Below, in pieces: positions 1-64,000 of a stretch of 64,000 nucleotides of DNA; position 1 is the stretch's first letter; each line of letters starts with the position of its first letter. The notes under the pieces are model-generated. The model had not been told where the DNA came from, did not search any database, and saw only the letters and a list, made by a program, of their open reading frames with translations. Origin of the DNA: Prorocentrum cordatum (Eukaryota; Sar; Dinophyceae; Prorocentrales; Prorocentraceae); NCBI GenBank assembly GCA_963575745.1, contig CAUYUJ010015686.1:1-64000 (forward strand), given 5' to 3'. Made by a program: the position numbers and the translations under genes.

Positions 1-1198
1 TCCTGCATTAGAGTGCAGGTGCATAGGGCGGTGCTTGCAGGGTGCTTGCAGGGCCCTGGGTAGGGCCTTTACCCAGGGCACACCTTGTATATTCAATAAG
101 CCCTTGGGTAAGGATTTCTAAAATCAAAACAAAACCAGGGGCAATCATAATCAAACCAGGGGCAAACCAGGAGCTAGGAAATGCTCCGGCCGTTGAGCCG
201 AAGCACTTCCCAGCTCCTCGGTCTCGTCTCTCAGTCCGTCCTTCCTCCCACTGGTCCGTTCCCCCTTTCCTTCACCCCCGCCGTTTCTTTCTCGTCTCCT
301 CGTCCTCCGCGCCCTCCTTCCGTCACCTCCTCGCCCTTCTTTCCCCCCACTCCCCTCTGCCCTCCTCCTTCACCTCCCACGCCCTTCATGCCCCCCCCTC
401 TTCGGTTCCTGGTGATGTCGTTGGTGTGTCTCTCCCGTTCTCTCCTCCACGTCTGCCGCTCTCCCTCCCGCTGTCGGACTCCCCACCCTGCCCTCCACCA
501 CCCCCTCCCCGCGGGGGCGCGCGCCCAGCGCCTCGAACTTGACCCCGTCGGCGGCGGGGCGGGCGGCCCGCGGCGACGACGGGGGCGGGGGACGACGACG
601 ACGACGAGGACCACGACGCCGTCCTCCTCCTCTTCTCCTCTTCCTCCTCCTCCTCCTCCTCCTCCTCCTCCTCCTGTTCCTCCTCCTCCTCCTCCTCCCG
701 TGGACTCCGACGGCGACGGCGCCGAGGGCGACCCTATTTCAACATAGGGCGATGGTGACTACGATGAGGGTGGCGCTGATGCTACCCTCATCGCAGTCAC
801 CATCACCTTCATCTCAGTGGGCATGGTTACGACTATGATGATAACACTCTCTGACTCGACCCGCTTGTTTAATGTTGTTTGCATTTGTACTCGAGTGAGG
901 CACCTCGTTTTTTAGATGTGATCCAACGCAGCACTCATCGATCCCTGCGCGAGTGCTGCACCCGTCGCCGGGCAAACCCGACTCGTTGGCATGGATGGCC
1001 ATGCCTTTCCGATAATCTTCAAACTCAAGGCCGAACCTCCTCCCTCCTTCATCCCACACCCGTACTCCTTCAGTTGCCTCGTTCCTCGTTCATCGCAGAC
1101 TTGGTGGGGGGGGGGGGGGCCAGCCAGGCTCTGACAGGCTGCGTGCACTGAAGCTGTGCTCTGACTCTGGCGACGGGGGGGGGGCATGCATCTACTTC
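1..1198. other. Low-complexity DNA, no gene recognised
   Basis: Pyrimidine-rich sequence rises to a TCC/CCT trinucleotide run at about 615-705, followed by imperfect GATGGTGACTACGATGAGG-type inverted sequence at about 750-805 and short G runs near 1105-1180. Open frames here are proline or arginine rich and look like by-products of composition. I see no convincing coding exon. Confidence 0.5.
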
Positions 1199-2510
1199 TT
1201 AATGGCCTTCTTCTTGAGAAGGCCGCCCCCCCCCCGCGCCGCCTGCGCCTGCCGACGAGGAGGCGCTTGAAATCGAAACGGCGGGCACAGCAGTTGACTC
1301 GAGCTCTGACCCCTCGAGGGCCATTGGAACACGTGTCTGCAGGCTGGCAGGCAGGTCCTTGAGCTTCGCGCCATAGCGCTTGGACACTGCCTCCACACAC
1401 AATTCTAAAGATTTCTGGCGGGAAGCCTTCGGGGCGGCACAAATGCAATTGGCTAAAAGAAGGGACGACACCGTGACCGCCAGGCTGACATTGATCTCGG
1501 TGGACACCGCGTGGATATCGATCAACTCTGAGAGCTCAGCCGCGGCCTCATCGTTCAACCACTTCACCTTGGACCTGTTGGCGCGAAGGTACTCCACAAC
1601 ACGCTCAGTGGCCGGGGCCGCGGCCAAGTGCTTCTCGAAGAGCCGCATCAGGTTCTCGTGCTCTGTATTTTGACCAGCGTCGTAGATGAAGGACAGCTTC
1701 CCTTTGAAGTCCCACTTGTCAAGGGACTCCATCAATATATCTCTGTACGTAGAAGTGAAATCCATAGCCTCTGTCAGCACAGACGTCTTCTTCATGACGG
1801 CGAAGTTGATGGCCCATAGCTTCTTCACCTCGTCCTCGCACTTGTCCGAAATCATCGCGTTTGCAAAATCAAATGTCACTAGCTGCGTCGAGACAGGCCA
1901 TCATCGCATGAGGCCGCAACTTCCGACGCGGCCGTTGCACGCACCTCTCGAGACCCTTGAGGCCCTGCCGCGAAAAAAGCGAAAGCATCGCCACCTCCTT
2001 GGGATGCGACCTCGAACTCCTTCAACGTAGGCGAAGTTCTCGCTGCATGGGCCGAATCACAACAAAAATGAAGACGCACGATTGAAATTTCAACTGGACA
2101 ATAATTCACACTCGCGCCCAGTATTTGTCGAAGCCACGGCAGTAGCTCTCCTCGCACTCAGTGTCAGGTCGCACTCTGCATCCTTCTTGTGCAATTCTGC
2201 CCAGTCCCTCAGGCCAGCAGCGATGTCGCCAGTGACGGGATACTTCGTGAAGCTCTCCAGCGCAATTTGGACGAGCTTGAGCTTGGCCACGGGGTTCCGA
2301 AGGGTGACAGACGTCGGCGCGAGTATTTTGAGCAACGTGCAGCAGCGAGTGAACCACACCAGATCCTCGGCATCTTCGTCCGAAGCCCCATTGTGAAGGA
2401 CCCTGGAGACGATTCCCTCAGTGATCTGGGTAACAAAATGAGCACGCGCATCAGTTCGACTGGGGGTTGATTGGACTTGTTCGGACGGGGGCTGGCGGGA
2501 ACGAAAGGGG
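1199..2510 (-). CDS. Gene A: multi-exon hypothetical protein, C-terminal part
   Basis: Three stretches with ordinary, mixed amino-acid composition lie in order on the minus strand. They are about 2505-2115 (includes FVTQITEGIVSRVLHNGASD and ALESFTKYPVTGDIAAGLRD), about 2030-1882 (LKEFEVASQGG...DAFAFFAAG) and about 1877-1199 (FANAMISDKCEDEVKKLW ... ending PSQEEGH and a stop). They are in different frames, so introns of roughly 80 bp or less, or frameshifts, separate them. The last exon is helical and charged, with a Ser/Ala/Gly-rich tail. No known domain was recognised, and the 5' end was not found. It resembles gene B in style (helical, minus strand, introns), but I see no clear shared sequence. 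It could be the 3' half of a longer gene. Confidence 0.5.
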
Positions 2511-3200
2511 GAAGACGGCAGCCTATTCCAATTTTCGTGAATCGCTGTGCACTAACAACTGAACGCAAATCATATAGCACAAACCGTTTTGAGTGCCAAG
2601 CTTAATCAGAGAACTGCAACGTGGAACCGATCAGACTCTGCTGGGGAGGAGAGGCAGTCCGGCGCACACCAGAGAAGCCGGGTGGGCCAGTCTCAGCGGA
2701 AGGAACGAATCCTTGGCGAAGGGCATGGCATGGGGACACACCCGTTTCCAATTTCGTAAAGTTTTTCAGCCACAGGGGCGTTGCACGTGGGTCCGTTTGG
2801 GCTCCCCAGACAAACGCGGCGGCAACGCCATTCTGACAATCAAGACCCTACCATACATGGCGCCCGTGCGCGCGATCGCGGGCAGACCCTCTAAACCTAC
2901 AGTGGGTCACCCGCGGTCCTCCTGGACCGCCAACGGCCCAGCATAATTTATAACGAAAACATTTGAGCATATGAAGGGCCCACGGGCCACCTGGCCCCCG
3001 AGCCCCGAGCATAGTGGGCCCACCTGACCGACAAAGGGATCTCCTTCCTTCCTGAACATACAAGGGGCCTTCCTGAACCTTCAACGGGGCCCTCCTCGTC
3101 CGCCAAGACTCCTAAACATACGCAGGGTCTTGCTATAACGACAGTGGTTTTCCCTTTTTCCTCCCTCATTCCTCTTGAAGATATCGGAGTTCTGAACTGT
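2511..3200. other. Intergenic DNA, nothing recognised
   Basis: Mixed-composition DNA upstream of gene A. Short repeated phrases such as GGGCCCACC and CTGAACATACAAGGGG hint at decayed repeats, but no unit could be defined and no protein-like exon stands out. Confidence 0.4.
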
Positions 3201-3204
3201 GCCC

Positions 3205-3640
3205 CATTAGATCCCCGCTGTGATCGGTGACCGATGATGTCCCTGCTGCGACGGGTGGCCGACCAGGCCCCACCGTGCCGCGCGGCCGATTAAGCGCCCG
3301 CCGTGGTGCGTGACCGACGAAGGTCGGCCATGATCGGTCTAGGTGCCCACCATGACGGGCGACCGATGTGGTCAATTCCGTTACCGGTGACATATGAGGT
3401 CCCCGCTACAGGCGGCGACCGATCAGGTCCCCGCTGCAACGGTGATTTACGTGGTCCCCGCAATGACGGGTGACCGACTGCGACCCCGCTATGGCGGGTG
3501 ATCGAGGAGGCTCACGCCGTGATGGGTGACCGATTATGTCCTGGTCTTCGCCATGACGGGTGACCGATTAAGTCCCCATGACGATGGGTGCGCGACTAGG
3601 TGCCGCTATGACGGGTGACCGAATATGTCGCCGTCTTGCA
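3205..3640. repeat. Degenerate ~35 bp minisatellite
   Basis: The phrase ATGACGGGTGACCGAT followed by TAAGTCCCCG or similar recurs about every 33-37 bp, some twelve times, with point changes and small indels. It directly abuts the left side of the CG-core satellite. There is no coding potential beyond by-chance frames. Confidence 0.8.
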
Positions 3641-3689
3641 GAGCATTCATATGTACGCGTCGGACGTTAAACTTGGGAGCCGAATCGGT

Positions 3690-6600
3690 CACCACCTCGG
3701 GCCCACATCAGTTTGCATGCCAACGTGGCGACTTCCCCTTGCAGTCGCATGTAGAAACAAGCGTGCGCGCGTCGGCCTCTTGCGGGCTGCGCCAAGACAT
3801 GGACGCGTGAAACACGACATGTTAAGCTGGAAATCCAGTCGCGCGCCGCTGAAGGACCACTTCAGTTTCCATGCCAACGCGACAGCATGGCGGCTGCCCT
3901 GTTGCGGACACCGCAGACACCACCACTTGCGAGAGCGCGCGTGCGCGCTGGCGCATTGCACGCTACACCAATGCCAGGACACGTCAACCACGCATGTTCC
4001 GTTGGAAATCAAATTGGTTACCGCTAGGCGTTAATTTCATTGCCAAGGCAAGCGTGGCGACTGTCTTACTGCGCACATCACAGAACCACCGCGTGCGAAA
4101 GCGCGCGCACGTTTGTCGGCTGCACAAACAGATGGACGCGTAAAACAAACAACCGCATGTTCAGTTGGAGAGCACATACGCCACCGCTAAGGGCCCATGT
4201 CGGGTTGAAGGAACACCATTACAAGTGTCTTATTGCGGGTATGCGGGAACCACCATGCGCAGGCGCGCGCCAATGCTATGTACGCTGCGCCAGTAGACGG
4301 GCACGTCGAACCGCATGCCAAGTTGGAACTCCAACCGGTCACCGCTAGGGGCCCACTTCAGTCCCCAGGGCGACGTGGCGACTTTCCGATTGCGGGCAAT
4401 ACGAACCCACAGCGCGCGAGAGCGCGCGCGCGCGTCGGCGCGTTGCCGTTGAACGCTGCGCGAGTCGACCTCCGCGTAACACAACGCATGTTAAGTTGGA
4501 GATCGAATCGGGCACCGCTGAGGGCTCACTTCAATTTCCAAACCAACGTAGCGATTGTCCCATTGCGGAGGATACAGGGGCGACCAAGCACAAGAGCGCG
4601 CGCGCGCGGGCGCCGGCGCGCTGCGCGCTGCACCAGCAGACGGACGCGTAAACCACGCATGCTAAATTGGAAATCCAGTCGGTCACTGCCAAGGCTTCGC
4701 TTCTGTCTCCAGGCGAACGCGGCGATGGTTCACATGCGGCCAAAACGCACCACCACGCCAGAACGCGAGCGCGCGCGCCAGTGCGTTGCTCGCAACACCA
4801 ATAGACGGAATGTTTACTGTGGTGTGAACCAGTTCAAGTCGTGTACCGCTCAAAGGGGCCACATCACCTCCCAGACCAAAGCGGCGACTTTTCCATTGCG
4901 GACGATACAGGCGCCACCGCGCGAGAGGGCGCGAGCTCGCGTCGGCGGGCTGCGCGCTGCACGAACAGACGGGGGCGCACTACAAGCAGTGGGCTGGAGC
5001 GGGAAATCCAAACCCAAGTGGCCACCCCGAACAGTTAGTCTTTATCTAGTCCCAACGACAGCGCGGCGACGGCCCGACTGCGGGCAACGCAGCGCAGGAT
5101 GCGCAGCTCGCGAGGGCGCGCGCGCGCTCGTCGGCGCGTCGCGCGCTAGACCCTTCAACGGACACGGGAATGCACCGTGCCAGCCTGGAAATCAATGCGG
5201 CCACCGCTAAGGGTCCCCCAGTTGCCAGGCCGACATGGCGACTGCCACCTTGCGGACAAGGCAAGAACCCCCATGCGCGAGAACGCGCGCGCGCGTCGGA
5301 CCGCTGTGAGGCTGTGCGCTCCCCCCATAGACGGGCACGTAAAAACCGCATGTTCGCTTGGAGCTCGAAGTTGCCACCGCTGTGGGTTCACTTCAGGCCC
5401 CAAGCAGACGTGGCGACTGTTCGATTGCGGGCAATGCAAGTACCGCCGCCTGCGGGCGCGCGCGCGCGCGTCACGTCTCAACGCGTTTCGCGCTGCGCCG
5501 ATCCCGCGGCGCGCGCAACACCGCATGTTAAGTGTGAAATCGAATCGGCCACCGCCAGGGGGGGCTTCAGTTTCCACGGCAGCATGGCGTCTTGCTTGTT
5601 GTTGACATTGCAGAGACCACTCGCGAGCGCGCGCGTCGGTGCTTTGTAGGAAGCACCACCGGCGGACATGCGAACAAAAACGCCTGTCCTAGTGGAACCC
5701 AATCGGCCACCGCCAAGGGCGCACTTCAACTCCGAAGCCAACGTGGCGACTGCCCTACAGCTGGCAACGCAGCCGCCACCGCGCGCGAGAGCGCGCGCGC
5801 GCGACGCGCGCATCGACGCGCCGCACGCTTGACACGCAGACGGACGCGCAATACCGCAAGTTGGGTTGGAAATGCAAGAAGCCACCGACAAGAGTCCACT
5901 GCAGTTCCCATGCCAGCATGGCGGCCGTCCGATTGCGAGCACTATTGGGGCCACCGCGCGCGAGAGCTTGCGCGCGTCGGCGCGTTGTGCGCTGCGCCAA
6001 TAGGCCGACACGTGAAACAACCCATGTGAAGTTGGAAACCTGGCCGAGAAGATTTTCTTCAGGCCATCATGGCGGCAACCTTATTGCTGTCAAAGCCACC
6101 ACGCGCGCGAGAGAACGCGCGGCGCGTTGCACGCCGCACCAATAGGCGGCCACGTAAAAACCGCATGTCCAGTTGGATATCCAATCGGTCACTGCTGAAG
6201 GTCCACGCTAGTTTCCAGGCCAATATGGCTACTGTCCCACTGCGGCAACACAAAATCATCAGCGTGCGAGATCGCGCATTGTTCACAAAAAAACAGACTT
6301 GTAAAAAAGTACATGCTGGGTTAGAAATCAAATCTGTCACCGCCAAGGGTTCGCTTCCGTTCCCAAGCCAAAGCGACGATGTGCTATGTTCGGCAATGGG
6401 CATCACATCAACCACCACGCGCGAGAGCGCGCGCGCGTCGGCGGCGCGTCCTGCGCATCACCATTAGGTGGTCACGACAAACCGTATGTTAACTTAAACA
6501 TCCAATATGTCACCGCTAAGGTGCCACTTCAGTTTCCAGGCCAACATGGCGATTGCTCCATTGTGGACTGTGGACAATGAGGAAATTACATCTCGCGCGC

Positions 6601-7510
6601 GAGCGTCGGCGCGTTGCTCGCAACACCATTAAGGGGGTCACGTAAAAAAAGCATGCCGGGTTGAAAATCGCATCTGTCACCGCCAAGGGTTCACTTCAAT
6701 TTCTAGGCCAACATAGCGAATGTTCTATTGTGGACAATACAGAAATCGTACGCGCGCGATTTTTACATTGTCCACACTAGAAAAATCGCACACGCCGTGT
6801 AATCAGCACCAACAGGGAGACACGCGAAACTACATGCATGTTACTTTGGAATTCCGATCGGTCGGTCGGCGCCAAGGGTTCAGTTCAGTGTCCAGTCCCC
6901 AGGTCAGCGTGACATATGCCCTCTATTGCGGGCAAGGCGGGAGCACCGCTCGCGCGCGCGCGCTGGCGCCCTTGCCATTCTGCAAAGGCACGAACACGTG
7001 GAAAACACACGAGGTGTTGGACATGAAATCGGTCACCGCTGAGGGCCCACTTCAGTTTCCAGGTCAACATGGCGACTGCCCTATTGCTGACAGGCACCGC
7101 CACTCCCGAGAGCCCGCGCGCGCGTCGGCCCGTTGTGTGCCGCGCCAACATGCGGACGCGTAGGCGTAGACGCCGCGAGTTCAGTTTGAGTTCCAACCGG
7201 CCACCGCTGATGTCGCACGTTCGTGTCCAGGCCAACATTGCGACCGTCCGATTGCGGGCAAGATTGGGGCCAGAGCGCGCGAGACCGCGCGCGCGCATCG
7301 GCGCGCTGTGCAAATAGACGGACACGTGCAGCACGCATGTCCGTTTAGAAGTTGGAAACCGAATCAGTCGCCGCCAAGGGTTCAGTTCGGCCCCCAGGCC
7401 AACATTGCGATTGTCTTAGTGCGGGCAATGCAGAAACCGCAACGCGCGAGAGCACGCGAGTCGGCACGTTGTGCGTTGCACCAGTGGGCTGGCGCATAAA
7501 AGCGCATGGT
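3690..7510. repeat. Satellite array 1, ~165 bp monomer with alternating CG core
   Basis: About 23 diverged monomers. Each runs roughly: CGCATGTTAAGTTGGAAATC, then CGGTCACCGCTAAGGGCCCA, then CTTCAGTTTCCAGGCCAAC, a CATGGCGA segment, and a core of GCGCGAGAGCGCGCGCGC flanked by ACCACGC and TCGGCGCGTTG. Spacing of the CGCATGTTAA phrase is about 165-172 bp. Copies are more diverged than in the second array. A monomer subtype with GTTCACAAAAAAACAGACTTG at about 6280 is followed by a subtype ending ATTAGGTGGTCACGAC, the same order as in array 2. Long open frames across the array (for example 4233-5210 on the plus strand) are satellite artefacts. Confidence 0.9.
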
Positions 7511-7890
7511 GGGCCTCACCGCGGCTGGCGTTTTTTTTGCGGGGCATGCAACAACGCCCATCCATTGTCTATTCCATCCCCCGATAGCGCTATGTACGGT
7601 GGCACCTTAGCCACCGAGCCGATATGGCTACTTCCCTAGGTTGGACAGAACGGAACTACTAAAACCTCCGCCGCGGCTGGCCGATGGCACGCGCCGGCGG
7701 CCACCTGCAACGACCACCGCCACCGAACCCCAAGACCCCAAGGTTCCCTCGAGCTTAGAACACCCATGGGTCATCCCACTGGCGCTCCGCAGGGTCAAAT
7801 TAACCCCTTTCCAACACTTAGTGCAACAAACACGTGATTTTGCCGTTTCGCTTCTGTCGGGCGTTGAAAATCGGTTCTAAGGTGTCTAGG
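7511..7890. other. Spacer between satellite and gene B region
   Basis: Mixed DNA with ACCGCGGCTGGC phrases shared with the edge of array 2 near 19110. No gene was recognised. Confidence 0.35.
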
Positions 7891-8190
7891 GGGGGGCCCG
7901 CGACAGGACCAAGACAGCCCCAAGATCCAAGACGGCCCCAAGCCCCAAGAGCGCCCCCGAGCGCACATGGTCTACCAACAGGGCCCCAAGAGGCGGCCTA
8001 GGGGGATTTAGAATCTAGAGGGCGACGCTGGTAAGGCCCCCATTCATAAATCGATATCCTCAAATCGGCCCCTGCATTGAATTGTGCCCGAGGTTTCGGC
8101 CCACACGTGCCTCCTGAGTGCCCCAGCTAGCTTGGACATTGCTCAGCTCCAAGATGGCTCCAAACCCGCTTTAAGATGGCCCCGAGAGCC
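7890..8190. repeat. CCAAGACGGCC-type dispersed repeat, copy 1
   Basis: Short phrases of the form CCAAGACAGCCCCAAGATCC and GACGGCCCCAAG repeat irregularly every 10-25 bp. This is the first of at least seven blocks of this family in the window. The block ends in a run of C at about 8190-8204. Confidence 0.6.
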
Positions 8191-8536
8191 CCCCCCCCCC
8201 CCCCACCCCCATTCCCCACCATAGGCCCCGACTGCTAAAGAGAGCAACGGGCCCGCGGAGGCCTCCCCCTCAGGAGACTCTGGAGATTCAGGGGCACCCT
8301 TCAAGCTAAAGCAAGCTCGCACGATCGTGGAACCAATGACCCCTGCCATAAGACAGGTTGTAGTCCGCACAGCCCTTCGAAAACGCTCACGGACAGCACT
8401 TGAGCGCAAAGGCCCTTGAAAACCCAGTTGCACAAACAGGCGCACGCGATTGCGATTAACGGCAACGCAACTTGCAGTGACATGTGGATGCGTGTCTGTG
8501 GCCATGCAGTACAGACGTATATCATAAGAGACCCCA

Positions 8537-8685
8537 TCATCGAAATATCACCGAGCTCAAAGTTAAGCAGACCACGGCCGCGCCCGAACCAAGGGCAGGC
8601 TTGTAGACGTCGGCGTTGGCCACAATGAAGAGGATCAGGTCCTTGGCGGCCGCCTGGTAAGAAAAAAAAAAAAAAAAACAAAAAG

Positions 8686-8743
<58 letters not shown>

Positions 8744-8807
8744 AAAAAAAAAAAAAATAAAAGAAACTAAAAAAGTAAAAAGAAATGAAAAAAAAAAAAA
8801 AAGAAAG

Positions 8808-8857
<50 letters not shown>

Positions 8858-11517
8858 AAGGAGAAAGCCGCGGTGGACCTCCACCTCGAAGTCGGAAGCG
8901 TCACCGTAGATACACAAGGAAGCAAGTCTGTCGACCACGCCAGTGTGCTCAGTGACGTCGACTATCATGCTGAAGGCGTCCACCCGCGGATCCGTAGCCT
9001 CAGCCGCCTCAGCCTCCCCCATCGGAAGGCTTGGCTGCGGCATGGCCCTTGCGCAACGACATGACCTTCTCCTGGAAGGCCGAGTTGGCGCTATCGATCT
9101 CGTTCGCGATTGCAGTGGGGCCCGTGCTAGGAAACATCTCAGCCAACTTGTCCCATGCGAGCTTGATGGCGTTCGAGTTGCATGGGCCCTTGAGGCCTGC
9201 AGCCGTGGCGAGCTTGCGAAGGCGTGGCGAAGCCATCTTGATCGCAGCCATCATCTTCTTCGCAGTGGTGCGAAGCTCTCCTGACACGACCCCCCCTGCA
9301 CGAACGGTCTTGAGGACGTCGCCCGCGACGATCATCATCGAGAGGTCGATGTAAGCCTGCTTGAACAAACCGTTCTTGATCTGCACCTCGCACTTCGTCT
9401 CCCCGCGCTCGTACGTAATCGTTTCGGCATCGTCGAACACGAAGGGCGCAAAGTGCTGCAAGGCCGACCGCACCTCCTCGATCATGGCCACGCAGTTGTC
9501 CTCATGTTCCGCGTCGAGGCAGATCCGCTCCACCATGTCCACCACGATGCTGTTCTGCGTGCGGGTGAGCAGCGCGATGACCGTCTCGGCCGTGGGATTG
9601 CTGTCGGTGCACCCCGAGGATAGAAAGGCCATCCCCAAGCACATGCGTGAGAGCGGGAACCAGCCAGGGGGCTGAGCATCTGTGTCGGGGACGATGTCGA
9701 TTGGGCACTCGGCGAGCTTCAATATGAGTGAGGGGTCAATGGGCGCCAATTGGAACGATGTCTGTTGGATAATCTGCACGAGGAGGGGACATTTCAAAGA
9801 TAGCACCGTCTTCCGATCATCATCCGAGAACACCTGGTTGACAAACTCAGCGGGGGCCTGCTTCAGCTCATCAAATATACGTTTACGATCCTGCATCTCG
9901 CGCGCCAGGATGGTGACCTCCTCAGACAGCTTCAGGCAGGCCTCATCACTAGGGAACTTGGTGAGCTCGCGAGCCGACTTGACGAGAGCAGTGGTGGCGG
10001 CCTCGTGAGTTCGATTCCCAGGGCGGTTGTTCCACTGCTGCTCCGCATCATGGACGTCCATCGCCTTGGCCCGCCTGAGCAAGGCCCTGCCCACGGCAGC
10101 GTCTTTGGGACTACACTTCTTGCTGGAATTGCCCTTCGAGGCCACAGAAATCCCCACCAATTGCGTTAACCCGAGCGCCAAAACGGCGCCCGGCCGCGAT
10201 TGTGTTGGGGGTTTCTTTAACGCGGGGGTCAATAGCGTTTTCATCACTCTGGCCACGCCGGCAACCAAGAGACGAAGATACAAGCAACGCGTACAAAAAA
10301 CACGAAATGCCCAGCCATAAACTTGACAATAAAAAAAAAGGGAGGGGGAGAGAAGGAGAGAGGGGGAAAGAATAAAGGGGAGGAGGGAATAGAAGAGGAG
10401 AAGAGGAGGGGAGAGTAAGGGGGAGAACTACGCTTGGGGAGAGATTTCTGTGCCCTACACGCACCCCAGCCACAGAGCCGCCAGTATCGTCCGCGCGGTC
10501 GTCGTCGCCGTCGCGGGCCACGCTGAGCTCCACGGCGCTGCCACGAGAGTCGCGAGACTTGGCGTCGCACGGCAACGCAAACATTCCTGGCCCAGAGGAA
10601 GAAGGAGACTGCATCGACGTGGCCCGCTGCGGTGGCTCGGACTCTGCTGCGTCGGCGTCGGACTCGGCGACGTCCTCCATGTTGGCCACGTCCTTGTCAT
10701 CCACGTCGTGGCTCCGAGCTCGCAGCGCAGAAGGGGCCTTGCTAGTCAGTCGCCTGACCTTCCTCTGCTGCTTGTAGGCCTCATCAGCAAGGTCTTCATC
10801 AGCATGCTCCTCCACTCTCTTGTTGGTTGCACCGCTCTTGACTCCGCGCCGAAACCTGTAATCTGCAAGCTGAGGGTTCGGATCATTGACCATCCACACG
10901 CCCATGGCGCGAAACCTGGTGTTCCTGGAGATCTCTGCAGCGGGGTACTTATGGCGAATCTTCTCGATGACCTCATCTTCCACATCGGAGCGAGCATAGG
11001 GCACCTTGTAGATCTTGCAGAAGGCCGAGAGCTTGTAGAAGCCGCCCTCCTCGAATGAGTCCACGTAGCTCTTCTCGACGGATGAGGTCCGGCCTTTGAG
11101 TGTCTTCTTCTCCTCGTGTTTGAACTCCCCTTCTTTCCTGGCGCGATCGCGCCGAAGGAGGCCGAATCGAGTGCCTAAGGTTGGGTTACTTTTCTTCTCG
11201 TCCACCTACTCCTGGAGTGCGCAGTCGAAGAATCGTCGTTTGGTGTCCCAGCAGTGGTGGCACTCTCTGCCTGATAGCCTGAGCCGGCCAGCCACGGAGC
11301 TCCGATCATTCTTCACCCACTTGACCAAAGCGATGCCATCGCCGTCGCGATCGATGTCACGGCTGGTCTGCCCACAGAGACAGCATTCTGCAGGATCAGC
11401 TTCTGCGGTCTCTTCCAGGATAGTTTTCGGCTTCTTCCGGGTCTGAAGCTGAGTGGCCGTCTTCTTGGCGCGCAGGCCGCCCGCGCACGACTTGGGAACC
11501 ACGACTGTCTTGCCCAT
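8537..11517 (-). CDS. Gene B: intron-containing hypothetical protein with N-terminal Cys-rich zinc-binding-like motif
   Basis: The first ATG with good context is at 11517 (MGKTVVVPKSCAGGL). The first segment (to 11206) contains CCLCG, later a conserved-looking W, then GRECHHCW, a CxxC...CxxC pattern that looks metal-binding. A second segment (about 11205-10480) is charged and acidic (KYPAAEISRNTRFRAMGVWM, then Asp/Ser-rich). A pyrimidine-rich presumed intron covers about 10450-10255. The largest segment, 10250-9025, is helical (AKAMDVHDAEQQWNNRPGN, PGWFPLSRMCLGMAFLSSG). A frame change near 9030 joins it to ATDPRVDAFSMIVDVTEHTG, then a poly-T intron and AAAKDLILFIVANADVYKP. A weak DinoSL-like relic lies just upstream. 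Function unknown; it may belong to a dinoflagellate-specific family. Confidence 0.6.
8657..8878 (-). other. Intron of gene B made almost entirely of poly-T
   Basis: On the coding (minus) strand, coding text ends near GAGGTCCACCGC, is followed by about 200 nt of T with a few C, A or G interruptions, and resumes after CTTACCAG with GCGGCCGCCAAGG. The 3' splice site CCAG|G is clear; the 5' site is probably GTCCAC but was not fixed. The stretch contains no stop codon in the gene frame, so retention would insert a poly-Phe tract. Confidence 0.6.
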
Positions 11518-11613
11518 CGAACTGGAAACTGGAATCCGAGATACCGAAATGAATATGTTGGCCTGTAGGCTGGCCAATTTGGAAAGCTGCAGACGCAGCG
11601 CGTCGCAGCCTTC

Positions 11614-11634
11614 TCCAGGCCAAAATGGCTGCGA
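11614..11634 (-). other. Weak DinoSL-like relic upstream of gene B
   Basis: The minus strand carries an AGCCATTTTGGC core, as in the dinoflagellate spliced leader, but about seven of 21 positions differ outside it. It lies about 97 nt upstream of the ATG at 11517, where a retroposed leader would be expected. By itself the match could be chance. Confidence 0.35.
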
Positions 11635-11639
11635 ACGAA

Positions 11640-12290
11640 CATAGTATGGTATGATCGTACAATCGTGCTGTTCATAATACCAGGTCCTAGGTGCGCATGC
11701 CTATGGACGCCCAGACGGCCCAAATGTTTAGAACATGTTGTTGGCGGCCTGCGTTTTGATGCCATCGATTGGCGCATGAATGTTTTGTTTGTTTGCAAGG
11801 TTGCATTGATGCTTGGCAGCGCACGTGGGCCTCTCCTCTGGGCCCTGCACCATCAACCTTTCAATGCTAAACTTGTTCTAGGGGGCGGCTTTACTTGCCG
11901 AGTATGGAGTGCCCCAGACATCGGAAATGAACAAAGACGAAGTTGGTAAAACAACTAACTCACTAATGGCGTTATCAAGTCCTCAGGGGCCCAGGGGGAG
12001 GGCCCGCTTGACCTCTCGAGAGAAGTGAGAAGGATTCGATGGCAATGCCTGCGGCGGCCGCGCGTCTCTTGGCCATGAAGGTGGCGAGGCCACGTGCTCC
12101 GCGACTCAGTCCGTCGACTGGCTCACGCGCAATCGAGCTCAAGCGCTGAGCAGCATCAAAAATCAAACAGCGGCGCGAGCCAAGTTCAGTCCGATCTGCG
12201 GGCTGCGACGTTTTCGCATCTGCAGCTCGCGCCCCTGCCACCTAAGCTCGCACCCCGTGGCGCGGGGACCTTGCACAACCAAAAAAGCAC
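11640..12290. other. Intergenic DNA upstream of gene B
   Basis: Mixed-composition DNA without a convincing exon or tandem repeat. Short open frames on both strands have no protein-like pattern. Confidence 0.35.
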
Positions 12291-12291
12291 A

Positions 12292-12478
12292 GTTCTGAAC
12301 AGAGCTTTGTTCAGAAGATTGCATCTGAACAAACCTCTGAACAATTCCTGTTCAGAAGAATTGTTCTGAACACGTGTGTTTTTTCAAGGAAACGGCGAGT
12401 TCTGAACAAACGCGCGTTCAGAAGAGGGGGGCTGTTCAGAAGAAGATGGAGTTCTGAACAGACTTTTGTTCAGACGTT
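12292..12478. repeat. Cluster of TTCTGAACA / TGTTCAGAA inverted motifs
   Basis: About eleven copies of TTCTGAACA-like or TGTTCAGAA-like 8-9-mers lie in 187 bp, in both orientations. They pair into several potential hairpins with short loops (for example GTTCTGAACAGAGCTTTG followed by TTCAGAAG). The cluster lies between genes C and B, about 0.8 kb upstream of the gene B start. It could be a fold-back repeat remnant or a protein-binding array. Confidence 0.7.
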
Positions 12479-12753
12479 TGGGCGGCCCTGGGCAGGCCCA
12501 GTTCGGGCCCTTAGGCGGTGCAACTTCTGTTTCCTTGGGTGGGTGAGCGAGCTTAGGCTAGGGCTTCGGTGGCGCAAGGTTTCCACCGCGAGCGGACCCA
12601 TGGCGGGCAGCCCGCAACCGGTATGACGTCACCTCCTCGAGCCCCCCTTTCTACTACTCGCTACTCCAATTCTCCCCCCATCCCGACCCTATGGCATCAT
12701 CATTGCACGCAGCGCGCAAGACAGAGACAAGTGGCGCACTGGAAACTCGTTGC

Positions 12754-14410
12754 CTAAGCTCCAGGCGGTCCAGGAGCAGGATCTCCAGAGGATGCAGCAG
12801 CGCCTGCATCTGGACGGAGCACCTCGACAATCGTATTCAATATGTCTTGCTCAGCAAGGGGGATGGCAGGTCGACGAGCCCACTCCTGGGCAACAAAAAA
12901 ACTATGCGCTCGCAACTCGGCTGGCAGCCGAGGAATGCACCTGATGTGAACCTTTCTCACGTCAGAGAGTTTGGATGAATCTCGCATTCGGTGCTCCACC
13001 CGCCACTCTCCTTTCGGAATCACACCGTCACATATGACGCACTTCGCACGGCCAGCGGGGGCCATGCCGTACAACGTGAGGCCTCCTCTTGGGAGCTCAG
13101 GGCCTGGAGGGCCTGGGCCTTCGCCGACAGGCTCCACAGGAGCTGGAGCTGGCAGTGGCGGAGCTGGCGTAGGAAACGGCTCTGGGTCGGCCTCGTGTGG
13201 GCCATCACCAGGATCAAAGTCAGCGCAACTCTCACTAGACACATCAATGTTATCACACAAGGACTCTTCTCCAGAGTCATCATGGTACTCGCATCGGTCG
13301 GCCTCGTCTAACGGGTCGGGGGGTTCGCCAGCCTTCGTGACGGGAGCTGGCTCGTCTTCCATTTCAACGGGTGCCATGCCGAACGGCAACCATGGGGCAG
13401 GGGCAGGGTCCTCTTTTGTCTTGGCCTTCTTTTTGACTGCGACCAGGCTCAGATTGAAATCAAGAAGCTGCTCTAAACGATAGACGAACTGTCTATTGTG
13501 TTCCCGTGGCGCCCTGATCGGCCTGCAGACCGCACAACTTAATTCATCGATATCATCGCCCCCGTGATCTTCCTGGGCTCTGGCACGCATGATAAAGCGT
13601 TTCAGAAACACATTGAACGGCAACGAAACTAACTGAACTCCCCCAGCCGTCTGTGGCCCCCAGTTGCCTCTGGCGTACTGGCTGACCCTCACGATCGTGA
13701 AGTATTCACCACCAGCCCCAAATTTGAAGTGAGCATCCCGCACTGACGCACACCCAGCGCACTTAAGCAAATATGAAGTGGTAGAGATCCCTGGGTACCA
13801 ATCCTGTCTTGCACCAGCGCAGCATACAGATTCTTGGAACCTGTGGTGGACGAAGACCCCCCTGAACCCCCTCTTGCGAGCCTTGTGGGGCTGATTGGGT
13901 GGTCTGCAACGTGTATTGCTATGAGCACGCGATACACATATGGCATACACTATAACAATGTGTGGGTGTTGCTTATCATACACTATTACATGTGGCATTG
14001 AATCGGAAGCCAATACACGTTGCCCCACCCCGTTTTCGCGAACGAGTTTGGTTTGAGCCACGCCCCCAAGGAAATCCGAATGACATTGCTTGAAAAAACA
14101 ACTCGCGGGGCAAAGGGTGGACTGACTGAACGAGGGCGGGGCGGCCTTCGCCACGAGACCTAGGACCTGTGACCACACGGGCAAACCCAGGTTCTTATGG
14201 GCAAATCCCACCGTACTTCTCTGCACGCCCCATGTCGGCTGGATAAGACATGTCATTGGGACATTCCTCTGGGTCGCAGTCGAAGAGGCGCTTAGCTCCC
14301 TCCTTGATCCAATTGTCTGTGTTGGCCACATTGATAAGGGACGGCTTCAGGCCGCAACCAACCGACTCCAACTGAGCACCAGCCTTCCAAAACCTGACAT
14401 GGTGCGGCAA
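12754..14410 (-). CDS. Gene C: hypothetical protein with CxxC...HxxC zinc-binding motif
   Basis: Coding text on the minus strand starts with an exon at about 14400-14200 (KPSLINVANTDNWIKEGAKR, CDPEECPNDMSYPADMG). It resumes after a presumed intron at about 13830 (DWYPGISTTSYLLKCAGCAS, FGAGGEYFTIVRVSQYARGN) and runs to a stop at 12754. The middle is acidic and proline-rich (about 13400-13100). Near the C-terminus is CVICDGVIPKGEWRVEHRM, with HIRC some 20 residues later, a C-x2-C...H-x2-C layout that loosely resembles PARP-type zinc fingers (inference). Further pairs CAGC and CAVC lie upstream. The true start is not visible, and no DinoSL relic was found upstream. It lies in the same direction as gene B. 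Function unknown. Confidence 0.55.
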
Positions 14411-15890
14411 GGGGTCCTCCTAAGCTTACAATGCGTTCCCGCACGGCTACAATCAATGTGTCCTTCTGCGCCTACCATGCCCCCCCCCCCCCCCCCCCCC
14501 CCGGTGCACCCCCCCACCCCAAGACTCGCGCGCACGCGCACGCGCACGCGCAAGGGCACAAGGGGTCGCTTTGCGGAACACACAGGATATTCACAAGCAT
14601 TCTTGCCGCTTCGCGTATCCCCCCAGCCCATCCAGAAACATGCACCAATCAAGTTGGGTCGGCTTCTTTAGGACGGAGTAGCTATTTCGGGGGGGGGGGG
14701 GGAGGGTGGGGGGGGGGGGGGCGAGTGGGGGCATATTGGGAGCATCTTGGAGGCCTCTTAGAGTCTTGGGGGGCTTGTTGGGGTAGTGGGGGTGTTTTGC
14801 GCTACTGGTTGTGTGTGTGTGTGCTTGCGGCGGTGATCATGGTAATGGTTGCGTTGTTGGTTGTGCTGGTGGCTGTGCTGGCAGCTGCGCTCGTGCATGA
14901 GGTGTCTGTTTCATAGGATTGATCCACACACATGGGCGTTGGAGCGGTTTGCATGCGCTGGCCTATTCTTAAAACCCCGAACCGATAAGTGGTTCCAACG
15001 GGGTGTTCGTTACATTTTTCGTGGGGTGGTTGGTTGTATGTGTGTTGGTGTTTGTGTTTGTGGTTATGGTTGTGTTTGTGTGGGTTGCGGTTGTGTTGAG
15101 TTGTTGCTCGTGGTTATTACGGGGCGCTGATGGTTTTGGCTCGCGCTTGTAATGGCGAGTTGTTCCCGGGACGCCGCTTTTTCCCAACCGCCTTCGGATG
15201 ACCCCGTCGTATGTGGCAGCAGGATGGCTCATGGCACAAACCCTGGCAGCGCTCTCGCAAAACGAGTTCTCTTCGAAGGTGCCCGGGGCCGCACCGCTGT
15301 ACGGATCAAGCAGCATCTATCGGCCTTATTAACCCGACAGCCTCGCTGAACGGAAAACAAAGGCATGGTAATCTGTTTTTAAACCCGAACGCGGCCGCTG
15401 ACCTGCAGGACATGATTGGCTGTTGGCTTCTGGCCGACCGGGCCCCCGGTTCCGGTTGAACGAGGAACGGAGGTTAAGTTGCGTGAAGCGGGCTTGGCCC
15501 AATCAGGGGTCTCATAGGTCTGACGGGCCTTGGCGGGTGTCGTGGCGCGGCAATCGGGGGAAAGGAGGGGGGGGTTGGGGGGTTGTGTGGTGGGGGGGGG
15601 GGGTGGGGGGGGGGGGGGGGGGGGGGGGGGGTGCGGGGTAGGTTGGGGGGCCGCTTGGAGAGTTAACGTGTGGGTTTTTGGTCAGCTGCCTGGGGTCTTT
15701 AGGGGGCAGGAGGGGGAAAGGGAGCGGGGGGGGGGGAAGGGGGGAAAGGCGTTGCTATTCTTTCGCAACTGGGGAATTTGCATTGGTTTGACTCGCGCAG
15801 CGCGTCGGCCAGCCACGCCAGACCAACCAGGCCAAACCAGACCAGGCCAAACCAGAATCCGCCACGCTCGAAACCGCGCCCGCGCGCGTT
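14411..15890. other. Low-complexity spacer with C, G and GTTGTG runs
   Basis: Holds a C run at about 14480-14502, G-rich tracts at about 14690-14722, GTTGTG/GTGTTTGTG-like repeats at about 14805-15110, and a long G-rich tract at about 15560-15632. The tracts could form G-quadruplexes. No gene was recognised; frames here are glycine or cysteine/valine artefacts. Confidence 0.6.
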
Positions 15891-15892
15891 TT

Positions 15893-18800
15893 CCCAAGTA
15901 CATACATGGAAAATGCATGGTACGTTGAAATTCCAATCGGTCACCGCTAAGGGCCCACTTCAGTTCCCAAGCCAAACATGACGATTCTTCTTGCGGGCAA
16001 TACAGAAACCACCACGCGCGAGTGCGCGCGCGCTGGCGCTTTGCATGCAACACCAATCGGTGGTCACGTAAAAACAGCATGAACGTTTGGAAAGCCAGTC
16101 GGCCACCGCTAAGTGTCCACTTCAGTTTCCAAGCCAACATGGCGATTTATCGAATGTGGACAATAAAGAAATCACCACGCGCGCGAGCGCGCGCGCGCGT
16201 CGGCGCGCTGCGCGCAGCACCAATAGGCGGTAACATAAAAACCGCATGTTAAATTGGAAACCCAGTCGGTCACCGCAAAACGGCCAACTTGAATTTCCAG
16301 GCCAACATGGCCACTGACCCATTGCGGCAACGCGGAATGCTCCGCGCGCGAGAACGCGCGTGGTTCACGAAAGGACAGACCTGTACAAACTGCATGTTAA
16401 GTCGGAAATCCAACCGTTCACCGCTAAGGGCCCACTTCAGTTGCCAGGCCAACGTGGCGATGTGCGATTGCGGGCAATGGGCAACCCAGAAACCACCACG
16501 CGCGAGAGCGCGCGCGCGTCGGCGCATTGTGCACATCGCCACTCGGTTGCCATGATAAGCCGCATGTTAAGTTGGAGATCCAATGTGTCACCGCTAAGTG
16601 CCCACTTTAGTTTCCAGGCCAACACGGTGACTATACCAAAATACATGAATGCAGAAAACGCATGATACGTGGGAAACCCAACTGTCACCGCCAGGGGTTC
16701 ACTTCAGTTTCCAGGTCCAGCATGACGGCTTTTCTTGTGCGGACAATACAAAAACCACCACGCGCGAGCGCGCGCGCGCGCGCGCGTTGGCGCGCTGGCG
16801 CCTTGCACACAACACCAATCGGTGGCCACGTAAATACAGCATGATAGTTTGGACATCCAGTCGGTCACCGCTAAGGGTTTACTTTAGTTTCCAGGCCAAC
16901 ATGGCGATTGTTGGATTGTGGACTATAGAGAAAGCACCACGCGCGCGAGCGCGCGCGCGCGCGTCGGCGCGCTGCACGCAGCACCAATAGGTGGTCAAAT
17001 AAGAACCGCATGTTAAGTTGGAAATCCAGTCGGTCACCGCAAAAAAAGAAAACCAACTTGAGTTTCCATGGCAACATAGCCACTGACCCATTGCGGCAAC
17101 GCGAAAAGCTCCGCGCGCGAGAGCGCGCGTGGTTCACGAAAGGACAGACCTGTAAACACTGCATGTTAAGTCGGAAATCCAATCGTTCACCGCTAAGGTT
17201 CACTTCAGTTTCCAGGCCAACGTGGCGATGTGCGTTTGTGGGCAATGGGCAGCCCAGAAACCACCACGCGCGAGAGCGCGCGCGCGCGTCGGCGCATTGT
17301 GCACATCGCCACTAGGTTGCCATGATAAACCGCATGTTAAGTTGGAAATCCAATATGTCACCGCTAAGGGCCCACTTCAGTTTCCAGGCCAACATGGTGA
17401 ATCTATCAAAATGCATGGTAGGTGGGAAGACCAATCGGCCATCGCTAAGGGTTCACTCCAATTTTCAGGTTCAGCATAGAGATTCTTCTTGTGCGGACAA
17501 TACACAAACCACCACGCGCGAGCGCGCGCGCGCGTTGGCGCGTTGGCGCGTTGCACGCAACACCAATCGGTGGTCACGTAAAAACAGCATGATAGTTTGG
17601 AAATCCAGTAGGTCACCGCTAAGGGTGCACTTTGGTTTCCAGGCCAACATGGCGATTGTTCGATTGTGGACAATAGAGAAATCACCACGCGCGCGAGCGC
17701 GCGCGTCGGCGCGTTGTACGCAGCACCACTAGGCGGCCACGTCAAACCACATGTTCTTTTGGAACATCCAATCGGTCACCAATAAAGGTTCCACTTTAGT
17801 TTCCAGGCCAACATGACCACTGACCCATTGCGGCAACACGCAGTCCTCCACGAGCGGGAGCGCGCGCTGATCACAAAACTGCCAGACCTGCCAACACCAA
17901 CATATTAAGTTGAAAATCCGATCGGCCACCGCTAAGGGTTCTCTTCACTTACTTCAGTTTCCAGCCCAGCATGACGATGTGCTATTGTTGACCATGGGCA
18001 ATACAGAAATATCATGCGCGAGAGCGCGCGCGCGCGTCGGCGCGTTGTGCGCATCACCACTAGGTGACCACGGTAAGCCGCATTTTAAATTGGAAATCCA
18101 ACCGGTCACCGCTAAGGGTCACTTCAGTTTCCAGGCCAACATGGCGATAATTCGATTGTGGGCAATACAGAAATCACCTCGCGCGCGCGCGCGTCGGCGC
18201 GCTGCGCGCAGCACCAATTGGCGGTCACGTGCAAACCGCATGTTAAGTTAGAAATCCAATCGGCCACCGTATGGGTTCACTTCAGTTTCCAGGCCTACGT
18301 AGCGACTGTTCTATTTCGGTTCTACAAACATCGCGCGCGCGTGTCAGGGCTTTGTACGCAGTAGGGGACCACGTTGAAACCTACTATCAAATTGGAATTC
18401 CAATCGGCCACATCGAACGGTTCACCCCGATCTCCAATTGGCAGACCAACGCGGCGACCCCCATGTCGGGCAATAGAGGGGCCACCGCGCGCGGGGGCGA
18501 TCGCGCGCGCGCGCTGGCGCGGCGCACGGCGCATCAAGTGCCAATCGGCCGACACGAAGCAAACGCATGTTAAGATGGACGACCGCTCGGGCTCCGCAGG
18601 GGTTCCACATGTCAACGTGGCGGACCGCCACGCGATAGAGCGCGCGCGCGGGCGTCGATGCCGCTGCGTTGGGCTCCGCATCGATACATGGTCACGTTGA
18701 ACACAAATGTGGTCAGTTAGATCAAATCGAAGATCCTGAAGGGACCAGTTTAGTTTTCAGGTGGATACGGCGACTGTTCTACCATTGGCAATACAGAAGC

Positions 18801-19190
18801 CACCGCGCGCGAGCATGCGCGTCGGCACGTTGCACGCTGCATCAATAGACGGACACGTAAACACATCGCGCGGGTTTGACATAAGGGTGCGATTTGGTTT
18901 CCAAGCCAACGCGGCGACCGACTGCCACATTGCGGAGCAGCCAGCGCGCGAGATCGGGCGCGCGAGCGGTTGCGTCTTGCGCGTTCCATTGCCAGCCGCA
19001 CCGCCCACCGCTAAGTCGATGCGCGCCCGCTTCGTGACCTGGTGGGTCCCCAAGCCGCAAGCCAACATGGCGACTTCGCTTACCGATGTGGTCAACGCTG
19101 AACTCGCCACCGCGGCTGGCAGGCCACCGCGGCGAACGAGCCACCGCCAGCCACGTCGCGCCGCTCACCGCTAAGGACCCGATTCGGTTT
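15893..19190. repeat. Satellite array 2, same ~165 bp family with ~750 bp higher-order period
   Basis: About 20 monomers with the same landmarks as array 1 but better conserved to about 18300 and more diverged after that. Marker subtypes recur in order. A short subtype with ACATGGAAAATGCATGG or AAAATGCATGGTAGG lies at about 15905, 16640 and 17405. A subtype with ACAGCATGATAGTTTGG lies at about 16075, 16840 and 17585. A subtype with GGTTCACGAAAGGACAGAC lies at about 16360 and 17130, with a decayed copy near 17865. Spacings of about 735-770 bp define a higher-order unit of about five monomers, repeated roughly three times. Confidence 0.88.
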
Positions 19191-20100
19191 CCAAGCCGCG
19201 TTGCGACAACCCCATATTTAAAACTGCTGCGCGCCGCACGCCCTGGAACTAAAATAATCCTGGGCCGCCCTCAGGACAGCACACGCACACTGCTGCCACA
19301 TGCAATAACAATGCAATGCAACCGATCAGCGCAAAGGGCGCGCGATGCCCGCGCCGAGCCGCCGAGCCGACACGCGCCCCCCATGCCAAACGTCGCATGC
19401 ATCGCATGTGTTGCACAACCTATCTTGCGCAGCATCAATTGCACCGCATCCTTATTTAGGTGTATATATCCCCATCGCTTGCAGCGGCCCCCCCAAGACC
19501 CAGGGCGCCTGGAGCGGCCGCGCGGCAGGCCAAGGGCGCCCCCGAGAACCGCGAATCCCCAGACAGAGGCCCCAAGGTTCCCAAAACTGACCCAACATGT
19601 AAGCAATGACGTAACACTGGCTCTTGCAGTTTCGCCTGCGCGAGTTGAATTTCGCACTGCGCGGTCGCGCCCTAGATGGCTTGAGAGAGCCTTGCGGAAG
19701 TCCCAAGAGAGCCACGGGAACGCCCAATGCTGCCCCGCGACCCGCGACGGCCGCACGAGGCAGAGCCTCGGGTGCCCATTGGGGGAAAGACGCTTCTATG
19801 GAGACCCGCCGTACTCTTAAACCAAACTACGCACAGAGAAAGCCCAACTATGGCCCGCGACCCCGCAGTGCCCCGCGCGAGCCTCAAGAGCGGGCCCAAT
19901 GTCATCGATGTCTTGGACCTGGCCCCAATTTGGCTCCAAGGCGGCCCCCCCGAGAGGATTGAGACCTGAGAGGCCCCCCCCAGCCCGGCGGCCCCGAGAG
20001 TCAAAGGTTAGCGAATGCGCCCCCCCCCCACTTGGGGCCACCGGGGGCCCGGGGAATCCTACAAGCCAAGCCGCGTGCTGCCAGGCAAGATCCAACAAGA
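19191..20100. repeat. CCAAGACGGCC-type repeat region, copy 2 (diffuse)
   Basis: From about 19480 to 20060 the sequence carries many CCCCCAAGACCCAGG, AGGCCCCAAGG and GAGAGCC phrases in the plus orientation, interrupted by mixed DNA. It is more diverged than the other blocks. No gene was recognised. Confidence 0.45.
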
Positions 20101-20589
20101 CAGTGCAGCTCGCGACGCCTTCAATGTCCAATGTCCAATGGCGCACTACACTCAACAGGCAACACATGCTTAGATTGCCGACCCGCCCTCGAGGTCAGCT
20201 ACGAGCAGCGACGCACACAACGACTGCAAATCTGAAACTGACAGAGGGCGCCCGCGACGCCTGCGCAACGAATTGCGCGAGGAGCCCATTCCTCCCCCCT
20301 CATTCTCTCTTCTCTCCAGTCCTCCATCCCCCCGCCCATTCCTGACCGCCCCGCAAAGTAGGACAGCAAGACGCGTTTGCCAGAGTGGGGGGAATGGGCA
20401 TGTGAAACCCCGCCATCCCTCCTCCTTACTTACCTCCTTCTTTTCCTCCTCCCTCCCTCTCTCAGTCTCTCCCTCAACGCGAAGACGGGGTCGGAGTGTG
20501 AGCGCGTGTGTGTGAAAGGCCCCACCCCCCGCATCCCGTTGCAAACCAGATGGCCTGTGGTCGCGCACAGCGGAGATCGCCTCCATGGC

Positions 20590-21928
20590 CCGCTTCCGTT
20601 TGACTCGTAGTCTGAATGAAGCGGGCCCCTGAGCGGTGGACGCATTGGGATTCGCCGTTGCACGGTGTTCTTTCAGATGCCGCTCTACGGCCATTTGCCT
20701 ATACAGTGCCGGTGCATCCTCACCGAGACCCCTCCACTGTCCAGACAATCGTCGCATATCATCCCGTTGTGCTTCCGTCCCAGGGCGAAGCCCACGTGCT
20801 TTGTTGACCGCGACAAATTGCATCCATGCACTCTGGGTTCGGGTCCGTGACTCTGCGATGGCCCTCTTCCTAGTGCGTCGAGGCCGCTGTATGACTGATG
20901 CGCGCTTGATTGCTGCTGTTATGTCCGATGCCTTGACGTAGTGCCGTGCACACGCATGTGTTCTTACTTCTGCCAACTTCGAAATCATCCTCTGGCGAAC
21001 GAACTTACGATACGTTCGAAGTGAGAGTTGGCCTGGTGTCAACGTTCGGCCTCGCATCCCCTTCACTTCCTGCCCGAATATGTGTTTCCTCTTTTCGTTC
21101 AGGGACGTCAGCGGAATAGACTGGAGACATCGACGGAGGAAACGATGTGTTTCTCGGCCGCGTGCACCCGCCGGCTTGTCCGCCCATGCACTGGAAAAGC
21201 CATCGAGACAACGTGCGCAAGCGTCCCGCTTTGCACGTAGATCTCTGGTGCACCTCGCAACCCTCTCCTCGTCGCATTCCTCAGCGGCTAGCTCCAATAT
21301 TGTGAACTTCGGCCCAGAACGTTTGAACGCAGTGCGGCAATATGCCGAACCAGCAGCGACCAACAAACTCAATGACGCCGCGAAGTACTGCTCGTCCGTG
21401 TACTTCGAAATCGTGGGAAACCACCCTCGGTGAGAAGAATCGGACAATAAAGAAGTACATTCTTGCTGCAGCTTGGCGGCGTGGCTCCCGTCCAAAAACG
21501 ACTTCACCAGATCGAACGATTCCTGAGACGTTTGCCCCAAGCGTTGACGTTGATCAGCTGGCTGTTCATCAACGGGATCGGGTGTTTGTCTCATGAGTGC
21601 ATCCACGCATGCTTTCAACTTCCCGTCGTGCTTCATTACTTTGTCGAGGTATCTCTGGAAAGGCCCGTTGGAGATCACAGACGTCATTAAGGTTCTGTTG
21701 CCGCGATCGGCATCCACAAAATTGATCAGCTTCTTCGCGCGAATGCAATTGTTCGCCCCGTGGTTGACATCCCCTATGCGGGCCGCCGCTGCCTCGGCCT
21801 GCTGCTCGGCATCCTGTTCTGACATATTGTCGTACATCGCGCGGGGGCACTTCGGCAACACCCCATGCAAGAACATGCCACGCAACATCCAACAGCTGGC
21901 CTCATGGAACCCCTTGAAAACAAAAAAA

Positions 21929-22001
<73 letters not shown>

Positions 22002-23185
22002 AAAAAAAAAAAAACAAAAAAAAAAAAAAAAAAAAAAAAAAAACAAAAAAAAAAAAACCTAAAAAAAAAGAAGAAAAAAAAAAAAAAAACAAAAGCCGAA
22101 AATACATGAGGCAAACGGGGCACCCAGAACTGAATAACATTCTCAACGCTTTCTTGACCATTGCTTTGAAATGTCGTCGGCCTCCACATGAGCAGGCGGG
22201 GCCGCGGCGGTGAACGATCTGCTCGGACTCAGGGTCGGAATTGAGCACCATTGTGACAAAGTCCACGTCGACCTTTAGCAAATCGCGGGCACCCGAGGTC
22301 ATCTCCAATATTAATCTAATCTTGGCCGTCCATCTCCTCATATCCTGGGACTCCTCCAACGCATCAAGGAAAGTTGCTCTCTCTGCCAGAAGATCTAGCT
22401 GCGCTTCGAACCTGTCGTGGAACCGCCTGCCCTGCCAAAGATGACCAGCTCGGACCATATTTGAAATCGAATCGCTCTGTAAATCAAAATTTGGCCGCAG
22501 AGCCAGCATGATCTGATGCGCGTAGCAATCCAACCCGCATACAGTGAACTCCGAAACCGTACCCCGATGTTGTCTCGCCGACTCCTCCAAAACCCTTGGA
22601 TGAGCTTGTTGCAAACATGGGCGTCCTTCGTGAAAACGACGAGCTTCTCTGGGAACATATCTAGTGCAGGTCCACATGCATTGTCTACGTCAATCTTGGC
22701 GCCAGGCCTCGGCGGGAACATTGTCCACTGCTGCCAGCGGTTGTGCATTGTCCCCCAGTTGCCTCGCGGCAGCGGGACAGCAGGCGTCGCGAGCTCTAGG
22801 GCCCTACTCAGGCAAGTCGGCTGTGGTTCGAGCGGCACGACGTGCAATACTTGAGACAAGTTCAGAAATGTAGTTCGTTTGTTCCGGCCACGCTTCTTCT
22901 CATGCTGATCTTTGTCTTAGGGGGCTCATCAGGGTCGTGTGGTCGTGGCGGCCGTCGTACCCACATGTCTGCATCATCCATCGTCGACGTGACTAGCAAA
23001 CCGCGCGACCCTGCTGTGCCTGCGCTGAGGAATGATCGTGTGCCATCTGCTTCAGCGCGGACGTGGGAGACAACAGCGCGGCGAATCTCGGCACCCGTCG
23101 ATTCTCTGATATCTACGGCGATCTGGAGGCCAGCAGCACGAAGTTCGCGCGTCCTCAACATCTTATCCTGGAGATTTGTTGCCAC
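20590..23185 (-). CDS. Gene D: large hypothetical protein with HMG-box-like C-terminal domain
   Basis: Coding text starts near 23185 (NLQDKMLRTRELRAAGLQIA). It continues from about 22860 (FPEKLVVFTKDAHVCNKLIQ), changes frame near 22560 beside a GGGG run (VCGLDCYAHQIMLALRPNFD), and goes on to 22117. A poly-T intron follows. The next exon runs from 21912 (GFHEASCWMLRGMFLHGVLP) through FPTISKYTDEQYFAASLSLL to about 20600. Near the end, SAWMQFVAVNKAR and RRLSGQWRGLGEDAPALYRQ match the pattern of an HMG box (established family; assignment by eye). The DAHVCNKL...DCYAH region recalls the RNase-H-fold core of some transposases, but no catalytic triad could be assigned. Two CxxC-type pairs are present. 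It could be a domesticated or decayed transposon gene. Confidence 0.6.
21913..22116 (-). other. Intron of gene D, 204 nt, mostly poly-T
   Basis: On the coding strand the proposed donor is CCCC|GTTTGCC and the acceptor is TTCAAG|GGGTTCC. Joining them keeps phase 0, giving SSGCP followed by GFHEASCW. About 170 of 204 nt are T, with scattered G, C and A. Length is a multiple of three and there is no in-frame stop. The donor is the best candidate, not a certainty. Confidence 0.6.
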
Positions 23186-23475
23186 CCCCCCATTTTCAAC
23201 GGCGAACGTCCACTGAAGATCGTTCGGTTATGGGCCATAACCGAGCGACTTACAGTGGATGTTCGCGCACGCCTGGGAGGTAGGGGTAGAACGGTCATCG
23301 GGGGGGAGAGGGTTGCAATGATGTGATATGGGTGTTGTCGCATGTGCATGCGTATGTGTAGGTATATAGATACTAGCAAAAGTCTCTGGGCACGGGATCC
23401 GTCATTCGCGGAAGTATTTGATAATGATTGGGGCCAAGGGCGGATTAACATCTACAGTGCCCCAGGCATGTTGGG

Positions 23476-23829
23476 TCAGGGGCGGTGGCAACGAATCGTG
23501 GGGGTCCTTCGCATCCAGAGCACACGCGCCGAATGCCGCCGTGCTACACCGTTCGGCGAAGCTGCTGCTGGCCTCCTGCACTCTCTGATGCGCGCTGGCC
23601 GCCAGGCGCCTCTGAACGCCTGCGGCGATCCTGGCACGGTGCGCATCTCCGAGCCTGCGGCCACGACCTCGCCCAGCGCGTTGGACAGGGGCCCCTCTGC
23701 GGCCACGGCCTCGCCCAGCAGCTGGGACAGGGGCCCCTCGTGCGCGGCCACGACCTCGCCCAGCACGTTGGACAGGGGCCCCTCGTGCGCGGCCGCGACC
23801 GCGCCCAGCAGCTGGGTCAGGGCCTGCAT
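23476..23829 (-). CDS. Gene E: small protein with ~15-residue internal repeats
   Basis: ATG at 23829 (MQALTQLLGAVAAAHEGPL). The first half holds tandem repeats of the pattern GPLSNVLGEVVAAHE, with variants GPLSQLLGEAVAAE and GPLSNALGEVVAA. These are encoded by a 45-48 bp DNA repeat at about 23660-23820. The rest is basic (RIRECRRPAAASPNGVARRH) and may not be coding. A DinoSL relic lies 95 nt upstream on the same strand, consistent with a retroposed mRNA. The repeat is leucine-rich and helix-prone. Function unknown; the 3' part is uncertain, and an overlapping frame (23402-23905) is also open. Confidence 0.4.
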   Translation of the reverse strand: MQALTQLLGAVAAAHEGPLSNVLGEVVAAHEGPLSQLLGEAVAAEGPLSNALGEVVAAGSEMRTVPGSPQAFRGAWRPARIRECRRPAAASPNGVARRHSARVLWMRRTPTIRCHRP

Positions 23830-23923
23830 GGCCGCGGCCCCCACCGTCTGCCTGGGGCTCTGGCGCTGGCGGCGGGCCGCCGCCGTCCAGCAACAGCCTC
23901 CACATGGAGGTCCAAAGTGGATC

Positions 23924-23944
23924 CTCGAGCCAAAATGGCTACGC
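23924..23944 (-). other. DinoSL relic upstream of gene E
   Basis: The minus strand matches the 21-nt leader with about two mismatches; GTAGCCATTTTGGCTCGAG is visible. In dinoflagellates the leader is added only by trans-splicing, so genomic copies next to genes mark retroposed cDNA (established). Confidence 0.75.
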
Positions 23945-24737
23945 AGTAGTTGCGTCGGTAGGCGATGTGTCGAGTCTGAGCGTTGTGAATGCATCGATCG
24001 TGGCCCGAACTTGCTAATGTGCGCGTTGCGTGATGCGTTTGTGTTTTTTTTTTTTGTGCGTGCTCAGTGTCGTTCGAGAACCAACGGGGGCCGAGGCGCA
24101 CCAATATCCCAAACTCTTGTGAACACAGTGGGTCCTAGGTTAATCAACGGAAGTAAATGCTCGAATGTTAGAATCGCCTGTTCCCTAACTATTGTTCAAC
24201 ATGGTTGGGAAATGTAATGGCGCAGCCAATCTCTTGGGGCTCCCTACATGGGCGGATGGGGCCATCGTTTGTCATGTATGATGGGCGCAGGGGCGAAAAC
24301 CAAGAGTACCCAGAAGAGCCGTTACGATCAAAAAATTATATGTCGCCGTCGGGGGATCACGACACTGCGGGCAAGCATTCGCAACGACGCGCCCACGATT
24401 ATGATGATGCGCGTGTGTGTAGTTACGAGTGCGCTTATTGTCGTTCTCATTGTGGTAGACATGCTTTTAATGAGTTGCCGATATTGGTTGTTCTATCTGG
24501 TTTCTGGGTGGGAAAATATATGTTGCCCAAGCTGTGCAGTGTCGTGTGATGTAAAGGGGGCGCTTAGAAATCTAATCGCTCCATGTGGGTACGTTGTGAA
24601 ATAAAATCCTACGGGCACAGGCTGAGAGACCCCAATTGAAATTGCAATTACCACGGGTAACACCTTCACGCACGTAGAGAGAATCGCATTGGACACGATT
24701 GCCTACAACAAATACTATTGCACAAAAGCAGGAATAT
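23945..24737. other. Intergenic DNA, nothing recognised
   Basis: Relatively AT-rich, mixed DNA. Open frames on both strands are short and lack protein-like pattern. Confidence 0.4.
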
Positions 24738-26465
24738 TTAAAACATACAAGCCATGCCCATGGACTTGTTACCCGAAATATTTAGACACATAGGAAATAT
24801 GTTTCCCAACAGCACCTTTACATGGGGCGAAAACGTGTTGAACTCATGCCCCTTGTAAAGATCTGAACTGAGGGGCTCTGGGACCTTCCTGAAACGTTTT
24901 ACTCTTATGCAGGAGGAAGCCATACAACCTGCTGGTATGTCATCTGGCTTGCACGCCTTGCCGCATCGCATCTTCGCAAAAGCATCGCGAAGCTCTTGTT
25001 CTGTGACAGGGCCAACATCCACGTCCAGCGGCGGGAACAGCGCTCTGTCCGTCCCAGGCGTGAGCGTGACGGGACGAACATGCCATTGGATGATGCCCAG
25101 ATGTTCTGCGAATGTCTCGGCTCTTTCGTCAGTGGCCACACATGCCCCCCGAGTGTCCCGCAGACGCCCTTGTGGGCAAGGCTAGCGCTTAATGATCTGT
25201 TTGATGCAGTTCCAATGGCCGTCTGCTGTCAGAGCCTCGAGCCAAGCAGCACGATCGCGCTTTGCCGACAATTTGGCTGGTTTGCGGATGTCCTTCTCCG
25301 CCTCCCAATTGTCTGTGTGTCGAGCCTCCCGCTTCTCTTCGAGCAAGGAGGGCGATGTCTGCGAGATCCACGGTTTGTTCGGCAGCTTCGGGGCGTCGGG
25401 GACCACTGCAGCCACTGCTTGCCGCACTTGCCCTGCAGCCGAACGCCAGCGTTGCGATAAGCTTGCGTCTGCGTGGGTTCCCTCGGTTGCGGCCACGATA
25501 TGTTCCACGAGATTTTTCCTGACCTGTGAATTGCGGAGTGTCCGCCAATCCTTTTTCGCCGTCCTCTGGTTCTGTTGAGGCCCTGGCGCCCGGTCAAGAA
25601 TCGAAGCAATAACCGGAAAATGGACCGATGACAAAGTCGCGGACATATCGCTTCTGATGTCCATGAGGTCCTTTTCCATGGTACCCGGAATGGTCAGCAA
25701 CTCCAAGGCGATGAAGGTCTCTCCTGTGACCGGCGAGCTTGGCTGGACGCCTGCCTCGTGGAGGGTCGCCTTAAAAATGTCAGGACGGCCCAACACCGTA
25801 CTAGCCACCTTGAGGTCAAATGTCATGCAAAAGTCAACAAACAAGTCCCTATTTGGAAGTTCGACCTGCTTGATCGCCTCCCTTCCAAAACTGTACTCGC
25901 GCATGACATCTTCCTCCCCAGCCCGTCTGCGACCAAGCCGGGCGTTCCAATCTCCGAAGAATACGCAAGAACCGTAACCACGGATGCGTGTAGCGTGATT
26001 GTACAAGACATCATAAACATCGACCTTCTCTTCAGTCGATTTCTCGTTGTGGGGCGCATATGTAGTGCAAATGGTGATTCTGCCACTGGACGTGCGCAAC
26101 TTCAGGGAAGCGATCCTGCTGTCCAGCTGCCAGTAACCTTGCACACGAAGCCGCATCCTCTGAGAAACCACAAAGCCAACCCCAGCCCATTCTGAGATTG
26201 CATCGGAAGTGCCAGACAAAATGACTAAGAACCCACTTCCATTGTCGACGTAATGGTCTGAATTCGGCTTCCGTGTCTCCTGCCAACACATCACATCAAT
26301 TCCCGCCGCCTCCATATAACGGTAAATTTCAGCTAGCTTTAACTCTGTCAAACCCTGTACGCTCCAACTTCCCACCTTCACAAAACTGCCACGCGCATCG
26401 TCCTCGCGACACGTCGTGTCCTCACCGCTGGCAGCAGCGAGGGGTGAAACACGTGCTCTGCCCAT
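24738..26465 (-). pseudogene. LINE (non-LTR retrotransposon) ORF2 remnant: endonuclease plus a trace of reverse transcriptase
   Basis: ATG at 26465. An endonuclease/exonuclease/phosphatase-fold domain of the LINE type spans about residues 30-270: CWQET, TTYAPHNE, FFGDWNARLG and NRDLFVDFC are clear. Two catalytic positions look changed: the first motif reads GSWSVQGL where an Asn is usual, and the last reads SSVHFPV where SDH is usual. An in-frame TAG at 25182-25184 is followed in the same frame by ATDERAETFAEHLGIIQWHV and MRCGKACKPDDIPAG, which matches the start of LINE reverse transcriptases. The RT catalytic core is missing. The element is therefore dead: truncated and stop-containing. EN plus RT in one ORF suggests an APE-type clade. 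Confidence 0.8.
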
Positions 26466-26480
26466 GCACCGCCCTGCCCC

Positions 26481-26705
26481 CTAATGGGAAGCAGGCCCTT
26501 TGCCCTTGCCCTTGTTCAGGCTGAAGGCCTTCGCGCTGTCAAGTTTGTCCCGGGCTTTCGTCTTAATCTCGATGAGCTCCGGCGCCGTCTGTAGTGCCGG
26601 CCAGCTGGCCCATTCCTTGTCCAGCCACTCCACTTTCAACTGAAAGTCTTTGGCTACGACCTTCGCGACTGTGGAGCCCGCCACCTGGATCGTCGAGCTC
26701 TCCGG
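26481..26705 (-). pseudogene. C-terminal fragment of a protein just upstream of the LINE ORF2 (possible ORF1)
   Basis: Minus-strand text STIQVAGSTVAKVVAKDFQL, EWLDKEWASWPALQTAPELI and a Lys/Gly tail KGKGKGPASH ends in a stop 15 bp before the ORF2 ATG. Position and basic tail fit a LINE ORF1 C-terminus, but I cannot recognise a family. Upstream the reading enters repeat DNA, so the N-terminal part is missing. Confidence 0.4.
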
Positions 26706-27535
26706 GGGGGCCTTTTCGGCGGTCTCGAGGCGGTCTCGGGGGCGTCTTCGATCGACTTGGAGCGGAAGTTCGAGAACGCGAGAAAGCGGAAAACATTGAA
26801 CACTTAATTGAAAATCCAGGATTTGGGCCTCTTCGGGCTCTCCCGGGACGTCTCTCGGAGCTCTCTTGGGGCCTCTTGGGGGCCTTTTGGGCTGTGTGTT
26901 TGCCGTATTGAGCTCATCTTGGGCCGCGTTGGGATCATCATCTAGGACGTCCTGGAGCGCCTTGGGGTCTCCCGCTCCCGCTCTGTGGCCCAGCTTGGGC
27001 CTGGGGCTCTCTTGGGCAGTCTTGTGCTGCTCTTGGGCAGTTTCCAAGCTCTCCTGGGCCGTCTTGGGGCTCTTTTGGGGACCTCTTCAGCGGTCTTGGG
27101 CGTCTTCGGCCGTCTTGGAACCGCTGGAAGCTCGAGAACGCGAGGAAGCAAAAAACATGGGGAACAACAGCTGGAAATCAAGGATTTGGCCCTCTTCGGG
27201 CTCTCTCGGGACGCCTCTCGGGGCTCTCTTGGAGGGTTCGTGGGCTGTGTATTGGCCGTGTCGGGCCCTTCTGAGGCCACGTTGGGGCCATCAAGGCCGT
27301 CTTGGAGCGCCTTGGAGCCTCCCGCTCCCGCTCTGGGGCCCAGCTTGGGCCTTTCCTGGGGCTTTATTTGGCCGTCTGAGGCTCGTCCCGGGCAATTTTC
27401 GGGCTCCCTGGGGCCGTCTTGGGGCTCTATTGGGGACCTCTTCGGCGCTCTTGGGGGCGTCGCCGGCAATCGCGGAACGTCGGAACGTCGAAAACGCGAG
27501 ACACTGAGAAACATTGAAACTACCGTAGCAACGTA
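26706..27535. repeat. CCAAGACGGCC-type repeat, copies 3 and 4 in tandem (inverted orientation)
   Basis: Two ~370 bp units, about 26785-27150 and 27150-27520, share the same order. First comes a lead AAAATCCAGGATTTGGGCCT or AAATCAAGGATTTGGCCCTC, then TCTTCGGGCTCTC, GGGACGTCTCTCGG, CTCCCGCTCCCGCTCTG and GGACCTCTTC. Each ends in CGAGAACGCGAGGAAGC or a similar phrase. A partial copy of the tail precedes them at about 26700-26790. Confidence 0.8.
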
Positions 27536-27659
27536 CCCAACCCCTGCGCAATGCGGGGCATGAGTAGCTTTGGCGACTTCATGAGGGGGTGATGACGCGA
27601 CATGGACGAATTTAACTATGTCTGCGACCATCTCTCGGGAGGTCACATTTGAGTCCGCC

Positions 27660-29870
27660 GCGGGGCCCCGCTATGCTGGCACCCCTTGCAGGCCTTGGAA
27701 GTGGCGACAATTTGACTAATCGCAGCCCCCCAGGGATGGCGAGGTCGAATTTGGATCTGCGTAGCACGTCACTGTGCTGAACCCCCCAGCAGGGCTCGCA
27801 GCCCCCCTGATTGGCGACATCGAATTTGAATCCGCGTAGGACGTCACTGTGCTGGACTCCCCCCAGCAGCCCTCGTAACTGTCGACAATTTCACTAATCG
27901 CAGCCCCCCCGGGATGGCGAGGTCAAATTTGATTCCGCGTAGGGCGTCTCTGCGCTGGACCCTCCAGCAGCCCCCGAAAGTGGCAACACTGTCACAGATT
28001 GCAGTCCCCGAGGGATGGCGAGGTCTAGTTTGAATCTGCGTAGGACGTCACTTCGCTGGACCCCCAGCAGGTGTCGAAAGTGGCGACAGTCTCACTGATC
28101 GCAGCCACCCACGGACGGCGAGGTCTTATTTTTCATGTGCATAGAACGTCACTGTGCTGGACCCCCCCCAACAACCCTCGAAAGTGGCGACAATTTCAAA
28201 AATTGCAGCCCCCCCCAGGGATTGCGAGGTCGAATTTTAATCTGCGTATGACGTCACTGCGCTGGACCCCCCAGCAGCCCTCGAAAGTGGCGACAGCTTC
28301 ACTGATCGCAGCCCCCAAGGGATGGCGAGGTCGAATTGGAATCCGCGTAGGACGTCACTGCGCTGGACCCCCCAGCAGCCCTCGAAAGTGGCGACAGTTT
28401 CACTGATCGCAGCCCCCAAGGGATGGCGATGTCTAGTTTGAATCTGCGTAGGACATCACTGCGCTGGACCCCCAGCAGGCCTCGAAAGTGGCGGCAGTTC
28501 CACAGATCGCAGCCCCCCAGAAATGGCGAGGTCTAGTTTGAATGCGCATAGGACGTCACTGTGCTGGACCCCCCCACCAGGCCTCGAAAATTGGCGACAA
28601 TTTCACAAGTCGCAAACCCCCATGGATGGTCAAAATTGAGTCCGCGTCAAACGTCACTGCGCTGGACCCCCCAGCAGCCCTCGAAAGTGGCGACAGTCTC
28701 ACTGATCGCAGCCACCCACGGATGGCGAGGTCTAATTTGAATCAGCGTAAGACGTCACTGTGCTGGACCCCCCAGCAGGCCTCGAAAGTGGCGACAGCTT
28801 CACTGATCGCAGCCCCCAAGGGATGGCGAAGTCTAGTTTGAATCCGCGTCGGGCGTCCCTGTGCTGGACCCCAGCAGTCCTCGAATGTGGCGACAGTCTC
28901 ACTGATCGCAGCCACCCACGGATGGCGAGGTCTAATTTTAATCAGCGTAGGACGTCACTGTGCTGGACCCCCCCCAGCAGCCCTCGAAAGTGGCGGCAAT
29001 TTCAAAAATCGCAGCCCCCCCAAGGATGGCGAGGTCAAATTATAATCTGCGTATGGCGTCACTGCGCTGGACCCCCCAGCAGCCCTCGAAAGTGGCGACA
29101 GTTTCACTGATCGCAGCCCCCAAGGGATGGAGAGGTCGAATTTGAATCCGCGTAGGACGTCCGTCACGATGCTGGACCCCCAGCAGCCCTCGAAAGTGGC
29201 GACAGCTTCACTGATCGCAGCCACCCATGGATGGCGAGGTCTAGTTTGAATCCGCGTAGGACGTCACTGTGCTGGACCCCGAGCAGCCCTCGAATGTGGC
29301 GACAAGTTCACAGATCGCATCCCCCTCCCAGGGATGGCGAGGCCTAGTTTGAATCCGCGTAGAAAGTCACTGTGCTGGAGTCGCGAGGACCAATTTGAAT
29401 CCGCGTAGGACGTCAGTGCGCTGGACCCCCCAGCAACCCTGGCGGTTTTACAGATGGCGAAATCAAATTTGAATCCGCGTAGGACGTCCGTCGCTATGCT
29501 GGACCCCCCAGCAGGCCTCGAAAATGGCGACAGTTTCACTGATCGCAACCACCCACGGATGGCGAGGTCTAGTTTGAATCAGCGTAAGACGTCACTGTGC
29601 TGGACCGCCCACCAGACCTCAAAAATAACAACAGTTTCACTGATCGCAGCCCCCCCCAGGGCAGCCCCCACAGGAATGGCGAGGCCTAGTTTCAATCCGC
29701 GAAGGACGTCACTGCGCTGGACCCCCCAGCAGCCCTCGAAAGTGGCGACAGCTTCACTGATCGCAGCCCCCAAGGGACGGCGAGGTCTAATTTGAATCCG
29801 CGTCGGACGTCCCTGTGCTGGACCCCCCAGCAGCCCTCGAAAGTGGCGACGATTTCACAAATCGCAAGCC
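27660..29870. repeat. ~102 bp tandem repeat array, plus orientation
   Basis: About 20 units with a period of roughly 101-107 bp. Landmarks in each unit are GGATGGCGAGGTC, AATCCGCGTAGGACGTCACT, GCTGGACCCCCCAGCAGCC, CTCGAAAGTGGCGACAG and TTCACTGATCGCAGCC. For example, GCTGGACCCCCCAGCAGCC starts at 28261 and again at 28362. Open frames through it are artefacts. Confidence 0.92.
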
Positions 29871-29982
29871 CCCCCCCCAAGGCAAGAAAGGAGGAGGCAG
29901 GGAGGAGGCGGGAAGGAGAGAAGGAAGGACGGAGACCACAGTGCATTTTCTAAACAAATGCCCAACCAGGGAGGGTTGGGAA
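29871..29982. repeat. Left arm of inverted boundary segment
   Basis: A GGAGG-rich purine tract (29885-29935) followed by ACAGTGCATTTTCTAAAC and ATGCCCAACCAGGGAGGGTT. The reverse complement of 31137-31255 has the same order: GGAGG tract, CAGTGCTTTTCCAAAACG, then TACCCAACCAAGGATGGGTT. The two copies therefore form inverted arms. Confidence 0.75.
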
Positions 29983-29984
29983 AA

Positions 29985-30295
29985 CACATGAAAATCAAGG
30001 ATTTTGGCCTCTTCGGGCTCTCTCGAGACGTCTCTCGGAGGTCACTGGAGGCATCTTGGAGGCCTCTGGGGCTGGATTTGCGGTCTGGAACCCATCTGAG
30101 GCCGCGTTGGGGCTATCTGGCTGTCTTGGAAGGGCTTGTCGAAGTCTCCTGGGGGCTTCTGGGAGCGCCTTGGAGCTTTCTGGGGCAGTCTGGGAGCTCC
30201 AGGGCCGCTCCGGGGTGCTCTGGGAGCGGTCTGGGAAACCCCGGTCCTCCCATGCCCCCCCGTGGCCCGGGCCCCGGGCCCCTGGCCTCGTGCAC
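29985..30295. repeat. CCAAGACGGCC-type repeat, copy 5 (inverted orientation)
   Basis: Begins AAAATCAAGGATTTTGGCCT and CTTCGGGCTCTCTCGAGACG, as in the 26.8 and 27.2 kb copies. It then carries repeated CTTGGAAGG, TTCTGGGAGCGCC and GGAGCTTTCTGGG phrases. It sits at the start of the loop between the inverted 102-bp arrays. Confidence 0.75.
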
Positions 30296-30302
30296 GGGGA
30301 TT

Positions 30303-31118
30303 TTTTTGTTTCTCTCTCTCTCTCTCTCACCCTTTCTCTGTATATATATATATATCAATTATACATACATACTTACCTACCTACCTACCGACCTACCTAC
30401 CTGCCGACCGACCGACCTACCTACCTACCTACGTCCGTACGTACATACATACGCCAATACACATACGTACATACACCCATACACACATACATACGCACCT
30501 ACATATATACATACATACATACATACCTATCTACATACATACATACATACATACATACATACATACATACATACAAACATACATACATACATACAGACAG
30601 ACATACATACATACAAAATACATACATACAGAATACATACATGCATACATGCATACATAAACACAAATACACACATACACACATACACACATACATACAT
30701 ACATACATACATACATACATACATACATACATACATGCCTATCTACATACATACATACACACATACATACATTCATGCATGCATCAATGCATCCATGCAT
30801 ACATGCTTACATGCATACATGCATACATGCATACATGCATGCATCTATACATACATACATGCATGCATGCATACACACATACATACTTACTTACATACAT
30901 ACATACTTACATACGTAACCACATCATACATACATACGCATACCTATATACACACATTCATGCATGCATACATACATACATGCATGCATGCATACAAACA
31001 TACACATACATATATAAATACATACATACATGCATGCATGCATGCATGCATACATACATACATACGTACATACATACATACATTACTGCATGTGTATATA
31101 TATGCATATATATATGTA
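30303..31118. repeat. CT/TA dinucleotide and (ACAT)n microsatellite
   Basis: A short CT run (30307-30330) and TA run precede about 760 bp of imperfect ACAT/ACCT/GCAT tetranucleotides. The 387-residue open frame through it (Tyr-Ile-His-Thr pattern) is a direct consequence of the repeat and not a gene. Confidence 0.95.
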
Positions 31119-31134
31119 TAGCTTGAATGCTTGC

Positions 31135-31280
31135 TACCAACCCATCCTTGGTTGGGTACTCGTTTTGGAAAAGCACTGTCTGCCCCATCCTCCCCCTCCT
31201 CTTCTCCTTCTCCCTCCTGCCTCGTCTGTTCTCCGTCCTCCCTCTCCTCCCGCTGTGCCTGCCTCGTGCCGCGGCTCGCT
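31135..31280. repeat. Right arm of inverted boundary segment
   Basis: Carries AACCCATCCTTGGTTGGGTA, CGTTTTGGAAAAGCACTG and a CCTCC-rich pyrimidine tract, the reverse-complement order of the left arm near 29.9 kb. Confidence 0.75.
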
Positions 31281-31284
31281 CGGG

Positions 31285-31810
31285 TGTCGTCACTTGCGCA
31301 GCGGAGGTGCCGTGGGCTCCTGGGAGGCCCAGCGGAGCTGCGTCTTACGCAAATCACCATGAGGCCTCACCGTCCCCTGGGAGGCTGCGATCTGCGAAAA
31401 TTTTGCAACTTTCGTGGGCTCCAGGGAGCCCCAGCAAAAATGTGTCTTACGCAGATTTCCGCGAGACCTCGCCGGCCCCTGGAGGGCCGCACTCTGCGAA
31501 ACTGTCGCCACTTTTGTAGGCTCCTGGGAGGTTCAGCGGATGTGCGTCTTACGCAGATCACCATGAGGCCTCGCCGTCCCCTGGGGGGGGCTGCGATCTG
31601 CGAAACTGTCGTCAGTTTCGTGAGCTCCTGGGAGGCCCAGTGGAGGTGCGTCTTACGCAGCTCACCGCGAGACCTCGCCGTCACCTGGGGGGCTGCGATC
31701 TGCGAAACTGTCGCCACGTTCGTGGGCTCCTGGTAGGCTCAGCGGATGTGCGTCTTACGCAGATGCCCATGAGACCTCGCCGTCCTCTGGGGGGCTGGGT
31801 TGCGACGCTT
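31285..31810. repeat. ~102 bp tandem repeat array, inverted copy
   Basis: About five units. Each has GGGCTCCTGGGAGGCTCAGC, a TGCGTCTTACGCAGAT phrase, GAGACCTCGCCGTCCCCTGG and CTGCGATCTGCGAAACTGTC. Reverse-complemented, these line up with the unit of the 27.7-29.9 kb array (GGCGAGGTC, CGCGTAGGACGT, CCCCAGCAG, AGTGGCGACAG). Confidence 0.85.
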
Positions 31811-32107
31811 GGGGATTCAGCGGCGCTGCTCCAACGAATTGTGAGCCCGATCGTCTCTCCTTATTGCGTTTCCACACTCCCTCTCGGCGCCGCATATGTG
31901 AACATGTGACTCTGGCCCGACGTTCAATGTCGAATCGTTCAAGGGCACGGCGGATCCTTCAATGCTCGCTTCTGTATTGAACGGTCCGTTGTATAGTCGC
32001 CTCATGTGTACAAAAGGTTGGGTACGTCCCTGGTACTTTTTCATCGGCGCGCCAGCAAGCAACGAACATGTAACGAGAATCGGCCCGCAAATGCGAGTGA
32101 AGTTCGG
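31811..32107. other. Spacer, nothing recognised
   Basis: About 300 bp of mixed DNA between the inverted repeat array and the next microsatellite. No gene-like frame was found. Confidence 0.4.
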
Positions 32108-32788
32108 CCCGAAACTACATGCATGTATGGCTGCATGCATGCATGTATGCGTGTATGTATGGATGTATGAATATTGTATGTATGCATGCATGTATTTATG
32201 TATGTATGTGTGCATGTATGTGTAGGTGCGTATGTATGTACGCGTATATGGTTGTATGTCTGTATGCATGTATGTATGTATGTATATATGGAGTTATGTA
32301 TGTATACATACATACATGCAAACATGTATGTATGTATGCATGCATGCATGTTTGTATGTATGCATGATTGCATGCATGTAGGTATTTGTGTATATGTGTC
32401 TGCATGTGTGTATGCATGTGTGTATGTATGTGTGTAATGTATGCGTGTGCATGTATGCGTCTACGTATATATATATGTATGTATGCTCATGTATGTATGC
32501 ATGGATGCATGCATGCATGTATATGTGTACGTATATACGTATGTGTGCATGTATGTATATAGGTGTGTAGGTATGTGTGTACGTAAGTATGTGTGCATGT
32601 AGGTATGCGTGTACGTATGAATGCCTGTATATGTGTGCATGTCTGTGTGTATGCATGCATACATGTACGCGCGTATGGATGCATGTATGTCTGCATGCCT
32701 GTATGTATGCAACTGTATGTGTATATCTGTGTCTATGCGTATATATATGTATATATACACATACATATACGTGTATATATATATATAA
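32108..32788. repeat. (ATGT)n microsatellite, complement of the 30.4-31.1 kb one
   Basis: Imperfect TATG/CATG/TGTG tetranucleotides over about 680 bp, ending in TA dinucleotides. The left end of the tyrosine-recombinase retroelement begins immediately after it. Confidence 0.95.
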
Positions 32789-32790
32789 AT

Positions 32791-33043
32791 ATGCAATCTT
32801 GAACGGACACCCCTCCCAGGGCGTGGGTCCCAAGAGACTCGGAACGGCGTCAGCCTAACGGAAAAAGACAGCGGGCGTGACGAGGACTTTCATTTCTTTT
32901 TACAGGCGCCGGAGCTCAGGCCCACGCCTGAGTGCACTTGCGATGGCGGCTGACGGCAGAGCTGAAACACTGAGAGCCCCTGGCCCACGAGGCCGAGGGG
33001 GCTCGAGAAATCTGACAGTCTGGCCAGACCATTAATCAAACCC
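32791..33043 (-). repeat. B2 split direct repeat (3' terminal repeat)
   Basis: 253 bp matching 33182-33434 with a constant offset of 391 and no difference seen. Its outer edge is ATGCAATCTTGAACGG, preceded by microsatellite DNA ending TATATAAAT. It forms the 3' end of the element. Confidence 0.92.
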
Positions 33044-33108
33044 GAATTCGCAGAAGTCCAAGCTACTTTGCCTCTCCTCCAGCGTTTCCCTGGGTGGGAA
33101 GGGCGGGG
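33044..33108 (-). other. 65 bp spacer between A2 and B2
   Basis: Unique sequence (starting GAATTCGCAGAAGTCC on the plus strand) separating the A2 and B2 repeats. It is not present at the A1 or B1 copies. Confidence 0.7.
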
Positions 33109-33183
33109 CGGCAGAAAGGCTTGAGGGGAAGAGGCAGCGGGAGGGGAGAAAGCGAATGCACAAGCGATGAGACCAAATGCAAT
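33109..33183 (-). repeat. A2 internal split direct repeat
   Basis: 75 bp matching A1 (40065-40139) without a visible difference. It abuts B1, overlapping by the dinucleotide AT, so B1-A2 reproduces the junction expected if the outer ends of the linear element were joined. Confidence 0.92.
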
Positions 33184-33434
33184 GCAATCTTGAACGGACA
33201 CCCCTCCCAGGGCGTGGGTCCCAAGAGACTCGGAACGGCGTCAGCCTAACGGAAAAAGACAGCGGGCGTGACGAGGACTTTCATTTCTTTTTACAGGCGC
33301 CGGAGCTCAGGCCCACGCCTGAGTGCACTTGCGATGGCGGCTGACGGCAGAGCTGAAACACTGAGAGCCCCTGGCCCACGAGGCCGAGGGGGCTCGAGAA
33401 ATCTGACAGTCTGGCCAGACCATTAATCAAACCC
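33182..33434 (-). repeat. B1 internal split direct repeat
   Basis: 253 bp copy of B2, placed 85 bp downstream of the recombinase stop codon. The following 33435-33518 is the only unique sequence between the recombinase and the repeats. Confidence 0.92.
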
Positions 33435-33518
33435 ATATCAAACGCTGGAGTAAATCCCATATCGACTCCATTGGCATGCCGAGGGAACATTGCAGCAGGC
33501 TGAGCGCAGAGAGGCACA

Positions 33519-34510
33519 TTACGAGAGGAAGGACAACTGCAAGGCCTCAGCACGCTTAGCCTCTGCCTTCACAGCGGCCGAGAGGCGTCTGAAGGATGCA
33601 AGAGCACGGCCGCTCTTTTGATAGCGCTGTACAGAACGGAAGCTCGACCACCTGCCACGAGACTGAATGTCGGCCAGCGAGCGGGCGCCTCTCAGGTAGT
33701 CCTCCGACGGACCGCCGTGCCGAGGGAGGTGGGCTGTCACCTTGGTCGGGAGGCCGACGGCGACGGCGGCCTTCTTGAGCAAGCGGTTGTACGAAGCGTA
33801 CGAGTGGAGGAACAAGAGGCGCCCTTGGCGGGCTTGGTTGGCGCTCTTGACGAGGGCCATGAGCGCGCCAGCCACACCCGCACGAGACTGGCCATCGATG
33901 AGCACGGTGTCGTCCTGGAGGCCAGTCTTGGTGACGCGCGTGTGCACGTCGTCGCCCATGACCAGCGCGGAGGCGCCGACGACGAGCCCCATCTTGTTGT
34001 ACCCTGAGCCGGCACTCGGCTGCGGCAGGATGCAGCAGGGCACGCGGAGGTCCAGCAGCTCACCAGGGCGCAAGTACGTGTCAAACTGCACCACCAGGCC
34101 GCGGGCGGCCTGCAGGGCAATCTCCGTGTTGAGGCCGGCCAGGTACAGAGCCATCAAGCACGCTGCCGCCCAGCAGAGCGGCTCCGAGGTGACGTCCGGC
34201 TCGAGCTTGCCCCAGCCGGCGAGGGCGCCCTTCGCCTTCGGGAAGACGCCTGGGGCACGAAGCGACACGCTGAAACGGTAGGCCAAGGCGGCCAAGGTGT
34301 AGCGGGCCGTGCTCTTGCTGCCGCCGTCGACGTAGAGCTGCTCGAAGTACTCCTCAAGGAGCGTGTCCACCAGGGGGTGGTCATTGCTCACCCAGCGGTC
34401 GGCGACGACGCCCATGGCCGTGGCGAACACGGCGACGCTGGCGAGGTAGCGGGCCTGAGTGGCCGGCCGCACCTGCGAACGCCGCAGGAAGCCCGGCGAG
34501 GAGTCAGCGG
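33519..34510 (-). CDS. Tyrosine recombinase domain of the retroelement
   Basis: This domain would integrate the circular DNA intermediate. In the minus-strand frame ending in TAA at 33519-33521, the domain begins near RRSQVRPATQARYLASVAVF. Catalytic signature: Arg in TYLRPGELLDL (plus-strand 34050-34080), then HLPR, an RGRW segment where Trp stands in the second His position, and the Tyr of QRYQK (about 33620). That is the R...HxxR...(H/W)...Y set of tyrosine recombinases (established). The frame is open far upstream with Arg/Ser/Pro-rich text, which is a GC artefact. It overlaps the end of the methyltransferase frame (stop 34504), so expression would need a frameshift, a splice or a separate start. 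No ATG is well placed at the domain start. The catalytic set looks complete. Confidence 0.85.
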
Positions 34511-35811
34511 GCACCTGGCGGGCCCGGGCAGCCGACGCCCGGCCTCTGCCGAGGCTTCGGCCTCGCCCGCGGCCGCGGGAGGCCGACGAAGCGGCCCCAC
34601 CCCTCGGCGTCCGGCGGCCAGAGCGCGACCCACTTCCGCGGGCAGCTGGGGCACTCGAGGGACGGCTGGACGTCGACCATCTTGGCTGCACGGCGGAGCT
34701 GAGCCTCCCAGTGACCGGGCAGCAGTGGATCCCCATCTGGTCGCCAGGCTCCAGCCGGCGCCGCGCGCGCCAAGGCCCGGGCGGCGCTGTGGCAGACTCC
34801 AGGAGGGTAGGCACCAGCCAGGGTCGTGCGCCAGAACTGCTTGAGCCGACCCTGGCGATCACGGACCTTGACCTTCCCCTGAAGATGCTCGTGGGCATGG
34901 CCTCCAAGACAACGCCTTTCAAGGACACCGAGCTCGGGGAGGTCAGACTCAATCCTGGTGGGCTTCTGGTACGGGGCTCCAAACTGACAGCAGTCATACA
35001 CCACGGAGACCTTGCTATGCTCGGACAGGAACTTCTGAAGAGGCTCCCAAGAGAAGAGCCGGGATCCCCGGGGGTTCTCGAGGGACCACCTGACGCCGAA
35101 CTGAACGCACAACCGAAGTAGACGAAGAGTGACATGAGCACACCGCCGACCGGCGCGTATAGCAGACGTATCATTGGCCCCACGGCGAGCAACTGACCAC
35201 GGAGTGCACGGAGTCCCGAAGTGCACGAACCAGACCTTGCGAGAGACGGTCCACTGGCGAACGACGGTCTCGATGCTGGGCCGAAGCAGGTCGCCCCAAC
35301 CCCCGAACTTGATGTCGATCGGAGCCGCGACCGCCAGACCGAGCTGCGCGAGAGCCCCCGCCCAGCGAGCCCCCCCCGAGAAGATCTCGAGAGCCGCCCG
35401 ACGTCCACGAAGCCGAGGTACAGGAACACGAGCCGGCTCGACCGCGACGAACGGCGTGGGCGGAGGGGGCGGCAGCCCGGGAGGCTCTGTCGTCCATTTC
35501 CGGCCAGGCCGGGCATGCAAACGAAGGCTCCCGAGGGCAGGCGGCCCGCGCGGCGCGCTCCCGGCGCGCGTGCGCGGCCCGGAGCGGCCAAGACGTGGCG
35601 AGGCCCGCTCGGAAGAGAGCAGCCGAGGCCCCGGCACGAGTCTCCGTCCAACTCGTCCGAGGGCCCCAGCAGGCCGCGGCGCAGGCACTGGCCGCGGCCG
35701 TGGGCGGCGCCCGCGTGGGCAGGCCGCCGGCGGCGACAGGTCGCGGGCCCCGTCGGCCTCGTCGAACGTCGCCTTGCGTGCAGGGTGGCCAGGGGCGCCG
35801 GCTGCGGGCCC
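34504..35811 (-). CDS. Cytosine-C5-methyltransferase-like domain of the retroelement
   Basis: Core at about 35397-34775. Motifs in order: LEIFSGGARWAGALAQLG (motif I, SAM binding), PIDIKFGGW (acidic residue of motif II), FGTPCTPWS (motif IV, with the Cys that would be the nucleophile, about 35194-35217), SLENPRG (motif VI ENP), then YDCCQFGAPYQKPTR (motif VIII-like). It ends in GGHAHEHLQG and FWRTTLAGAYPPGVC. This order matches C5 cytosine methyltransferases rather than the Dam-like N6-adenine domain of classical DIRS elements (family knowledge; assignment by eye). It is in frame with the upstream RT-RNase H, separated by a TAG at 35812-35814. The first ~100 residues are Pro/Arg-rich linker. 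The C-terminal HxH and WRT block is unusual and may be a target-recognition part. Confidence 0.75.
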   Translation of the reverse strand, partial: GPAAGAPGHPARKATFDEADGARDLSPPAACPRGRRPRPRPVPAPRPAGALGRVGRRLVPGPRLLSSERASPRLGRSGPRTRAGSAPRGPPALGSLRLHARPGRKWTTEPPGLPPPPPTPFVAVEPARVPVPRLRGRRAALEIFSGGARWAGALAQLGLAVAAPIDIKFGGWGDLLRPSIETVVRQWTVSRKVWFVHFGTPCTPWSVARRGANDTSAIRAGRRCAHVTLRLLRLCVQFGVRWSLENPRGSRLFSWEPLQKFLSEHSKVSVVYDCCQFGAPYQKPTRIESDLPELGVLERRCLGGHAHEHLQGKVKVRDRQGRLKQFWRTTLAGAYPPGVCHSAARALARAAPAGAWRPDGDPLLPGHWEAQLRRAAKMVDVQPSLECPSCPRKWVALWPPDAEGWGRFVGLPRPRARPKPRQRPGVGCPGPPGAR

Positions 35812-37600
35812 CTATTGTGGCCGTGGGGAGCGCCGCGGCCCGCAGCGGCCAGCAGCTCCAGCAGCCCGCGGCGGCGGCCGCGGCGGGCAGGTCTGAAGTC
35901 GGCCGCCGCGCAGCCGCGCCGCGGGGGGGGGCTCGCAAGCCTCCTCGGCGACTGGCCAGCTGGCGGTCGCCGAGGGCGCCGGCGGGGCCGGCGTCGGGGG
36001 CGCCGGCGGCGGGCAGCCCGCGGGCAGAGCGGGCCTGTCCGACCTGCCGCCAACCCGCCGCTGCCCTGGGCGGTAGACGCCCTGCAGCGCCTTCCTCGAC
36101 CCCGCGTCACTGAGGTTGCGGTCCGTGTCGAGGTGTCGGCGCCGCCAGGAGATCCCACAGGCGATCTGGTAGGCGGCGGCCCTCCGGCACAGACAGGCGA
36201 GGCCGAGGTCCACGGCCCGCCCCTTCTCGATGGAGAGGAGCTCCGACATGTTGTCGCCCAGGCTGAGCACGCGGGACCCGTGGCAGTCGACCTGCCGGGC
36301 GGCGTGCCGCAGGCCCCCCAGGGCGATGCGGCCCTCCAGCAGGTGAATGGGGGCCCCGCGGCGCCAGGCGCCCTCCACGATGAGAGGCCAGTCCCTGGGA
36401 TCGACGAGGCTGTCGGGCACGGAGACGCCAGCAGGTCGCACAGTGGGCCTGAGACGACCCTTGAGTACGCCTCGGGCGCCCTCCCTCGAGCGCGTCGGCG
36501 GGGGGGCCCAGACGGCCACGCCTGCAGCGCCCGGCGGCCCCCCCAGCACTCCTCCAGCGCCCGGCACCCAGCCCGGGGAGAAGGTGTCGTCGAGCGCCGC
36601 GTCGGGCCGCTTCTCGTCGGGGACGAACCTCCACCTCTCCCGGGTAGCAGCCAGCTGCCGAAGGAGTCGCACGTCAGCGCGTCGGCGGTGGAGAGCGTAG
36701 CCCGCCTCGGACGAGTCGGAGCACAAAACCAGGGAGGACATCGGCCGGTCCAAGAAGACGACGGCCTGGAAGATGAGGCCCCTGAAGAGCTGGATCTCCC
36801 GGCGGGCCCCAGCAGACAGAGCGACTGGGGGCCCCTGGCCCTGCGCGTCCACGAAGCGGTAGAGCAGGCGGAAGATCGAGAGGGCCGGCCGCAGCAGCAG
36901 GCAGTGCTGCACACAGTGCCCGAGGAACACTCGGATCTGCCAGGCCGCGCGCGGAACCCCTGGGCGCTCGAGCTCCTGACAGGCCAAGTAGAGGCGCCAG
37001 GCTCGGTGATCGGAATGACGCAGACGCCTCCGCCTCCCGTCGTACTCGACGCCGACGGTGGTGAAGTGCGTGGCCGGGCCCTCGACCTCGTGGTACGCGA
37101 TGCCGAGCGAGTCGAGCTTGTCCTTCGCGGCCTGCAGCGCCTGCCCGACGTCGTCGCTCGAAAGGCCCAGGAACGAGACGTTGTCCACGTAGACCGACCC
37201 TGTGGGGCGGAAGGGTGCCGCGACGGGAGCCGGCTGCTTGTCGAGCAGCAGGCGTCGGGCACCCCCCGGCAGCGTGTCAGAGACCCAGGACGTGACGGAC
37301 GAGTGCACGGCCCAGAGTGCCCATGACCACCCCATCGGCACCCCGCGGAAGACCGGGAAGACGAGCTCGTCGGGGTCGACAGGGGACAGGCCGTCGGGCG
37401 TCCAGATGTGGGAGACCTGGTAGTAGGAGGCCCGCTCAGGGAAGTCCATCCCGAAATCCTCCGCGACGCGCTCCGAGAAGAACTGGTAGAACGAGTCCTG
37501 GAGGTCGAGGGACGACCCGAAGATCTCCATCAGCGCTAACCCATCCAGCGTCCGAGAGCGCAGCATCGGACCAGTCCTGCTCGCTGAGGGCAGCCGGGGC
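35812..37600 (-). CDS. Reverse transcriptase palm/thumb plus RNase H of the retroelement
   Basis: Minus-strand frame. RT motif A is SLDLQDSFYQFF (about 37471-37510), motif B' is FRGVPMGWSWALWAV, and motif C is YVDN (37180-37191) where YxDD is usual. A thumb-like helical region (CQELERPGVPRAAWQIRVFL) follows. RNase H residues: CSDSSEAG (Asp), LLEGRIALGG (Glu), SLGDNMSEL (Asp) and HLDTDRNLSDAGSR (Asp). This gives a complete acidic set by eye. The C-terminal 100 residues are Pro/Ala-rich, ending at TAG 35812. The finger part of the RT is in another frame upstream, so the intact enzyme needs a +/-1 correction near 37560-37600. The YVDN change leaves the first Asp, the essential one, intact. Confidence 0.85.
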
Positions 37601-38497
37601 CCCGAGGGCGGCATGCGGCGGCGCCCAGTGGGTGCGGTTGGTGTCGCGAGCGTCGACGACCAGGCGGATCCAGCCGCCCTTCTTCTCGACGAAGAAACAC
37701 CCCACACGTGACCTGATTCGCCTCCGGAAGCCGACCAGCCCCCGCCCCGCGAGCCTGAGAAGGAAGCCCCGCCGATGGCTGGCGTCGCTGGCAAGCCGCG
37801 CGTCCCAGTACGGCTTGATCGGCGGCAGGAGCTCGAGGTCCTGCTCCACCACGCGGCCCGGCTTGCGGATGTAGGCGTCGGGGTCGCGGAAGGCGTCGAC
37901 GACGAACTTGGGGCAGACCTCCTCCACGTCTCGAGGCGTGACCGAGGACTGCCAGAACTTGAGCTTGGACTCCTCGTACGGGACGACCTTGGACGGCGCG
38001 CCTCCGTAGAGCGAGTCGGACTTGAGGAGCTCCTGAAGGGCTCCGCGAGGGTGGAGATCTGCCGGGCGAGGGCCATACTCCGCCACGCAGCGGCCGAGCT
38101 GCCGGCCACACGAGGACGAGGTCGCCGTACCCGCAGTCCCTGAATCGGCAGCGCCACCTGGCCCGCGGCCACGATGGCGCACCGTGCAGGCGGCGAGACA
38201 GTTGATCGAATGTACTGCCTCACGAACACGGTGTTCACGTGAGCGTCGCTGGAGCACCCGCTGGCGCAGGTACCGCGGCGCCCCGCTGAGGTCGACCGGC
38301 GGCGCAGGCCCCGGGACCGAAAGCGGCAGCGGGTCCCCGTGCGAGGAGCGCGATCCCGATGCCATGGGGAGGACGAGGAGGCGGCCGCGGCGGAGGAACC
38401 CGCGGCGGCAGCCAGGCAGGGCGGGGCGCCGCAGGACGCCCAGCCCAAGAAGGGGGCCGCCCGGCCCCCTGCTACTTGCCACCGTCGGCCCCGCCAC
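37570..38497 (-). CDS. Pol N-terminal region: RT fingers
   Basis: Minus-strand frame overlapping the gag-like stop by about 25 nt. N-terminal part is Gly/Pro/Arg-rich. From about residue 130 it carries APSKVVPYEESKLKFWQSSV, EEVCPKFVVDAFRDPDAYIR and VGCFFVEKKGGWIRLVVDAR, then DTNRTHWAPPH. The last block is the fingers of a DIRS-type RT (motif 1-2 region with K...R). The good text ends near LSEQDWSDAALSDAG, and the palm continues in another frame. Relative to gag the frame differs, suggesting gag-pol frameshifting, or damage. Confidence 0.75.
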
Positions 38498-39596
38498 CCT
38501 TCGGCCCCTTCGGGGGCGCCTTGGGCTGCGCGGCCGTCCTCTCCTCCTGCCACTGCCGATTCGCCTTCATGGTCTGGGCGCGGGCACGCGCCTGGTCGCC
38601 AACCCATCCGTCGAACTCCGGCAGCACCATGCCGCCCGTGTCGTCGACCCCCGTGTCGAGGATGAGGTCGAGCCCCTCGAAGTCGGGGGCCCGAGGGTTC
38701 TTGCGGGTCGCCGACTCCAGCTGCTTGAGCCGCCTGACGAGATACTCCGCGCCCGCAATGTTGAACAGGTCGAGCTGATCGAACTGCTGCATCATCCGAA
38801 GAGACACGCAGATCACGTGGTGCTCCCGGGCGACGTTGCCGCGCTCGGCCACTCCGCTGCGGCGGAGCCACGTGGTGTGGTGCTCCTCCCAGTTGCCCTG
38901 ACCACCGTCTCGAAGGGAAAGCACAGCCTCCCTCGTCGCACGGCGGCCCTGCAGAGGCCAGCCCGGTATCGTCGCCTCCTTCATGCGGCGCACCGAGTCC
39001 CGGAAGTCGATGTACCTGCCTCCATCCTGGTCCCTCTCGTCGCCCACGATGCGCGGGTCCCGGCCCGCGCCCCCGCGAGCTCGGGCGAGGTACGTGTCGA
39101 AGTTCTGGCCCTCGCTCACCTTGATCGCGTGGACCCAGACGTCGTCGAGCCGTACGAGCCCAACATCCCCACGCCGCACCAGGACCTCCTCGTTGGCGAG
39201 GACCTGCGGCGGCACCTCCTCGCCAAAGTGCGACGAGGTGGGGTCGCTCACGTACCACTTGTCCCCGGGGAGGCCCACGACGCCGGCGAGGTCGAACCCG
39301 AGGATCGTCCCCAGGGCCCTGGCCTCCTCGAGGTAGCCCTGCATGTCCTCCGCCGCCACTTCGTCGAAGGCGTAGATGTTGCCAGCATGCCGCGCCGGGA
39401 AGGGGCCCGACCGCCGAAGGGCCAGCACACGGAACGTGGCCAGGTCGACGAAGGCCACCTCCCCATCCGGCGTGAGCCAGATCCACTTCTGGGCATCTCC
39501 CTTCACCAGCAGCACACGGTGATGCCACTGGAAGTTCTCGTCGTCCTCGTACCTGACGAGGCACTGGCTGAACGGGGTGTCCAGCGCACGGGCCAT
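38472..39596 (-). CDS. Gag-like ORF of the retroelement
   Basis: 374 residues, ATG at 39596 (MARALDTPFSQCLVRYEDDE), stop TAG at 38472-38474. The protein has a globular, mixed composition: WHHRVLLVKGDAQKWIWLTP, GEVAFVDLATFRVLALRR, WEEHHTTWLRRSGVAERGNV and a helical DQLDLFNIAGAEYLVRRLKQ. It ends in a basic Gly/Lys tail (QPKAPPKGPKGGGADGGK). There is no zinc knuckle. Position first among the large ORFs and the basic tail suggest a capsid or nucleic-acid-binding role (inference). It starts 8 nt after the small upstream ORF and overlaps the pol N-terminal frame at its 3' end. Confidence 0.75.
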   Translation of the reverse strand: MARALDTPFSQCLVRYEDDENFQWHHRVLLVKGDAQKWIWLTPDGEVAFVDLATFRVLALRRSGPFPARHAGNIYAFDEVAAEDMQGYLEEARALGTILGFDLAGVVGLPGDKWYVSDPTSSHFGEEVPPQVLANEEVLVRRGDVGLVRLDDVWVHAIKVSEGQNFDTYLARARGGAGRDPRIVGDERDQDGGRYIDFRDSVRRMKEATIPGWPLQGRRATREAVLSLRDGGQGNWEEHHTTWLRRSGVAERGNVAREHHVICVSLRMMQQFDQLDLFNIAGAEYLVRRLKQLESATRKNPRAPDFEGLDLILDTGVDDTGGMVLPEFDGWVGDQARARAQTMKANRQWQEERTAAQPKAPPKGPKGGGADGGK

Positions 39597-39604
39597 GGCG
39601 GCCC

Positions 39605-40054
39605 TCAGTCAGCACGAGCACCAGGAACCCGACGGCCACGCCCGAGACCCGACGGTGTCGCCACGTGCGTGCCGCCGGCGTCGTCCTCGACGGCGAGGGC
39701 GCGCGCTCGCGCCGCCGGCCGTCCAGGCGAGCCCGCCGCCAGCCAACCCGCGGTCGCCAGCCCAGCGCCAAGGGCCACGCCCACCACGGCCGCGCCGCAG
39801 AGGTCGAGCCCCGTGTAGTGCCCAGGCGGGAGCGGGCACGGAGGGCAGGGCTGGCACGCGACCCCCTGCAGGTGCTCCGGGCCGCAGCGTGCCAGCTGCT
39901 CCCGGAGGATGGCCACCAGGCCGTCGGTCGTGTCCGAACCCTCGAACACGCAGCGGCAGGAGACCTCGGCGATCCCGCTGCGGCCAGGTCCAGTCCAGCG
40001 CTCGGAGAGCGCGCCGAGAACCCACCCGCCTGCAGCGTGCACCCAGGCGGCCAT
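39605..40054 (-). CDS. Small Cys-rich, one-transmembrane ORF at the 5' end of the retroelement
   Basis: 149 residues from ATG 40054 (MAAWVHAAGGWVLGALSERW), 11 nt inside the A1 repeat edge. It contains CRCVFEGSDTTDGLVAILRE, CQPCPPCPLPPG, then a hydrophobic stretch LCGAAVVGVALGAGLATAGW of transmembrane length, followed by an Arg/Ala-rich tail. It ends 8 nt before the gag-like ATG. No known family; the layout (Cys cluster plus one membrane segment) is odd for a retroelement of this class. It may be an accessory protein. The alternative, a chance GC-rich frame, is less likely given its tight fit between A1 and gag. Confidence 0.55.
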   Translation of the reverse strand: MAAWVHAAGGWVLGALSERWTGPGRSGIAEVSCRCVFEGSDTTDGLVAILREQLARCGPEHLQGVACQPCPPCPLPPGHYTGLDLCGAAVVGVALGAGLATAGWLAAGSPGRPAARARALAVEDDAGGTHVATPSGLGRGRRVPGARAD

Positions 40055-40064
40055 GAACTGTTCA

Positions 40065-40139
40065 CGGCAGAAAGGCTTGAGGGGAAGAGGCAGCGGGAGG
40101 GGAGAAAGCGAATGCACAAGCGATGAGACCAAATGCAAT
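40065..40139 (-). repeat. A1 split direct repeat (5' terminal repeat)
   Basis: 75 bp identical by eye to A2. Its outer edge on the plus strand reads GACCAAATGCAAT and is followed by the flank ATGGGGGGGATCC. Confidence 0.92.
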
Positions 40140-42200
40140 ATGGGGGGGATCCCGTCCCCGATGCGCCTCTCCTTGCCTCGCCTCCTCCCATCTCCCTCCT
40201 CTGTCTTGTGAACGTGTTCTTATCCGGCGTGTCGACAATGGGCAGAAGGGGGGGGGGTCTGGCGCTGGACCAATGCATAATGCGACTGTTTGCAGCAGTG
40301 CGTCCTATGGGGGAGACTCCACCTGCCCGAAGCAAGCGCCAAACACAGCCAAGGTCTACCCCAGGGGGGGGGGGGGAGGGGGGGGGGGGTGCGAGGGCCC
40401 ACGCCGATCGGCAAAGCAACGAATAAGGAAACGACAACCTTCTGCGTGGTTTCAGTATGGTACCCTCATTCCTCCAACTGGTCAGACAAACGCCTCCCAG
40501 TTTGACGTGGAGCTCTCACGTCAAGGAGGCGCGAAGAGGAGGAAAACCATGATTCACCCCAACGAGACCCAAACAGGCATCAAGAGAGGTCCGCCCAGGA
40601 AGGCGTGCGTCACCTGTCCTTCGATGCGTTCACACGAGGGAACCAGAAAAGCCATACTCTTCGCGTCCTCCTCAACCTCAAGCTCTCCCTGCTGCTGATC
40701 CTCATCCCTCTACAGGTCCGTCTCTTCCTCCGCCTGTTCGACCTGCTCTTCCTCCTCTTCCTCCTCTCCATCCTGGCCCCTGACCACAAGAACCCCAACA
40801 GGAAGGACTCCCAAACCTTCCAAATCATCCTTCTCCTTCTCCTCCGTCTCCTCCTCCTCCTTCTCCTCCTCCACCTCCTCCTCATCCTCATCCTCCCCTT
40901 TACTGTGAATATGATCGGGCCTCTTCTCCTCTCTTTGCTCCCCTTGCTTCGCTCATCCGTCCCCCGTTCCCATTGGCTCCACAGCATCCTGAGGAATGCT
41001 CGCTCAAAATCTGTCCGTTGTTTGGTGTGACGCGTGCAGGGCCTCTCGACCATGTGCCTAGGAAGCGGACATGTATGCAAATCCACCTCCTTCCTCCTCC
41101 CTCTCCCTCCTCTTCCTCCTCTGATTGACTTCCTCTTTCCTTGGGGATGGGAGGAGGAAGAACGAGTTGGATCCGTTTCCCTGTCCTCATCCGAATACCG
41201 TGCTCTGCTCGAGGTGTTCCCGTGTCGACGCGGGGAGGGGGTCCCTCAAGTCGTTTGACAACGATGCGAACAGAATACAAGCCAGACCGCCTCATCATTT
41301 CCCCTCCCCCGTCATCATAGCCTCTCCTCCTCCTCCCCTGTCCGACTGGCGCGAGCCACCTTCTCCTTGAGGTAAGCGTACGCGGCGTCGATGGCCCTGT
41401 AGCACCCCTCCTCGGCGAGGTTCAGTCGTGAGCGAGAGGGGGAGGAAGGCAAATGAGGCGGCACGGTGGACTCGGCCCATGATCGGTTGATTCGCTGAAG
41501 CTCTCGAGCCCTCAAGGGCCCAGCTGGCCCGCGATCCACGCGGCCAAAGGTCCGAAGCAAAGCGACGGGCCTTGGGCGGTCCAAGGCGCACGCCGTGCGT
41601 GACGGCGCCTGCGGGCCTCGGCTCGATGCGTTTCGATCCTACGTCGCTGGGAGGCAACGAGAAGGGCGGGAGGGGGAGGCGAGGAGGGAGGGGGAGGACG
41701 GGGAGGAGCGTAGATGTGTCATGGCTTGAGAACGCTCTACATCATCAGTATGGTATGGGTCCTGCGGGGTCCCAGGAAGCACTCGGAAGGAGGAAGAAGA
41801 AGAGTCCAAGGAGGGCAGGGAGAAAAGCACGCGCACAGGATAGCCCTGCCTGCCTCCTCCTCATCCTCCTCCTACTGCCCCTCCAACCTCATCCCTTATC
41901 CTCATCGTCCTCCTCCACCCTGCTCATCCCTTTCCATCTCCTCCTCCTGCTTCTCCTCCTCCTTTCTTGTCCGTCTCATTATCCCTTTTACATCCCCTTC
42001 ATCCTCCTCCTCCTCCTCCTCCTCTTCATGTTGACTATAGCTTTGCAGCTGCGGGTCATGCTCATCCGAAGATCGAATGCATGCCCACCTCGAGGTGGCC
42101 TACGGCCTACCCAAACCTGGAGACAGAGGCGGAACACGCACGACAATTTCGTGCCGTGACGACCCAAGTGGTGAGTGTCTGACATCGCGACGGCTGTGCA
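40140..42200. other. Low-complexity, pyrimidine-rich region
   Basis: Contains a G run at 40365-40390, TCC/CTC-rich tracts at about 40655-40915, 41080-41140 and 41840-42035, and mixed DNA between. One short minus-strand stretch near 41435-41345 (LNLAEEGCYRAIDAAYAYLK) looks protein-like and could be an isolated exon, but nothing around it supports a gene. Leucine-rich and proline-rich frames are artefacts. Confidence 0.5.
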
Positions 42201-45200
42201 GCCTTGAACGATCGCGGATTTCCGACAGGGCAGGTCGCCCGAAGCTGGCCGACTCGAAGCCAACGGCGGCATTCAACACTCAACGCCCGCGCTGGGGCCG
42301 CCGCCGCGTCGACGCGGAGCGAATCTACCAAAACTCTTGACAGAAGACAAGAACTCGGCATAGCATAGACGTAACCTGCTGGATAACCACGCGGATCTCT
42401 TGGATCGGCGATGTGCCCCCCTCCCTGACGGCGTGGCCCATGGTGAAGGCCCCAGCGTGGCGCCCACGCTCCCAAGGGGAAGGGCGTGACCACCGCATCT
42501 GTGCGCTCCTCCTCTCCTTGAGCGACAGTCCTCATCTCTTCTCCTCCCCGTCATCCTCGTCGGCAACCACGCGAAGGCGTGCCGAAAGGACCCCGAGGGC
42601 AAGACCGGACCTCCCCAAGCCCCAAGCGTCCAGAGCCCTCGACCACATAGTGGTGCGCGACTTGCTTGATCCAAACCTGTCTGTGCATGGAGGCTTCCAA
42701 AGTAGGGCCTGGGGCGCATCGCCACTGCATCGCCGATGCATCGGCGACGTCGGCGGTACATCGCCACCGTCGAGGTGGGGAAAACCGGGCTCCGCATCGA
42801 GACGCGTCGGCGATGCGGCGCGTCCCCCCCGCCCCCGCCTGCCTAGACCCCACGTGGGAGGCATGGGCCGAGGGCCCGTGAGCCTGGGGTAAGGCGACAC
42901 GGGCCACGTCCAGGGCAGCGGTGCGGCCGCGCGGCGGCTCGGCCTCGGAAGGCTGCCCCCCACTGTCGCAGTAGCCGGGATAGTCGTACGCCACCACGTC
43001 GGCCGCGCATACCTGGCGGGCGGGCCCCCTCCCAGAAATTCGGAGGCAATTCCCAGGAGGATTGTGAAAGCCATCAAACCCGACTGAGCGTCCACTGACG
43101 CAGGAGTCCGATTAAAAGGGACAGCCTGATTAAGCGGGACGAATGCCGAATAGGACAGTGGTTATCGACCGCGTATTTGCCCCGGAGGATGTGGTTGAAT
43201 TCTTCCATGTGTCAAAATTCTCCGAATATAAAAAACACACTGGTTTGTGCAAGCGGCGACAACCGGATCGTTTCCGAACGCCCGAGCATTGTGGACATCC
43301 GAACTCACGTATAGCTTTACAGCGCGGCGTGGTTAAATCACACTGAAGAGGAGAAAGTTGGATATATTTCAAGCCAGATGCCTGCGATGAAGACTACATA
43401 TAGCCCCACCTTTCGTACGCGAATGAATACTGACAGTGTGTCAGGGCAAGCAGAGCACTTCAATATTCGGTGAAATTGGCCAAGATCCGAAATTCAAACA
43501 TTCTTCGGTGTTTCGTCTCAGTCCGGCAGCGTTCGGTTAGGCGTGGATGCGCACCCTACGAACAATGCGGACCTACACACGAACGGGCGACATGTTTACA
43601 CAAATTGTTGTCTGATCATTTTGGCCTGATACACGCTTGGTTGCAGCGCCCGCAAGATCCCACCGCATGGCTAACTGTTGCGAAAACCGTTGCAACCCAT
43701 TGCGATGATGAAGGCGATTACCTGCAGCATTCTGCACGTACGTTGCATGTGATGCCCAATACCTGAACGTCCTACTTCTGGTTCTGTTTTGCCCACGCGT
43801 TTCGGCGTATGGCTGAGCGTAGCGTAACTCGAGAGGAAAAATGGAAACGGAGCGGGCGAGCGAGGAGAGACACCTGTGCGAACGAAAAAAATAAATCGGG
43901 TGAGCAGGCCCGAAAGCGTTTCGCGGTGCACCCACGGCTGGAGCAGAAACCACCGCTGAGGAACACCGGCAAAGACATGGCAACGACGCCGCTCAACACC
44001 AACAAGGCCTGCTTTGTGTTGGAACCACCCGTGCCCCCGACCTTCGGGTGGACAGGGCACCGAGGGTCACGAGGGCAGATGCGAGCGCGTCAACCAACCA
44101 GGGCTGCCACACATCACGGCACACTACAGTTTGCCGACCATGCGCCGCCTCTCTGTTCCATGTGGGGTCTCTCACGTATCTTAACATGGTTGGCGACCTT
44201 GCGACGACATTAATGGTGAACGGTACAATTCGAACCACCGTGATGGATAGTCTCATTCGAAGTATGTCAGCCGATGGACAATAGAATAAACCAAAAAAGT
44301 AACGAAATTCCATAGATCTAAGAGCACACAGTTTGGAGGCGCAAACAACCGCTGGTTCTCTCAAATGATTATTGAAATCTGCCTAAACACACGCTGGCAA
44401 TCAACAACACGTGCAAACATATGGTTTGGACTCGCAATGCTCTTGTCATCAGTTTTGTCCTGGACGGCTACTGTGACCGCCGATTGACCCAGCAGAACAG
44501 TGAATACATTCGAACAAGCTTTGCGCCTCGATGTCCGCCCCCGTCGTGTACACCTCAACGTGGCACAAAAGATGATCACGAGAGCATCCCCCACCGTGCC
44601 GTTGGGCACGGAGTGGGCGTGTCCTCAAGTCCTTCGCCGGATCCCCCAACCACTCCTGGGATGTCTTTAAGGGGCCCAGATCCCGAATTCTCGAATCTCT
44701 TTTTAGTCATCAGCGGAACGGGCGGGCGGCAAGCGCTGCTCGAGCGCAGTCGCCAGAACTCCGGTCGACCACGAGCAGCCGTTCGCAGTGCGAGCCGAGC
44801 CCCTGCAGTTCGTAGACCTCCAGCCTCGCGGAAGGGCAACCCCAGAACAGCAAGCGGAAGGCAAAAGCGAGCTCCTTGGCCGGCTACGTTCGCAACGCAT
44901 TCGCTGGGGGCAACGCATTCGCTGGAGGTGAAACATTCAGGTCAGATTTGCTGGGGCTTCCTGGAACGAAGGCTTCAAATGTCATCAACGGCAGCACTGG
45001 AAAAACGTATATGCGAGGAGGGGCACAACTAGATTACCGCCTCGGGCATCCATTGCGTAACAAGAAATTCTGGGGGAGCGCCATCTTTGATTTACAGTGG
45101 TTATATATATGTATGTATAGTGAAATCACACGTAACCCAGATAATGAAATCATAGATTTGGAAAGCAACCCCGCGAAACAAACGCATATAACATATACGC

Positions 45201-45270
45201 TACTAAACTGTTGGGAGCGTTGGTCCAGACTGGTGGTCAAGACACAAAGCACAGTGTATGACGACAATAT
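42201..45270. other. Gene-poor mixed DNA
   Basis: Holds a small CATCGGCGATGCA-type palindromic cluster at about 42715-42770 and a direct repeat GGCAACGCATTCGCTGG near 44900. A CCGAATTCTCGAATCTCTT phrase at about 44681-44699 recurs at 47318-47336. From 43050 to 44560 composition is less GC-rich and repeats are few. I see no convincing gene. Confidence 0.4.
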
Positions 45271-45281
45271 CTGTTGTCGGT

Positions 45282-47192
45282 CTATGACACCGAGAAGGTT
45301 GTGTCGTTGAGATCGACGCAACCGCTCACTGGGTTCGTTAACTCCATCAGAGCAGGGACGTTCCACATGTGGCTCGGACAAACAAAACTATCCATAGCCC
45401 ACTTGGCACATAACCACGAAAAGTTCCAGACAAACGTCAAACACGCTGGCACCATTAAAACAGACCAACCTATTAGCCTGAATTTGGACACACGGATTTG
45501 ATTCAACATGGATTGCAACTGCTTCAATGTCGCGTGTTCAGGATGAAGCACTTCTCCATAGCGCCGGAGAATATCCAATACAGTACACAAGTACCTGGTG
45601 ATGTCGACAACCTTGGCAAGAACTAACAACATTGACACGAGAGCTGAAGCAATTCCGAGCCGGAGGGCCTTCTGGGCGTTTGGACAATGCTTCGTACCCG
45701 AACAGAGTGCGTTGGTATATGTGACCTGGAAGTGGAGATGAACACCACAGAAGCAGACACCATAAATGAAGATACGTGAGAAGGCACACCGCGTGACATT
45801 GACAGCATCGTTAAGGAGCGTTCGCACTTCCTGGATGAGTGCACCTGACATCTTTTCTGTGGGGGCATTATTATGCACCTTCACCCGATCCTCGTACTTG
45901 ACAAGTAAGTCATTCGCCTTCCTCCAATCCTTCAGCTCCAACTTGTGCATTTCCAACATGATAGACATGCTGCAGCACTCTGCGACCCCGTCCAAAACTG
46001 TGGACGAGGTTGCTTCTGCACCAGTCAAGGTGGTGTATGCGAACCTGTTACTTGTCCACTTTATGATAAGTGGGAAGTCTTCCTCGGATGGCTCGTAGGG
46101 GTGCCCTCCACTGTACAAAGGTCCGCCTGGAGGGCCTGAGAGCGAGATCTCACCAGCTGGGCGATGCGCCTCAACGAATCCGCCCTTGAAACTACCTCTC
46201 CAAAAGTCCCACTCGATTCGGTCTGTGATGGTTTTCTCAAGGTTATCCATTCCCTTGACCTCCAACTCAAAACTCCTCCCCCAAGCCATCCACTTCGAGC
46301 GATCACTTGTCGGATCCGTTTGCCACCGCTTGTGGTCTGTCGTCTTCCACCCGCAGCGGGGCCAGAAATTTATCACGCCGAAAGCGTAGTGGAGGATCTG
46401 CGCGATGAACATGATAAGGAGTATGGCCGAAAGCGGGAAGTACTCACGTATGAAACGCGATTGGCGCAACGTCTCCTGCCAGACTAAAGACACCACGGCC
46501 GACCTGTCCTGATGAAAGTAGCCGTAGACAAACACCCCCAAAAATGCGTTCGCCTGAAGTCGGCTGTACAAAGTCACAGTGCCTAGCCCAAAGAGCCAAA
46601 TAAACCATACATGGAAATACCATGTGTCCTGGAATTTGCTCCACGTGGACGAAGAGGAGCAACAACGACGCAACAAGCCATCGAGCATATGGACGGGCAT
46701 GCACGGCCATCCAATCTGGCCATTATTCTTGGACTGATTACGTGCCTTGTCGCTGTACCATGTGCTCGAATACTTTGCGATGTGAACCTCGAGGCACATC
46801 AAGGCAAAGCACGTGCAAGCAGCCAGCGCAAGCCACAATTTTGGGTAGGCCAGGTCAAGGGTGCCCCCTGTCTGGCTCCTTCTCCCTATCATGAGGCCCA
46901 GCCCCATGAACGAGAACATCACGAGGGCATGTATGACTGGACACCAGAGTGCTAGAGCCATGACAGGGCCAACGCAGTGTGCACGCGTCGCCTTCTTCTC
47001 CTTGTTCTTCAGCTCCAAGACTTCACCGACGAAGAACGGATAGCACCCGAGAAAATACGGTCTGGACTCCTGTCGCCCGCGCTCCTGAGGTTTGTCCACG
47101 TGGTCCTCAGGCCTGTCCTCGGGGTGCCCTGCCGCCCCCCCAGCTGGGTCCGAGAGAAGCCTGCCGGTCTCATCAGCGCCGCTCCCTGCCAT
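45282..47192 (-). CDS. Intronless multi-pass membrane protein, function unknown
   Basis: One uninterrupted frame. ATG at 47192 is preferred; the frame is open a little further to 47225, but there only through a GTG. Counting from 47225, hydrophobic segments lie near residues 82-113, 128-148, 202-240 (one or two spans), 262-288, 480-500, 520-540 and 583-605, so about seven. A hydrophilic loop of about 190 residues (290-480) contains WGRSFELEVKGMDNLEKTIT and a helical ALIQEVRTLLNDAVNVTR. No pore, transporter or receptor motif was recognised. A one-mismatch DinoSL relic ends 104 bp upstream of the ATG, and no introns are present, so it is probably a processed retrogene. The frame is intact, so it may be expressed. 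Confidence 0.75.
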   Translation of the reverse strand: MAGSGADETGRLLSDPAGGAAGHPEDRPEDHVDKPQERGRQESRPYFLGCYPFFVGEVLELKNKEKKATRAHCVGPVMALALWCPVIHALVMFSFMGLGLMIGRRSQTGGTLDLAYPKLWLALAACTCFALMCLEVHIAKYSSTWYSDKARNQSKNNGQIGWPCMPVHMLDGLLRRCCSSSSTWSKFQDTWYFHVWFIWLFGLGTVTLYSRLQANAFLGVFVYGYFHQDRSAVVSLVWQETLRQSRFIREYFPLSAILLIMFIAQILHYAFGVINFWPRCGWKTTDHKRWQTDPTSDRSKWMAWGRSFELEVKGMDNLEKTITDRIEWDFWRGSFKGGFVEAHRPAGEISLSGPPGGPLYSGGHPYEPSEEDFPLIIKWTSNRFAYTTLTGAEATSSTVLDGVAECCSMSIMLEMHKLELKDWRKANDLLVKYEDRVKVHNNAPTEKMSGALIQEVRTLLNDAVNVTRCAFSRIFIYGVCFCGVHLHFQVTYTNALCSGTKHCPNAQKALRLGIASALVSMLLVLAKVVDITRYLCTVLDILRRYGEVLHPEHATLKQLQSMLNQIRVSKFRLIGWSVLMVPACLTFVWNFSWLCAKWAMDSFVCPSHMWNVPALMELTNPVSGCVDLNDTTFSVS

Positions 47193-47296
47193 CCCGACGG
47201 GCACGCAGTAGGTCTGCGCAACCACAACAGAGATTCGTGCGACGGCTCGGCAGCCGCGGCGCCTAGCTCAGCGGGCACGCCTGCTGAGCCACGCGG

Positions 47297-47317
47297 CTTG
47301 AGCTAAAATGGCTACGG
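47297..47317 (-). other. DinoSL relic upstream of the membrane protein gene
   Basis: The minus strand carries the 21-nt leader with a single mismatch (CCGTAGCCATTTTAGCTC, then AAG). Directly upstream is GAATTCTCGAATCTCTT, shared with 44.68 kb, followed by dispersed repeat. Confidence 0.88.
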
Positions 47318-47910
47318 ACCGAATTCTCGAATCTCTTGGGGCTCCCAGCGTGCCCCCTGGGTTCCAGCGCACATTGTCGAATGACTGTTCGGGGCCCAAG
47401 GGAGCCCCAAGAGGCCCCCTAAGACGGTCATTGGGGCCCGAGACGCAACGACCGCACCAAGACGCCCGAGAGGCTTCCAAAACGCCCCCGACAGGCCAGC
47501 AAGAGGCCTCCAAAGAGGGCCCGCAGAGGCAAACATCTTTGATTCCCTCATCGGTTTTTGAAGAATGTTGACGTTCTCGCCTTTTCTGTGTCCTAACACT
47601 CCAAGAGGGCCCAAGCAGCTCCCAAGACCACCCCAAGACGGCTCAAGAGGCCATCAAGAAAGAGGGCCCCAAAACGGCATAAGCGCGCCCCAAGACGGCC
47701 CAATAGGCGCCCAAGGCAGTTCCAGAGGACCCCACAAAGAGCGCAAGAGAGGGAACACGAACCGAAAATCCGAACTTTCCGCCCCAATTGGCCCCAAGGA
47801 GGCCCTAAGAGGCGCCAAAGAGGTCTCAAGAGGCCACCAAAAGGCCCAAAAGAGGCCCAAAAAGGCAGCGTCCGAGACGATACGTGCCCTCCTGCGCATG
47901 TTGCTCACCA
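47318..47910. repeat. CCAAGACGGCC-type repeat, copies 6 and 7 (plus orientation)
   Basis: Two units, about 47320-47580 and 47580-47830, rich in CCCAAGAGGCCC, CAAGACGGCC and CCCCAAGACGGCTC. A lead GATTCCCTCATCGG, TTTTTGAAGAATG, TTCTCGCCTTTTC separates them, the reverse complement of the lead seen at 26.8-27.5 kb. Confidence 0.75.
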
Positions 47911-48084
47911 CCGCCACCTTCACGGCCTCCACCACGGGGCGTTCCCTTGGTCATGGCCGAAAGCTTTTTCCTTACCTAGGCTCTGCCTAGAAGGGTTCTT
48001 ACTCTCTTGGCTTAAAGGGCCGGGCAGTGCTACCCGCCCCGGGCGGTTCCCCCGGCATCCGCCCCGCGGTTACCCCAGTTGCGC

Positions 48085-48660
48085 CCCCTGGGTTCACCCA
48101 GCTTAGCTTGGCTCAGCTTAGCTTAACCCATCTTAACTTAGCTTACTTAGCTTAGCTTTGCCTACCCTAGCTTAGCTTAGCTTAGCTTATCTCATCTTAG
48201 CTTAGTTTAGCCTAACTAAGCTTAGCTTAACGTGGCTTGGCTTAGCCTAGCCTAGCTTAGCTTAGTTTACAATAGCTTAGCTTAGCTTAGCACAGCATTA
48301 ATACATCATAGCATCGCATAGCATAGCCACGCATAGCATAGCATAGCATAGCATATCATAGCAAAGCATAACGCAGCATAGCATAGTATAGCATAGCAAC
48401 GCATTGCTTAGCTTAGCATAGCACAGCACAGCATAGCACAGCATAGCATAGCATAGCGCAGCACAGAATAGCACAGCGCAGCATAGCAGATCATGCCATA
48501 GCATAGCATGTAGATGTAGATGTATAAGTAGGTGTAGACGTAGGTGTAGATGTAGATGTGAGTCTCGCTGTTGATGTTGATGTAGATGTAGATGCAGGTG
48601 TAGCTGTAAATGTAGCTGTCGGTGTAGATGTAGATGTTGCTTTCCTAAATGCTCCAACTC
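48085..48660. repeat. (CTTAG)n, (GCATA)n and (GTAGAT)n simple repeats in series
   Basis: Pentanucleotide GCTTA/CTTAG repeats (48100-48290) pass without a break into GCATA repeats (48290-48510), then into GTAGAT/GTAGAC hexanucleotides (48508-48645). Transitional units differ by single bases. This is not the TTTAGGG-type telomere repeat. Confidence 0.9.
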
Positions 48661-48960
48661 CTAGGTAGGGTCGCACTGGGATAAGTTTCGATCTGGTGTA
48701 CCTTCTCTTGGGCTCACCCTTTCCAGCTCCACCGCCATAAAGGGGGTGTCTGCTGCGTCGGAGAAGCTTCCGCTGCCGCGCGGGGGCAGCGAGTCCGAGG
48801 CCTGGCTGCACTGCTTACGACGGTCACCCGCTTGACCATCACTGCTGGTGTCGCACAAAATGAGGTAACGCGTGCAATCAGCACGTGGGAAAGTGAAACA
48901 GGGCCTCATGCCCGATCGCCTGAGCCTCCCCGTCGGCAGAGACCCATGTTCAAACCCCAA
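48661..48960 (-). pseudogene. Possible short retroposed transcript downstream of a DinoSL relic
   Basis: A 99-residue open frame begins 16 nt after the relic at 48976-48996 (GMRPCFTFPRADCTRYLILC). It lacks a recognised domain and ends in simple-repeat DNA. The leader is the main reason to suspect a retroposed cDNA; coding status is doubtful. Confidence 0.25.
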
Positions 48961-48975
48961 GGCGCAGGCTTGACC

Positions 48976-48996
48976 CTTGAGCCAAAATGGCGACCG
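48976..48996 (-). other. DinoSL relic at 48.98 kb
   Basis: The minus strand matches the leader at about 19 of 21 positions, with GCCATTTTGGCTCAAG intact. Downstream DNA on the same strand has only a weak open frame. Confidence 0.75.
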
Positions 48997-49056
48997 TGTT
49001 TGCTCAAGAACCCTCTTTGTAAAACAAGATCCCCGAAACGCTAGGCGCGGTCATCA

Positions 49057-49240
49057 TCACGCTCTGGCGCCAAACCCCTCGAGAAAAACAACGATCCGTC
49101 TTGTTTGCGATCCTGTGTCGATCGGCAATACTACCGAATGAGCCCTGGACAGCGCTGAGGCGAATTCACGCAGAGCTTCGCAAGGTAGGCCCGAGAGGCG
49201 CATCTCCGCTACCAGATCCATACCCATACCCCATACTACA
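49057..49240 (-). pseudogene. Possible C-terminal coding fragment
   Basis: Minus-strand text EMRLSGLPCEALREFASALS and VLPIDTGSQTRRIVVFLEGF ending in a stop looks protein-like, while the upstream part of the same frame (49240-49740) is Arg/Gly-rich. It may be a last exon or a retroposed fragment. No family recognised. Confidence 0.25.
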
Positions 49241-50379
49241 CTGGCACAAAGAGCTGGAGGGCCGACGAGAAGGACAACTTGCGCGTGGTGTGAGGTGAAA
49301 TGACTGCCTCCCATTGCCCGCCCACCCGCTCCGCCACCCACCTGCGTGCTCGTCGACGCCTGCCCGCCGCTTGGCCGCAACTGCCGGCCCGTCACGCGAC
49401 TCGACCCTCGTGCGCACGCGGGCGGGAGGGCGGCACGCGAACGACCACGCACACCTGGCCCGCGCATGCCGCCACGACCCCCCGCGGATCGATCCGACCC
49501 GATGCGACGCGGTGACGAGGGGCGAGGCCCTGCCGAAGCGCGCCGCCCGCTGGACGGGGCAGCGCCGCGCCTCCGCCAGCCGGTCCAGGTACGGGAGGAT
49601 CTGCCCCAGGTCCTGCCCAGCCGCCCGCGCCCGGAGCAGGCTGGCAACCAGGGGCGGGTCGAACTACGCACGCATCGAAACACTAGTCGAAACTCAAATC
49701 GATGCGAAGCAAAATGCAAATCGAGAACACCCCCCCACACGACGAGCCTCCAGCCCTGAGACCCATACTGCCTGGCCCTGCTTGCCTCCGTCCGCTTACC
49801 CGATTGTTGGACCTCTGCCAGCCCTCAGCCTCTCACAGGGCCTCGAGAAGGCCCCAGCCTTAGCTCAACACCGCTGTTGAGCACCGCGGTGGGCCCCGGC
49901 CTTGACGACCGTGGGCCCTGGCCTCTGAGCAACGCGCGTGGACCACTCCCTCTTGAAGCGATCTCAGCCCTCAGAGGTCACCAAATAGAAGAAGGAGGAA
50001 CATCCGCCGACCCTTTGCCGTGTGTGAGACGCTGTCGTCGTCACCATCGTCGTTGACGTCGTTGTCGTCGCCAGTCCCAAGAACATTGAGGAACGAACAG
50101 AGACAAGAAACGTCGTAGTAAAGCCGATTCCATTCCCTTGTTCCCTTCCCTGACGGGGGTGGGAGAAAGGGGGATTTGGAGAGGGGGCCAAGATCACATT
50201 ACCGCCCCCCTGGGGGTCCCGGCGGGTGGTCCCGTCCCGCTCGCGGACAAGGAGACAAGGAAGAATTCCCCCTGTGGGGGGCGGTCCCGGCCCCGGCCCC
50301 GGCCCCGGGATCCCAGGGGAGGTACCGCCTTCAGGGTCGGCGGCGCTGGCCGTAAGGACTTCACAGTGATAACGAACTG
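49241..50379. other. Mixed GC-rich DNA, nothing recognised
   Basis: Short GTCGTC-type and CCCCGGCCCCGG repeats occur near 50025-50080 and 50285-50310. Frames are Arg/Pro-rich and not convincing. Confidence 0.35.
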
Positions 50380-50520
50380 CAGAAACACCAACTTGCTGGT
50401 GTCCGCGCGGATTTCTGGGATCGGCGCTGGACCCCCAGCACCGGCGCGCGAAGCGCCGCCAGAGGGCTGCGGCGCCGACCCAAGAAATCTGCGAGGACCT
50501 GGCACAAGTTGTGCTCATGC
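50380..50520. mobile_element. Fold-back (MITE-like) element, copy 1
   Basis: Left arm GTCCGCGCGGATTTCTGGGA and GATCGGCGCTGGACCC (50400-50435) pairs with the right arm GACCCAAGAAATCTGCGAGG (50477-50496). A GC-rich palindromic centre lies between (GCGCGCGAAGCGCCGCC). It has the same design as four other copies at 53-60 kb. Confidence 0.65.
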
Positions 50521-51175
50521 GTGTGTTCCTCCTTCGGCCAGAGGCTCTCGGACCCCACCTGTCGCGTGGATGCCACGCCGCGCGCGGGCTCGCTCCCGCT
50601 GGCCCTCGGTGCCTGCAGCGGACGCCATGTGGGTGCTGAGCCTTGAGCGCCCGCGCCAACGTCGCCGTCGCGTCAGGGCGAAGCGAGCCTGCCGCATCCC
50701 TCCTCCTCCTCGTCCGCCTGGCGCGGCGAGTGCCGCGCTGGGCGTGACGCACGGCGTGGACAAGCAGGGGCCCAGGGGCCGCGCCTGCGCTCTGCATCGG
50801 CGACGCCGCGGGGGCTGCTCTGTGCTGGGAGGGCTTCGCCTCTTCCCGGGGTGGCGCAGCCTCTGGCAAAAGTGCTCCAGCGAGTCTCCCCTTCTGGCGG
50901 CGCGCACGAGGATGCATGGCGAGGAGGGCGGCCCTCTGAGCAGGCGGGAGCCTCTTCGAAGGCTCCTGCCCCTTCCCAGAGAAGTCCCAGAAGGCCCATT
51001 ATTGCAGTGTGCTAAGTTATTCGCGGGGCCAGCTGGCCATCGACGATCGCAAATCTGGAAAGGATTCGCCACCATGCCTGCGCGGAGTGGGCGTCTGTTT
51101 TCTACAGCCGACCCCCCCTGCCTGCATCACGACGCGGATTAAACAATCGCCCCTTCTGAACTTGCTCCCCGGCGC
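50521..51175. other. GC-rich spacer, nothing recognised
   Basis: Arg/Pro/Gly-rich frames on both strands reflect composition. No domain or repeat unit was identified. Confidence 0.35.
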
Positions 51176-51177
51176 TT

Positions 51178-52210
51178 TCTCGGGCCTCAAGATGGCCAAG
51201 ATGGCCTCCAAGACGGCTTCCAGGACAGCGAAGACAAAACCAAAGCGGCTCAAGATGGCCTAAGACATCTGAAGAGCCTCTCAAGACAGCCTCAAAACGG
51301 CCTAAGAGGCTCCCAAGAGAGCCTCAAGACGGCCCAAGAGGTCCCCAATACGGACTAAGAAGTTCAAAATACAAACCAGTAAGTTTCCGTCGGTGTTTGA
51401 AGGATTTCGAAGTTGTCGCCTGTTGGGGTTTCCGACCGCCGAAGACGGCCAAAGAGGGCTACAAGGTAGCTCTAAAACGATCCAAGAGGCCCCTGAGAGG
51501 GCCCCAAGTCGGCCCAAGAGGACCCAAAGAGCGCCCAAGAGGACCCACGAGGGCCCCAAGACGGCCTTGACGCGCTCCAAGAGAGCAAGAAAGCGGCCCA
51601 GAGAGGCCTCTTTCACCGTCTTGGGAGGTCCGAAAGCCAACCTTGCCAGAACCTGAAGATCCTTCACCAACTTACGGTCAGGAGGTGATCTTGGCCTCCT
51701 TCAGGACCCTTCACAAACCTTCGGAAAATTAATGGTTTTGGCCCCCTCGGGCTCCTGGAGGGCCTCTTGGAACCCCCTGGGGCCGTCTTGGGGGCCTCTT
51801 GATCTGTCTTGAGGTCTTCTGGGAGCCTCCTGGCTTCAAGGATGGCTTTCAAGGCAGCCAAGATGAAATCAAGATGGCCCAATAAGGCTCAAAGGGCTCC
51901 CAAGACAGCTTCAAGACAGATCAATAAGCCCCAACGACGGCCCAAGAGAGCAACAAAAGGCACTCCTGGAGAGCTCAAGGAGGCCAAACCGTTGATGTGC
52001 CTTCGGTGTTTGAAGGAGTTCGAGGCTCTCGCCTCTTCGGGCTTCCGACCGCCTCCGACGGCCCGAACAGTCTGAGCCATGAGCCCCCTAAGACGGCCAA
52101 AGAGGCCCCGAGAGGCCCCCCAAGGGCCACATGTGGCCCCCAAGAGACACCCGAGAACCTTTCAGGAATCTCCCAGGAGGCCCCAAGAAGGCCCCAAGGA
52201 GCCTTCCCGT
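51178..52210. repeat. CCAAGACGGCC-type repeats, several units, one inverted
   Basis: Plus-orientation units at about 51180-51420, 51420-51660, 51840-52010 and 52020-52200 flank an inverted stretch at about 51690-51835 (GGCCTCTTGGAACCCC, GGCCGTCTTGGGGGCC). Unit leads are GTCGGTGTTTGAAGGATTTC and CTTCGGTGTTTGAAGGAGTT, each followed by TCTCGCCTCTTCGGGCTTCC or a variant. A TCC run closes the block at 52220-52260. Confidence 0.75.
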
Positions 52211-52260
52211 CCTCGTCCTCATCTTCTCCCCCTCCTCCTCCTCCTCCTCCTCCTCCCCTC

Positions 52261-53268
52261 CTCCCTAGCGCGCGGACGAAAACGAGGTCGGGATAACGAC
52301 CCGCCCCAATGCAGACTACTCGTCGGAATTGCGCTGTTCCTACACTCAGCCTCCTTCCTGCTGCGATGTTGCACGGGCACGGTGGCGGGGTTTGCCGGAT
52401 GCAGCTGGATAGTTTCGTATGCGGTAGTATTGTCACAGGCCAACCTCTGCAAAACGCTTGCCACCAGTTCGGCCCATAGACAATATATGGTATGGAAACA
52501 TATAGTTGCACGAATGTGTGCACGTATGGTAATTACGTATGTGAAGGAGCGAGAGCAGGAGTTGCATGTGCATGTGTGATATGTGGTGTCGTTCTTCGTC
52601 AAGTCCGTTATCTTTCTCCTTTTACTAGCCTTCCCAGCCCACACAATGCGACGCGTTTCTCTGGTTATCGTCCTCGCTGGTCGCACGGATCCGCGTCTTG
52701 CCTGCGCCCGCGATCGCTAGAACACTTGGGCGACCTAGTCCTTCTCACGCTTGGCTAGTCTGGTGCATTTCGCTCGATTGACTTTTGTCTATTGCTGCCA
52801 CGCTCAAGCCTGCCCTTTACCCAGGGTTCCACGGCTTTGGCTTGTGCGCGGTCGCCACACGTGCGAACGCAATTTACACCAACGTGGCCCGTTCGCGACT
52901 GACCGATTGTTGCTACAACGTCGTGGAACGAACGAACGACCATCGCTGCGGACACCGCCCGGGCCTAGCTAAGATCAGATGGAAACAACGTCGTGGAGGG
53001 CAAAAGGAAAGTGTGCGATGCTTGGTGGGCGTGTTAACCGGCGTGCGCCTTCGTGTCTGCGCGCGTGCGCGCGCGCGTCCGCGCGTGCTAGCCCCTTGTC
53101 ACTCCTCTTGCTAAAGACGTATCGATTCGGCAGATAATGCTTCGCACAATCTGGGAGCCCCGGAATGGCCACATGTATTATCTGCAAAGCGCAATCCAAA
53201 CCGACATCAAAATTTCTCCGGACTGTTATAGGCTCCGGCTCCTCATCTCACGTGCTCTTCCTCATCAT
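52261..53268. other. Mixed DNA, nothing recognised
   Basis: About 1 kb with a CGCGCGTGCGCGCGCGCGTC tract near 53058-53080. No protein-like exon or repeat unit was recognised. Confidence 0.4.
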
Positions 53269-53269
53269 T

Positions 53270-53289
53270 ATCATCAGCATCAACATAAT

Positions 53290-53345
<56 letters not shown>

Positions 53346-53405
53346 CGTCATCACATCATCATATCAACATCAGCATCACCATCATCATCCTCATCGTCAT
53401 ATTCC
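53270..53405. repeat. (ATC)n trinucleotide microsatellite
   Basis: About 20 perfect ATC units at 53285-53345, with imperfect CATCAT extensions on both sides. His/Ile/Asp-rich frames across it are artefacts. Confidence 0.95.
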
Positions 53406-53819
53406 GCCTCCTCATCCATACCGCTTCCTTGTACCCCAGACGTGTTGGTAGGGTGGGCAAGGCGTTTCGCCTCAGCCTTCTTTGCCATGCGGGACACTGA
53501 AACTAACGGTGAGACGGATGGAGAACCGGTTGCTTCCAAAATGGAGCTCTCGCCGTAGCGCCCCGCACATTCGTCTTAACATTCTGCACCAGTCACATGG
53601 ATGGTGGATGTTTCTGATTCAAAACGGGGCTCTCACACAAGAGCCCTGCACATTCGTATAAAAGCTTGCAATGATCACAAAGATGGACGCTTGTACCTTG
53701 TGGGTATGGGGCTCTCGCTTGAGACTTCCTTAGATGTAACGGCCAGGACCTCCAGCATACGAGGCAACTGCACAGAAGGAGGGCGGCTCCTTTCCATATG
53801 GAGGATCACAAACTGGAAT

Positions 53820-53952
53820 AAACAGAATCTGCTGGAAGTCCGCGCAGAATTTTTGAATCGGCGTTGGGCACCCCTCCCTGGCGCCCAGAGCGCGCCAGGG
53901 GCGGCGCCAGAGGCAACGCCACGGGGGATCCCAGCGTCGAAGTTTATGTCAT
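53820..53952. mobile_element. Fold-back (MITE-like) element, copy 2
   Basis: Left arm AGTCCGCGCAGAATTTTTGA and ATCGGCGTTGGGCACC, a GGCGCCCAGAGCGCGCC centre, and a right end GGATCCCAGCGTCGAAG then TTTATGTC. The most diverged copy. Confidence 0.5.
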
Positions 53953-54453
53953 ATCGCTAAACACCGTGTGGCCATCATACCTTTTCACACTACTTATTCG
54001 CAAGGGAGATGACAAGCCAATTCTTTTTCAAAACGGGTCTGTCGCCGGAATGGCAGGACCAGAAGGGGTCGGTTTTTCAATGGGGCGCTTCTTGTAGTGG
54101 AGAGAACGGCTTGTAGGGACTTGCGAAGAAAGGGCTTGGGACCGGCGGGTGAATTACAGCATCGTTGATTCCTCGTCCTCCTCCTCCTCCGCCTCTTTCC
54201 CCTCATCCCATTTCTCCCCGCTTGCTCCTCTCATCGCATCCTGCGTAACAGGCCCGAGTTTGTTCGGTGATCCTGGAGGCGTGTGTTGACGAACGTGTGT
54301 TGTCGAAAAAAGCAAGATGGTGCGTAGTCAAACACGCACTGACGCTGAGGGATTTAGTTTTAGAGGCGGCCGGTGATGGGAACATCTTCTTTGGGCTACC
54401 AGGAGGTGGCGCAGGATGAGGGAGGACAGGTTTTTTGTGGTGTAGGCAACTGC
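53953..54453. other. Spacer, nothing recognised
   Basis: Mixed DNA with a CCTCCTCCTCCTCC run near 54177-54190. Phrases such as TTTTCAAAACGGG recur with 53620, suggesting diverged dispersed repeats. Confidence 0.35.
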
Positions 54454-54798
54454 TCAGGCAAGCTTCCGCAGAGATTGACAGGCAGGCATGGACAACGTTT
54501 TAAGATGTATGGAGCCACTGACAACAATGAAAGTCCAGCGGTCACACAAATAAAAACCCAGAGTGAACATCACTTCTGCTGGTGTGCCAAGCCCTCCACA
54601 ATAATTAGGCAGGAAAGCAACATTCGAATTCGCACCAGCTGCCATCAGCGGAGAGGCCAGCTCCAAAGCTGGGGCCCTCAGCGACGGCTGCTCTTGCAAT
54701 TCCAAGAGCACGGCATCGCCATCATCGAAACGGCAAAGCAATTCAACGTTCATGTCGTCCAACTCTTTCGTGTCTTGTGAGGCACCAGACTGCAACAT
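54454..54798 (-). CDS. Possible 3' exon of gene F
   Basis: Minus-strand text SQDTKELDDMNVELLCRFDD, GDAVLLELQEQPSLRAPALE and MAAGANSNVAFLPNYCGGLG has normal protein composition. After the GTPAE segment it probably enters an intron or a non-coding tail. It lies downstream of gene F on the same strand and could belong to it (inference); a separate gene is possible. No domain recognised. Confidence 0.35.
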   Translation of the reverse strand: MLQSGASQDTKELDDMNVELLCRFDDGDAVLLELQEQPSLRAPALELASPLMAAGANSNVAFLPNYCGGLGTPAEVMFTLGFYLCDRWTFIVVSGSIHLKTLSMPACQSLRKLA

Positions 54799-54991
54799 TT
54801 TCAGCCCCTAGAACAGCGGCAAACGTGCAAACAGGAGCGCCTGCAACACCAGGCTGCTCCTCAAAGACGGAACCGATCACACGCGAAGCCTCTTCATATG
54901 TTTCTCATTGCGCCGATGTTCTCCTTCTTTGACTTCGGGGCAACGTCCGTGGCGCCAGCTGCCGCCGAGGATAAAGAGGAAAACGAGGAAC

Positions 54992-55972
54992 TCACATCAC
55001 ACTTGATATGAACACCACCACTGTGGCTGACGTGTCAGAGACACCGCCACTGCGGGCTGACCTGCCAGGGCCACAGGAGAAGACATCGCCACTAAGGGCT
55101 GGCATGTCGCAGGCCTCAACACCGAAATGCGACTCCAGGGCACCGTCACTATCAGCTGGCACGCCAGAGCCTACCTGCGAGACACCGCCGCTCAGAGCTG
55201 ACATGTCGGGGGCTACACCTTCGCCGCCAACATCAGGAAAATCACCGTCGCCAGTGTGGAAGGTCAGCGCCTCCGAGGTGTCGTCCGTGGGATTCGCAAT
55301 CCTGCCGGCGGAGTCGGAGGCGCCGGCGGCGTAGCCGGGGCAGGCGGCTGAGGTGGCCACCAACCCATCGCCATAGCTGCAACATACGCCATGTCCGGCT
55401 GCTGGCCAGCCGGCGACTCCTCCTCCAAGCGCTTGAAGATGCTCTTGTAGTCGTTCAGCATGTGCTTGCGGCGCCTCTTCCTGGGCGCCGTTGGGGGAGA
55501 AGTGCTCGTAGTAACGCCCTGCGTGGCCGAAAAACCCGACGTGTCCTCCACCATGGCCTTGGGAAGCAAAGCGGGCTCCTCCGTAGCATCCTGGATGGGA
55601 AACGAACGGGGAACCCCAAGCCGAGGGGAGAAGGGCGAGACCACCGGAGCCTCCACCTGCGGCATCACCTGCTTGTCGAACTGCTCCTGCGCCGTTTGCT
55701 GCGCCTCCACTGCGAGGCGGCAGCGCTCCCAGCGCGGAAGCAACTTCACTGGCGCCGACGCGTCCTGTTCCTCCGCCGCTGGGTGCCTGCAGCCAGGTGC
55801 TGGGGGCGGCGGCGGCGGCGAGCGGCTGAACTGGCGCTGCAAGTCCGCCATCGAGAAGAAAAACCTCGAGCGAGCCGAAAGACTCAGCACAGGCTGAGAC
55901 GCGCGCTCCGAGGTCGCCTTTGACGAGGTGCACCGGCACGAAGAGGCGCAGCTCGGGACCCTTTGATACCAT
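54992..55972 (-). CDS. Gene F: hypothetical protein behind a DinoSL relic chain
   Basis: Two overlapping minus-strand frames each look real in part. Frame 1 from ATG 55972 begins MVSKGPELRLFVPVHLVKGD. Frame 2, ATG 55851, reads MADLQRQFSRS, a Pro run, then WERCRLAVEAQQTAQEQFDK, PRKRRRKHMLNDYKSIFKRL and PDMAYVAAMAMGWWPPQP. The basic cluster RKRRRKH is a possible nuclear localisation signal. Frame 1 ends with repeats of the pattern SALSGGVS / PALSGDVF / SARSGGVS (55200-55000), encoded by a degenerate ~60 bp DNA repeat. A splice or frameshift probably joins the two frames. The DinoSL chain at 56278-56335 and the twin hairpins at 56082-56256 lie upstream and may form the 5' UTR of a retroposed copy. 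Function unknown. Confidence 0.45.
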   Translation of the reverse strand: MVSKGPELRLFVPVHLVKGDLGARVSACAESFGSLEVFLLDGGLAAPVQPLAAAAAPSTWLQAPSGGGTGRVGASEVASALGALPPRSGGAANGAGAVRQAGDAAGGGSGGLALLPSAWGSPFVSHPGCYGGARFASQGHGGGHVGFFGHAGRYYEHFSPNGAQEEAPQAHAERLQEHLQALGGGVAGWPAAGHGVCCSYGDGLVATSAACPGYAAGASDSAGRIANPTDDTSEALTFHTGDGDFPDVGGEGVAPDMSALSGGVSQVGSGVPADSDGALESHFGVEACDMPALSGDVFSCGPGRSARSGGVSDTSATVVVFISSVM

Positions 55973-56081
55973 GCACCGGTATCCCCCAGCGTTCACTGCC
56001 GCACCCAAGGCGGAAGCGCTCAAGCCAGCAGCACAATGGCCATCAGCCCTGGGGAGGCGCGAGCCGTCAATGCGGGACGGG

Positions 56082-56256
56082 AAAATGACCACAGCCACTG
56101 CTTCTTGTTTGCGCCGCCTTCCAGCTGGCCGAAAAAGAAGCAGTGGTTGTGGTCATTTCCATGGTGCCAAGCTCAACAAAAATGACCACAACCACTGCTT
56201 TGTTTCTGCGGGCTGGGAGGCGGCAACAAAAGAAAAGCAGTGGCTGTGGTCGTTTT
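56082..56256. repeat. Twin hairpins built from one ~22 bp arm
   Basis: Four arms of one sequence in alternating orientation: AAAATGACCACAGCCACTGC (56082), GCAGTGGTTGTGGTCATTT (about 56139), AAAATGACCACAACCACTGC (about 56179), and GCAGTGGCTGTGGTCGTTTT (about 56237). Arms 1-2 and 3-4 fold into two hairpins with loops of about 35-40 bp, both starting CTT...GCCGCCT or similar. It looks like a duplicated small fold-back element, or alternatively an RNA structure in the 5' region of gene F. Confidence 0.8.
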
Positions 56257-56277
56257 CACGCCCTGTAGTCAAGGATC

Positions 56278-56335
56278 TTGAAAATGGCTCGAGCCCGAGC
56301 TTGAGCCAGAATGGCTTGAGCCAAAATGGCTACGG
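56278..56335 (-). other. Tandem chain of DinoSL relics
   Basis: On the minus strand, 56335-56315 is a perfect 21-nt leader as far as I know the consensus. It is directly followed by a shortened second relic (CCATTCTGGCTCAAG, 56314-56300) and then a third, more decayed one (CTCGAGCCATTTTCAAG, 56294-56278). Such chains arise when a retroposed, leader-bearing gene is transcribed, trans-spliced and retroposed again (established for dinoflagellates). Confidence 0.88.
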
Positions 56336-57527
56336 ATGAGGGAGGAAAGGGGAGGAGGGGAGGGAGAAGGAGGCGGCGGGGGAGGGGGAGGAGGTACAGG
56401 AGGAGAGATGACAAGGGGAGGACTGAAGAAAAGGGGGTGGAGGAGGAGAAGGACTGAGGCGAATGAGGAGGATGAGCAAGTAGGAGGGGGAGGCAGGAGG
56501 ACGGGCAGAAGGAGCAACAGGACGGCCCGACGCTGCCCTGGCCGCCTCTGCGTTGCCGTGGGAGTAAAGGAGGGCGCGGCCAATCGCGCCGGTCACGTCC
56601 GCCCCGTTACGGCGGATGTGGACGGCCGCGATGACGTCCTGCCGATGCCGGCGGGTGGCGGGGACTCCGCGAGGCGCTTCTGGGCAAAGGAGAGGAGCTC
56701 CAAGGGGGCCCGGTATCTCTCAAGGCCCCCGATCCGAAGGGGCCCGGTACCTCTCAGGGCCCGCCCTCCTCGTACTCGTCCTCGTCCTTGTTTGCGTCGT
56801 CCTCAGCGCACCTCGTCCGCATCCTCGTCGTCCTCGTCCGCACCACCCCTCCGCCCCGCTGATCACTTCAGGAGGGGCGAAGGCGAGAGCGAAGGGCAGG
56901 GGAGGGCCCAGCGGAATATCTCAGGCATGCAACCCCCGGTCCCCCTCCACGAAGGGGCCCAGAGACAGACAAGTAAATAAGCACAAATCCCAGAAAGTCC
57001 CAGGTTTTCAATTTTCTTCCTGGATTTTTCGTTTTCCCCCCTCTTCCCGTATATTCCAAGATCTAGAGTGGGATCGACGATTCTTAAGTCTGTCTGTGAT
57101 TTTGTTCCCTCCTGACTCTAGGGGGGCACAAGGAGCGAGAACAGGAGGGAGGACAAGATCAGTCAGAGCAGAGTCGGAAAAATTCAATCCGAATCGGAAC
57201 GTGCGTCGGAGCGGCCTGCATCCACACGGAATCGACATCGCATCGGATCGACTGCGCCAGGATGCACGGCAGCGCCACGCAAGCATCGCACATCGGCTGT
57301 GGGACGAGGGGGATCGGATCGGGTCGAGCAGGCTGGAATCGGTATCGACTCGGATCGGTCCGATCGACATAAACGCTGCAGGAGGGAAGGAGACTGCAGG
57401 AGGAAGGCTGTGCCCCCCGCTGGCCCGTGGTCCATCGCCCGCCGGGCGCCCGAGCGAGGTGGGTGCGCCGAGGGTGCCCTGAAGCGCATGTTCGATCACT
57501 CGGCGTAGAATCAACGGCCATCTCTTT
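56336..57527. other. Purine-rich tract and GATCGG-rich DNA
   Basis: 56336-56515 is GGAGG/GAGGA-rich. 56690-56950 is GC-rich with a repeated GGGGCCCGGTATCTCTCA / GGGGCCCGGTACCTCTCA phrase. 57170-57370 carries many ATCGGATCG/AATCGG phrases. No gene recognised. Confidence 0.45.
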
Positions 57528-57685
57528 GCGGCGCACAGAGGGGGGTGGGGGGGAAGGCTTCTTAGAAGGGGGTCGCTTCTCAGAAGCCGCGGGCCTTACA
57601 TCTACAGACCAGGCCCGCGCCGTCTAAGAAGCAGCCTCCTTCTAAGAAGCCTTCCCCCCTCCTCCCGTCCCCCTCTGCGCGCCGC
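57528..57685. mobile_element. 158 bp fold-back element
   Basis: Nested inverted repeats. Outer GCGGCGCACAGAGG (57528) pairs with CCTCTGCGCGCCGC (to 57685). Middle GGAAGGCTTCTTAGAAGG (57552) pairs with CCTTCTAAGAAGCCTTCC (to about 57656). Inner CTTCTCAGAAGCCGCGGGCCT (57577) pairs imperfectly with AGGCCCGCGCCGTCTAAGAAG. The loop is near 57598-57610. The whole unit folds almost end to end. No similar copy was seen in the window. Confidence 0.75.
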
Positions 57686-58915
57686 CAAGTCTCTCCGCCC
57701 TCCCCTTGGTGACACAACGATCGGCGCCGGCGCGGTCTGTGAATGGCCACGGAGAATGCCGAGACGCATCCTGGACCATTCCCAGACCCTGCGGGCGCGA
57801 AACGCTGCGTCCCCGGCAACTCAGGGACGCACTGACCCAGGTCAGCACGAACCCGGGTCGGCCAGGGCCCACTCTCGCGAAGCCCGGCCGGCTGCGTAAC
57901 CCGGGCCAGCGGAGAGAGGCAAGGGGAACGGGCCGCACGTGGCTCCCAAACCGGGGTCAGCCACAGGAGTTTGGCTGACCCCTGTGAGTGCTGACCCCCA
58001 TGACGTGAGCCCCAAAATAGTCGCCCGTTGCGCCCGGTCCGCCAGGAAGGCCCTACAGGCCTCGGAAAACAATAGCGAGCACGCATGCCACATTCATCGG
58101 TCAAAGCCTCCCCCTCCCCCCCATGTTCATCAAAGTTGGCGGCGGTGGGTCTGATGAGCTGCACTTCGACCGCAGTCTCCCAAGCGCGTGCCAACTTTTG
58201 AGTTTTGGGGGAACAGGGGCGGGTCCACGAATTGTTTCCTTCTACCGTAGGTGGTCAGTACGGCAAGGGCAACTTGCTGCACCGGCGAGCCCCTGTCCGC
58301 GAGAGGCTGCGCGGGCGCTCGCCCGAGCACTCTCGCCAGCCGCGGCCTGTTCCGCTCCCGCGGGCGAGTATCCCGCGGGCGAGTGCCCAGGCCGCGGGGA
58401 GTGTCCACTCACCGTGCCCCCCTACCGCAGCCCGCCAGCAGGCCCTCGGCCGCGCCTCCCGCAGACGAGGCCCCGGCCTCGGCCCCCAGAGCGGCGGCGG
58501 GAGGTGCCGCGAGGTGCGCGCCGCGCGGACGCGGAGAGGGAGGCGAAGGACGGGGGAGCGCCCCACGGCTCGCATCGCTCTGCCGTCGCGGCTCCGAGCT
58601 TCTCTGCGCGGGCTGGCTGTCGTATGGGGCACCTCCCCGCGGTGCGTTCGGTGACCGATCGGCGCGCAGGGTGGGGCCGTGCCAAGCCTGGAAGGCCCGC
58701 TGACCCGCTGGGGCGCTCTCTTGCCTCTGGTGGCCTTCTCCGTCCGAGAACGGCCTCAAGCCGCCCCGGGACAAGCAAAAAACCATCAAGTCAAAGCATA
58801 AGACTACAGGATGAGAAAGGGATGTTTTTCCAACTCTGCCGCTAGGCTCCCCAGGGCTTGCAGAACCTGGGAGCAGCCTCGTGCAGTTTAGCGCCTTGAG
58901 CCTAAACAGCTTGAG
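57686..58915. other. GC-rich spacer, nothing recognised
   Basis: Contains repeated GGTCAGC/GCTGACCCC phrases at 57830-58000 and GCGGGCGAG repeats near 58360-58390. A doubled CTTGAGCCTAAA phrase at 58895-58920 faintly resembles a DinoSL chain but is too diverged to call. Confidence 0.35.
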
Positions 58916-58919
58916 CCTA

Positions 58920-59065
58920 AAATGTAAACAAGCGGAGGTCTGCGCCGATTTCTTGATCGGCACTGGCCCCCGCCCCCCCCCCCTCCCCCGTCTTACAGAG
59001 CGCACTGGCGGGGGCCGAGCGCAGACCAAGGACATCCGCGCGGACCTCCGAAAGGTCATGTTTAT
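58920..59065. mobile_element. Fold-back (MITE-like) element, copy 3
   Basis: Left end TGTAAACAAGCGGAGGTCTG and CGCCGATTTCTTGATCGG pairs with the right end CCAAGGACATCCGCGCGGAC and CTCCGAAAGGTCATGTTTAT. A C-rich tract and GGCGGGGGCC lie in the middle. Confidence 0.7.
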
Positions 59066-59383
59066 TTCGATTGTCCTTTTTCGAGGTGGACTGGAGACCG
59101 CCCAGTATGCCGCACGGCGACAGCAAAAGAAGGCCCCAGTAGGCTCAACTGAAAACCTCGAGGAGCGCCTCGAGAGCCCTCCACACTTGACCAACGTATG
59201 TAATAAAACATGCTGCTGCTGGTTCCGTTTCAAAAATATTATTTTTCTGACTATCCCAGCCTCATAGAATCCTCAGCGAGCCATGCTTTGAAGCCGCAGT
59301 TACGTTACCTACTGCGGACGGAAAGCCCTCCGTAGCTCAAAAAAAGCTAGAGACGTAGATCCTCGAACCCAGAGAAAAAGATT

Positions 59384-59555
59384 AGCATAAACTTTCGAGG
59401 GTCCGGGTGGACTTCCTAGATCGGCGATGGACCCCCATCCCTGGCGCTTGAAGGGCGGGGCCTGCGGCGGCGCCCCTGGCGCGCTCCGCGCGCCAGGGAG
59501 GGAGCTCCAGAGCAGGTCCAAGAAATCCGCGCGGGCCCTCGACGAATCATGTTTC
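59384..59555. mobile_element. Fold-back (MITE-like) element, copy 4
   Basis: Left arm CATAAACTTTCGAGGGTCCG then GGTGGACTTCCTAGATCGGC. Right arm CCAAGAAATCCGCGCGGGCC then CTCGACGAATCATGTTTCC. The centre has the palindrome CCTGGCGCGCTCCGCGCGCCAGG, also found in copy 5. Confidence 0.75.
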
Positions 59556-59773
59556 CGATGCCTCCTCTCCGAGAGCCCTCGACCCCTCTCGGGGCCCCTC
59601 AAACGGCGCGGTGACCCAACCGTGTGGTGAGTCAGTGGGAATTCAGGGTGACCGCACGGCTTTGGGACTTGGGTCGTTCTCCGAGGGCGATGGGGGCCTC
59701 CGAAGTCCACAAACCGTGCGATGACGGACCGTGCGGTGAGGTCGGTCTCTCGATTGGAAAAGAAAAAACGCCA

Positions 59774-59931
59774 TAAACGTAAACTTTCGGCGTTCCGCGC
59801 GGACTTCTTGGATCTGCGCCTGGGCCCCCCTCCCTGGCGCGCTCCGCGCGCCAGGGGCGGCGCCCGAGGCGCCGCGGGGGGCCCAAGCGCGGATCCAAGA
59901 AATCCGCGCGGAGCGCCGTAAGTTCATGTTT
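59774..59931. mobile_element. Fold-back (MITE-like) element, copy 5 (best preserved)
   Basis: The 40 bp left arm (AAACGTAAACTTTCGGCG, TTCCGCGCGGACTTCTTGGA, TC) matches the reverse complement of the right arm (GATCCAAGAAATCCGCGCGG, AGCGCCGTAAG, TTCATGTTT) with about five differences. The centre carries GGCGCGCTCCGCGCGCC and GGCGGCGCCCGAGGCGCCGC. The inverted relation continues weakly outward (GGTGAGGTCGG at about 59736 against CGACCTGCCACACC near 59980). No transposase is encoded, so it would be non-autonomous. Confidence 0.8.
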
Positions 59932-61955
59932 GAGTGGTTGTTTCTTCTTCGAATCTGTCGAGCTGCCGAAGTCACCTCACGACCTGCCACACCGCGCCGT
60001 CTTGGGACCCCCAGACCTCGGCAGCTCTGCGAGGAGAAGCTGCGGGGTGGGCACGGGCCGGGAGCGGGCCGCGCAGGCGGCACGGCGGGCGCGTGTCCTC
60101 GCCAGGCCCGTCGGCGGGCTTCCCGTCGGGCCTCAGGTAGAGGCGGGCGCTGTGGCGCCGGAAGAAGGGGACCGAGTCCTGCCGGAGGGGACGGGGAAGA
60201 CGGGGCTCTGACAGCCTCGCGCTGCGACAGAGATCACGACGGAATACTTTGGGCCATGTTCAACCTTCGGGGGCCCTCACCGGGCTCCGGGACTGGCAAA
60301 AGACGACTCAGGATGGAAGGCTGGTCTCCGGGCAGGGGCCCAGACCTCTGAGGAGCCACATAGTGAAAAACACGAGGAGAGGGCACGTCGAGCTTGAACA
60401 GGCGATGCATCGCCGAAGCTGCAGGATCCGGGGCGGGGTGGGATCTCAGTGGTGATGAGTGGACGTTTGGGGGTCGATGCACTCACCCCTGAGCCGATGC
60501 CCACTGGTCGTTGCATCGGAGCGAGGCACGCTGCAGACTCGAGAGGCACGATGGCTGGCTTCTCCCTCCCCAGAAGCCATGCTGCTTGCAAGGGGCTATC
60601 TCGGGAAGATTGGAAGGAAGGTCATCCTCCTTCGATCACTGGTCCCCGCGGTTGAACGATCGAGGATTATCAAGGTGTTTGAGCGATGCTTGGCTTCCAG
60701 AAGCCTCTGGGGGACCTCCCCTCCCCCTCATCAAGCTCCGCCTCCACCTTCCCCTCCCTCTCCTCCTCCACTTTTTTGGTACCCCGACTTAGGCGAATAG
60801 TGGCCCTTAGCGTCAACCTCCTCCACCTGCTCATGTTCCTCTTGATCCTTCATCCGCCTCGCTTTTAACGGGCCTCGGTTCGCTCGGTCCCCACCCGTTC
60901 CTCCTCCTCCACCTCCTGTTGCTCCTGCTCGGCGCTTCCAGCGGGCGCTGTCTCTCCATAGTTGCCGCCCGAGGAGCTCCACAAAGGGCCCAAATGGCTC
61001 CAGTCGCATGCCCCGCATGTGTCGGCACACCCCTCACACGCTTGGAGGCCCTGTGGGGAGCTCCACCGAGGGCCCCAGTGGCTGCGGTAGCATGCGGCTC
61101 CGCCGTCCATTTTCGGCACACCCCAAGCACGCTCCGTGGCCCCAATCCTGCTGATCCTCCTTCCTTTCACCTGCCTTGCGGCGCTCACACCTGCATATGC
61201 TTGGGCCCTTGGCCAGGACAACTGCTTTCCCAGTGGAAAGAGAGGGGTCTTGAAAAGATCACGCCTTTCGGAATCGGGGTCTCTGGAGGCCTGCTTCGGG
61301 TCCCGGGAGGACGCAGACGCGCGAGTCCGCCTGCCAGCGGGCCGGCAAGCTCCTTAGGGGCGGCGCGGGCGGGCCGGAGCCCGGTCACAGGCGTGTGAAC
61401 TTCAAGAAATCGCTCTCGAGGTCTACCCAAAATTTGGATTTGGTAGTACTCTGTAGCCATGTGCCGTGTGCACATCCAACCAGAGTCTTCTGTAAGAATT
61501 CTGTGATGTCGTCACTCCACCGTTTTCGCTGTCCACCGTGCCGGCGCTGTGCTGTCCGGTGGTCATGGATATCAGGTTCCCATGCCGCTGCCAGTCGGGC
61601 CCAACTGCGGTATGATTGTGTGGCAACTCGCCCCGCCCATCTCGGGTCCGGCGAAGGCCCTCAGAAGGCGGCCCGAGATGAGGGGACCTTTCCCAGTGAA
61701 AGGGTCGAGATCTCTGGAGCCGTCGGGTCGCGGAAAAAAAAACGGCACCATAGTTAGGTACGCTGCTGCTGCTCCTCCTCCTCCTCATCCCCGTCCCCTT
61801 GCCCCTTCTCCTCCACGTCCTTGGGCACTCGTATGTCGGTAGGACTGTCCTGGCGTTTCGCCCGAGAAGTCCTCCTCACTCCTGTTCTTGTTTGCATCTC
61901 CTCTGCCCTCTTTCCCTAGGTCTGGAGGGAGAGGGCCGCGAGGTGTCTGTCAGAG
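59932..61955. other. Gene-poor mixed DNA
   Basis: GC-rich with CCTCC tracts at 60730-60770, 60898-60935 and 61770-61800. AGAGGTCTTGAAAAGATC-type phrases occur near 61245. No protein-like exon or defined repeat unit was found. Confidence 0.4.
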
Positions 61956-61969
61956 GGTCCTCTTTCGCA

Positions 61970-62275
61970 CAGGATGGCTCCCAGGTGGTCCCAGGTAGCC
62001 CAAGATCCAACATATTCAAAGTAGCGTCACACATGCCTCCAAGATGCCCCGAGACCGCCCCAAGACGGCTCCAAGCCAAACAAATGACACAAACCTGAGA
62101 GAAACCAAATAATCCTTACCTGCCCGCGCTTTCGCTCCCGATGGGCTCTAAAGGCCTTAAGATGGTTCCAAGATCGCCCACGGGAGCCCCATGAGGGGTC
62201 CAGGTATTTCTAACACGTCCCCAATTGCGCCCGAGAACGCTCCAAAAGAGCTCCTAGAAGCTTCTTTTCGGGCTC
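61970..62275. repeat. CCAAGACGGCC-type repeat, weak copy
   Basis: AAGATGCCCCGAGACCGCCC, CAAGACGGCTCCAAGCC, GATGGTTCCAAGATCGCC and GCGCCCGAGAACGCTCC phrases in the plus orientation. Diverged and short. Confidence 0.5.
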
Positions 62276-62404
62276 CGACGGGAAGACCAGCAGAAAGGAC
62301 TCCCCCTTCCTGTCGACGCCGGCAAAACCTGCACCGCAGCTCCAGTGTGCCAAGACGTGCCCCCCTGCACTGACATGGTCAGAAAGGAAGAGAGACAGCG
62401 AAAC

Positions 62405-62555
62405 AGAGAGTGAGAGAGATAGAGAAAGACAGACTGACAGACAAACAGACAGACATACAGACAGACGGGCAGACCGACAGACAGACAGACAGACAGACAG
62501 ACGGGCAGACCGACAGACCGACAGACAGACAGACAGACAGACCGACAGACAGCGC
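62405..62555. repeat. (GACA)n microsatellite
   Basis: GAGA/GACA repeats pass into about 100 bp of GACAGACA with GGGCAGACC interruptions. Open frames across it (Thr-Asp-Arg-Gln pattern) are artefacts. Confidence 0.95.
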
Positions 62556-63158
62556 CGCTATTGCAGCCCGCGTCCTTCGACGGCGCCTGCGGGCGCGCCC
62601 AGGCCGAGCCACGGCGCGGCGCGGCGCGGGGCTCGTCCAGGCAGTCTGCTGCACCCACGAGCCTCCTCCCCCTCCTCTTAAGTCGGGCCTGTCCCTCTAC
62701 AGGAGAAATAATCAAACAATAATATAAAAAATCTGGGGACGATTCTTAAACTATATTTGATCATGTGTTGCGCATTGTTGGGGTATGTTCAATTTTCCGC
62801 CCAAAACCTCCCTGCAGGGGAACAGGCCCGACCTAACCCTCCTCCAACGAGCTACGAGCGCTGCGGGCTTTTGTCACCACGAACTGTCGAAGCCCTGACA
62901 TAGATAGCCTGGGCGGAAGGCTGCCCTGGGCCCTGCCCAAGGGCCTAGGGTAGCCTTGGGCAGACTCGGGCCCAGGGAAGGGCAAGTGTAGGCCCACACC
63001 GCTAGTCCGCGGCAGTGCCAGGGCCTTGCGCCCGACAGTCTTTAACGACACCTTGCGTCAGCCTGCCAAGGCGGCTCGAGCATCCAGTGAGCTCTTGCTG
63101 GAGCCCGTCTCAAGCTGGCGATGGGCACGCAACGAGCGGACGGGGCAACCGTGGTGGA
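62556..63158. other. Spacer upstream of the plus-strand coiled-coil gene
   Basis: Mixed DNA. The plus frame of the downstream gene is open from about 63015, but its text before 63159 is less protein-like. No promoter element or DinoSL relic was recognised. Confidence 0.35.
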
Positions 63159-64000
63159 ATGGTTCACGCGAAGAAGTTTGTTCTGTGCGAGCTGACCAAA
63201 GAGGTGGTCTTCAAGTGCAGCGCCACGAAGCAAGGGGTCCGATTCGGTCAGCGCCAAGCCGCCAAAACCGACGCAGCCGTGGAGGAAGCTGGGCAGGTTG
63301 CTCAGGCCAAGATCAAGGAGCTCGAGGCGCAGTTCCGCCAGCTGCAGCTTCATGGCGACAAGCTTCGGGCGTTTCCAACCGCTGGCGCAGACGGGGCGAT
63401 CCTCGTTGATGAAGACATGCGCGGCAAGGAGGAGGAGGTGCAGCTGCGGGGAAGGCTCGAGGAAGTCGAGGAGCAACTGGCCTTCGTGTCGAAGTTCCGC
63501 GCAGGTGGCGAAGCCAAGGATACGGCGCATGCTGAATCTTTGCGGACGGAGAGGGAAGATATGGATGGTAAGTTACACGCGCCACGGCCCATGCACGCGA
63601 AGTTTCAGACGATGTCGAACAGGCTCAAGGCCGCGGAGATGCTCGCGGAGGTCCCGAGGGAGCTCGCGCAGGCTCGGCAGGAGCAGCTCGCCGATGTCCA
63701 GAGGAGCCTTCTGGAAGCCAACGCGACCTTGGAGGAGTAGCAGGAGGAAGTGGCGGCGCTCAGTGCGCACGTGCAGGAGTTGGCATCGACGGCTCTACAG
63801 GCGCCCGAGGCGGCGAAGCTCTCAGAGAAAGGGCTCAACATGCAGCTTGATGCGGAGGCGATGGGCAAGCTCCTAAAACAGCAGGGTTTGGGCGGGCAGT
63901 TCGGCGCGCTGGCGCGTCGGCTGTCCAATGATATGCAGGCCCTGCTGGCCCCGAGCGCTGCGTCAAACAGGAGGGGGGCGCCCGCCCCTCCACCGACTCG
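63159..64000 (+). pseudogene. Coiled-coil protein with in-frame amber codon, runs off the window
   Basis: ATG at 63159 (MVHAKKFVLCELTKEVVFKC). After about 30 residues the protein becomes strongly helical and charged: AQAKIKELEAQFRQLQLHGD, EEEVQLRGRLEEVEEQLAFV and RQEQLADVQRSLLEANATLE, typical heptad-rich coiled coil. A TAG at 63738-63740 interrupts, but the same frame continues with QEEVAALSAHVQELASTALQ and MGKLLKQQGLGGQFGALARR to the window edge. One point change (CAG to TAG) would explain it. It is the only plus-strand gene-like sequence. LINE ORF1 proteins in dinoflagellates can look like this (a Cys-bearing N-terminus, then coiled coil), so a retroelement origin is possible; a cellular gene is not excluded. 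Confidence 0.55.

Follow-up and report, generated by a model that had tools for sequence, protein, structure and literature searches.

The minus strand of positions 40139-32791 of the window (the whole stretch of DNA that was analysed, 64,000 nucleotides) holds a single tyrosine-recombinase (YR) retrotransposon with the layout A1-body-B1-A2-B2, which exists in dozens of copies in Prorocentrum cordatum, a bloom-forming planktonic alga belonging to the dinoflagellates, or in a very near relative of it. Taken as a whole, the evidence makes it very probable that this is a young, multi-copy, PAT-like element of a dinoflagellate clade, with a C5-type DNA methyltransferase (MT) in its pol region, a reverse transcriptase (RT) with a YxDN motif and a cycle that goes through a cDNA circle; PAT-like refers here to its split direct repeats and to an MT that lies between RNase H and YR, as compared by description. 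The pairing of split direct repeats with a C5-type MT, which the earlier note suspected to be undescribed, has already been published in its general form as SymbioDIRS-Dnmt3, a Symbiodinium element whose direct repeats are split and whose pol includes a cytosine MT (de Mendoza et al. 2018; PMC5890265, in its available excerpts). New here are a C5 lineage that is invisible to Pfam, the clade-wide YxDN motif and an AT-N4-AT target signature.

Split direct repeats and genomic copies

The 75 bp and 253 bp repeats that had been claimed in the order A1-body-B1-A2-B2 are exact (Table 1) and stand in the same order in other copies; chance is ruled out as the origin of perfect repeats of these lengths. 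Inverted terminal repeats were not found, the element ends being direct, split repeats, and the inverted pairs that were detected sit within a flanking simple repeat, outside the element ends. Scanning the window with Rfam and for tRNA genes gave no matches, and the element shows no depletion of CpG (observed/expected 0.985).

Table 1. Features of the element, with positions in the window
Feature	Position	Strand	Remark
Repeat A1, element 5' end	40065..40139	-	75 nt, 100% identity with A2
Small ORF, 149 aa, 7 Cys, one hydrophobic stretch (LCGAAVVGVALGAGLATAG)	39605..40054	-	translation
Gag-like ORF1, 378 aa, without CCHC zinc knuckle	38472..39608	-	homology part 39602-38511
RT N-terminal part, frame -3	37526..38170	-	tblastn against P0003, P0004
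RT C-terminal part and RNase H, frame -1	35938..37527	-	96.6% to P0003
RT motif C, YVDN where YxDD expected	37180..37191	-	translation
In-frame TAG separating RNase H from MT	35812..35814	-	private to window copy
C5-type DNA methyltransferase (MT) domain as modelled	34582..35469	-	homology part 35481-34567; ORF 34507-35811
Presumed catalytic Cys of motif IV (GTPCTPWS)	35206..35208	-	assigned from motif order
ENP, counterpart of C5 motif VI "ENV"	35071..35079	-	hhalign aligns ENP with ENV of Dcm
Tyrosine recombinase ORF, homology part	33519..34517	-	97.9% to P0003; homology 34517-33522
Repeat B1	33182..33434	-	253 nt, 100% identity with B2
Repeat A2	33109..33183	-	75 nt, 100% identity with A1; shares dinucleotide AT (2 nt) with B1
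Spacer, 65 nt, A2 to B2	33044..33108	.	repeat coordinates
Repeat B2, element 3' end	32791..33043	-	253 nt, 100% identity with B1

Using the 710 bases at the 3' end of the element as a query, we retrieved 32 genomic places that, together with the window copy, make 33; matches that were partial or less than 91% identical were excluded, with the exception of C15081. A search for other full copies with the same ends was thus successful, since all four repeats (A twice, B twice) are kept in 27/33 places, with one repeat truncated in two of these. Because the query already contained B2, A2 and B1, only the distal A1 counts as an independent finding. Setting aside seven places (no second A, or N) left 26 complete copies, among which 23 start with ATTGCATTTG and 21 end with GATTGCAT; the A2-B2 spacer measures 63-66 nt in 25 of the 26 and 36 nt in one, where B2 is truncated. 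The flanks of the copies show insertions without target-site duplication that share the target signature AT-N4-AT, at positions chosen after the flanks were inspected; target-site counts leave out L031, L033 and L054.

A C5-type methyltransferase in the pol region

The earlier claim of a C5-like MT was borne out by a predicted C5 fold, by structural matches and by profile comparisons. The AlphaFold model of the domain (pLDDT 88) found its best structural matches in DNMT3, M.HhaI, DNMT1 and HaeIII; solved DNMT3 chains came out on top, with DNMT3 (12.1) and M.HhaI (11.8) within a tie. TM-scores to solved C5 enzymes were low (0.29-0.42 by model length, among the 50 matches listed), and the likeness of the MT to C5 enzymes is therefore one of fold and motifs. 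When an MT profile that excluded P0003 was compared using hhalign, it gave 95.5% against Dcm and seven phage C5 enzymes, versus 4.1% against Dam and five phage enzymes found with Dam, so that an adenine (Dam-like) MT was rejected. In addition to the predicted fold, motif I (FxG), the PC of motif IV and the Glu of motif VI are present and in order: the motif I Gly stands in 97/97 aligned relative rows, the motif IV Cys in 26/26 copies and 92/100 aligned relative rows, and ENP at motif VI in 26/26 copies, with its Glu in 94/95 relative rows.

Among the 153 related proteins, an MT could be recognised in 103, and 71 of these carry the strict pattern of all three motifs, the remainder including truncated and gene-model-cut domains; among the 50 where it was not detected, truncation, other frames and real absence are not distinguished. 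It was found in named proteins of Prorocentrum, Symbiodinium natans, Durusdinium and Polarella, and every named host of the clade is a dinoflagellate. No relatives were confirmed in viral contigs or prokaryote genome contigs, and none of the MT in phage records. Trees of the RT, the YR and the MT agree on the deepest split.

The C5 model of Pfam (PF00145) matched 0/27 proteins at E up to 5 (the filters of HMMER let few matches above about 0.1 through), versus 3.9e-77 for the E. coli Dcm control, and it was absent from the precomputed domains of the 120 relatives listed of 153. NCBIfam gave no match in the MT of 7 relatives, nor did a PDB sequence search with a single MT, and sequence-profile matches to PDB C5 enzymes were individually insignificant (best E 0.12). 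The top profile family in most proteins was phrog_757, a phage DNA methyltransferase family of PHROGs, with matches of modest score (only E 0.37 in one of 7 proteins).

One could propose that the published SymbioDIRS-Dnmt3 group has in this element a member from Prorocentrum, using the same mechanism, with an MT that is a Dnmt3 drifted beyond Pfam detection, an explanation that we consider rather unlikely. In the available excerpts of PMC5890265, SymbioDIRS-Dnmt3 has A-coding-B-A-B repeats, its pol includes a cytosine MT and its YR occupies an ORF of its own, and the element studied here likewise has this repeat order, a cytosine-type MT sharing pol with the RT, a separate YR ORF and a dinoflagellate host; its RT is also matched poorly by Pfam, two domain orders occur in both descriptions, and solved DNMT3 chains head the structural matches. 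However, the MT of SymbioDIRS-Dnmt3 is recognised by PF00145 and grouped within Dnmt3, whereas PF00145 found neither the 27 proteins tested here nor the relatives listed, so that the two are set apart by description; that M.HhaI ties with DNMT3 and that the best profile family comes from phages also speak against this explanation. The MT motifs found here, PCxxWS and ENP, are listed as a further difference, and neither a YxDN motif nor a target signature is mentioned in the excerpts of that account.

Less probable again, though worth weighing, is that the MT-like domain has kept the C5 fold, lost its activity and serves pol in a structural role or by binding nucleic acid. The stretch between the conserved motifs, where C5 enzymes place their target-recognition domain, is short, the PHROGs scores are modest as noted, and constraint is weaker on the MT than on any other named domain (pN/pS 0.32, others 0.07-0.23), all of which would fit such a loss. 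Against it stand the retention of the motif IV Cys and motif VI Glu in every complete copy and most relatives, the invariant motif I Gly and the frequency of the strict three-motif pattern. The MT is under purifying selection, and it probably methylates cytosine.

Returning to a PAT-like element with its own MT, our tentative proposal, which may well not hold in all its parts, is that the clade possesses a C5 MT lineage that predates its two-branch split, that does not come from a host Dnmt3, that is perhaps of phage-like origin and that purifying selection has maintained as a standing part of retrotransposition, together with a YxDN RT in which Asn replaces the second catalytic aspartate. During the cycle, the transcript would be copied by the RT/RNase H, and the B1-A2 junction may aid the closure of the cDNA into a putative circular intermediate. 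Since the MT is part of pol, it would act on the new cDNA and methylate its cytosines, an activity and a timing that we infer, and the YR would then integrate the circle into a target of the AT-N4-AT type, leaving that target unduplicated. Why a retroelement should bring along a DNA methyltransferase is a puzzle. A self-methylation of cDNA was suggested in the excerpts of the SymbioDIRS-Dnmt3 work (PMC5890265), and the function of the MT in DIRS1-like elements is described as unknown in those of PMC3266345. A second, Pfam-unseen C5 lineage in such a pol would, if true, mean that transposition has a lasting need of methylation, as opposed to having captured an MT by chance, and that PF00145-based surveys overlooked its carriers.

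Coding frames and lesions of the window copy

The regions that had been claimed as RT, RNase H, MT-like and YR were each matched by homology, frame by frame. The N-terminal part of the RT matches P0003 at 96.6% (from 38059) and P0004 at 93.5% (from 38170) in tblastn, the gag-like ORF1 is 98% identical to P0003, a P. cordatum protein, and the small ORF is 90% identical to the start of the same protein, with its length kept and no stop in 25/26 copies. For the RT, MT and gag of the window, no match came from Pfam at E up to 1 or from NCBIfam at E up to 10, and the YR reached PF00589 at E 0.018, below that model's cut-off; the R, HxxR, GRW and Y of the YR are present in 26/26 copies. The coding segments tested are under purifying selection, with pN/pS values (leaving out L033, whose flanks are the same as those of L032) of 0.067 for the gag-like ORF1, 0.11 for the YR and 0.20 for the small ORF. 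A zinc finger was sought in the 378 aa of the gag-like ORF1, where there are 2 Cys and no CCHC. We keep the label gag-like for the position and conservation of this region; a fold did not emerge from the predicted model, which is of low confidence (pLDDT 56.5).

The earlier note called the element complete, which is right for its ends, shared among copies, and wrong for its coding part. An 11-nt deletion that breaks the RT frame is private to the window copy among the 26 complete copies, and so is the stop (TAG) between RNase H and MT (1/26). RT to MT is open in one frame, with the YR in another frame, in 16/26 copies, the window copy not being among them, and in relatives, P0011 and P0012 for instance, a single ORF runs unbroken through RNase H and MT. 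Because its RT frame is broken and a stop precedes its MT, the window copy probably cannot supply the proteins for its own movement. That the TAG and the frame break are functional recoding signals rather than lesions is highly improbable: the TAG is followed by G, a known read-through context, but both changes being private to one copy, and the RNase H-MT ORF being unbroken in P0011 and P0012, we rejected this explanation. Two nested or adjacent insertions mimicking the A-B-A-B order, for which no support was found, are practically ruled out and rejected in favour of a single insertion, as claimed earlier, since the same order and body recur in 27/33 places whose flanks differ, L032 and L033 being the one pair with identical flanks, and since gag to YR is collinear with the single gene models P0003 and P0004.

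Comparison with known elements

The likenesses and differences that follow are drawn from the available excerpts of the papers cited. Among the matches listed for MT-carrying YR elements of dinoflagellates in the open-access literature, only two were directly relevant, namely de Mendoza 2018 and, citing it, an opinion paper (PMC6338049). PAT elements combine split direct repeats with an MT (PMC4157794), and our element resembles them in its A1-B1-A2-B2 repeats, RT/RNase H, MT and co-oriented YR, as well as in internal repeats that lie immediately upstream of the 3' end; unlike PAT, it has the RT motif YxDN and an MT of the C5 type, the MT known from the DIRS class being described as Dam-like and of the adenine type (PMC5890265). 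Since its Gag lacks a zinc finger, the Toc3-like form resembles it more than Pat1 does. Ngaro of Cafeteria burkhardae (PMC8547959) shares the arrangement A1-[ORFs]-B1A2B2, a gag-like ORF1, RT/RNase H and YR, but Ngaro elements have no MT domain (PMC4157794), and PAT is closer for this reason.

DIRS1-like elements (PMC3266345) also have a gag, an RT-RNase H-MT pol and a YR, and the ATT with which our element starts is their commonest terminus. In contrast, they have inverted terminal repeats where direct split repeats are found here, and YL/IDD is present in 25 of 28 annotated DIRS1-like elements, as opposed to YxDN.

YVDN stands at RT motif C in 24/26 genomic copies, and the fourth residue of this motif is Asn in 145/150 related proteins (4 of 154 rows, gapped at motif C, were left out). 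YVDN is also known at this position in the Cer7-Cer12 Pao elements of C. elegans (cited in PMC554778), which are LTR elements of another group where it is reported for a few members, whereas it is near-universal among the relatives found here. According to the same source, mutating either catalytic aspartate inactivates retroviral RT. The RT of this clade is probably active with Asn at motif C. Since almost every relative found has kept YxDN, as have copies that multiplied recently, it becomes directly testable whether a retroelement RT can function without the second catalytic aspartate.

A recent multi-copy element with split direct repeats

Within the window, the two repeat pairs of the tyrosine-recombinase (YR) retrotransposon, A (75 nt) and B (253 nt), are each 100% identical, an AT dinucleotide forms the overlap of B1 with A2, and A2 and B2 lie 65 nt apart. 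The G+C content of the element is 0.695 versus 0.57-0.59 in its flanks. Using tblastn homology, its domains were ordered as a small Cys/TM ORF, a gag-like ORF, reverse transcriptase (RT, in two frames), RNase H (RH), a C5-type DNA methyltransferase domain (MT) and YR, and two Prorocentrum cordatum proteins (gene models P0003 and P0004) gave a 97% match to the element.

The earlier note had proposed a single insertion, to be checked against other full copies. A search of the 4.13-Gb P. cordatum assembly with the 3' 710 bases of the element returned at least 45 matches (40 of 93 candidates scored), and 33 places were examined (32 fetched plus the window). All four repeats were present in 27 of these 33 places (two with one truncated repeat), although the query contains B2, A2 and B1, so that the independent evidence is A1 at the far end only. 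Flanks were distinct between copies, save for one pair of places (L032 and L033) with both flanks in common. Since the same repeats recur in copies with differing flanks, two nested insertions are ruled out and the proposal holds: the element is real, recent and multi-copy, and its family has multiplied recently. Among the 26 four-repeat copies free of N, which were used for counts, B1 and B2 showed 0-6 differences over about 250 sites in 25, the remaining copy having a truncated B2. L032 and L033, on two contigs with identical 12-nt flanks on each side, represent a single insertion present twice, through a segmental duplication or as separate haplotypes.

Table. Features of the window
Feature	Position	Strand	Remarks
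Retroelement	40139-32791	minus	sense order A1-body-B1-A2-B2
Small ORF preceding gag, rich in Cys and with one hydrophobic stretch	39605-40054	minus	matches in related proteins P0003, P0004, P0006, P0016; purifying selection
Dinoflagellate spliced-leader sequence (21 nt)	56315-56335	minus	exact match
432-aa ORF, weak endonuclease/exonuclease/phosphatase match	25185-26480	minus	PF03372 E 0.0021, under its cut-off
Long arrays of diverged repeats	27639-29876 and 15893-18411		self-matches roughly 65-82%

Target sites

In 23 distinct insertions, the 3' flank carried T at +6 (21/23), AT at +5/+6 (17/23) and an A/T base in 59 of the 69 places at +1 to +3, each with a binomial chance below 1e-11 against flank base make-up; these positions were chosen post hoc, which does not explain values this small. 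Direct repeats abutting both ends were limited to 0-2 nt in 22 of the 23, the exception lying within an AT microsatellite. Including the AT of the element's own end, the target site reads AT-N4-AT, nearly the same form as the internal B1-A2 junction (AT-TGCA-TT). A tyrosine recombinase that joins a circle to its target without duplication would leave the pattern found, and we infer a circular intermediate.

Coding state and selection

The element had also been described as complete, which is true of its ends, with A1-body-B1-A2-B2 all there, but not of its coding capacity: the RT frame is broken by an 11-nt deletion and a TAG stop precedes MT. This stop was found only in the window copy among the 26 complete copies; at the deletion site, 24 others are 11 nt longer and one lacks the region. 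RT to MT was open in one frame in 16/26 copies, while MT, YR and gag were open in 21, 25 and 21, respectively. These counts and lesions show that pol is one ORF (RT-RNase H-MT), that YR lies in another frame and that the copy in the window, a young member of the family, is defective in its coding.

Pooling 25 copies (95% codon bootstrap; pooled pairs are non-independent, making the intervals rough), pN/pS was 0.07 (0.05-0.09) for gag, 0.11 (0.08-0.15) for YR, 0.18 (0.13-0.24) for the RT C-part plus RNase H, 0.20 (0.11-0.32) for the small ORF, 0.23 (0.15-0.36) for the RT N-part, 0.32 (0.20-0.51) for MT and 0.57 (0.34-0.97) for the linker ahead of MT. Thus, MT is under constraint, yet the weakest among the named domains. 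The small ORF is perhaps membrane or particle related.

The fourth residue of RT motif C was Asn in 145 of 150 readable proteins (Asp 2, Ser 1, Ile 1, Gly 1), a set that was retrieved with YxDN-bearing queries and is therefore representative of this clade but not of DIRS elements in general. The 26 genomic copies carried YVDN (24), YVDS (1) or YVDD (1). YL/IDD is reported for 25/28 DIRS1-like elements (PMC3266345) and YVDN for Cer7-Cer12 of C. elegans, in a source that also describes retroviral RT as inactive on loss of either Asp (PMC554778). That young copies carry Asn argues for the Asn-bearing RT being functional.

Relatives, trees and domain order

Protein searches, each scoring a capped set of candidates, gave at least 153 relatives; MT was detected in 103 and RT in 151 of these 153. 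Among the matches listed, all named hosts were dinoflagellates, most matches being nameless. Named proteins with a detected MT came from P. cordatum, Symbiodinium natans, Durusdinium trenchii and Polarella glacialis, and MT was not detected in the one protein found for each of Cladocopium goreaui (P0118), S. microadriaticum (P0151) and S. necroappetens (P0136).

An RT plus RNase H tree of 43 representatives (quick method, unrooted; the second side includes two long rows) showed one deep split, 16 versus 27 rows. For these 43 representatives, the MT tree repeated this split save for one change (0/500 shuffles as low), its other branches being mostly without support. Separate RT and YR trees, built from 18 proteins that have the two domains, shared the same split (7 versus 11). 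It follows that MT, RT and YR have travelled together ever since. On the first side, the order was RH-MT-YR in the 6 proteins that have every domain. The second side had the detected YR between RH and MT (7 proteins, 2 with weak YR matches), and other proteins had about 380-550 residues between RH and MT where the frame read gave no YR match, which suggests an overlapping YR frame on this side, known from proteins alone. Two second-side proteins, P0090 and P0043, are 99% identical over 137 residues from the RNase H end onward, past which P0090 reads into YR and P0043 stays open through to MT; YR may here overlap pol.

The P0003 and P0004 models fuse element ORFs and miss the MT stretch between PCTPW and ENP, probably because they avoid frame breaks; such a gap would hide MT from annotation.

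Relation to known elements

Split direct repeats with a C5-type MT had been thought possibly undescribed, but this combination is covered by SymbioDIRS-Dnmt3, reported with an A-coding-B-A-B layout, a DNMT that shares pol with RT, a separate YR, and two structures differing in domain order (de Mendoza et al. 2018, PMC5890265). De novo CG methylation is reported there for retrotransposon DNMTs, and cDNA methylation proposed. In the way it works, the element resembles PAT and SymbioDIRS elements. It falls outside SymbioDIRS-Dnmt3 because its MT is invisible to the model used there (PF00145), and outside PAT because this MT is not of the adenine type. What is new lies chiefly in a C5 lineage of this clade that Pfam does not see, in YxDN at motif C of nearly every relative found, and in the target signature.

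Other features of the window

Near matches to the spliced leader (1-2 mismatches) occur at about 47317 and 48996 (minus strand); together with the exact sequence, these relics are possible marks of retroposed transcripts. The 432-aa ORF is perhaps a LINE-type remnant.
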